Below the pieces are notes generated by a model. It made no database searches. It saw nothing but the letters and a program-made list of their open reading frames with translations, and had not been told where the DNA came from. A stretch of 49,455 nt of DNA from Fragilaria crotonensis (taxonomy: Eukaryota; Bacillariophyta; Fragilariophyceae; Fragilariales; Fragilariaceae). Of this stretch, positions 1 through 49,455 are shown piece after piece. Within the stretch, counting starts at the first letter, position 1, and each line of letters opens with the position of its first letter. Position numbers and translations under genes: made by a program. Location: contig JAKSYS010000479.1 of the NCBI GenBank assembly GCA_022925895.1, positions 1 to 49,455 on the forward strand, in the 5' to 3' direction.

Positions 1-1
1 G

Positions 2-140
2 TGATTTATTGTATGCGTTGTACGGTACACGGTACAGTATGAGGTACAATATTCGATCTCACATCTTGACCTTTCCCATGATCTATACCCGCTACTAGCA
101 TATCGTTGCACCGTCTCCCTTAGTACGTCTACTTTACTCA
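2..140 (+). repeat. 5' LTR of the copia element
   Basis: It begins TGATTTATTG and ends TACTCA, so it has the TG...CA ends of an LTR. It matches 6054-6196 along its whole length with no base substitution; the only differences are a 3-bp TAC indel and one T in a T run. At 139 bp it is short for an LTR but within the range of copia elements. It contains several GTAC tetranucleotides, like the host spacers. Confidence 0.88.
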
Positions 141-157
141 GTTTATCAGACCCAACG
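141..157 (+). other. Primer-binding-site-like stretch
   Basis: Directly after the 5' LTR the sequence reads GTTTATCAGACCC, which resembles the TGGTATCAGAGC primer site complementary to initiator tRNA-Met used by Ty1/copia elements. The match is imperfect, as expected in a decayed element. Confidence 0.5.
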
Positions 158-589
158 CTCTGGATGATGACGAACGATGTTATCTGTCAAGTCTGATGGC
201 AATGTACATGCTCTGAAGTGAATAGGCTGCTTCCTTCGCTCGCGTCGAGTGACTTGTCAGCTGTGCCCAGGCATGCGTTGAACTGCCATAAAATTACCCG
301 TTGAAACCAGTGAACCATAACATGCGAGATGGTGCATGTGGCCTGAATGGAATGAGGTGATTTTCGATCCCCATTCACCTTGTCGAACCGATCTCGACAA
401 CCGATTGATGGATCGATCACATCCATCCTTCGATCCGTACCATCGCGGATGAAAGATTCATACATCGCCCGTTAGGCGAGAGTATATATTATACAGTACG
501 AATGATTATACTCGCACTGGCGTAATACGTGATCTCCGTTGAACGCATCCAACAGGGATTGACCCCGGAACTTCAGGGAGAGTTCTTGA

Positions 590-1860
590 TCGCCTATCGT
601 GTTTTCCGTTGTTGAGGTCAACGCTTCCGAAATGGATAGTCCTGGAATACGCACGGTTTTTGGCCGTATCGGGTTCTCGGAACAGGCTGCACAAGCCCTC
701 GTCAAGGACCAAGGCATCAACTCCCTAGAGGAGATCAGACGACTTCTTTCTGATGACAATTAGATCGAAAGCCTTTGTAAGGTGATTGTCGCTCCTGAGG
801 AATGATTCCTCCACCCGCCGGGGCCGCCGCTGGAGCCGCGCATGCCCAGAACCCCGGCTTTCAGGTTAAAAGATTGAGGGCCGAGTTAAATCTCAAGCTC
901 TTACTGTTCTACCTTCACCATCAGGTGCACTTGAGTTGTACAGTGGTCATCGCGAACGTTACGCTCGCTTGACAACATTCGCAGCATTCGCAAACATCGT
1001 GAACGAGTTCGTGAGTTTGCATCCACTGAAAGCATCCTGATGACCTGCCCATCATCGACTCAAAGGACTGGCTGATAACGCTAGAAGCCATCGACGAGTA
1101 CCCACGCTCGGTGCTTGGGAACGTAAGACGATCCCGCAAGCATATGTCATTCGTTAGAATAAGTCGATTTCTTGCGCCCGATGAGGACATGATCTTCCAA
1201 ACGGTACAGGACAAAACGATCGCAAGGGTCCCACCTCTCGGCCAACGCTGCAAGAGTTCGAGTCCCAGATCCTGCCTACTACCTCGTCAATCGCGAGAAG
1301 ATTTGAAACATAATCTTGCGTATCACTCGCATAAACCCCGCCTGGACGAATGTTAAACCAGCGCTGAAACCGGAAATGGCAGGATGGCCTATCAAGGCAT
1401 CTACGGCCACTTCTTGAGCCGACAGCACGTCAACATCATGACCACGATGGCCGAAGACAAGCTGATAATACAGTCTCCACGGCGAGCAGCGTCGTTGGGA
1501 ACGTTAACATGCTCAAGCAGCCGCACTCAGTGTTGAAGGCTCCGACATGTAGGTTTTGATCTACGTTCGAAGGTTCGTTACCTTCTTGATGGCATCAAAA
1601 CGACAAGTTTGACGCCGTCAAAACTCGCATTATGTACTAGGAAACGCTGCGCTCCGACTTTGAAGCATGCGTAAGTCTGTACCAGGACTACATTTGCCAG
1701 ACTTTGCTTGACAAAAGGATCTTGCTTCCAAGCGCCTTAAGCGTGGCCACACGCCCGGTGCGAAATATAGTGAGATAACAAAGGGCAACGGAGATGCGAC
1801 AAGAATCCCAACCCTAAGGAGGTTATTAAGAACCTACATGCTGTCAACGGTCAGATGCCC
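590..1860 (+). pseudogene. copia gag relic
   Basis: Gag wording appears in several frames. Near 620-760 a piece reads SEQAAQALVKDQGINSLEEI, the N-terminal gag motif of diatom copia elements (a short helical module followed by LLSDDN). Near 1270-1370 pieces about reading NREKI and WTNVKPAL follow, and near 1590-1660 a DGIKT-FDAVKTRIM-type segment. Stops and frame changes separate all of them, so no functional Gag can be made. Borders are approximate. Confidence 0.7.
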
Positions 1861-2094
1861 CAATCGGAGGAGCAAATGCAGCAGACCTCTGTTGCAGATG
1901 ATGACAGCACTCTCTTTTCAAAGGACTCCGGCACGTCGGCCGATGAGCCCGCAACGAGTGCAAAAATGGCGCCAGCAATCGCATGAACGCGGCGCTCCCG
2001 CGCCAGAAGAGTCTGATGAAGAGCCCAGAAATGACGCTGCGCACGCTTGGCCGCCATTCGACCATTGGGATTGCTCGACAAGTCGGTTGTCCAT

Positions 2095-2275
2095 GAATCT
2101 GCATCCGATCACGACTCCCAAGCCGACCACTGTGCCGTAGTAGGCAGTAATTGTTTAGTAGTCCGTGACTACGATCGTCAGAAAAACGTGTCGGGTTACA
2201 ACCCATCAGGTCCTGTCGCCACGGATCTTGAACTGTTTCGGCGGCGCTCGCGTTCAATGATTTCGTAAGCGATGA
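2095..2275 (+). pseudogene. copia aspartic protease relic
   Basis: A short frame reads HDSQADHCAVVGSN followed by VVRDYDR and VSGYNPS. This corresponds to the D-S-H-A-D-T active-site region and following strand of diatom copia proteases. The expected histidine next to the active-site aspartate reads glutamine and the frame ends soon after. A later piece at 2290-2560 (LNDIPRFL, DDTSAPYVPP) is the downstream part of the same polyprotein. Confidence 0.65.
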
Positions 2276-2839
2276 AACAGTATTTTGTCTCATGGTCCAT
2301 CAGGCGATCCATATCCCTGATATCGCACCGAATGATGTTATGATTTTAAACGACATTCCTCGTTTCTTAACCGAAACTGTCAACGACCTGACACGCTTGT
2401 TGGTGATTCCCCCCGCTGACGACACCTCCGCCCCGTACGTGCCTCCGCTCTTGGTCCGTGGTGTCACCTTGACCTTTCGGACTCGGCAGTCGCCCATCGA
2501 CGCATATGAGACGCTCCCTCAAGGTGTCACGCTCACAGGCAAGGAGGATCTCCCGTGAGACCCATATGACAAAGTTTTCAACGACGAGGAAGCTGCGCTC
2601 ACGAAATACCTGTCGGAAACAGGGGACCGAATCGGAGCACCGCCACCGTCTAGGCGACTATGCTTGGTTTCCAACATGTATTCGCTCGCAAACATGTATT
2701 GCCACCGTCCAGGCGACTCTGCTCGGTTTCTAACATATATTCGTTCGTTAACGAATTACAGAATTACAACGAGGACTCGATGCAACGAGTATGTCTCGAT
2801 CAACTACTTCGCCGACGCTCGAGATCCATTCCTTTACCC

Positions 2840-3640
2840 GCTCGATTGCATTGCTCCGGTCGCCGTTTGCCGGAAAGCAATTCTTTCCTCAACTCTTGGC
2901 ACGGAACTGGGGAATCGACATGCAAACTGCGAAGCGTACTGTAAACGTGACGACTCAACGTGGCATACGCACAGTGCTGCATCCGACACTGTCACGTCGG
3001 CTCCACAGCACTAACGACCGTCAGCTACGGTACCGTCATCTTCCACATCGATTGCTTCACTGGCACTCACTCTGATATTGAATACTGATTCGCGAATGAA
3101 TCATAAATATTCACAAGCATTCGCGACGTCTGATGGCTGGTGTCGTGCCATAAGCGCGCGACAGACGGAGCCACACACGCCGTGGCCGAATGCTGCGGGC
3201 TGTGATCAGAGAATTGCAGAAGGGTGTCGGGAGGCAGATGGTTCTTTCCGGTACGCCCAAGCGCTTTTGGGATGATTGCCTGGAATGAGGCGTATGTTAG
3301 ATCTCTAACCGCGCACAACATTATGAACGTGACGGGCGAGGCCGTTATCAGCGGCGAAACTGCTGTCATACCACCATTTGCTCTGTTCAAGTGCATCAAT
3401 GGTGTTGGGCCAAGTTTGACCCTGCTATCCATATAGGTCCCGCTATGACACGGAAAGCCCTTCAGCGGAATGGCCAAACTGTTTATTGTTCGACTGTTTG
3501 CTCGTTGACGCCAGACGAATTGGCGGACGAGTCGATCAAGAAAAGTGCGAGGACTTCACGGACACAAGGTAAACTCGGTTCTAGGGGACGGATTCAAATA
3601 CAAGGATTTTGCGAACCCAGAATTGGTTGACCTAGAAATT
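2840..3640 (+). pseudogene. copia integrase relic with internal deletion
   Basis: The zinc-binding/GAG-pre-integrase-like region is seen around 2890-3000 (LLARNWGID, TAKRTVNVTTQRG). The core follows at about 3120-3300. A segment reading DGWCRAISARQTEPHTPWPN shows that the end of one catalytic strand is joined almost directly to the later TEPxxPW(Q/P)NAA motif. About 50 residues of the usual core are missing between them. The region closes with LTPDELAD near 3510. It cannot encode a working integrase. Confidence 0.75.
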
Positions 3641-3649
3641 CCAACATCC

Positions 3650-5170
3650 CAAACTACGTCGACGATGATGACGGCGAGGTGCCTCGAGTCCCTGACGCCC
3701 ATGATGAGCCTGTTGCTGACACGTACAATCAGTATATTGGGGCCGAGGTGACTCTGCCAATCGGCGACAAGATGTTGAGTGCAAAGGTTCGAAGCAGAAA
3801 GCGTGCACTCGATGGAAGTCCTGTTGGAAGAAGGGCGAACCAGAATCAATCTTGGACATTCGTGCTTACAATGTTGAGTTTGCCGACGGCCAAACGGCAG
3901 CGCAGGCAGAACTATCGGCCAAGCAATGTGATCGCGCAGAATATGTATGCGATTTGCGACACAGAGGGCAATCAATTTCTCCTGCAGAAGGATCGTTCAT
4001 CACCGAAACGACGGATCTGCGGTCCAACGCGCAGATATGTTCGTCCAGCGAGGATCGAATCGCCATTATTGCTAAACGACAAAGGGTTGGCAACTCTGTG
4101 CCAAATGGAAAGATGGAAGCACTTCATGGGAACGACTCGCGGACTTGAAGGAGTCTAATCCCGTGGAGTTAGCTGACTATGTGATCGCTCAAGGAATCGA
4201 GCGAACCTGCTTTCGCGTGGTGGGTTCCGTTCACAATTAAGGGGCGCAATCGGATAATTGCGACTTTAAATAACCGATATCACGAGCGGATGCATAAATT
4301 TGGACTCACAGTTCCGAAAACGTTTGAGGATTGCATCCGCATCGACCGCGAAAACGGTAACACGACATAGCAGGATGTCATTCGGAAGAGATGACTAAGG
4401 CGAGTAGCCTTTCAGGTAATGAGCGGCGACTCAGAACCTCCTTCCTTTTTTAGGTTTTCAACGGAAGCTCGCTTTGTGGCCGGCGACCACATCATGACGG
4501 AATCACTACCTATGTATCTGACAATACGCAAGTTTTCTTTCGGAGGACTTTTGGCTGCTCTGAACGACTCAGAGTCAGGTGAAGACCGCCGACATTGCAA
4601 GTGCAGTGATTGTTCGGGCACTATACGGTCTGAATTCTGCCGGTGCTTCTCTTTCAGAAATCATTTGGCCGACTGTGTGCAGCACGACTCGGGCTGGGGA
4701 TCATGCAGTGCAGATCCGGCCGCGTGGCTAAAGCCTATATTGCAACCCGAGGAGGGGTACAAACCCGAGGACTTACAAATTGCTTATTGTATGTTGACAA
4801 CATTCCTGTTGTGCACCACGACGGTGTCGGGTCTTAAATACAATTGATCATTTCTTCAAGACCAAACCTGACTCTATTGCGACCCGGAGTTTTGCTTGGG
4901 CGCAAAGTTGCGAAATACCACGCTACCGAACGGAGTACACGCAATTTGGGCGATAGTTCCAGCAAGCACATCCAAGCGGCTGTGCTCAATGTTAAGTTCC
5001 ACGATACAAACTTCCCCACGCGGCATTGAACGAAGTGAGCAGCAGGACCGTTTCCTCCCAACTATGCAACTGAACTCGACAGTAAGTCCGATGTTGGACG
5101 CGACCCTCTCTTCGTTCTATCAGATGCAGATTGGTGTTCTGCGATGGTGCGATGAATTGGGGTGAATTGA
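3650..5170 (+). pseudogene. copia IN-RT linker and reverse transcriptase relic
   Basis: From 3658 the linker reads DDDGEVPRVPDAHDEPVADT and continues in shifted frames through NVIAQNMYAICDTEGNQFLL (3926-3990). A stretch near 4150-4380 reads DLKESNPVE, then FAWWVPFTIKGRNRIIAT, then KTFEDCIRIDRENGNT. RT proper is seen around 4700-5160, including GAKLRNTTLPNGVHA and SPMLDATLSSFYQMQIGVLR. The catalytic box at 4790-4801 reads Y-V-D-N instead of Y-V-D-D. Multiple stops and indels break the frame. Confidence 0.85.
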
Positions 5171-5880
5171 TATCACAACTGAGGTGTCAAGTTGTCGTCC
5201 TATCTTGCTCAACCTCGTGACGGCCATTTGAACGCTTCCTTTCATACTTTCAACTATCTCGAGAAGAAACACAGCGCAAGGATTGTGTTCGACCCGACGT
5301 CTTCCGTGATTGATATGTCCTCGTTTTAAGGAAAGCGATTGGAAGAATATTACGGGAACGTTAAGGAGGCGATACCTCCAAACGTTCCGGAGCCACAAGG
5401 GAAGAAAGTGAATCTTTGCCTATTCGTGGATTCCGACCATGCCGGATGCGAAGATCAGCGGACACGCAAACTGCTGGCTTCATCTACAGGATCAGTCACC
5501 TATTTCGTGGTTCTCAAATAAACAGTCCACGATCGAGACCAGTGTCTTCGGACCCGAATTCGTGGTGATGAAGCAGGGCATGGATCTTATTGCGGGCTTC
5601 GCTACAAGCTCCGAATGATGAGTGTACAATTACCGGTCCCTCATTCATTTATGGGAACAGCATGTCTGTGATACACAACACGCAACGACCCGAATCGACT
5701 TTGAAAAAGAAGTCCAATTCTGTGTGTTATCATGCAGTTCGCGAGGCGATAGCTACGGGTGAATGTCTATTGGACATGTGACATGTGTCAACCCATGACA
5801 AACTCGCGGACATATGTACGAAGATTATCCCAGGTGGGCAGAAGCGTGAACACCCCGTGGGATTGATCCTGTACGACCTT
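5171..5880 (+). pseudogene. copia RNase H relic
   Basis: Pieces in three frames read SYLAQP, YLEKKHSARIVFDPT-like wording, then LCLFVDSDHAG at about 5418-5450 (the first RNase H aspartates), then SVFGPEFVVMKQGMD and GPSFIYGNSMSVIHNTQRPE. The last piece is the typical copia RNase H region ending in STHDKLADICTKIIPGGQKR-type wording near 5790-5850. Stop codons lie between the pieces. Confidence 0.85.
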
Positions 5881-6041
5881 GTTGATCATCGTTGATAACC
5901 CCCTCATTGAGGTTCGAAGGGTTCTTTGGGTTACCTTGATTGTCTTTTGACAACTAAATATCACTTTGATCAGATGTTTCGCTTACATCTCGCTCGCTAG
6001 ATTACGACGAACTAAGCGACTCGCCCGACTTCGTCTGATTA

Positions 6042-6053
6042 GTTCGAGGGGAC
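6042..6053 (+). other. Polypurine tract
   Basis: The bases immediately before the 3' LTR read GTTCGAGGGGAC. A purine-rich stretch abutting the TG of a 3' LTR is the usual plus-strand priming site, and it helps to fix the LTR boundary at 6054. Confidence 0.6.
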
Positions 6054-6196
6054 TGATTTATTGTATGCGTTGTACGGTACACTACGGTACAGTATGAGGT
6101 ACAATATTCGATCTCACATCTTGACCTTTCCCATGATCTATACCCGCTACTAGCATATCGTTGCACCGTCTCCCTTAGTACGTCTACTTTTACTCA
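6054..6196 (+). repeat. 3' LTR of the copia element
   Basis: It starts TGATTTATTG and ends TACTCA, and is 143 bp long against 139 bp for the 5' copy because of a TAC insertion and one extra T. It ends 87 bp before the ATG of the acyl-CoA synthetase gene and has the same orientation, so any LTR promoter would read into that gene. Confidence 0.9.
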
Positions 6197-6283
6197 CCTG
6201 TGAACGGTGAATCTGTGGCACTTTCTATGGATTAGGTCAAAACTGCCGAAGGGGTCATCAGTCTACCGATCGATTTCTCATTC

Positions 6284-8453
6284 ATGTCATCATCACCATC
6301 TTCCGCTTCCAAGCGCAACGACCATGTTGAGGACAATGTCACAAACGAATGGTCTGTCGTCGTCCCAAACACGGAACGACACGATCGCGGAGCCATTCGT
6401 CGATGTTACGATCCTCTCGTTCATCCCGAGTTGGGATCCGACGGCGTCCGCACCTTGTACGAAGGAATACGACGGGGTGCCGAACTCAATCCATTAGGAC
6501 CCTGCCTTGGATTCCGATGCATGTCGACCAACGGATTTCCAACACCATACATTTACTCGAGCTACACCGAGGTCTTGGCACGAGTCAATGCCTTTGCCGC
6601 GGGGTTGGACGAACTCAATCTGGTGTGTGCCAACCACGATGGCATGAAAATTCTTTGTTTGTACATGAGAAACTGCATGGAATGGACATTGGCGGAGCAT
6701 GCGGCCTACACGGTCGGTGCCATTACTGCACCGCTTTATGATACCTTGGGTCCAGATACGGTACACTTCATTTTGAATCAAACATCTTCCAAAACTGTGG
6801 TTTGTACTCGCGCCGAACTTCAAGCTGTTTGTGCCGCAAAGAAGGAGGATTGTCCCTCTTTTGAATACGTTGTTCTTGTGGATGGTGTCGTCCCCGAAGC
6901 AAAGGCAATGGCGGAACAAGTAGGATTGCACGTTTTGAGTTTTGCACACGTTGAGGCTGCAGGAGCGCAACGTATCACAACTCGTGGACATAAGCACACC
7001 CCGCCGTCTCCCAAGGATGTCGCAACCTTATGCTATACCTCTGGTACCACTGGAAATCCGAAGGGCGCATTGCTCAGTCATGAGAACTTTGTCTCCACAA
7101 TGGCCGGTATGAGGATTGTCTTCCAGCCAGAACCCTACGATCGGCACTTATCCTATTTGCCTCTGGCGCACATCTTTGAACGCGTCGTGGCGAACCAGAT
7201 ACTCGCAGCTGGCGCATCGATTGCATTTTATCGAGGCGACCCAAAGTTCTTGATTGAAGATCTTCAAGCCTGTCGGCCAACCACATTGCCTGTGGCACCC
7301 CGAGTCCTCAACAAGATTCATGATAAAATTATTGCCGGCATGACCGCTGCTGGAGGCATGAAACTCAAGTTATTCAAGGCAGCACTGGCCGCCAAAACTC
7401 AAGGCTTGGCGCGCGGTCATTTGACGCACGCCCTCTACGATCGGTTGATTTTTAACAAAATCAAGGCCGCCTTGGGTCTCGATCACATTCGGTTCATGGT
7501 GTCCGGCAGTGCACCTCTCAGCAAACCCGTCATGACATTTTTCCGATGTCTGTTGGGTGTTCCCGTTGTGGAAGGATACGGACAAACAGAAGGGACGGCG
7601 GCTGCAACCATTTCGCATCCCGACGACATTCGAACTGTCGGACACGTGGGAGGGCCTACTGGCGCGACGGAAATTTGTTTGTACAACGTGCCCGAGATGG
7701 GATACATGGGCACCGATACGGATCATCGAGGACAGCCCTGTCAAGGAAGAGGAGAGATTTGTGTGCGAGGACCCAATGTGTTCTTGGGATACTATCAGGA
7801 GGAGGAGAAAACGAGAGAGACAATTGATGAGGAAGGGTGGTTGCACAGCGGTGATATTGGATTGTGGACGCTACAGGGGCAGCTGCAGATTATTGATCGA
7901 AAGAAGAATATCTTCAAACTGTCAATTGGAGGTGAGTCTTGGTTTATCTATTGTGCTAATCTGTTACCTGCACTCTTCGTTGCTAATTCCCGACTGATTT
8001 GAAAACATGATCTACCTAGAATACGTTGCTCCGGAAAAGATTGAAAATATCCTTTCCGCGTCGCTCCTAATCGGCCAATGCTTCGTTTACGGTGATTCTT
8101 TCCAAAATTGCGTTGTCGCAATTGTTGTCCCCGACGAAGAACCCGTCCGTCACTGGGCCATCACCAACGCTCCAGAGTTGGCCGCTCCGGCCATGTCATT
8201 CCGTGAAGTTTGCCAGTCACAGGACCTCAAGGCTGCCATTTTGGCAGACATTCAAAAGCTATCACGAGAACATGGACTGCAGGGATTTGAAGTCGTCAAG
8301 GACATCTATTTGGAAAGTGAGCTCTTTAGCCCTGACAACGATTTGGTGACGCCCACCTTTAAGCTGAAGCGAAACTTATTGCGCGATCGGTACCAGAATG
8401 AAATTGATGCCATGTATAATCAAATGTCCGCAGCTCTGCAGAGTAAGCTTTAG
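6284..8453 (+). CDS. Long-chain acyl-CoA synthetase, peroxisomal (PTS1)
   Basis: This enzyme activates free fatty acids to acyl-CoA using ATP. Exon 1 is 6284-7931, the intron 7932-8019 (88 nt, GTGAGT...CTAG) and exon 2 8020-8453; the product is 693 aa. Splicing turns a dead end into the family motif KLSIGEYVAPEKIEN, which confirms the junction. The ATP/AMP loop YTSGTTGNPKG lies near residue 251, GYGQTEG near 431, and the fatty-acyl-binding signature with HSGDIG and IDRKKNIFKL near 525-560. The length is normal for the family. The protein ends in SKL, a canonical type 1 peroxisomal signal, so a role in beta-oxidation is inferred. No frame lesion is present. The chosen start is the first ATG in frame, after a short leader; the copia 3' LTR lies just upstream. 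Confidence 0.95.
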
Positions 8454-9559
8454 TGAGATATTGATGGCGGTAAGTTAAGAATATTGGGACTATTAGGACT
8501 TGATGAAGGTTGCTGTGGCAAGGGGGGGTCGTAACTCGTAGCGGTAACCGCATCCAGAAACTCACGTGTTACCTTCTCTAGCATGATGCCCGCATCTATC
8601 CATCCGCTCTGTTCTTAGGTTATTTGCCGGTCTCCTCCGAGCATGGTTTCTTGTCTCTAAAAATTAGGCTGCAAAAGCATCACTTTAGTTCCAGCGAGTC
8701 ATTACGCACATTTTTCCACTACAACATCAATGCGTCTCCAACGTTGGAAACATTTAATGCCATCTAAATCAGGACCCTGCCAGCGCTGATGATTCCAATG
8801 CCAAAGTAGCTGCCTGCCCATAAACGTTGGAGTTCAGTTTGTTAGCCTGGATGTTGGGTTTCCGAGTTTCGGAATCTGTTGTTCTATCTCTTCTATCATA
8901 CTGGTATATATCTGCTCCGCGTACCGGTATGTAGTATGTATACTCTACAACGGTCGATACGGTACTGGAGTATGAAACTCGGACATACCATGTCTATACT
9001 GTACCCCATGTACTGTGCACTCGAGTACTGCACTGCGCGACATTAGAGAAATGCAGTACAAATACTCGTACTTGTACCATGGTACACAAGAACCTGGTAC
9101 TAGTACTGAATTACAAGTACTCCACCGCATTCGAGAAATGGAGTACTGGTGTACTGGTACTTGTACCGGCGTACTACGAGTATGTGCGATTTGAGCATGT
9201 TGAGGCGATGATAACATTTATGACAGGCGCGTAGGAGCGTATCGCATACTACAGTACGATGATAATCCGAGTAGACTCTACTAGTGGTACCGGTACATGT
9301 GACGGTTGTATTATCATGTACCGTATGATATGATATCTTACTCGATGTGTCACTCCATCTGAGCAGTTTCGGATTCAACCTACCTTCGTCTCCAACACAA
9401 ACCAAAAGGCAAAAGTCCAGCCCACCAGCAGAGTATTGCTTTAAAGTAACAGACACGACGCATTGCAATTAACTTAAGAGATCGAAAGAGCAGTCAACGA
9501 TTCCGGAAGGTCAACAAGCAGCAAAAGATTCTGAAAGACTGAAATTCACGTCAAAAGCG
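8454..9559. other. Intergenic spacer with a GTAC-dense island
   Basis: No credible gene is seen in these 1.1 kb. The part from about 8920 to 9340 is packed with GTAC, in contexts such as GGTACTAGTACTG and TGTACTGGTACTTGTACC. I count about sixteen copies in roughly 250 bp where about one is expected. The last 200 bp before gene A are ordinary sequence and are the likely promoter/5' UTR of gene A. Confidence 0.6.
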
Positions 9560-10466
9560 ATGACATTGTTATCCGAGTGCGGATTAACTCTGCTATTCAT
9601 TCTTGCTTGTACTGTTGGAGCTCAAGCCTGCAATGTTGATCAAAATGGGTTAATCGGGTCGGATTCTGGCATTGCTGTTCCAGTGTCTTTCCAGTATGAT
9701 CTCACAGTTGCCAGTGGTACCAACCAAGAAATTGTTGTCTCAGAGATAATTCCGGACCTCGAGACATCCTTTGCAGAAACACTTGCCAGCAGTCTTATAT
9801 CGGCTTGTGCTGGTGCAGGGGTAACCACTCCGAGCTCTGTAAGCATTATGGGTTTCGAGACTGCACCCACGGACACGATCCTCGCGGGGCAAGCTGCGCG
9901 GCAGCATCGCCGGAGTGCTTCAAAGTAAAGAGCGACATGTCGGTTTACGTGAAGGAGAGCGAAACTGGTGTGCTTGAGATTGTGGGGCTCACATTGCTGT
10001 CAAATGTCCTGGGAAGAAGTACACCTCTGAAACTGTGCATCCCGATTTGGTGGCTATCACGGTGAATGCCACTTCGTTTCAAAAGGTGACGCTGCCCCCG
10101 AGCACCCCAGCGCCAATTCCGCCTTTGATATTGAATCTCCCAGTCAAAACTGCCGCACCACTTCCTCCCACAACGCTCACAGACGAATCCTCACCAGTCG
10201 CACCAAACGCTGACAGCATCTCATCGCCTGTGGGAGAGTCTGTTGAACAACCAGTTGAAAGTCCAGAGCCGGCAGGTGGCGGAAATGGTAGCGTGTTTGT
10301 TATATTGGGCATTGTGTTGGCATTCGTTCTTCTGGGCGCCGGAGGTTTCATGTACTACCGACGCCGGTTTAAGAAGAAGCCCAGAAAAGGTGGGAAGAAG
10401 AATGGAGATGACAGTGACGACGATAGTTACATCGACGAGGAGGACGATGACTCTGACTCTGACTAA
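9560..10466 (+). CDS. Membrane protein A: secreted-type ectodomain, one TM, acidic tail (frame broken twice)
   Basis: I do not recognise a named family. The protein has a signal peptide (residues 1-24), an ectodomain of about 190 residues, a Pro/Ser-rich stalk, one membrane helix (FVILGIVLAFVLLGAGG, nt about 10293-10345), and a cytoplasmic tail that is first Lys-rich (FKKKPRKGGKK) and then almost purely Asp/Ser/Glu. The ectodomain is paralogous to gene B: shared landmarks are NGLIGSDSG/KGFIGADLG, ECFKVKSDMSVYV/ECFRVHSEMTFYV and GFETAPTD/GIETLPKD. The frame shifts by minus one at the G run 9886-9889 and again at 10011-10013. Allowing one G in each gives exactly 302 codons plus stop, so this is either a very young pseudogene or two base-calling errors. 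Confidence 0.8.
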
Positions 10467-10814
10467 CTTGGGAGGCTGGAACCCTTACTTTCTTTGCATA
10501 GTAAAACAAGAGCTGTGTCGGACTTAATTCTGCTGATCACGACTACAACTTTCTATCGAGGACTAAAACCCAGTCTGCGCAATGTATTCAAATGACTCGC
10601 ACAGGTGTAGTCGCAACGTCCCATCGGAACAATCTTTGCAATAGGAGCTACCGGTAGGTGTTCTTAGCGACGGACGTCACGAGGCGACTCTTTACTGCCA
10701 GAACAAGCAGTATGTGAACTCGATCAGGTGATAACTTGCGGATGTACTTCATGCTTCATCTGCTGTCCCCTCTAGTAGCTAGCTCTACTAGTAGACTCTA
10801 GACTACAGTACAAG
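10467..10814. other. Spacer between gene A and the DNA transposon
   Basis: This holds the 3' flank of gene A. No gene is visible. It includes a CTACCGGTAG palindrome at 10648-10657 and a CTAGTAGCTAGCTCTACTAG-like self-complementary stretch near 10773-10795. Confidence 0.5.
10648..10657. repeat. CTACCGGTAG palindrome, first of four copies
   Basis: The same 10-bp palindrome also occurs at 29919-29928, 32442-32451 and 46324-46333, always outside genes. Three of the four are preceded by AG and three are followed by GT. Confidence 0.7.
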
Positions 10815-10816
10815 TA

Positions 10817-10840
10817 CTAGCATAAACCATATAGTGGGAC
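10817..10840 (+). repeat. Left terminal inverted repeat of the pogo-type element
   Basis: Its 24 bp are the exact reverse complement of 14064-14087. The TA at 10815-10816 precedes it. Confidence 0.9.
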
Positions 10841-11080
10841 GGGTTTTTTTCAAAGAGTACTGGGACTGCATCGTACTCGGTCTGATTTTGAGATAACCAT
10901 TCACGAAGATCGCCTTTCTATCCGCAAGAGAATGTGTAGGTAACTCGAAACGAGTAGGGGTTACCGTAGCTAGTTTTTGCAATGGTGGAGTAGTTCTGAA
11001 GGTATGATGTCTCCTAGAAGCGAGACAATATTTTGGCGCACAACATCATTTCTTTGAAATTAATTACGAGAACTTTAACC

Positions 11081-13734
11081 ATGCCAAGGAAGGAAGGATG
11101 TCCTTTGTCCATTGACAATGCATCAGTTAAAGTAGGAAGACCTTCAAAAGATGGGTGCACCATTGAAGATGCTGTGAAATTGGTGAGTTACTCTTTAAAC
11201 GGGCTTTTGAATCACCATTGTGAATTGAGTTTTGATGCACAATGGATCGATAAGTGAAGGAGTCCTCATAATATATTTTTTGTCTACGAGATTTTTGTAC
11301 CATAAAATTATATGCAGGTCGTATGCAACAAGGTGTCACTCATTCAAGCGCTTCGTGCTTGTCTGCTCCATGAAAGCGTTACGGTACAAAGCCTTCATTA
11401 TCATGTGAAAAGGGCTCTTCGGAATGGAGGGATGTGTCTCAGTGGAAGCCTCAGCAAGAGCAGCAAAGAAGGAATGGTGATTGATACTCACGGCCCTAGT
11501 ATGACGACAGAGCTAGCAGACGAACAAACCTCTCCTTTGACCGAAGCATCGTCCTTATCCTTTTCGGATTCTACGAAGCGGATCAGAAAGACATCAAAGC
11601 AAGCTAGCACAGCTCGTATTCAGGCGCAACAAGAAAGAGAGGATTACTCTCGTCGCTTTAAAGAGGCTTTCAAAGAAGCCACGAGGATAATCAAAGAAAA
11701 GAAGGAAGGCGGGTCGTCGAATGAAACAGCCCAACAAGTTGTAACCAGGCTCAATGCAGAATACAATCTGAACGGAACAAGGAAGCTTAGTCGAACAACT
11801 GTTTATAGAGAAATCAACAAAGGTAATATTGGGATGAGCCCTCCGAAGAAAGGTCCCCGTACCAAAATCCCCGATTTGTTGTTGGATGTTACGGCCGCTC
11901 ATACTGAGGTATGCCAAGTGGGAACTGATGGGGAATTACGAGGACAGGAAATAAAGAGAGTACTTGGAGCTGCTGTCTCAGGGACTAAGTATGACAACAA
12001 GTTCACTATTGAGTCAGCATGGAGAAAGCTTCGATCCAAGCACCCACAGCGAATCACAGCAGGAGGCCAGATGTCCGTGGAGGATGCTCGGTCAAAGTGG
12101 ACAACCCATGATAACTTGCAACAGTGGTTTGATGATGCCAAGAAAGACTTGATTTCTACGGGACTTGTGATTGATAGAGAAGTAAGGAATGGCAACGGTG
12201 ATTTGTTGTCAGAGTTAGATTTTCGTTCTGATCAGGTGACCCGTCGAATCATAAACATGGACGAGACACACCATGATCTCTCAATCACTGGTGACAAGGG
12301 TGGGTCTCGGTCAGTTGTTTATCATAATCCTGATTATCAGAGAGGTTGCAAGCGAAGTGTTAAGGCGGGTAGGCACGTCACGGGTGTCTACGCAACGAAC
12401 GCAGCTGGCGAGGCATTGCCTCCGATGTACATTTTCGATTCAGGTGCAAAGCTGGAGCAGAACTTTCGGGTGAAGACTAAGTGGTTGGAGGGACTTCCGC
12501 CATCAAGGGAAGGTTTGGATGCCCCGAGCTGATTGAGGAGTCAAGTTTCTATTCTGTGAGAGCTCGAGGTTCCATGGATGACTCGCTTTTCATTGAGTAC
12601 ATCGAGAAAGTAGTGTTGCCACTATACCCCAACATCTCCAAGACAACCAAGTTCGATCCTGTGAATGGAAGACTGCTTTGTGGTCCTGTTATTCTCAAAG
12701 TTGATTCAGGTCCCGGGCGAATCGTTGCTTCAGAGGAGAGCATCTCGAAGCGAGCCGACTTCCTTGAAATGGGACTCTACATTCTCATGGGCCTCCCGAA
12801 TGCGACTAGTGTCCAACAAGAGATGGATGCACTTTATGGGGCTTTCAAATCAGCAACTTATGCTCGCGGTGAAGTCATCTTGATTGAAAAAATGAGAGAT
12901 CAAGCCAATCATCGAAGCAGAATGCTGGAGGAAGAGGCTGACGAGGACGATGAAGCCACCGAAGAAGAACAAGCTGATGGTGCCAATACAGGACGCGCCG
13001 AGGGTGTCTTGTCTCTTGGGTTTAATGATTTGGCAACAGTGGTAAATGGAAGGGAAAATGATGACGTTTCATTGAAGCCATTCGACAAGTGCTTTACCAA
13101 AGAAAAAATCCTCGGTTCGTGGAGGAAGGTGGGTTTTGTTCCGTTTACGAGAAGTTGTCTAAGTAACAAAAGAGTGCGTCATGAATTGGGACAGCAACAG
13201 AAAAATCATGCTCTTGAGGAACTCAAGGTGAAGTATGATGACCTTGTGGCGTTGTCAAAGGACGATGGACTCAATGCTGGAGTATTCTCTGCCACCATTC
13301 CCGTTTCTAGTCGTGCGATGAGAGTTGCAAATGATGCAGAGCAGGTGAAGAAGCTGCTTGAAACGAAAGGCGCCTTATCGGCATCTTCAATCTGGAATGT
13401 TTGTGGCAGTCGTATTGGCAATTCAAGGATTACTCTTCAAGCTCAAAAGGCGCAGCTTGCCATCAATGCGGCAAAAGCTGCTGCACAGTTGCAGAACAGA
13501 AATGATCGGCAACGGAAGATCCTTGCAAACGCACAAAGAGCTCTTGCAAAGTATCGTTCATGCAGTGAATCACTGACTGATAAAGACTGGGTTGATATCA
13601 TACGTTGGGTTCTCCCTGAGTCAAAGGCAGAGGGGCTTATGAAGGATCTAAAGAAAAAAGCTGCAATTGTTGCGAAGCTCGCAACTCTTGAACGGGAGTG
13701 GACGACCTACATACCACTTCCAGAGGCCACCTAG
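11081..13734 (+). CDS. DDE/D transposase of the pogo-type element (one frame break)
   Basis: This protein would cut and rejoin the element's own ends. Exon 1 is 11081-11182 (MPRKEGCPLS... ending DAVKL), the intron 11183-11317 (GTGAGT...TGCAG) and exon 2 11318-13734. The N-terminus looks like a helix-turn-helix DNA-binding region. The catalytic core has D at 12260-12262 (MDETH), D at 12703-12705 (VDSGPGR) and a third D at 12826-12828 (QQEMDALYG), about 41 residues after the second; this is the DDD arrangement of pogo/DDE_1 proteins. An acidic stretch (EEEADEDDEATEEE) and a basic, coiled C-terminus follow. The frame slips by minus one near 12490-12500. Allowing one base gives 839 aa. The start is inferred from the intron, whose removal keeps the frame. 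Confidence 0.85.
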
Positions 13735-14063
13735 ATGATCAGACCACTTCTTCTATGTGTTGTGAACAAGTTTAAAGCATTAGGATTAAATTAGATCATT
13801 GTCTACCTTGTCGTTACCGTCATCATGGATGTCGTGAATTGTTTTCAAAGAGTTTTTGTCGTCATTAACACGACAGAAACACGCGCGTCCCACTATTGAC
13901 CTAAAAAAATTCTGCCCCCAAAATATTCGACTAAACGCATCTCCTCGAGTATCGCTCCGTTTTCCAAAATTCCTTCACCAGAGGATGCGCAAGAAAATTC
14001 TGCGTCGATTCATGTACTGTAGAGTTTTATCCGATGATTTTAAGGCACCCATTAATTTTTTTA

Positions 14064-14087
14064 GTCCCACTATATGGTTTATGCTAG
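14064..14087 (-). repeat. Right terminal inverted repeat of the pogo-type element
   Basis: It is the exact inverse of 10817-10840, followed by the target-site TA at 14088-14089. Confidence 0.9.
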
Positions 14088-14437
14088 TACCTGGTACTCG
14101 AGCACGTGTGTCCCCGTGGTCAAGGGTCAGTCACTCTAGCGAGCGCGACAGTAAATATACCTCCTACGGACTTCCCTGTACGTTGGATATTTCTGGGTCC
14201 CGCGCAGTGAGGAATCGATTTCAACAACTCCAACCCAGCACGGGACGTAGGATACGTATTTTCACACAGTTCGCTACCGCACTTGCACGAGAGTGTAGAT
14301 ACTATCACATACATCTTGATCATCTACCAATCCTTCGATCGAGTGTAGAGCGAGCGACAACCTCATTTCACTTAAGTGGTCGTTCATTTGATAATAATCA
14401 GGAAAGAGATATTAGATTTTCGAACAGCAGGCCTGTC

Positions 14438-15367
14438 ATGTTGGTGTCACCAAAATTGAATCTTTTGACCGCCTTTGCCCTCGGCTATTGCATCGCCACC
14501 TCATTCATTGGTGTGTACGCTGTGGACGTCCAAGGCTCTTGCACAATTAATGATAAAGGATTCATCGGGGCCGATCTTGGCTCCATCGTGTTCGTCGCCT
14601 TTGAGTACGATCTCCATGTGGAGGGTGGAAATCCCAAAAACAAGATTGTCAATGGGGTACTACCGGACATTGAGAAGTTCATTGCGACTGACATCAGTCC
14701 CTTCCTCATTGCCGAATGCGCTCCTCCTGAAGCTGATACCAGTACGTACGCTGACATTGTTGGAATTGAAACCTTACCCAAGGATGTCATCACCGCCGAT
14801 TCTTGCCAATCGGCATCCAGTTTGAATCAAGAATGCTTCCGTGTGCACAGTGAAATGACCTTTTACGTTTCCGAGACGGGACGCGATGTGGAGACGGTAG
14901 TTTGGCTTGCTGTATTGCGATCCATCACGAATCAAGATCCGGCTTCGTGGGCTGTCATCAATCCAATGATTCGAAATGTAGAAGTGGATGAGACCTCGTG
15001 GGTGGAGCCCCAGGCGCCTGGTGCGCAACTTCAAGCCGATGTGGATCGTATCAATATCTTGGAGGCTGCCGAGGGCCTTGAGGGGGAAGGGAGAGGAGGT
15101 ATTCTAGGCTTTTTTGATTCCATCTACAACAACAAAGTGCTTTTTTGGTGGTTAATTGCTGGAATCAGCGCGCTTGTGCTCATCCTAATCGTCGCGTTCC
15201 TGGTGTTCTGGTACAAGACACACAAGGAGGGAAAGACCCTTTCCGAGGGCTGCACCGGTTGCTGCGATAATTGCAAATTAAACTGCACGTCTTGTTGGGA
15301 CAAGTGCAAACTGAACTGCCAGAAATGTACCGACACCGTTTGCTGTTGTTTCAAGTCCAATAAGTAG
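14438..15367 (+). CDS. Membrane protein B: secreted-type ectodomain, one TM, cysteine-rich tail
   Basis: A 309-aa intact paralogue of protein A, with unknown function. The chosen ATG gives a clean signal peptide (LLTAFALGYCIATSFIGVYA). The reading frame stays open for almost 200 codons upstream, but that part crosses the transposon terminus and is not protein-like. The ectodomain runs to about residue 230 and contains four or five cysteines, including ADSCQSA and QECFRV. One membrane helix (about 234-259, WWLIAGISALVLILIVAFLV) follows. The cytoplasmic tail of about 40 residues holds 12 cysteines in a repeated DxCKLNCxxC pattern and ends CCCFKSNK. Such a tail could be palmitoylated or bind metal; this is inference. 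The intact frame argues that the family is under selection. Confidence 0.85.
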   Translation: MLVSPKLNLLTAFALGYCIATSFIGVYAVDVQGSCTINDKGFIGADLGSIVFVAFEYDLHVEGGNPKNKIVNGVLPDIEKFIATDISPFLIAECAPPEADTSTYADIVGIETLPKDVITADSCQSASSLNQECFRVHSEMTFYVSETGRDVETVVWLAVLRSITNQDPASWAVINPMIRNVEVDETSWVEPQAPGAQLQADVDRINILEAAEGLEGEGRGGILGFFDSIYNNKVLFWWLIAGISALVLILIVAFLVFWYKTHKEGKTLSEGCTGCCDNCKLNCTSCWDKCKLNCQKCTDTVCCCFKSNK

Positions 15368-15593
15368 GGAGATGGCAGGTAAAGCAAAATCTGCACGAAT
15401 AGTTAGGAAATATGGTCGTGAGATTTTCATGATAAAGATATTAACGTGCTTTCATACGGCAAGCCGGAAGTTGAAGGAGCTGCACCACTGAACACGCTGC
15501 GCTCATGTAGTAGTGTAGATGATGAGCTATCTGGTACCTAATCAAGGAGACTTGTGCGAACAAGTATCAAAGTAATCTAAGAACACGCCTCAT

Positions 15594-16485
15594 TTATTTA
15601 TTTGTCGCGGCAAAACTCATTTCCATCTCCTCTCCATTATCGTCATTGTCGTCCAACAAACCACGGGTCTCATTGGCCGCTGCAGTATTCTCGGAGACAC
15701 CAGCACGGGACGTCGTAGTCGAGTTTCCAGCCAAGCGAGTGGCCAGGTTATTGACTCCGGTGTTCCACTGAGCGGCAAGGAGCTGCAAGCGTTTCTTGGC
15801 GTCTTGTCCCAATTCTGTGACGAGACGACGAGAAGGGTGAGTTGTGATGGCAGAACAACATGAGTAACGACAGGAGCTTGCCCAACAATGAGTAATGAGT
15901 CATGAGTCACTTACCTGAAATGTGTTCAATGATTGGTGGAGGTTGATTTGCGTTCGTTTTGGGGGCGGCGGGTCGCGACATGGTGCTTCCTCGCGGTATT
16001 CCTGACTGTTGTCGACGAGCATTTGCCAAATGAGCAAACTCTGGATTATTGGCCAGCTCTTGCGAGAAAAGTTCATCTTGCAACATTCGAGCCAGAGCTT
16101 CGTCTTGATCCATGACACTAGAAGGACTCGCAGACGATGGTTGATAGCCAGGAACGCGCAAAAAGTCCGGCGGCAACTCGGTTGGCAATCCTCGTCCCGA
16201 GCGTTGCTGAAGTTGTCGTTGGAGATGTTGTTGTTCGTCTGTTTGTCGGTCTTGTGCTGCCAATTGACGTGCCAATTCCGAATCACGTGCCTCATTGGCC
16301 TTGCCACTCTTCAAATTGGTAACAAGCAGCGACGGAGCTTGATCTCCATGTGCCAAAATTGCTTCCACCGTGTTTTCCATGTGACCCTGAAAATGACGCA
16401 AGATCAAATCTAAATGCTCTCGATCCCAGGGAGCACCGAACATGGATTCCAGAGTCGACAGGGCTTCTTCGTAGGTGATCGACAT
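15594..16485 (-). CDS. CUE-domain (ubiquitin-binding) protein
   Basis: Exon 1 is 16485-15915, the intron 15914-15815 (100 nt, GTAAGT...CACAG) and exon 2 15814-15594; the product is 263 aa. The N-terminal 45 residues, YEEALSTLESMFG...LILRHFQGHMENTVEAILAH, match the CUE/UBA fold, with the Met-Phe-Gly motif and the C-terminal di-leucine-like AIL that contact ubiquitin. A Gln/Arg-rich coil (RQLAAQDRQTDEQQHLQRQL) follows, then a second conserved block EALARMLQDELFSQEL. This layout (CUE plus a DEALAR-type block) is seen in small adaptor proteins of the ubiquitin system. The ATG just before SITYEEA is preferred over an upstream in-frame start because the extra residues are not protein-like. No membrane segment or catalytic domain is present. 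Confidence 0.85.
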
Positions 16486-17205
16486 GATGCGTGCGTGTGG
16501 TTCAGATGTCTTTGGATTGTACCAGCGCGAGTAGTACTTGTAGTCGTTTGAGAGTGAACGCAACGTTTGTGGTTCGTAACAACTCGTATAAATCTTGTAT
16601 TTCACAGCTTTTGGCTAACACGATGCACAAGAGTCGAAGAAGGGGGTGTGATTGCAGAGTGATGGAAGGAGTGTTGTTGCAGCAATTCCCAGTCCCGAGA
16701 TGAGGCAGGTGTGAACACAAGGTACAACTATGTGGTACGACCTACGTTGAGAGCCGTATCAAATGTTTGGATCCTTCGATGTTCGATCAACGGCAATCTT
16801 GGGTTTCGTTTCGGAATGGAGAACAACTTATTGCTGCCTTCTGCAGTTGGTACGAGTACTGCAGTTCAGTACCAAACGCCATTCCAGTACTGGAGTATTC
16901 ACTACTGTGATTGGGAGTTGGGAGTTGGGGAGGATTGGACGAAGGAAGAACGCAATGAAAGCAGTCGAACGAACAACACGATCGGATCTTGACTGTAGGA
17001 GTAACTGCTAGTAGTCTAGTAGTAATATCTGGTTCATATGATAGTAGCACATACAATGATCATACTGTACAAGGACCTGTCTACTGTCTACTATGTGTCC
17101 GAAAGATTGAAGGCAAACACGTACGAAGCCAGACACACGAATCCTTGCACCTCGGCCCTTGGTCTACACAACAATCCTGCCTTGGTATCATAAACATCGA
17201 TCACC
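16486..17205. other. Divergent promoter spacer with GTAC island
   Basis: This 720-bp region lies between the starts of the CUE gene (-) and the mitochondrial protein gene (+), so it must hold both promoters. GTAC is frequent from about 16720 to 17080 (GGTACAACTATGTGGTACGA, TTGGTACGAGTACTG). No TATA-like box is certain and no third gene is seen. Confidence 0.5.
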
Positions 17206-18225
17206 ATGATTGCTCGTGCTGCGTTGTTGCGTTCCTTGCTGCGGGCTCCCTTCCTTGCAGCTCGCACTTATGCACCTTCTTCGTCATGGCTGTCTTCGGT
17301 TGCAACAAGCCCGTGGCGTTCCTTCTCTTCATCCCCAACAACTCCACCGACCACCCTTGCTCCTCAACCTACTCCTCCACAACCTCCAACATCCATCAAC
17401 GATGATATTGTGCGCGGCGTCCACTTGGGTACTCTCCTGTACATGAAATATGGGATTGGACGTCAGAGACTTGAGGAAATTTATTTGGATGTGGATCTTC
17501 CCATTGTGATCAAATGGCAACGATGTATGGAAGTCTATCTCGGCGTTCAGCTTCACGTCTTGGCCGGGTTGGGATACAGTCCAGATGAAGTGGGTATTAC
17601 AATGTACAATCAACAATTGAACAATTATCTACAAGGTGGTGCTGTGGGACCTGAGATGCAAGAGGAATGTAGGGTTGGTTCGAGGGATTTGTGGCGTTTG
17701 GTCCTGTCGACCGCATTTGGTGTAGATTTGGCAACGATTGAAGAGTTGCCAATCGATCAGGCGCGAAGTATTATGCACAAGGTGGCTCAGAGAATGCAAG
17801 ATCCAGATGTTCTCGATTTTATCGCCAAGGAATGTGCCTCGATTGAGCCCAGTGAGTATCCTTGATTGTCGTTTTGGTTGATGATTTGGTCCTCTAGGGT
17901 GGATATTCTTGTCGCTCTCAATCTGGATCTCACAACAATACATCATTTCGTCGCAGACGAGGATCCACAAATGGAAGCGGCACAACGGCATCACGTGGTT
18001 CAGGAAGCCTTGGTTTACAAAGTTTATTATGGTGGATCCCCGAAATCACTTTTGGAGGAATGTGGTTTTGATCGTGGCGAAGATGGCTATGTGCGCTTGC
18101 AACTTGCCATGGCCAATCATCAGAATGATCCCTTGGTATCACAATATGTTGGACACAGCATGATGAAAATATTGCAAGTGGCGGGTCTGGCAGGTGACGT
18201 TGCCGCCATGCAAAATCAAGAATGA
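17206..18225 (+). CDS. Mitochondrial-presequence protein of unknown function
   Basis: The first 45 residues are Arg/Ala/Ser-rich without acids (IARAALLRSLLRAPFLAART... WRSFSSSPTT), a strong mitochondrial targeting peptide. The mature part is mostly helical (LGTLLYMKYGIGRQRLEEIY, VYLGVQLHVLAGLGYSPDEV) and I do not recognise a family. Exon 1 is 17206-17851. The donor GTGAGT at 17852 has two possible acceptors. The nearer AG (17897) would break the frame, while CGTCGCAG ending at 17956 keeps it. I therefore call an intron of 105 nt and exon 2 at 17957-18225, giving 304 aa. The C-terminus contains HHVVQEALVYKVYYGGSPKS. The frame is intact. Confidence 0.8.
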
Positions 18226-18656
18226 TTGTGACTACATATCGCATTAGGACACGGCCGAGCCTTAAGCGTGTACGTAGAATGCACATTTGGTGATTTACCA
18301 ACGCCACGTATTACTTAGAGTGCTCCTACGTTTTAGGAGTTGTCGTTGTCGGGATGTCAATCATACCCGGCATCCACAGTTCCACTTAATCAACTTAAGC
18401 TGTTGACCAGCAGTTAACGATTAGGTTCGACCAATTCCTGCTGGAGGCGACGACGACTCAAAACTACTCTACTGCTGTATACATAGTGCGTCGATCTCAA
18501 CGCCTGAACAGAAACATTTCAACATCTCAAGACATGCGTAGCTTGTTTATCAATTACCAGGTACTGTCCAACATTGCAATTGCACTATTCAAAACTATTC
18601 GATTGGCGACCCTTTCTGTGCCACCTTACGCCACATAGATTTAGCCTCCCTTCCCC
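18226..18656. other. Convergent 3' spacer
   Basis: These 430 bp separate the 3' ends of the mitochondrial protein gene (+) and the EGF-domain gene (-). They serve as 3' UTRs/terminators of both. No gene or clear repeat is seen. Confidence 0.5.
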
Positions 18657-21519
18657 CTATCGCCGAACACCACGATAATCACCAGTACTACTTGGAGTAA
18701 TGACGTCTGCATAGATGTCAACGACATCTGCATCTTGAGAACGATACGGCGACGTCGACGAGAACGGCGTCCCCGATCGGTTGTCGTCGACGTAATGCAT
18801 GCGACTTGACTGTGGAGAGAACAATCCCCCATGGATGGGAGCTGCACCTCGTGGAGCGGCGCCATACAACGGATCGGAATAGGAAGGATCTCGAGTGGTT
18901 GTGTATTGCCCTGGAGTCGTCGGTGTAGTCGGAGGGCCGGCAATAGCCGGTACAAGAGGGGCTGTTCCCGACATGTAGTCATAATTTGTTCTGCCGAAGA
19001 TGGCCCCCGGATTGAACCAGAGTGTAATGATGAAGCGCAAAACTACAATGAAGCAACCCAATACCATTAGGTTGATGAGTGGATTGTTGCCGTCAAATTG
19101 CGCCCAGAAATCTGCAGCACCCGTTGGACATGTTCCAGGTTGCGCACCTTGACAGTACTTGGCACATTCTTTTGCGGGATCAAAAGGCGATTCCTTACAC
19201 TGTGGACACACAGGACAAGCTCGACATTCGCTCCTTGCTTTGGATGGCTGCGAATTGTTCACATGCTTGGAGCGCTCCTCTGCAACAGCCTTGAGAACGG
19301 CGTTTTGAATTTCCGCATCTTTCGCTGCCATGACTTCTCGCCGGATTTTGGCTTCCAAATCCCCAATATCTACTTCCTCAACGACAACATCGCGCCAAGC
19401 AGTCGACGCGTGGTTGCCAGCGGCATCGACAACGTTGTAAGGCACGCTCCATTGTAGAGGCGACTTCTCCACGGGGGAACCCACCACGACGCGGGGGGTG
19501 AGATCCACGTCGCCCATGTAGGTATGATCGAAAGCCTTGACGCAATCGGAAGGCTTTGGGTTGGGATGGCTGTGCGTTGAGCAAAGTTCAGCACCAAGAG
19601 TCGCATCGATCAGGTCCTGCAATAACAATAACCGTGAGACCAGCGAGTCGAGTATTCGAGGAAGCACCCATTCGCAACGCATCGGACGTACCTTTAGATT
19701 TTTTCCGTAACTGCTTCGCTGCTGCGCACAAATCGCCTCATCCCCCGTTGTCGCTCGTCCAGCCATGACACCGCACTTACAAACCTTGATAATCTTGGGA
19801 TTCGGGCCCTTGATGGTTATCACAGGTTTCGACGTGTCGACGCAACCTGATCCGCCTTGGTAACCTTCTGGCATAACACCCGACGAGATCTTCTTGAATC
19901 CATCGCCAGTTGTGTATTTAGGACATTGACATGTGTAGCTTCCAATCGTATTAACGCACTTCGCTGAATCGTGACACTGAGGAATGAGTTGGGGACAGAT
20001 TTCAGAATACTTCTTCACGTCTAGCGTGCATTCGTCAATATCATTGACAATCACGTTTCGGGTGATTCTCACGAATTGATAGGACGTCCATGGCGTCGCA
20101 ACGGTATAGTTGATGTGAAAACTGCCCAAGTTCACCAGGCACCCTGGAGGTAGAGGCTGAGAGTAGGCAATGCGCAAACTACGAAGGTACTCTTCAGCAT
20201 TTTCGTCAATGACATCGACAGCGTATTCCTTGTAGAAATCTCCCTGTCGCAGCGTCATGGTGTCCTTGCCATCTGGAAGCAATTTCAAGATTGGTGGAGA
20301 TTCGTCCACGCAGCCGTAGCCATCTTGATTATCCACGTACCCAGGTTTGCAAACGCACATGGGTGTATTTCCAGATGTTACAGTACAGATTTGATGATTT
20401 CCTTTTGAAACAGAACATGGAGGTGAGTGGCCAAATGCGACTTTTTGCAACATTCAACAATAGAGAATGACCGCACCTTCACAGGGCGCAAATCCGGCAC
20501 ACGCGTCGACCTCCGGCTTGGTGCAACCGCAATAATAATTGTTTTTCAACGTCTCTTCTGTTGGTGTCACTCCATCATACTTGACCATTGGTTTGGGTTT
20601 GACATCTCCTTTATGACAAGCGCGGCCATTCCCCATAAGCCCCTTCTGGCAGACACAGTCGTGGTTTGTGGGTTTGGAAAGTGGATTCTCGTGGCGGACA
20701 CATCGGGCATTTGATGCACAAGTATTGCTGCTCCCAACGCATGGATCTTTCGGGCAACTAAACGCAGCTCGACAGGATTTGCCTTCTGGAGTGTGACCTA
20801 GAGCAGGACAACAGTCCTTTGTGGAGGCCGATGATGGACACGATGATTTTGAAATAGAAGCGTAAGAGAGTTCCCACGGACTCCGAGTTTGTCCGGCAAT
20901 CTTTTTCCAGAACACATCATCGCCCTCCAAATTTTCCGTCAAGGACTCGCCAAGGCGAGGACAGATACATTCATACGAGCCTATGGTGTTGACACACATG
21001 GCAGGTTCTTGACACTTGTGGCGCATGGCATGACCACGCGGCAGTACACATTCATCGGTATCGAGAATTGTAAAGGAAAGCGTAAAGCATTGAACGATAA
21101 CCTGACGCCCTTGGCTGTCCACCGTCGTTGCTTCAGGATTCGTTGGACTGGTTATGGCACTAAAGAGCCTTGTAACTTTGCATTGAATCATGTGGTCTCC
21201 GACTCTCCCATGCAAATCGCTTCCAGTCCATTCGACTTCAACATCAACAACGCCTTCAAGTTCCTTATTGACCCGTTCAACCACCACGGGGAGCTTTATG
21301 TTCCTAAAATGTGAGCGACATGGACATGAAGAAATGCTATATATTTAGCACTTGAACATCGATGTCACTCACCACACGCGACAGATCTCGAGGCGCCGTT
21401 TCTTGGGTGTACGATAGTGTGGATTTCAATCTTTCGCATTGCTCTCCCGAGACAGAGAGAGTTGTCAGCGACAACAGTACAAAAACAGCAAAGCTGATTT
21501 GATAACGCAACACCATCAT
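18657..21519 (-). CDS. EGF-domain single-pass membrane protein
   Basis: Four exons are read: 21519-21373, 21293-20477, 20401-19692 and 19616-18657, giving 877 aa. Introns are 79, 75 and 75 nt. A signal peptide (FAVFVLLSLTTLSVSG) leads into a cysteine-rich ectodomain. Two calcium-binding EGF modules carry the hallmark D-x-D-E-C...CVNTIGSY-C-C-P (DTDECVLPRG and DIDECTLDVK). At least two more EGF-like modules are present, one completed only after splicing (PCEGNHQIC). Two Ig-like/HYR-like segments contain NVVDAAGNHAS. A coiled stretch and a CxxCPxC cluster precede one membrane helix (LMVLGCFIVVLRFIITLWF), and the cytosolic tail is Gly/Pro/Tyr-rich. A cell-surface adhesion or matrix-binding role is inferred. 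The first intron's acceptor is the least certain junction: AAAG at 21294 keeps the frame, TTTTAG does not. Confidence 0.85.
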
Positions 21520-23076
21520 GTCCTGGAGTACACTACCTGTAGTGTTTGAATGGTAAAGATGGCTGATATACCTTGTTCCTGGTAGCTTCTCGAGTAGCTC
21601 CCCACTCTAACACTACTACTCCGTACTAATAGACTACTGTACTCAGAGCAGCAAGGATGTTTAGCGTGAAATCTGTCGATGTGCCGATGGCGGCAGATGC
21701 AATGCAGCGATCCCCCTCTCAACTCAAGGCTCCAGCCACGGGCAAAGTACCTGGTATGGCCGCACGCTGGGTATCGGAGTATCGGTAATCGGTTGTACCA
21801 GGTACTCCGTACAGTCCTTGTGACGTACTCGGTTCCTGGTATGTTACCTGGTACCACCGTGTTGCTCGTAGACACGTATGCATATGGACTCGAACCTAAT
21901 TTTATATTCATACTCGAACACCATATTTGAAGATACGCAGCATATGCTGATAGTATGTACTGGTACCTTGTATTACTGGAGCACTCGGAGTACTGGAATA
22001 CTGCAGACTCAACAGTGCTGAGCTCTACTCCATAGAAGTACTTGTACTGGGAGGTCCGGTAAAATGACGTTTCTTCTCGTAGCTTCTACATACAATTAAT
22101 ACCAAGCAGAGGTGCGTGGCCGGACCTTCCTAATAACCTGGTTGTAGTACTACTAGGTACAGTACTTCTTTGTCTCAGTACTCCAGTGTACTCCCTAGTA
22201 GGTACAACAGTAGATCTCATACACAGTATCATATGTTCATATGTATGATTGTAGTTACAACGTCTGGTCATCACCGCTTTGGGTCATAGCAGATGGCAGT
22301 TCAACAGATGGCAGGTGTCTTCTTATTCCCAGAATACTTGTCCCCCCCCCCCTACAGCATATATGAATACATTTTTCAGTACTCGAGTACCAGGTACTGT
22401 AGTACCATTACTCAGTTGTGTTCTACGTGTTTGAGTTTTACTTGCATACCAAGCAAACTATCATGTTTTTACTGGAACAACTAGTAGTAGAAAGCGACAT
22501 CCGACACTCCCTAATGTCAAACACCGATGATATTCGCTGCATATTCCGAACCGAACTCTGAACTACATAATGTGTAAGATACAGTGGATTTCCCGGACCA
22601 GGTACTGCCCTCTCTCAGACAATATGCGCTCTATGTAGAATGGGTCTTGGCTCGAGACGAGTCGAAGGGTTCCCCTGCGTTCTGACTTCGGTTTGGCTGG
22701 ATGGTGTTATCAAATATCTGATAAGAGTTCTGCCTATTAATGTGGCCTATCAATCGTCGATTTTAGCTGGTCAATTATGTCAGGACCGTGTTCATTGGAC
22801 TAGTATCGTATTTTAGAATCGAAACCGCATGATCACTGCGATGAACATCTACAGCATGAAGAATTTGTTAGACAAACTTTTGTGTCATGATTAAGACCGA
22901 TGATTTCGGTCTTTTTCGCGAACGCTTGTGTGCATGTGTGCCTGATATTGCGTCGAGCGCTCATGCCTCTACGCTCTCTATACTCAATACCCACTATAAA
23001 TGATTGTGACATTGCGCTCCAGCTGTCGTTTTCGTCGCACCAACATTACCCATCATTCGACGTTTCATCTTCCAAC
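21520..23076. other. Divergent spacer with a long GTAC island and a C11 run
   Basis: This 1.56-kb region lies between the starts of the EGF gene (-) and the PAS-LRR-REC gene (+). From about 21590 to 22420 GTAC and GGTACC-type palindromes recur very often (CCAGGTAC, GTACTCCAGTGTACTCC). Eleven Cs in a row are found at 22342-22352. No coding region is supported. Confidence 0.55.
22342..22352 (+). repeat. C11 homopolymer
   Basis: Eleven consecutive C residues, a likely site of length variation and sequencing uncertainty. Confidence 0.9.
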
Positions 23077-26000
23077 ATGATGGCCGCAGCACAAGCCGCG
23101 GCAGAGGCGGCAATGCGAGACGCCGTCAATCGAGAACGGTCGTCTTCGAACAATCACCATCAGCAGCAGCAGCCACTCCAAACGGATATGGCCAGGCTTC
23201 TGCAGATGCAAACAGACCGAGATGCAGATCAAGCGACGGCTGCTCAGGAATTATTTCGGGAAATGATGGGATTCGGTGGTTTCCAAGAGCTTGGTGAGGA
23301 CAATGTGGAGTCATTGCTCCAAATAATGGCGCAGCATTCCCAGGTTAACCAAGCATCACATCACGAGGAGGACTATGAGCCGGAGCCACAATTGCCCAAA
23401 AATCCCTCAGTCCACTACATGACAATTGCAGAAGATGGTAAGGACACAGAGCCACCGACTTTGATCTTGACAATCATCTCCATATCTAACGCTCGTTTTT
23501 GTAACATTGCGCATCGCGTTAGGCACGATACTGGAAGCCACCGAAACAATAACTGGATTTCCTCCGGAAGCTCTGCTAATGACATCATGGTGCGTTTGGG
23601 TTACTTCGGGATCATCTTGAATCCCAACCTCCTCCAATCGTCTCCGTCTCATCTTGATTCTTATCTCCACAATTTCAGGTACGATTCAGTATACGAGGAT
23701 GACCTCCCCGGTTTTGTCGCCGTAAGGACTCAGTTTTGGGACAACAACATGCCGGACGTCGAGTGTTTTCTGCGACGACGAACAAGGGAAGGAGAATGGG
23801 TATGGTTAGCTACAAAGGTTTTATCCTATATTGACGAGCCAGTCCAGGGAGTCATTGTGGAAGAACGCGAAGTCGAGAATGTGGAACGTGCAGTCCAAAT
23901 CAACCGAATCATCCGAGTCACGGCAATTCTTATTCAAGCAGTGCAGTCAGCAAGGCGAGCGGCAGATAGAAAGGCTGCCGTGACAATGAGTCAAGAAGCA
24001 GTCTCGAATGATTATGCGATTCGAAATTCCGACCGGACCTCGCTTCCCACACAGAATATTCCACTGGTGGCTGAAGATGCCTTGGCATATCAGAATTGGT
24101 TCAAACAAGCGGCAGAACAGTCCTGCATGGGGGCAACAATAGAGTCAGATCCATTTCAAGCACTCATGAAGGTGGCTAGGAGTGGCGTGCAGACAGATCA
24201 AGTTTCGGACGACATGATGTCAGACGATCCCATTGCCGCGCTCAAGAGGGAACTGATGAACGGAGATACTTCAGAAGAGCGAAAGGGGTTCGATCCCTTG
24301 TCAGCCCTGAAAGAAGCTAGAGGTGACGGCACCCGAGTAGATTTGGGCATGGTACCATTGTCGACAGACGAGGTAAAAATGGTAACACTACTGCTTACTG
24401 GAAAACTTCAAGTGGAAGAATTGGCGCATTTGGTGCATAGAGCGCTGAGCGTTCCAGGGGAATCGTTAACATCTGTATTGAGCAGATATGTAACACACGG
24501 AGAGAAACGGGCACTTTTGTCTCATCACGCTACTCATGGCGGGCGCCAACACGCGTCATCTGGTCGATCTCGTAAGAAAAACAGACAAGCCTCTCTTTCG
24601 CCTCCCCAGCATGGGCTCGTGGGTACATCAGGTCTACGTGACATGCATAAGCGAGCGTTTGCCTCTGATGCGATGCCTTCACGACGTGGGATGCAATCAC
24701 TCCCATCCGAGCCACGGCCGAGGCTTCGCCCTGCCGCCATCACTGGTGTAAGTTTGTCCTACACCAATATGGGTAACGAAGGTATGGAAATGTTTGGCGA
24801 GTTTCTCTACGCGGAAGGCTCTATTTTGGAAACCCTAGATGTGAGTTTTTGCGCCCTTGACGAGAGGGGTATCCTCTCGCTTGCGCGTTCTCTAGCGAAG
24901 CGAAAACGCCGCGGTGTGGCGCCTTTGCGAGGCCTTCTCATTTCAGGAAATCACATTTCCTACAAGGCTGCGAAAGACTTGGGAACAGCTCTTTCTCCAG
25001 GTTCATCCGATCCTGTTAAATCGAGAAAGAGAAACAAGCTCTTCGGAAAGAGCAGCTCGACTGGATACGAGGAAGATTACGAATCGGACGACGAGGATCT
25101 TGAAGAAGAAGCAGACGACTTTGTTGGGAAATTTGGACAGAAACGGCGTGTAGGGATTGCTTTAGAAAAGCAAGTTACGGGCCGTGTTGTTCACGATATA
25201 GGGCTTCAAGTCCTTCATCTTGGTTCGTCCTCCTTGACCCCAGAGCACTCTATCAACTTCTCGAGGGCTTGGGGCCGCATTGTCCGGTCAAGGAGCTGAG
25301 CATAACTTCCAATAAAATCGGACCTGAGGGCGCGTCAATTCTGGTTGACTTTCTCGAGGGCAAAGGTAAGGCCCCTCACCCCACAATGCCATTTTTGGAT
25401 CGGTTGGATCTGTCGAACAATGAGCTTGGCAACGACGGAACTGCAAGATTGACAAGAGCTGTCGCGAAGCGAGTTGACAATCCCTTCGTTGACCTTCGAC
25501 TTTCGTGCAATGATATTGGTCACGGAGGAATCGAAACGATCATGAACAAATTGCTGCAACACAGCATCATCAGTTTGTCACTTGACAAAAATAGTATCGG
25601 AGACCAAGGATGTCAACTGGTTGCCGCGTCACTACAAAGTATGCCTTCACTATCACGATTGAATCTCAGTTTCAATCAGATCGGCAGTCGCGGAGTGACC
25701 ACGCTGATGAAGTCTCTCATCGCTTGTGAATCTATCACATATCTTGGCCTATCTGGCAACATCATGAAAATATCTGGTGCTATTGCAATGGGCTTCACTC
25801 TTGCTCAACATCCCCGGCTTGAAGAATTGGACTTGGACAATTGTTGTTTAAGTCAAGCTGCCCAATGCCATGTAGTGGCAGGGATCATTTCCAACCGTTG
25901 GGTGCCCATGAAGGCCCTTCGTGGATTTCAAGCTGGTCCGCCCATGGTAGCCATAAGCGCTATTGGAGTGTATGCGCACAATCTCAGCAACGAAGAATGT

Positions 26001-27392
26001 TTCCGAATCAAACGAGATGAACAAATGAAAACCATACTTCAGTGGATGAAAAGCAATCGGGCCGCTCGAGACAATCCTCGTCGTGGTGCTTACGGCAACA
26101 TGGGTATTCATGCGGATTCTTCGCAGCAGCAATATTTGACCCCCCACTTTGTTTCCGAAATGAATGAGGTTCACGGAACACCTTCTCAGAATGCTTACCT
26201 CCGCATGTTAGGTTGGTTGAGTAAGATTCCATTTGATGAGGATGAGTTACACACTCTCAGGCAGTATTTCTATGATGTTGATGGCGGCGAAGGTGATCGA
26301 GGGAGTGATGGGTACATTAACCTGAAACTTCGAGGAGATCTCCTGGCCGCACTTGATAGCGGAGAAGCCGATGAGATTCGAGATCAGTTTCCTGATTTTG
26401 CCGTCAAATTCAAGGGTTCGGTCGGATTTAATCTTGATCAACTAGACTCCCTCCCTGGCACGACACCGTGGCAATCGCTCCGAGGAACCGTCTTCGACAA
26501 AGCGCCCTTGTACGAGGAGGACGTTCCGTCGTTCGATGTTGAAGATTATCATAACGCTCCTTCGTCTGATAATGACAGCGAGATCAACTCAAGTGGCGTC
26601 CCAAGTGACGTGGAGATGGATACTCGAAAACAGTACAATATCCAGTCCTCTCTGTCATCGCTCTCGCGTCATTCCATGATGCGATGCGGGTCGGACCGTA
26701 GCGTTCGAAGCGGTGGCTCTACGATGACAGATCGGAGAAATCGAGCGAGGACGCGGATCACGATGTTTCGCCCTTTTGAGCTTAAGCTCGAGGAGCTCAA
26801 ATCTACGGCCAAAGACATGATGGAACACGAACCAGATCCTGATCAGCAAGACATAATCCTGACCCAATACGCTGAGGCATCCCTGACAATTTTGAGGCAG
26901 CTTCGATACCACTGCATGAACAGTGGTCTAGATGGCTGGAGACAGAGTGGGTTACGTCGCAAGGTTCTCATCGTCGATGACAGCTTGATTACGCGCAAAT
27001 TGGTCGCCAGAGCTTTTGAAAAAGCCAAGTTCATAGTGGACACTGCTGAAAATGGCGTTGAAGGCGTCAAGAAGATGAAAGCATCAATCTACGATATTGC
27101 TTTTATGGACATTGACATGCCGGTAATGAATGGTTTTGAGGCAACAAAGGCCTTACGACAGTGGGAAGATACTCAGAGACCCGGCGCTCGCCAACCTATC
27201 TGTGCTTTGACAGCTGCCTACGTCGACGATTTTGAACGAAGCGAGCTTATGAAGTTTAAGGAGGCTGGCTTGGATGTGATGGAAAGTAAGCCATGCAATA
27301 TTCCCCGTCTTTTTAAGGTCGTGGACGATGTATCACCGATGTTTAGCGACTTGAGCATCAGTGTCTCGCAGGGCTCATTCAACTCGACGTGA
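23077..27392 (+). CDS. PAS - leucine-rich repeat - response-regulator receiver protein (one frame break)
   Basis: Exons are 23077-23437, 23523-23589 and 23679-27392; introns are 85 and 89 nt. Splicing restores a PAS/PAC domain (TILEATETITGFPPEAL...RREGEW-like, about residues 105-215). Three short repeats follow (DPFQAL, DPIAAL, DPLSAL; 24145-24330). About ten ribonuclease-inhibitor-type LRRs (24750-25930) come next, interrupted by an acidic loop. A linker then leads to a receiver domain (26955-27340). The receiver keeps its acidic pocket (VDDS), phosphoacceptor Asp 27108-27110 (MDIDMP), the ALTA switch and Lys 27288-27290 (ESKP). No histidine kinase domain is present. The frame slips by minus one near 25246-25250, inside LRRs that match on both sides; allowing one base gives 1380 aa. 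It probably senses a small ligand, light or redox through PAS and is controlled by phosphotransfer; the cofactor cannot be told. Confidence 0.85.
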
Positions 27393-28260
27393 TCGGCACA
27401 ACCGCAAGCTAAGACTAGAGTCATCCACAACAAAGTTGAAAGCAAAAACTATGATAAAACACTATGCATTTACGTATATAGGCTGGAGGCCTTGGGCGTT
27501 AATGCTCGCCTTGAACGTGGTCCAACATGTTGAGTGCATGGTTCTGGCGTCCCATGTCAGATGTCTACGAGAATAGGTCGACTCTTCAAGCGACTCGACT
27601 CTTGCATTATTTGGCTAGAGCTAATCGAAACCATACGCTGAGACAGAGGTTTTATGCATATTCAATATTCATATAGAGAGTATTGTAAAGTACTCGATTA
27701 CCAAGTATTCCGAGTACTAGTACTGTACTCAGAGTACAAGTACTACATCGCTAATAATGCACACTCGCCTATGACTGTACTACCAGGTACTAGCTACCAG
27801 GTAGTAGCGTACGAATACATAGGATAAAAACACGTCTCTCCCTACGGTAGAGAGTATAGAGTAGCTTGGTACTGTAGTACTTGTACTTGTGTACCAGGCA
27901 TGGTACCTGGTACCTGGTTCTCGTACTCTGAGTATTCTGTTGTATGTGTCATATATATGTTGCGTAGGAATAAAAATGGTTGATTCTTCGAAACGAGATC
28001 ATAACGTCCTCAATCCATCCGTTGCCGCTTGGCGCCACACAGCCTAATTCGGAGGTGGCAGGGGCAGCTGCCAACGCGCGCGACATCATAAAGATATCCA
28101 TTTACATATACATCCATGATTCATTGACTCTTCGCCGTTTTTGATTTCAAGCGGGAGTGCGGGAAGCGCATCATTGCATTCTTGTTGTCATTCATCGTTT
28201 GTGAAATCAAGCAGCTCCTTTGTCGCCACAAGCTCTCAAGACTACTCGTATTCATCCGCC
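27393..28260. other. Intergenic spacer with GTAC island
   Basis: From about 27680 to 27930 GTAC recurs at high density (GAGTACTAGTACTGTACTC, GGTACCTGGTACCTGG). The final 150 bp before 28261 are ordinary and should contain the promoter and 5' UTR of the acidic protein gene. No other gene is seen. Confidence 0.55.
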
Positions 28261-29504
28261 ATGTCTGAAGAAACTGAAACGCAATTGGTTGCCGAAGCCG
28301 AAGCGCTCGCCGACGAAGCAGTTGAGAAGGCAGAGGAAGTCAAGGCTTTCGCAGAGGACGTGCTCACTTCACCAACTGATGAAGGGACAATGAAATTTGC
28401 GGAGATTCAAGCTGGAGAAACTACCGACGTGACTGCTTCAGAAACAGTCGATGTGCCATTAACTCCTGACGAGGAAGCCGTCACGGAACCAGAGGCAGTC
28501 AATGAAAGCGGTACTATCCCAGCGATGGACGAAGTAGCCGATGAAACGACTCCGGAGGTACCAGTAGAAGAATCTGGTATAGAGAAAGACCCAGAGGAAA
28601 CAGTGTCGTCAGATGTTATTGAAGGAGCTGTTGAATTGGAAGAAGTCTCAGAAGAAACTGACGTAACCGAAGAGGCTACGGAGGTGCCAGAGGCCAGCGA
28701 GGCTGTTGAAGAGACGGAGGAAGCACCAACTCCAGAGGCAGTCGACGCAGTACCTGCTGCAGTACAATCACCAGGAGCCTGTGGATGTTGAGCCATCGGC
28801 TCCAGCTGAAGAAGGTCCTGATCCGGTTGCCGACGATGAGGCATCGCCGTTTGCGGGGAAGCGCCGAACCCATCCCCACAGAATTAGCGGAATCTGCTGC
28901 TGATGGAGCGGTCCCCCTACAGGACGAAGCAGACACTAAGGATGCTTTAGTCGAGCCGGTGAAAAATGAAGTCAATCCTGCAGAAGCAGAACCCTCTGTT
29001 GAACCCTCCACTGTGGAGGAATCGCCAGACGAAGCGGCTACGATCGCAGCGTTGGACAGTCTAGAAATCCAAGGCTCCCCAACTGACGAACATCTTCCCG
29101 TGGACCCAGCGGTATCAGATAATGGTGCAGACCCACATCCCGATATTGACTCTGCTCCGACAGATGAAGTCAGACTTCACGAGATCTACCAAAGTGAGAT
29201 TGTAACCGAAGAGGAAGCCCTCCTAGCAGCGCAGAAGAAGTTGGAAGAGGAAGAAGAAGAGCGACTCAAGCAACTTGAGATTGCCGAGACGCTCGCCAGA
29301 AAGGAAGCTGAAAATTTGGCCCAACTTGAAGCGGAACAACGGGCATTGGAACTCGCAACGAAGGAATTGATTCCCATGGACGAAGCTCAAGCCGATGGTG
29401 TTCCCCTCAGCCCTTCAGGCAAGGTACGGACTCTTGATTTAGCTGATGTCGAAACCAAAGCTCAACAGCAGGCAAATGTTGATTGTGGGTGCATAATTCT
29501 TTGA
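28261..29504 (+). CDS. Acidic coiled-coil protein with C-terminal CaaX box (frame broken twice)
   Basis: The protein is rich in Glu, Ala, Val, Thr and Pro, with tandem short motifs such as TEEATEVPEASEAVEETEEA, and looks disordered. Near the C-terminus a long charged coiled coil (LAAQKKLEEEEEERLKQLEI...) is followed by a Ser/Pro linker and the end DCGCIIL. CIIL fits a CaaX prenylation box, and the preceding cysteine could be palmitoylated, so membrane anchoring is inferred. The frame shifts by plus one at GG 28774-28775 and at GGGG 28855-28858; removing one G in each gives exactly 413 codons plus stop with uniform composition throughout. The upstream frame is open to 28141 but the first ATG is 28261. 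No known family is recognised. Confidence 0.7.
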
Positions 29505-32500
29505 GGCCGGAACATCAGATCTTGAACGCATTCATTACGTCGTTTGTTCATCTTGGATGGGGTATTGGTGGTTGTTTTAGAAGGTAAAATGAGAGATTAC
29601 AGTGTACTGTGACAATGATACATAATCGGACAGCTACATAGAAATAAGTTTATGACGTTCTTCACGGCTTTCGGACTGAGCGGGAAGTCTATGCTCTCAA
29701 CATGTGACATAGCAAGTTCAGCACCATTGCTACGATCCCAGGCGGAGAGCGGATGGTTGTCAAAGCACATTGCGTGATCAAGTCCGCGGCCTACCGGCAG
29801 CAGTTCGTGAATCTCCGCGTTTGGCGTAACGACTCTATTCGCAATGGGTAACGGCAGTTTGATTTACTGATGAGCTCATAACATTTCTTAAGCTTTACTA
29901 ATAAAGGAGCTATTCAATCTACCGGTAGGTTCAATTTTCCATTGGCTGATTCTTACTGGTATGCTTTTGCAAAATTGGTATTTTGTGGGATCTCGCATAT
30001 GACTCTTCATAACATTGATACTTAAATTCTTCTCACATCTTAATCACTAGCTATTCTATTTCTAGGCGAGTGCAATTCATGCTACTGGCCCTGACGGGCA
30101 GGCATATTGCGTTATGAATTTAATTTGAAGATGCCATGAGAGAAAACTATATGATGCAACTCTCATTCTGAAATGACCTCTTGAGCCGCAGGTATGAAAT
30201 ACTGTGCTGGTGCTTGTGAAAAGACACGACTTACAGGACGGTGAAACGGTTGTGACTTTGGTAGCCAGAGATACTGGGACCAGAGATTAGCTAGGGTTCA
30301 AGAAGGTGCGGAATTGCCTAAAGGATATAAGTAGGGGCAGCAGTACGAGCCAACAAAGTAGGAGCTGAATGAAGAATATTTTTCCTCCTGTGAAAAGAGC
30401 AGAGGAGGAGGAGGAGGGAGATGAAGAAATGACATCATATAGCTCTTCAGTAGAATTCCAAGGGCAGTTTTCCTTGCTGAATGGCACTGGAAGACCAGTG
30501 CAACAGTTGTAGTAGTATTGCTTGGTAATAGGAGCCAAAGACATGGAGACACCTGCCGATGGAGATGCAGATTCCTCCACAATCCAGCAATGAAGAATTG
30601 GAAAGACCAATGACAGACGAGAGTCACCAGGCAGCAGCACATTGGGGACATTGCAAAATGTCTAACAAGGCATCGAAGCTGCGCTGACAGAACAATGAAA
30701 TGAGTGCTGACAGCAGCCAAGAGAGCCAAATAAAGGACGAACTTCCTCAGAAAATACCAGAGGATGATGAAGTTACAACATCATATTGCTCTTGATGCTG
30801 GCGAGTAACTGATCCAATTCTCCTATAACGCCACTAAAGGCTCAGTTAAGCAGGTGGTTCACTCGGGGCCAATCACATTGGAACCAGAGATTGAGGTTCC
30901 TCATCACAAGGTGGATGAGGAGTGAATAGCAAGCTTGTGTTGCCATCAGATGGTGCAAAGTACTGTACTCGTAGAATTCATTTGAAATAGCCCCGAGGAG
31001 GCATGGAATTCACGCCGACTGAACACCACCAGAATTGTAGCCAACTAAGTTGGGACCAATTAATCCAATTTAAATATCCTCTGCCTGTTGTGCCTGGAGT
31101 GCAACATCAACAGACAAGGGAGTTAATTGACCATTTGGTGGTCATTTGGAGACGGGTGAGCCTTGCACTGACAGGAGTTCATGACCAATGGACGAGCATG
31201 CGTGAGAGTTGATCACGAAGAGAACCCAATGATCCTTTAATCTTCAGAAGGAATAGATCCACGATGGTGGTAGACAAAAAGCACGACAGCAACTTCGCAT
31301 AGCAAATGCAGTTATTACTATGGACCTGCAAAAGACAGAATGTGTGTAAAAACTCATCATTACCAGAGATTGTGTCTTCATGACATTAAAAAATTGCAAT
31401 TGAGATTATATGCCAATGCAGCTCGCAAGCTCCCCTTGTAAGTCAATTCCTGCAGGACACATGTAGTTGGGAATTTGTTAACAACAACATGGTGGGACAA
31501 GTTCCTCATTGTGGCATAGCAACTGTTGAATGTGGTTGAATCATAGATGTGGCAAGGTTTGGTTTTTTGAGGGGAAGCAGAGTGGAACAATCTGTATTCG
31601 GAGTTTTAACCATGCATATATAGTGGTCCATGGAAAAAGCATAGCCTATGGAAGATCAAGTTAAGCTCCTCCTGCTCAAAAATCTGATGGTGAAATAGTA
31701 CCAACCGTTTGTTGCCTTAGCTATTTTTACTGTGTTCCTGCTGGTTTTTATTGGAGGCGGATATAATAACTCTGCTGTCATTGCAAACTATGGTGCCAAC
31801 ATCATCAACAGAAAATGCAAAATGACAGAGCTGCAATCCCTTAAGTTTGTTGGAGAGTCCATGCTCATGAAGGAGTAACAAAAAACCATTCTGTTACTGG
31901 TGTATACAAATCTGTTCTTGCTTGTACTACGTAGATCCTATTGTATCGGCAGGAGCGTGATCAACAAGAAGGAATAATTGGAACCGGTTCATGTCATGAG
32001 ATGAGGGGTGCTCCTCGCTCCCATAGCAGCCTTTTGTATTCCTTTGTGTGCTGAGTAGCATTTTCTGCCAATGATGTTAGTGGATCAACAAAATCCTTTT
32101 GATTGATTTCTTAGATCCCAGTGTTCTCTGACAAGCCATAAATGTCCACCCTTCCCAATGTTGGTTGGTCATATGTATTCACTTCCCCTTCTCTCAAACA
32201 ACAGGAGTGTTTTGTCCACCAGCCATGCATGCTCATTCTTGCAAAAATCTGTTGTACTAGGCCATCATGGCATGGCACCAAATGGCGCTATTGAACCTTT
32301 GGATTGTCAAGGTGAGTCAAATTGATGTACAAACTGTCATACCTGTACTATTTGATTATACCTAGAGTAACAGGAGTGTGAGGTGTTGTGTACAGCAGTA
32401 AACAGGCATCATTTCTGTCAACACAACAAATGCGGAATTAGCTACCGGTAGGTTAACACATCTTTTTCTATAATTACAATATTGGAAGCCAACAATTGGT

Positions 32501-33050
32501 ACTGTGCTCTGGTAGGAATGTCAGTGGAAAAACTTTTTTAATTTTGCTTTGTCCTTGATGCGGTTCTTGTTGTGAGTCGCCCTCGTTTCCTTGTCGTGTA
32601 CCACGTACAAGTACTACTTTTAAAGGAGGGATTTTGTGAGCGGCACATCACTAAAAGGACAAGATGATCTCACTTTTTTGTTGTGTCGATCACGACGTAT
32701 GTCATAGTATGTGGGAGAGTGGGAGAGTGCGAGAGCGGAAATAAAACTGAAGTATTCGGAGTAATTGTTTCGGATTATTAGCGCAAGGTGGCCAAATCTA
32801 CACGTATATATACATGAATATATTTATATAGGATAGAGGCCCTTCCTGACATCATATGCATCTACGCACACATAACGTCAGCGTGGTATGCATACCAGGT
32901 ACCAGGTACAATACTGTTCTCCCAACTCCCGCCGGAAGTCGTGCCGCTGCCATCTCGTGTCCTCGCGAACTCAAGAACTCCCCCCTCCGAATCTATGACA
33001 CAAGGTTCAAATACCAGGGTAACAAGGCCATTCTCCGTTCTCCATTCACT
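29505..33050. other. ORF-poor block, 3.5 kb
   Basis: No intact gene is seen. The first 400 bp are the 3' flank of the acidic protein gene. CTACCGGTAGGTT occurs at 29919 and again, in the same orientation, at 32442. A GGA tract lies at 30402-30417. Between about 30300 and 32350 short frames in all phases read like worn-out coding sequence, but I cannot name a source. The stretch from 32590 to 33050 contains GTAC-rich sequence and probably the promoter of the next gene. Confidence 0.5.
30402..30417 (+). repeat. GGA trinucleotide tract
   Basis: Five consecutive GAG/GGA units. The serine-rich frames seen opposite it are a by-product of this repeat. Confidence 0.8.
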
Positions 33051-34262
33051 ATGCAATCAAAATCACACGACAATGACGGCGACGATACAACACAAGCAGC
33101 TGAGATGGCATGGCCGTCAATAACTGATCGACTTGCCTCTTCAATCCTGTCTTTGGATGTGAATTTCCAGAACCTCCAAGATGTGGAAACCAATCTGCGC
33201 GCACGCTCGAAGAAGCAGTCGTCATTTCTGGTGTTTCTCATTAATGGTATTGCAACGATGCTCATTGTATTGTTCTACTTGATATCAATCGAATCCTTGC
33301 TTGGGATCACACTGTGTGTCACCCTGACGATCTTTACATACCAACAAATCCAAGCGGAAACAGATTACAACGGGAATATCATGAACTGGACCTTGCTCTC
33401 CTTTGCGATTGTGATTCCAATGTCATCGTCCATCAGCATGGCCTTTACCAGACGAGAAAAGGCTCTGACTAGTATTGCTGCACTTCGGTCTTTACTGTTC
33501 TCGATATACCAAGCTCATGCCTCGTGGGATTGGGGCACTTCCCTCCCCACGGGGCGGACCCAATCCAAGGTGGATTGGTTGCAGCATTCGGACGACGTTT
33601 TAAAAGACATCATGGCAATGAGTCACGATCTCACTCGGTATTTGACCATGCCGTCAACATCGAGGGCCAGACATCGCATCATGCCCCTTGAGAAGAGGCA
33701 AGCGCACCAGGGCCGCGAGTTTGGAGATCAACTCATGAATGCTGTCCTTACCCGTGTGGACCGCATCTCACTTTATTGTGAAATATTGAAACTTGAAGGT
33801 TTGCCAGGGAATGAGGCTGCACGCATCAGACAATGGGAACGAGAAGTTGTGCTACAGATTGAAACGTTGCAGGTTATCAAGGAATATAGAACCCCGCAGG
33901 CATTGAGAAGCTTGTGCCGCCTCTTCTCCGTTTTCCTGCCGCCATACTACGCACCCTTCTATGCGCAAATGGCGGTTGATCTCAACTCTCTTGAGATGGC
34001 TATTGCGTTTTCAATTTTGACCAGTTTTGCCTTGACGGCCTTGTTCGAATCGTTGACGCAAATGGAAGATCCCTTTCTTGCTCAGATTACGTTGGATGGA
34101 ATAGATGTGCCACGAGAGCTGCAACAGCTCCAATACAAGCGTCTGATGTCACAACGCAATGCAGTCTTTTTCAGCAAAGCAAACGAGTCGGTGAATGGAC
34201 TTCCGAGCGAACACTCGAATCTCGAAACTAGTCAAAGCCTACGTATCTTCGGTGAATACTAA
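33051..34262 (+). CDS. Multi-pass membrane protein of unknown function
   Basis: A single-exon frame of 403 aa from the ATG of MQSKSHDNDGDD. An upstream in-frame stretch to 32856 is open but GTAC-rich and unlike protein. Two closely spaced membrane helices (FLVFLINGIATMLIVLFYLI and LLGITLCVTLTIFTY) are followed by a third (WTLLSFAIVIPMSSSISMAF), a hydrophilic helical middle part and a C-terminal membrane pair. The C-terminal signature YRTPQALRSLCRLFSVFLPP, then ALFESLTQMEDPFLAQITLDGIDV, is a pattern I associate with a conserved eukaryotic algal and fungal membrane family of unknown function. A bestrophin-like chloride channel is a weak alternative. It converges on the Kir gene with only 35 bp between stop codons. 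Confidence 0.75.
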   Translation: MQSKSHDNDGDDTTQAAEMAWPSITDRLASSILSLDVNFQNLQDVETNLRARSKKQSSFLVFLINGIATMLIVLFYLISIESLLGITLCVTLTIFTYQQIQAETDYNGNIMNWTLLSFAIVIPMSSSISMAFTRREKALTSIAALRSLLFSIYQAHASWDWGTSLPTGRTQSKVDWLQHSDDVLKDIMAMSHDLTRYLTMPSTSRARHRIMPLEKRQAHQGREFGDQLMNAVLTRVDRISLYCEILKLEGLPGNEAARIRQWEREVVLQIETLQVIKEYRTPQALRSLCRLFSVFLPPYYAPFYAQMAVDLNSLEMAIAFSILTSFALTALFESLTQMEDPFLAQITLDGIDVPRELQQLQYKRLMSQRNAVFFSKANESVNGLPSEHSNLETSQSLRIFGEY

Positions 34263-34297
34263 ACATACGTATCCTACATTTGTTTCTTTTGACTCAC

Positions 34298-36625
34298 TCA
34301 GAGAACGTAGATATCTGAGTTGCTCAGACGACGACCTGTACTCAAATCTTCGCCACCTCCGCCAGCCTGCTCCGTCACGTCATTGATGACTGCCAAATCT
34401 ACCTTGACTCTTCTGCTGTGGTCATCATCTGCGTACATCATGGTCACAAAGACATAGCCAACGCTGACAGACTCAAAGTCGTACACCTTTTGCGCATACA
34501 CATTGTTGGCGTCGGCATTGGACGTGCCAGCGAAACTCACCAAAATTTGATCAAAGTTAAGACAGGCGCGCACACATTGGGCGTCATTGAATTCTCGGGG
34601 CCAAAATCCATGGTTGAGGCGAATTGCTTCTTTCGCGTCATCCGCCAAAATAGGAGATTCACAATCCAACGTGTGCCGCACTGTCCATACACGCTTGAAA
34701 AAGGGGTGATCCGGAGTTTCGACCTCGAGTTTCGAGAATACTCGTTTGGAAGCAATCTTGCCATAAGGGTCTTCTTCAAATGGTAGTTCTGAACGGTTGG
34801 CTTGCTCAACCACGCGGCTTGCCAGGTGCTTCAATTTATTCTTTTCTGACTCACTCAGAGGGTTTTGTCGATAGGAATCATCCACGATGGACCGTTCGAT
34901 TCGATGGCCGACGGCCTTGCCCTTGCGACGCCGACGGCGCTTCGATCGTGACCGCAATAGGCTTTCGGCCCTGGATCCATCTATCGAGGCAACAATATTC
35001 AAAGTGCAGTCCATGATCTCTCCCCCGGTGATGGCGTGCATTTGATTCGCGATGCGAAACTCCAGCACTGGGCAGGGAAGTTCCGTTAGATTAGTGCTCG
35101 CGTTTGTCGAACTATCGCTGGCACTCTTGGCACTGCGATCATCTGCAATGTCTGCGTCCTCCACCAAGACACCTTGTCCATACCGAACCACCAACGGATC
35201 AGAGAACTCCACCTGTGCGATGCTTCTCACACGTGCGACTTTTCCGAACATAATGGCGCCACAAAAACTTCCAAAGAGGACTCCGACAAAAGCTTCGAGT
35301 GCGCAAAGAAAGATAATAGGAGCGCATTGGCCTTGATTTTGTAATTGCTTCGATGTTGTCGGGTAAGTCAAACCGTAGCCCTGGGGCACAAGGAATCGTG
35401 TTAGAAATTTGAAAGAAATGCAACGGTGTATACAAGCAGCCGATCAAAGCAATGGCATACCACTGTAGCAAAGTTGGTCCACGACAGTTGAAAAGCATCA
35501 CCGAAATCTTGGAATGTAGACGAATCTGTGGCGTTTCCAAAAAATACTCCATTGACATATATACATTCGGGTCCAATTCGGCCACTCCAAAGAAGAAGAA
35601 GTGCGAAGAAAAGTATACCTCCAAAAAATCCCAGGGCAGCGGAAAAGAAGACTGTTAGGAAAGATTGACGGAAAGTCCAATGCAAATAGCGCGTAACGTA
35701 AGTGTTGGGTTCAAAGCCACAGCAGGAGCACTGTTGATCATTCCCACTTGAATCATCGTATATCACAGCATCTGAACCCTGAATGCCTAAAACACCTAAA
35801 ACGCTAGTCGTCAAGGTGTTTGTGGGTTTGCGGTTGGATAATCGAAACTGTGTTGTTTCGTACTCTTTGTGTTCGCCTGCTTCAGTCTCATTGCCCTCTC
35901 CTTCATCATTGCCCATAAAGAGTTTTGAGGGCACGCTTTGCATGCGCACACTGCGTGATAGCACTTCGAGTCGCCCATGCTGCGACTGGAGTTGTGAATC
36001 GTTGGCGTATGCTCCACTCCATGATTGCCTTCGCCCCAGATGTGTTTTGGTCTGGGATTGTCGTCGTAATAACGGTGCAACATTGTCCGAGAGAAATCGT
36101 TTGACGTATTGACTTCGTCTCTGAAACCTCTCCATCGGTTGACAATCGTATGCCGGTCGAACCTTGAGGATGAGAAAGTGGTTATGAACGGTGAGTTTGG
36201 AGGGACGGAGAATTCTTAAGCGCAAAAACTTCAACAATATTGCGACGAATTGTCTCTACGCTCAACCCTCAATGGACAGCTGCAGTCATACGTCATGCAT
36301 CGTGGGCTATGCTGCTTCCCAGCAAATGCCAGTAACGCGTTCGTATCGTGACGTACCTGAGCATAGAATTCTCTGCAGACAATTGAACTCGGTTTCTCGA
36401 CTTCCTCAATGTCAGCATGATCAACGGCCAATGAATCGTCATGCGGTGTCTTGGGATGCTTAGTCCTCCTTCGAAACAAGAGCGCGGATGATCCTCGAGA
36501 TGCAGTGACATCTCCGTCCGAAATGTTGCTACCTGTTCCACTCAATTCGTGATCTTCTGGGATGAAAAAACATGGAACCAAGGCTACTGGTAGAGTTTTC
36601 ACGACGACTGCCCGAACGTGAGGCC
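34298..36625 (-). CDS. Kir-type (inward-rectifier-like) potassium channel, 5' end cut off by a transposon
   Basis: Exons are 36625-36357, 36228-35461 and 35380-34298, with introns of 128 and 80 nt. TM1 (FLTVFFSAALGFFGGILFFA) leads to a pore helix (AFQLSWTNFATV). Splicing at 35461/35380 completes the K+ filter TVGYG. TM2 (IFLCALEAFVGVLFGSFCGA) and the Kir-type cytoplasmic beta domain follow (VEFSDPLVVRYG, LEFRIANQMHAI). A basic KRRRRRKGK stretch may bind phospholipid. The start codon is lost: the target duplication GGCCTCACG at 36625-36617 is the second half of ATGGCCTCACG, whose AT lies beyond the inserted element at 37834-37833. A run of six Ts (36570-36565, - strand) also shifts the frame by plus one. 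Counting both, the ancestral product is 706 aa. Confidence 0.85.
36617..36625. repeat. 9-bp target-site duplication, Kir-proximal copy
   Basis: CGTGAGGCC here is repeated perfectly at 37824-37832, directly outside the two inverted repeats. Confidence 0.9.
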
Positions 36626-37823
36626 GATAAAGCTTAACGTCTAGATATTTCGATCTATTTAGAATCTACATCGAAGATAAAAGTAACCCTTCCCGAACAG
36701 ATGATTATAACGTCATGTGAACGTCATCGATACGAACCCCTCGGTTCACTTAAAATCTCATTCCATGTGCATCGATTAGTCCAAATATGTCATACTTGGG
36801 GTACTTTGACTTCTACGTTGGTGCTTTTGAATCATTTGTTCGTTTTAGCCGCGCCCAAATCCGAAGTTGAAACCAACGGAAGGTCTGGTATACACCTACG
36901 CAGGTAAGTAGAAACGGTAGACGATGTACCTGAATGCATTTGGAACGCCAAATGCACAATATCATCACAAAATTCCACAATTCAAACTTGGACAATGGAC
37001 CCTCCACTGCAGACAATCTGCTTGTAATATCTCTGTAGTTCTCCTTCTTTTTTTACTCTCCAATCTGTGTCTTTAGCACATGTACCAATTGTAGTCAGTA
37101 GTAGAGACAATAGGAGTGAACATGTCTGTTTTTGATTGACTTTCAAAGCATTGTTTGAGAAGGGCCTCATGACAAAGAAAGCTCACCGGCGTACCGGTAT
37201 CGTGATACCGCCACTGTAGTAGTGGAATCGAGTACGCGGAGCACTTCAGTATTGTAGTGTGCAGTATAAAATCTCGACTGTGCCGCTGGAGCACTCAGAG
37301 TACTGGGATGCACGTAGAATCTACGATGAATTCCGAACTATCGTTGTTCGAATTTTATACTCGCGGGGATGTCCTATGTACCAGTAGTACCAACGCTAAC
37401 AGCAACTCGTAGACTTTCAGTATTAAACCGTTGTAGGTTTGTCTCCAAGAAAAATGGGGATGCTCGATTTTGGATGGAACTTTCGTGTTGTACATGGGTA
37501 TCGTACTTGTACCTCGTGCGCGGAGTACTACTAGCTAGCACAACCCACTGGAGGCACAACACATGTTTCAACTGTTGTGGTACCTGGTATTCATCAATTC
37601 ATCACATGTGATCATCGGATGTGGTGTAACCAAAATTTGGCAACCGTGCCAGCGCGCACTTGCGAACACCCCTTTCAACTAGCACTCTGATTGGTGAACG
37701 AACAAAGCTGATGACGTCCATGGGGCTGAAGGACAAATGAAGATGAATGTATACAAAAGTATATACTTTTATCTTCGATATAGATTCTAAATAGATCGAA
37801 ATATCTAGACGTTAAGCTTTCTC
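36626..37823. mobile_element. MULE-like non-autonomous DNA transposon, 1.2 kb
   Basis: Inverted repeats of about 60 bp bound the element: left 36626-36685, starting GATAAAGCTTAACGTCTAG, and right 37764-37823, the complement starting GAGAAAGCTTAACGTCTAG. They differ at only a couple of positions. Perfect 9-bp direct repeats lie directly outside. Long TIRs with 9-bp duplications are the hallmark of the Mutator (MULE) superfamily. The interior has no frame above about 80 codons and no transposase signature, so the element depends on an enzyme made elsewhere. GTAC-rich sequence occurs inside it (37190-37620). Confidence 0.88.
37764..37823 (-). repeat. Right terminal inverted repeat of the MULE-like element
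   Basis: It is the complement of 36626-36685, almost base for base across about 60 bp (AAATAGATCGAAATATCTAG is shared exactly). Confidence 0.88.
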
Positions 37824-37834
37824 CGTGAGGCCAT
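37824..37834 (-). pseudogene. Orphaned start codon of the Kir gene
   Basis: On the - strand ATGGCCTCACG is the original start of the channel. Reading on, it runs into the transposon end and stops after nine codons at the TAG inside the inverted repeat. It now forms only a tiny upstream frame. Confidence 0.8.
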
Positions 37835-38466
37835 GTTGGACGCCACCCAATTCTTTCACCGCCTCTCACGGAATAGGCGAGGATGGACGTATTGCTCACT
37901 CAGTGACGATAATTGCAGGGTTCGCGTTCAGTACTCTTGATTCCATTCAGGTGACTGCGTCCATGTGTCATTTGTAACAATGATGTACTGGTACGACTAC
38001 GCCGAGTATTTGTTTTTTGGCTTGTTTGTGTGGAATCAAGTAAAACCTAATACTGGCTGCTCATTGCCGAAGGGCCAACGTATCATTATGCGAGCGTACT
38101 AATAGGACCGATGTCACGATATCATGAAGTGGTATTTACGGCATCATCGAATCTGGAGGATCCGCGCTTCGCACTGCCCTGTCCACTACACTCAGAGTAC
38201 ATATGCGACGCTACAACAACAAATCAATTATTGTTCAAATCAGGGACAAGCAATATAAATCCAAAATGTCATAGCACCGAATCAGGCACATGACTTCTTG
38301 ATGTGAAAAACGATACACTTGGATCAATACTGAATATCCGGAATACATTTCTAATTACTATATATTTGGATGTACTTCTTTAGGTGAAAATGACATTCTA
38401 AAAATCTGTCCGTTTTCATATTTATGGCCAATGACAAAAACCGAAGAATTTTGACTGACGCTTGTA
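37835..38466. other. Original 5' flank of the Kir gene up to the next transposon
   Basis: This stretch lies directly upstream (- strand) of the orphaned Kir start and so should contain the ancestral promoter and 5' UTR of the channel. It contains no coding region I can support. Confidence 0.5.
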
Positions 38467-38486
38467 CAGCTGGTTACGCAATCAAG
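38467..38486 (+). repeat. Left terminal inverted repeat of the 3.6-kb element
   Basis: It pairs with 42045-42064 (17 of 20 positions) and is preceded by TA. Confidence 0.72.
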
Positions 38487-38697
38487 GATCTTGAAGTAGG
38501 CCGCAGTAATAATTGTACATGAGCATATTCTTTCGCATGTAGATACCGTGAAACGACGTCACGAATCCAAATACTTTACTCGGTCGCAACGAGGGCTTCG
38601 ACCATGATATTTGTCACAACACTGCAGATCACACTTGCGTAATTGGCCTGACTGACGCTGAAAAAGGGCTTGGTGATTGCCTTCAGTATCCAGCCAT

Positions 38698-41600
38698 ATG
38701 AACGAGTCAGTCCAATTCAAGAGTTCTGGCTATAAATTTGCTATTATTCGGAGTGCCTTCGTTAAGATCTGTGCTGACGAAATGTTTCGTCGAAGGGTGT
38801 GGAAGAAGTGGCTACCGGCAGAGACTTGGGCCGAAGCCCTGAGAGCATCTGGTCTCATTGATGCAGATGTGCATTTGATTGATGTCAAGAGTTTCAATGC
38901 GGCAATGATTCGAAGCAAATTGGATTTTAATGGGCATTTGATGGAAAGATTTGACGGCACAAATAATTCTGGAATATTCCGAGTGACCTTTCAGAGGAAG
39001 TGGTACTACTTGGTTACGGATCCAAATACACAAGTTGCCTATCCAAGTCCGCTTGATACAAATTGGAAGGAGAGAGTGCACTTGAATGCAAACAATGTGC
39101 TCGCCACACAGTCAACCCGGTCATCAGTAAGAGCCCCAGCATCCTGTCGCTGCTTTCATTTCACGACAACAATACAAGTGACGTGACACATCCTGAGACA
39201 ACTTCAAACAAACGTCAGCGCACCGGTAGCATCCAGGAAGTGGTGGATAGTTTAGGTACTGATGCCATTGTGGTCGACGAATCGGTTCATTTTCAGGCTG
39301 ACAGGTTTTCCTACTGGGATAGTCGGGAAGCATACAATTTGTTCAGGGCAAAACGCTCGCGCGTTTGGAGAAGTTGAGGGACACAACACTAAAGACACAT
39401 TGGAGCATCACATCAAGATTTTAAAGTCAGTGAGCGAAGATCAGAATGGGTGGAGAAATGTTGTTGAGGGTAGAGACCCGATAATCTTTGCACAGCATTA
39501 GATATCTTCATGCTCCGAGGTCGAGCCATAATTCTGTGTTTCGCATACCAAACTGCCATTGCACAAATGAATAAATGGACCTGGCAGCAGTGTTGTACCA
39601 AGGCATGCGAACAACTAAATCAGCTTGATTGGTACAAGCAACACATCGTAGGACCGTTCAAGATTGGAATGTTGAGTTTCGGAAACGAGGAACATTTTAC
39701 ATCCCAATCATATCGTTCGATGCGGAAAAAGGCCTTTGCCTCTCTTATTTTTAAGATTCCCGAAAGCGGAAGAAAAGATTACTGCTTTTGGATTAAGCAA
39801 TTTAACAACATTGACGGTGGAATTGGTGCATTCGTTCTGCCTGGAAAAGCTAATACCAGAACTATTTAAACAATGGTGTGACGACATGGAACAGTGCCGC
39901 ATTGAAGAAGGTACTACCGATAGATTGAATCATGAGCCATTAAGTCAAGAAATGTTTCTGCTTGAACATGGAATCCGAAATTTTAGTATACCGACATGCT
40001 GGCGATGGCTGCATCGATTAGGGTTTTCGTATAACACACAAAAGAAAGGATATTATGTGGACGGTCATGAACGAAGCGATGTCATCGCATGTCGGGAGCA
40101 GTTTTGTAGTGACTATCTAACCAAGCTCGAACCGAGGTGTCTAAGATGGGTGCAATTCACTGCAAGCGAATTAGCGACAACGAGGAATTCTATTTTGAAC
40201 CCAGCCTTTGGCCATAGCTACATTGACAGCGAGGGTGAGATGTGTTATGAATTCCATGTCGATTATTGCTACAGCTTTGATACCGCAAATGATGGCAATG
40301 GCATAATGGATGGGAAAGTTCCTTCGATGAGCATTCGTGCCCCAAAGCCTTCCAGGCCGATTGAAATCTACGGCCAAGATGAAAGCGTGTTTTCAAAATC
40401 TTTTCCCGCCAAAGAGTTGGGTTGGTCCAAATCAGCAGCGAGGACTTATGCCAAAATCGCTGGGAGAGGGACTGATGATCTCCGCGTTTGTTTCTCGAGA
40501 TACGGGTTCGGCATGCCAATCAGTGATGAGAATCTGGCAGCCATCAATGAAATCCGTCATGGCAAGGAGTATATCGACAAGACCGCAGCACTTGAAGTCT
40601 ACAAGTGTACTCGAAAGCCGCCTCTGACACAATCGCCATTTGTTCGACATTTACTGATTGGAGCAACAAAAGGCGGCTATTGGAACAGCTTTCACATGGC
40701 TATTCAGCTCGAAGATGCTGTTGATTGCTTGCAATACTTACGCCCACAGTTCGATTTTGTTTTTTTTATTCGACCATAGCCAAGGTCACGCTCGGAAGAA
40801 GGATGGGGCACTCGATGCAAATAGCATGTCTCGTAGTTTTGGAGGAGTGCAACCAAAAATGCGATGCTCCACAATAGAAGCTGGTTGTCTCGGTCCCTTT
40901 CCAAGCATTTTGAACATTGGCGATGAGCAATCAATGGCCTTCAAGGATGGCGACCGTGGTCCTTGGTGGTTTGTCTCAAACGAGCTTTGCGACAAACGAA
41001 AACATGATACTCCAGACACTGGTGGTCGTTCAAAATTGTACAACGAACTCGAATCGAACTTGCTAAAGCCCTCTTTGAGGAGGCCGGTATAACAGTTGAA
41101 TCGAATCGCCCATTGAATGAGCTCAAGGAAATATCAAGTCGGCATGGTTTAAGTCTCACATGCCAAAATTCTTCATCACCGAGGGCTGGGTTGGGAAGCC
41201 AAAGGATTACTTCAAGTCTTGTGGGAGCGAGGTTGGATTGACAAATCTCAGTGCAAGGAATCGACTGACAAGGAAGGATACAAGATATTGAACACATCAT
41301 GCTATACACTTAATGGGAAGAAAAATCCCATCACCGGAATTCTTGACGAGTCAATGTCACTTCGCAATGCAATTGCAAAGTGCTCGGACTTCATGCAAGA
41401 GGAAACGGCATTGCAGTACCTGGGATCTCAACTAGGATTAAGAGTGATGCTTACACCGAAGTTTCACTGTGAGTTTGCCGGCGAAGGGATTGAGTATAAC
41501 TGGGCTCATGCGAAGGCAAAAATGCGAAGGACTCCTATTCGTGAAAAAAAGGCGAGCCAATTTCATGAATCTTGTCATGAAGTGCTTATGTCCTGAATCT

Positions 41601-41891
41601 GTACTGACAAAAGAACGGATAAGGAAGTTCGCATCAAGAGCACGTGCATACATTTGCACATATTACTACCTTTCACAAGTTGAAGGTGGGAACAACAGAA
41701 CCGACAATCGCAACAATTCTCATGGCGATGCTCCTCCTGGTGACGTTGCTTGTTGTGTTCCTGAAAAACAGCAGCTTCTCTTCAAGGAGATTGAAAAGCT
41801 GATGAAACATTTCAGGACACATCGGTGTGCATTAGATTTTGATACTCGCTTTGTGCTGGCGGCGTTGAGGGAGGAGGAGGAGGCTATCTGA
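38698..41891 (+). pseudogene. DDE transposase of about 1,060 aa, multiply frameshifted
   Basis: Long conserved stretches follow one another in changing frames: an N-terminal half with a zinc-finger-like CKQCARH segment (39090), a helical DNA-binding middle part (WRWLHRLGFSYNTQKKGYYV, 39997-40056), and the catalytic core. The core has D at 40378-40380 (YGQDESVF), D at 40772-40774 (LFDHSQGH) and E at 41492-41494 (EGIEYNWAHAK). The LFDHSQGH and TPKFHCEF...EYNWAHAK wording matches a family of large Tc1/IS630-related transposases known from fungi and algae. Frame changes include T8 at 40760-40767 and an A run near 41546-41552; at least seven are needed in all. As written it cannot be translated to a full protein. 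Confidence 0.75.
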
Positions 41892-42044
41892 ACACCATGG
41901 TTAATGCAAGGTGTCAACTGATCTGATTCTTGTTCTTGTGTGAAGGTCGTTTGTGCGATTGGATCTTGTCGTGAGATTTGCTGACGTCCACTATGGAATT
42001 TAGTGTACACCTGTAGAAATGTTACTCCACCTTACGTCAGGAGG

Positions 42045-42064
42045 GTTGATTGTGAAACCAGCTG
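42045..42064 (-). repeat. Right terminal inverted repeat of the 3.6-kb element
   Basis: It is the inverse of 38467-38486 with three mismatches, followed by TA. Confidence 0.72.
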
Positions 42065-42165
42065 TACCGTGAAGAAAAGCGATGAAGCGGATTGATTCGA
42101 GGAACCGAAACGCGTCACGCCGCAAGCAACGTTTGCTTACGTGGACGCGAAAAATTTGGATCAAT

Positions 42166-42210
42166 AGGGACTTTAAGCAAACCGAAAAATCTCTGCGCGC
42201 GCACGTTTTT
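42166..42210 (+). repeat. Left terminal inverted repeat of the Harbinger element
   Basis: The first 16 bp are perfect, then an imperfect match follows up to the GCGCGCGCAC block; the partner is at 46046-46090. Confidence 0.85.
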
Positions 42211-42538
42211 TGCCCTCTTTCAGCCTCCCGGGGAAAACCCGATGTCACACTTCATGTCTCCGGTATTCAGATTCCAACTTGAAGCTGAGCTAAGGCTAAA
42301 GTTGTGCGCAGAACCAAAAACCATGGCCAACTCAACCTTAAAATGCCATTTTAAGGTTGCGTTGTCAGGCAACCTCTATCTCCGCGCGCACCATGATCTC
42401 CTTTGGCCGCGCCAGGAATTTCCTCATTGAGACATACCAGAAGTAACGTACTAGACCACCACGACTGAGGTTGGCGGCAATCCGAAAGAGTACTGGAGTA
42501 CTTTTTCAACTGTGACTGGTCAACAACAACGAAGCAAC

Positions 42539-43520
42539 ATGGAATCCGCGATGGCATCATCTGCAGCTCTCAACAAAGAGAACACCTGTCCACCATCAGG
42601 ACAAACACAAGAGAAGAGGAGCAGTGTTGTCGTCGGTTCGACTAAAAAGAAATTTCCGGAAGGGGAGCGTTATGAATTGCTGTTGATGGACATCGTCGAC
42701 AAAAATAATGCTCATATCCCGCCAAAGAATGGGATCAGCAAGTGTTGGGGTCAGGTTGTTGCTGACTTCAATGCAACTACAGGGCCAAGTGTTTACAAGT
42801 TTAGCGACTGGCGTCCTTTTCAGAGGAAGTACATTGGTATTCGCTCCCTTGCCGCACAGCCAGTTTCAGGAATCTGTTGCAAATGGTACCGCAAACGAAG
42901 ATGAACCCAGTGAAACCATGAGCAGGGTATACGGTATTGCGAACGATCACGCATTGGAAGAAGCTGATGCAAAGGATGCTGAGGTTGCTGCAAAAATGAT
43001 GGCAGAGCACGATGCCACAAAGCAAGTTGCGGAGGGGCGGGCACTGCGTCTGAAGAGTGCAAGTAGCATCGTTGCAGGTGAGGCAGTACAAGTTGGTGGA
43101 CCGATGATGGTGCTTGGCGACAACGGTGAGGTTGTCAAATTTGGATCCGAAGACGACTCAGCTCCAGCTCAAGTCATGGTGACACCAGCCGCAAACAAGA
43201 TCAACAAGAAGCGAAGAAACGTTGATAATTCTGCTGTTGGTGCCTCGAGCAATAAGGCATTGTGCCGTGACCTCATTGATTCTCTGACCAAAACACGACA
43301 GGGGAATGCTGAAATTGAGGCCAAGCGATTTGATTTTGAAAAGCAGATGGCTGAGAAACGTTTTGAGAAGGAAAAAGAAGATAGCCATCGCCAGCACGAG
43401 ATACAGCTTCGTAGTATGGACCTCCAAAAAATGCAGTGGGAAATGCAGATGGCAGAAATGAAGATCAGGATGGCCGAGCTTGAACGAGGAGGTCGTGGGA
43501 AGGAGGATAGCAGCAAGTAG
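42539..43520 (+). CDS. Harbinger accessory protein, Myb/SANT-like (one frame break)
   Basis: PIF/Harbinger elements carry a second gene whose Myb/SANT-like product helps bring the transposase to DNA and into the nucleus. Here the N-terminal half has KKKFPEGERYELLLMDIVDK followed by KCWGQVVADFN, a trihelix/SANT-type pattern. A linker with basic KINKKRRN and a long C-terminal coiled coil (EKQMAEKRFEKEKEDSHRQH, then MQMAEMKIRMAELERGG) follow. The frame shifts by plus one at CCC 42846-42848; ignoring one C gives 326 aa with continuous wording. The ATG at 42539 is chosen because the frame upstream opens only with a GTG. It converges on the transposase gene. Confidence 0.75.
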
Positions 43521-43920
43521 CCAGCAAGGTCATTCTCTGGGGCGGGGGACGAGTTCAAATTACTAGATTAATACTACTAATGGTGTCGTAGTATTGCAAA
43601 AGATACTGTATCACGTAGCATGGTATCGTCCGCTTATTAGTGAGTGCTGTTATCGACCACCACCATACTAGGATGACCTTGTTCGTTTGTGTTACTCAGC
43701 ATCGCAAACTTTTCCATGTATTTTGTTTAAAAGTGCTTCGTTCTTCGTACTGCGAGGTGCCTGGTCAAGTTCGCAACACCCCGCCAGCATTTTTTGAGCG
43801 CTCCTTGAGACGACCAGCTTTCCCCGATCACTTCGTCGGTGACCCGACTAGTAGTCAGTTCTGTTGGTCAATGCCATTTCTCGAGATATGGGATGCACTG
43901 CCGAAAAGGACAGAGGCACG
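43521..43920. other. Harbinger interior without a recognised gene
   Basis: About 400 bp lie between the accessory gene and the SufD fragment. An open frame covers 43640-44047 and contains PPAFFERSLRRPAFPDHF, but I do not recognise it. It could be more captured host sequence or chance. Confidence 0.4.
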
Positions 43921-44572
43921 GCGTGTCAACGCATTGGTGGCAGCGGTCGTGTGCGCATCGCCATGTCGGTATCGTTGCTTCGTCCTGGATGCTTTGCCTC
44001 CGTCAAGGGCTTTAGTTTATCGGGTGGAGCGCAACGTACGGATATGAAGACCAACATTCACCACATTGCACGTGCGACGAGTTCAGAGCAATAGCAAAAG
44101 AGCATGGTGGGGGGCCGTGCCACGGGTGCCTTTCGCGGTCGGATCCGTGTCGAACAGAGTGCCCAACAGACAGCGAGCAATCAATTGTCGCGAACTATTT
44201 TCTTGTCGGATCGCTGTCGGGCGTGGACGGCACCGACGTTGGAAATTATTGCCGACGACGATGTGCAGTGCACTCATGGAGCGACCGTGTCAGATTTGAG
44301 TGAAGAAGAACTATTTTACCTCCGTTCTCGTCGATTGGACCTTGCGACAGCGCGGAACATGCTCATGTATGCGTATGCGGGAGACAATTGCCAATCTGGT
44401 GTGACGACGCACCGAGTGATTCTATTTTGGACTTTGTCCATGTCGCGAGTAAACGTCGTCACCTTGTCCAAGCGTCTCAAATCAAGGAGGATGACGTCGC
44501 GACATTCGCCACTGGTACACCACTTCACGATCGTCCGGCTATCATGACTACAATTCCAGAGTCGTTCTGAGG
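43921..44572 (+). pseudogene. sufD: Captured fragment of SufD (Fe-S cluster scaffold protein)
   Basis: SufD works with SufB and SufC to build iron-sulphur clusters, in diatoms in the plastid. The frame from about 43940 to 44400 reads through typical SufD wording: VRIAMSVSLL, GFSLSGGAQRTDMKTNIHH, GGRATGAFRGRIRVEQSAQQ, then the C-terminal signature EIIADDDVQCTHGATVSDLS and EELFYLRSRRLDLATARNML. Only the C-terminal half to two thirds is present; the N-terminal region is absent. A single in-frame TAG at 44092-44094 replaces a leucine-type codon, and the frame is lost after 44400, where a shifted frame continues to 44570. It lies wholly inside the Harbinger ends, so capture by the transposon is the simplest reading. 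Confidence 0.85.
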
Positions 44573-44629
44573 TACTCTTCAAGTGTTGGTGGTGGTAGCT
44601 CGAAGTACTCGGAGATTTGGTTGCCGCCT

Positions 44630-45841
44630 CTAACACAAGTTACAACATTTGTAAGCCAGAATGCACCGTGCCACATTGCTTCCATTCGCACCATTTCCAT
44701 TCTCATTTGTTTTGAAGTCGACGTATGCCCAATGTCGAACTACCTTCTCGTATCCCCATTCAACGCAGGTTCGCATAGGACTGTATGTAGCGTTGAAAGC
44801 CTGTCTGTCCCGTGTCAGTTCTCGTCCTGGTAGCTTTTTGAACATAGATAACGTCCAGTTTGTTGTTGGGTAGGCCGAATCAGCCAATTTTCTGTAGTTA
44901 CATGCGATTGGATGGTTCCGCCAGAAGTTTTCCAGATTGGAATGACGGAAGATATAGCCATCGCCTCGTCTGCCATCATAGGCGCGAACACAACTGATAC
45001 CTAAACCATCTGGCCCTTCTAAAGTCTGGAACTTGAGACCATGACCTTTTTTATGTCGATCATACTGTGACCCTTGAAAATGTGTGGGTCGGCAACTCAT
45101 AAGTTTTTTCGCATCAATCACTGCGACGATTCTGAGCTCAGCATCTGCACCCTTCCGTACAAAGCACTCCATATATTGGTCATATCGCTCCTGCTTCAGA
45201 GGATAGAAAACAACCTTTGGGCCGACCCTTGAAACAATCAAATGAAGCATCAGCCCAAATATTCTTGATAGTGCACTTGTAGATCGTCCGAACTCTTTGT
45301 GCAGATCACACCACCGGTTCGGGTAACAGAGCCTTCTACAGAAAATTGCATATGCTTCCAGTAGATGAACTCTGTCTCTTTTGTGGGTGATGATTATATC
45401 AGGAAAAGGCAACAAACACACAGTCCTTTTCATTTCTTCTTGGTCGAATCGAAATGCCGCCCGACAATCTGATTGACTCAATCTGTTCAAATCCACACGA
45501 ACATCCGGGATGATAGGCATATCCATGTGCCGGAATACACTCATGTTGCTTCCTAATCCCAGGAGCATCAATGCAACCAAATGACCAAGACAGAATTCAT
45601 TGTTGTCACATTCAACATAGAATTGCAGAAATGACATCACTAGTGGGATGTCGCGGGTCCTGATAACTCTGTTGTTGCCGCGGAAACCCAGAAGACAAAT
45701 CACCGGCACTGCGACTGCCACTGAAGATTTGTCTTCTTCCATGCAGAGAGCAAGAAGTGAAGAAAAGACAGCACACGCCGAAGTTTCTCTCTCCCATGGG
45801 CCGCTTGTGTCGATGTCATTCCAACCTGTTGCAGTCGCCAT
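44630..45841 (-). CDS. PIF/Harbinger transposase (DDE_4-type nuclease), intact
   Basis: This is the cut-and-paste enzyme of the element: 403 aa from the ATG at 45841, or 415 from an in-frame ATG at 45877. The N-terminal region has the family's recognition part (LLEAYAIFCRRLCYPNRWCD, then FGRSTSALSRIFGLMLHLI). The catalytic residues are D at 45115-45113 (VIDAKKL), D at 44881-44879 (LADSAYP) and E at 44761-44759 (CVEWGYE). The intervening HGLKFQTLEGPDGL and YDGRRGDGY segments are typical. A C-terminal VDFKTN segment and ARCILAYKCCNLC end match the family's end. There is no stop or frame break, so this copy could still be active. Confidence 0.88.
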   Translation of the reverse strand: MATATGWNDIDTSGPWERETSACAVFSSLLALCMEEDKSSVAVAVPVICLLGFRGNNRVIRTRDIPLVMSFLQFYVECDNNEFCLGHLVALMLLGLGSNMSVFRHMDMPIIPDVRVDLNRLSQSDCRAAFRFDQEEMKRTVCLLPFPDIIITHKRDRVHLLEAYAIFCRRLCYPNRWCDLHKEFGRSTSALSRIFGLMLHLIVSRVGPKVVFYPLKQERYDQYMECFVRKGADAELRIVAVIDAKKLMSCRPTHFQGSQYDRHKKGHGLKFQTLEGPDGLGISCVRAYDGRRGDGYIFRHSNLENFWRNHPIACNYRKLADSAYPTTNWTLSMFKKLPGRELTRDRQAFNATYSPMRTCVEWGYEKVVRHWAYVDFKTNENGNGANGSNVARCILAYKCCNLC

Positions 45842-46045
45842 CGTAAGAGTTATATACTCACCACTTTGTATCGGCATCTACAACTCCCGTACTACAATAG
45901 CAGGTACTTGCACTTTGCAACAGTACTTTCATATTTTGGTGCGCGCGACGAAACGTTTTTGCTTAACCGAACTTTGCAAGGGTCCTAACCTTTATAACTC
46001 GAACTTCTGAGTGCCGGAGCGCGCAATCCGGTACTCGACAGATGC

Positions 46046-46090
46046 TAAGGTTGCGCGCGCACAAGTTTTCAAGATTTGCTTAAAGTCCCT
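46046..46090 (-). repeat. Right terminal inverted repeat of the Harbinger element
   Basis: It is the inverse of 42166-42210, perfect over the outer 16 bp and imperfect inwards, with AAT directly outside. Confidence 0.85.
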
Positions 46091-46093
46091 AAT

Positions 46094-49000
46094 AGAACTA
46101 CTCGAGTACGTCATACGGTTTAAAAAGGAAAGAATCGTCGACACCACATGCCGCATGCCGGTATGCCCTATGCGCATATGCCCAGCCAGCCACAATTAAA
46201 ACTTTTTAGCTAATAGTGGCCCCGCCCGAATGTTAGAAGTGGCTTGATAGTTGTCACGTGCCAGCGTACACCAAAATCACTACTACAGTAGGAGCTGCGG
46301 GTACAAGCAGTCTACCGTAGTAGCTACCGGTAGTCGTAGTACAGGAAAGCGACATGGATTGAAGAATCCTTGTGAAATGCTTGGCATGCAAAATGCCTTC
46401 CAACGAAAAGTTTGTGAGACCAGTTCAGCAATAATTCTTCTCCTGGTTTACATTGGAGAAGTTACACTCAACAGTTGATGTCCCTAGGAATGCAGTTGCT
46501 AAGCCTCCACAGAACTTGTTCTATAGGTGCTTGCTGAATCTGTCCATAACATAGCCCCAATCTTGTTTGAATTTCATCCATGCATCACACAGGTCCAGGA
46601 CCTGCTTAAAGGCAAGCGTGCGCTCATAGTATGCTGAGCAAAAGGAATCTAGTCGGAAGTCAAGTCCCTTGAGCTCTACATGTTGCAGGCTCCAAGCTTG
46701 CCAACAATCAGTCAAACTGGTGAAGTTGTACAACATTTGCAAATTAAGTCTGCCAGCAATGCACCGAATGCTGAAGAAGCATGTGTTGGATGTAGACATC
46801 ACCTTGAAAGGGTCTCCAAAAGTACTGCATTTTCTCTGCAGCCCTGCATTTGACACCAATCTTCACATCACGACCGAAATGTAAAGAAAATCGGCAGGAA
46901 ACCAAAACTAGTACTGCTGCCTGTGATGTGTTGGGTGCATCTTGCTCAGCCAGATACTGTAAGGCCATGTGTAATGACAAGGCTATCATTGAATATCGCC
47001 GTCCACTTGATTGGGGTCATTGTCTTGGAATATGTAGTAATGTGAACGCATGCAAATCCGCCGTAGTATAGAGCGAGTCTACGTAAAAAATCCTTAAATA
47101 GTGGCTAATAGTGGTTATTCCCACCAAACGCCACTATTAAAGTGGCCTGCCTACGCCCTGAGCCCCTGAGCCCTAAGCCCTGTATGCTTATGTCTGTCAT
47201 TGTTCGCTCACCTCCACACTCCACCGTGGCATAGTTGACATCATCTACTCGACAGCGTTGGTGCTCCTGGAACAAAACTGCAGTAATACATCGTACCATT
47301 GATTGAGTGGGTGCAGCGTACTATGTTCATTTGTGTATAGTTGTTTGGGACCGGTAGTTTAAAGGAATGGAAGATGTAATCAAGAAGAGTGATACAAAAT
47401 GCTGGCTGATGATTGAAGTAAAAAATAAATACACATACTCAAAGATATGGTTATGATTTCTGTGAGTCTAAAAAATCAGGAGTGACATTGCAATATCACC
47501 CAAACATTTGTCCACAATACAAGAGTAATCACCACTGACTTACAACAATTGTAGAATGTCAATTTTTCCATTTCACCTTAATAAAATGCCACGGACAATA
47601 TCATCCAAATTGTTGCGACAATATTGCAATATCACCAACTGGCTGATTAGCATTTCATTACTATATTACACATTTTGGGCCTTTCAGTGCTGGCCAGCAT
47701 GCCACTGGCTACTACTATTTCATGGAGACAGTGGTACCCTCCTCCTGTACATTAGCTAGCAATCACCAAAACTCACCAACAGCCTCCTTTCAACATAGCC
47801 ATTATCTCGTTACCTTCATCATGCACAACTTTGCCTCCAAGCTATTGCATCAAGATAACAAGTGCTTGAAGAACCAACATTTGCAGTGGTCATTATCATG
47901 TTTGGCAGTTTTATATTTCTCTTTCAATCACCAAAGTAGGATGCATCCAAATGATATGATGTTTGATATTTGAATGTAGATCTGACAGTATTGTACACAA
48001 AAATAAGTACGACAGTTCCAGATGACCGCAGGATTTTTAGATTACTTTGTTCCCAAAATCCTGTGGTCTCATAATGGCTGAGCTCTACTAGCATGAGCTT
48101 AAGCGAGTCGGTCACATTGCTTGCTTTCTGATGCCTTCATCTTGTCTCTGGCTGTTGCTGTGATCGAAATCCCACGGTCTGGAAAATCCTTCTTGACATT
48201 TTGGGATGATTCGTTCCAGGAATCCCGCAGTGTTTTTGTATTGCTTCCTTTTGACCGTGTAGTACCTACCATTTGGAATAAAATCATACAATCTTTCATG
48301 GCAGAGATTTGCACCTTTCTTCCAATATTGTAAGGGTGTTTTTGGATTCATTAACAATGCTACAATCAGTGGTGCTTGTTTGGATCAAAGAATTCAAAAC
48401 TTTTTATGAACCATCCAACATTGACCAAGATTGCCACAACCGCCATCCATAGTATGGACACACTTTCACATGCATGCTGCAGGAATGTTGTTTGTGAGCA
48501 ATTCTTGGTTTAACCAATTAACACAGTGTGCTCTTGTGGCAAAGACTCAAACAGCATCTGAAGTGATTGGCATGACAGGTCTCAAAGCATTCTTTAGTCA
48601 AGTGACTTTCACCTTGAAGGCAAAGTCAATTTCCAAACCCTGCTGAAGGTACTAATACCTATTCAAGCTGTCATGGTAGTATTGGTATGGTGGTGACCGT
48701 GAGAAGCTCTAGGGACTGTGAACGCCATGCAGACAGCGCAATCGTCGATGGCGTCCACGTGAGTTGTGATGGGGTGCTGTGAAAGTGGAGATGGAGTTTG
48801 GAAGAGTCAACGTTGGTGGCGTCACAGATGCGGACACCAGCCAACCCTGCCGGGAGGAATTGACAAAAAGTATTGTGACCACATCCTATTCAGGGTAAGT
48901 GAGTGAATGGGATGAATGAATGGCAAAGTACGTTTGGGCGCCTGAAAGTACGCTGGCATTGGATGATCCATGTTTTGAGGAGGAGACATGTGCAAGCAAT

Positions 49001-49227
49001 GTGTCGGTCTGACAAGAGCGAGAAAGCAGTGCGCTTTCCTGCTCTTCTTCAAATGGGATGCATGAAGTGATGAAAATGGACATTAGGATTAAGGAAAAAT
49101 GAAGCCTAGTACTACTTTGTCCTCTGAGCAGTTCATAATGTAATTCTTGGTGGTTAGCAGGCCAATGGTGCTGGCTGACAATGTCTCAAGGGACATTTGA
49201 GGTATTCCAGTTGGTGCAAAGAACTGA
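46094..49227. other. ORF-poor block to the right of the transposon cluster
   Basis: No intact gene can be supported over 3.1 kb. GCTAATAGTGG occurs at about 46208 and 47103, and GCCACTATTAAAGTGGC near 47130 can fold into a hairpin; together these may mark a small unrecognised element. A 112-codon frame on the - strand (46859-46521) and shorter overlapping frames near 48100-48360 (-) look faintly protein-like but match nothing I know. TTGCAATATCACC is repeated at about 47489 and 47626. Confidence 0.45.
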
Positions 49228-49455
49228 CAGGCTTACTCAGCTCAGGATGGATCACTAGCAAGCCTTGACATGCACGCCAACACTAAACCTGAGCCCAAAA
49301 CAGGAGCCAACAGAATCCGCAAGTGCCTCATCGCAATCCACACCTTCACCCGCCAACTCTGGCTCGCCAGGAACGCAGTTCTCCACGACGACACCGAAGC
49401 CACAACCACGGCTATAGCTCGCACAGCAGAACAGATCGAGTCAGCTACTACCACC
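49228..49455 (+). CDS. Partial coding frame at the window edge, possibly retroelement-derived
   Basis: An open frame of 76 codons follows a TGA and runs off the window. It reads IRKCLIAIHTFTRQLWLARN followed by AVLHDDTE. A tryptophan-centred helix of the form LWxxRNxxLHxD is common near the C-terminus of LINE-type reverse transcriptase polyproteins, so a retroelement tail is a reasonable guess. The composition (GC-rich, Ala/Thr-rich) differs from the preceding 3 kb. Without the rest of the gene the call stays tentative. Confidence 0.4.

Follow-up and report, generated by a model that had tools for sequence, protein, structure and literature searches.

The locus examined here raises the question of how the start codon of a potassium channel gene in a diatom came to lie far from the exon it belongs to, and whether the event was peculiar to this gene. 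The window, that is, the whole stretch of DNA that was analysed, is the complete contig C424 (49,455 bases) of an assembly of 62 Mb in 881 contigs. The earlier note had described a 1,198-bp insert bounded by repeats of about 60 bp and a perfect 9-bp duplication, and this description was confirmed: the inverted repeats of the element at 36626-37823 are 60 nt long and 97% complementary, and both copies of the 9-bp duplication read CGTGAGGCC and are identical. The duplicated bases correspond to positions +3 to +11 of the channel coding sequence. Direct reading of the sequence also verified that the distal ATG opens a frame of only nine codons (ATG GCC TCA CGG AGA AAG CTT AAC GTC), with TAG coming next, within the repeat. 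The exon-1 frame, for its part, runs into a stop where the repeat ends (TAA in CGTTAAGCTTTATC). As for the lost start codon, what stands is that the ATG has been split off and lies about 1.2 kb away; a loss of function would be the consequence deduced from this arrangement. The features of the locus are collected in Table 1.

Table 1. Positions in the window of the inserted element and of the channel gene that it interrupts
Feature	Position	Strand	Remarks
Non-autonomous MULE-type element (putative)	36626..37823	.	1,198 bp; longest frame opened by an ATG has 80 codons
Terminal inverted repeat	36626..36685	+	starts GATAAAGCTTAACG
Terminal inverted repeat	37764..37823	-	starts GAGAAAGCTTAACG on minus strand
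9-bp target-site duplication, channel-proximal	36617..36625	.	flank reading
9-bp target-site duplication, promoter-side, with G of ATG	37824..37832	.	flank reading
Original start codon of the channel, separated from coding exon	37832..37834	-	uninterrupted in C185, conserved in paralog
Channel exon 1, remainder	36357..36625	-	CAG at end, then GTACGT
Six-T run (AAAAAA on +)	36565..36570	-	C185 has five T; paralog with five-T frame
Met19, at which a shortened channel might start	36571..36573	-	in frame with five T only; conserved in paralog
Channel exon 2	35461..36162	-	702 nt
Channel exon 3	34298..35380	-	1,083 nt; filter GYG, post-pore stretch, Kir C-terminal domain, stop

The original gene structure can be recovered by joining the flanks with one copy of the duplication, which gives ATGGCCTCACG followed by 260 nt; the total of 271 nt ends at a GT splice donor. 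As assembled, the exon-1 frame fails past the six-T run (MASRSGSRRENSTSSLGSMFFHPRR... and then a stop), while with five T, as found on a second contig, C185, exon 1 reads MASRSGSRRENSTSSLGSMFFIPEDHELSG... and is open to its end. The five-T run of C185 carries little weight by itself, because all the gaps between the two contigs in the channel region fall in C185; the five-T frame is favoured because a paralog of the channel (C185:73686-76027; L041) keeps the same frame: its ATG is identical, and its run (MASRSGSRHDNTSFGSMFYIPEEHELSG...) is equivalent in frame. Thus, the two proposals of the earlier note on this point, namely an exon 1 of 90 codons that starts with this ATG and is in phase, and a six-T run needing correction, are both borne out by C185, which reads through, and by the conservation of start and frame in the paralog. 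As a predicted gene model, the ATG and the 90-codon exon 1 are right.

The paralog and the channel are 87%, 82%, and 77% identical at the DNA level in three segments, and the dN/dS between them is 0.26 for exon 2 and 0.21 for exon 3; the coding body of the channel has therefore evolved under purifying selection. The description of the product as a Kir-type channel with intact pore, filter, and cytoplasmic domain also held: exons 2 and 3 are open, the TVGYG filter spans the exon 2/3 junction in the spliced protein, and a profile search of the PDB supports the presence of the T-x-GYG filter (TVGYG), the pore, and the Kir C-terminal domain. In this search, a four-sequence profile made from the channels of the genome found KirBac3.1 (E 2.1e-10), Kir7.1 (E 4.7e-7), and Kir2.2 (E about 2e-5). 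The channel protein alone gave weak matches in the PDB, KirBac3.1 and Kir7.1 included, and no match in Pfam at E 0.001; two channel paralogs match the IRK models of Pfam, below the cut-off. Single-sequence structure prediction of exon 3 gave a mean pLDDT of 34.6. We regard the putative Kir label as sound on the basis of the profile and the filter. A literature search on diatom inward rectifiers gave nothing useful among the matches listed. Tail to tail with the channel lies a 470-codon, membrane-looking open frame (window 32850-34262, plus strand); the two stop codons are about 35 bp apart, and Pfam gave nothing for this frame up to E 0.1.

The contig C185 also provides the counterpart lacking the element. 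With the joined flanks as the query, all 1,193 bases were found at C185:55860-57048 at 100% identity (as rounded by the tool), the element being absent; when this stretch was aligned between the window and C185, one substitution and three short gaps were seen. In the longer alignments, positions 33932 to 36625 contain one substitution and gaps of 1-3 bases, all in C185, and positions 37824 to 41146 contain six substitutions and gaps of 1-2 bases on either side, which makes 7 substitutions in about 6 kb. Such a pattern looks more like assembly error than divergence. Probes taken from the window at 8, 16, 24, 31, 45, and 48.5 kb are collinear on C185 at 98-100% identity, that is, six of seven probes are in order across about 40 kb; the remaining probe, taken at 1 kb, is unplaced on C185 and maps elsewhere. 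Between about 8 and 24 kb of the window, the probe intervals are 8.0 kb against 4.7 kb on C185 and 8.0 kb against 11.5 kb, and therefore further large insertions or deletions separate the two contigs. The simplest reading is that the two contigs may represent alleles. The earlier note had pointed to the homologous haplotype and had counted the lack of any empty-site allele against its own reading; the empty-site counterpart exists. Because this uninterrupted counterpart is colinear over about 40 kb, the insertion is judged to be young and is probably heterozygous. An uninterrupted channel copy is probably still present in the organism, because the insertion is found in one of two near-identical contigs.

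The element belongs to a family that is spread over the genome. Among the candidates scored in a DNA search, at least 13 further near-full-length copies and at least 20 copies of a sister subfamily (73-74% identity) were found, and the terminal repeats are conserved across the two subfamilies. Other copies of the repeat, for which the earlier note had suggested a search, occur genome-wide: the 30-base repeat core has 95 sites, which by hand count from the list make up 47 facing pairs and one single, and it has 0 sites in a reversed-pattern control. Because of this contrast and of the near-identical copies, a chance origin is excluded, and the insertion at the Kir site is real. Thirty-eight family loci were examined for their ends and flanking duplications. 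Of these, 33 have a duplication close to 9 bp in length, which is perfect in 32; those scored as 10-11 bp overlap the element end by one or two bases. A clear duplication is absent in four loci (L003, L007, L049, and L012, the last at a contig end) and the repeat pair in one (L017), and these were left out of the 33 analysable insertions, among which no pair shares its flanks (0 pairs). When divergence is counted as substitutions, with gaps set aside, the 13 further copies are 97.9-100% identical to the Kir-site copy: the copy on C263 shows 0 substitutions in 1,191 aligned columns, and the 12 others show 0.2-2.1%. An empty partner contig was found for at least five of 14 other family sites, or 6 of 15 when the Kir site is counted (40 of 268 candidates scored). 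Judged from its copies, the family has moved recently.

Two longer elements, found on C80 and C353 by the repeat-core search, provide the candidate source of the transposase. They are 5.5 kb long, 99.8% identical over 5,536 columns, and inserted at different sites; both are flanked by a perfect 9-bp duplication, and each contains a long open frame (1,038 or 1,036 codons). With the short element they have only the ends in common, about 290 bp at one end aligning at 74% and about 95 bp at the other at 86%. The 1,038-codon protein matched the ZSWIM1-3 RNaseH-like model at E 4.9e-4, below the curated cut-off, and the three relatives scanned (about 30% identity) all matched PF10551 (MULE) at E 3.7e-4 to 3.9e-3, again below the curated cut-offs. 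In these relatives, PF10551 and the ZSWIM-RNaseH model lie over one stretch and SWIM comes after it (E 0.005-0.008 in all three), all being below cut-off. Accordingly, neither the 1,038-codon protein nor its relatives gave a Pfam match above the curated cut-offs, and the 1,038-codon protein had no relevant match among the PDB sequences. In an alignment of five transposase sequences, D326, D392, and E504 are invariant, as are the SWIM residues C622/C624/C634/H636 (CxC..CxH); a CX2CX4HX4C stretch was also recognised by eye in the transposase. We take the family to be MULE, and the MULE-like label given earlier agrees with the prevalence of 9-bp duplications in the family and with the MULE-type transposase predicted in the longer elements with matching ends. 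That a C80/C353-like transposase may mobilise the short element in trans is something we infer, because the long elements share their ends alone with it. PF10551 has 91 matches in the genome, none of which was seen by eye to overlap the family of the Kir-site element; therefore, other MULEs are also present.

Several composite loci were observed in the course of this survey. A long MULE relative on C183 (L059, 60850-68900), 98% identical to the C80 element, contains an interruption of about 1.8 kb; its frame is in two parts, and no matching duplication flanks its ends. A sister-subfamily copy on C384 (L060, 750-8800) is split by about 6.2 kb, which contains a reverse-transcriptase-like frame with YVDD (RVT_1 at E 0.031). 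The 3.6-kb transposase-bearing inserts in two other copies (L018 and L016) had been candidates for the autonomous partner and were rejected, as they are nested elements with their own ends (TATGGC..GTTTC; L016 suggests a duplication of about 3 bp). They belong to a very abundant DDE-like transposase family, a relic of which lies at 38677-41891 (plus strand) of the window; the family has 982 first-look candidates in the genome, 70 of them scored, and its motifs, recognised by eye, are GQDESVF, FDHSQGH, and PKFHAEL..IEY.W. The scanned parts of this transposase gave nothing below E 0.01 in Pfam, PDB, and NCBIfam, and the nested transposase had no match with viral contigs. Apart from mobile elements, the silicon-transporter family has 19 matches in the genome, 18 of them above the cut-off, with a top score of 646 bits, and on this ground the host is regarded as a diatom. 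Three of its domains lie in an apparent single open frame of 1,456 codons (C97:29749-33762) and two in one of 1,008 codons (C771:21664-24330); these frames look like fused silicon transporters.

The landing sites of the family were then characterised. The flanks of the 33 insertions were joined by a script, and ATG-initiated ORFs, that is, ATG-to-stop frames without introns or gene annotation, were sought around the insertion point. The control consisted of about 2,450 points from the window (1-36400 and 43001-49455) and from three 9-kb stretches picked blind to content; the control points overlap, and the p-values are therefore indicative. The loci L058-L062 and the pairs on C12, C351, C560, and C647 are outside this test. 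The Kir insertion (L001) is included in the 33, yet it was not scored as a start hit because the sixth T breaks its frame. With ORFs of at least 600 nt, 15 of the 33 insertions fall 0-200 bp upstream of an ATG against 2.5 expected (p 3.7e-9), and with a threshold of 300 nt the figures are 22 of 33 against 6.2 (p 2.6e-9). The control rate for the 600-nt upstream bin ranges from 0.04 to 0.14 by stretch, and at the top rate the expectation would be 4.6 of 33. The bias is seen in each subfamily (7 of 14 against 1.0 expected, and 8 of 19 against 1.4). The thresholds tried were 240, 300, 450, and 600 nt with 50 to 300 bp; all lean in the same direction, most strongly at 450-600 nt with 200 bp, but significance is not reached in every setting: p lies between 0.04 and 0.22 for the 50-bp windows and is 0.13 when 240 nt is combined with 300 bp. 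The idea that the insertions sit in coding exons was rejected: the ORF over the insertion point has a median of 330 nt against 420 nt in the control (p 0.195). The duplications follow the pattern SW-N5-WS, with the outer S in 51 of 66 positions (p 4.9e-7) and the second W in 49 of 66 (p 3.3e-4); the Kir-site duplication has the S and lacks the W. The extra SW/WS flanking the duplication of Mu was not seen in the family sites. As far as the insertion sites tell, the family shows a Mu-like preference for the 200 bp that precede start codons.

This preference could also be produced if insertions occurred everywhere and those in coding sequences were purged. Within ORFs of 600 nt or more, insertions are indeed strongly depleted (5 of 33, where 16.1 were expected), as such survivorship requires; however, it also predicts a similar excess beyond the stop codons, where none was found (1 of 33 against 2.7 expected). 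Moreover, when points outside ORFs alone are taken, 11 of 28 are start-proximal against 8.8% in the control, and the bins adjoining the -200 to 0 bin are at about or below background, so that we consider purging an unlikely source of the excess. A broader reading, which we hold with moderate confidence, is that a currently active diatom MULE family directs its insertions to the 0-200 bp ahead of start codons, much in the way of maize Mu and with a shared core duplication pattern; promoter-directed integration would then be old in MULE transposases and not a plant speciality, and the two haplotypes of this diatom would differ at many gene starts. At the Kir site itself, the window contig and C185 might be recently duplicated loci, with the insertion fixed in one duplicate. 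Two of the probe intervals are unequal and the 1-kb probe maps elsewhere, and the second channel paralog carried by C185 means that duplication has occurred here. Nevertheless, transposon polymorphism would likewise give unequal intervals, the remaining probes are in order at 98-100% with the few substitutions given above, and five other family sites each have one listed empty partner contig, as expected in a partly phased diploid assembly. Fixation in a recent duplicate is thus quite improbable in our estimation. Equally small is the chance that the interrupted copy was a pseudogene before the insertion or has become one since, in which case the sixth T would be a genuine frameshift. The run does break the frame as assembled, but the frame stays open through exons 2 and 3, for which the low dN/dS values were noted above, and the differences between the contigs in the channel region are one substitution and otherwise gaps of 1-3 bases, typical of assembly errors.

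Very probably, then, the locus records a recent cut-and-paste insertion of a non-autonomous MULE into the first codons of a Kir gene, in one of two homologous copies. In the mechanism that we propose, a C80/C353-like transposase would bind the conserved repeat ends and move the short element in trans. Integration would occur where the chromatin of the promoter or 5′-UTR is open, as for maize Mu, which would be the simplest account of the start preference. At this gene, a 9-bp staggered cut would have been made at +3 to +11 of the channel, slightly beyond the preferred region and into the coding sequence. The promoter would now drive the nine-codon frame, leaving the exon body without an in-frame upstream start. 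If the run has five T, Met19 might start a channel that is 18 residues shorter; if it has six, the copy would be broken twice. The insertion may thus silence or shorten the product of its gene copy. MULE ends can carry promoters, and it is conceivable that the element supplies a promoter or a 5′ exon and that the copy is still expressed from Met19, which is conserved in the channel paralog, or via an upstream exon. Against this, if the six-T run is taken as assembled, Met19 reads 14 codons and then a stop, the exon-1 frame is closed at the repeat end, and the start-proximal copies are in mixed orientation to the gene (by eye), so that no selection for an outward promoter is visible. We therefore doubt continued expression of this kind, and retain the insertion as a candidate for silencing or shortening.

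An insertion of this kind is ordinary for an active MULE, a class that is known, and diatom MULEs as such are already known (PMC6446971). What raises the interest is the family-wide start-codon-proximal preference in a diatom; among the matches listed in a literature search, the titles and abstract openings report no start-site targeting by a diatom MULE. The start-codon insertion, which one contig carries and its counterpart lacks, is a candidate natural allele-specific knockout, and the family may serve as a non-plant system for testing promoter-directed transposition and as a candidate insertional mutagen for diatoms. The channel resembles the Kir and KirBac channels in its GYG filter, pore, and C-terminal domain, as judged by the four-sequence profile, and is unlike them in that Pfam, at the thresholds applied, gives no match for the diatom channel itself. 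Compared by description, the element family shares the stramenopile host and a SWIM-bearing transposase with the MULE-Diatoms, lineage 37 in PMC6446971; these have repeats of 123-124 bp and a duplication that is given there as none or left unstated, in contrast to the 60-bp repeats and 9-bp duplication here. In rice and maize, Pack-MULE insertions are most frequent immediately ahead of transcription starts and fall sharply in gene bodies (PMC7337890), and the present family is likewise enriched upstream of starts and depleted in gene bodies; unlike them, a captured host gene fragment was not identified in it in a non-systematic look. The closest parallel in behaviour is with maize Mu/MuDR, which strongly prefers the region 5′ of ATGs and has the duplication pattern SW::SWNNNNNWS::WS (PMC2774946). 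The two differ in host and in repeat length (60 bp here and about 215 bp in Mu), and the likeness concerns ends, duplications, and targeting: both have 9-bp duplications, end repeats common to their members, the SW-N5-WS pattern, and the preference for sites 5′ of ATGs.
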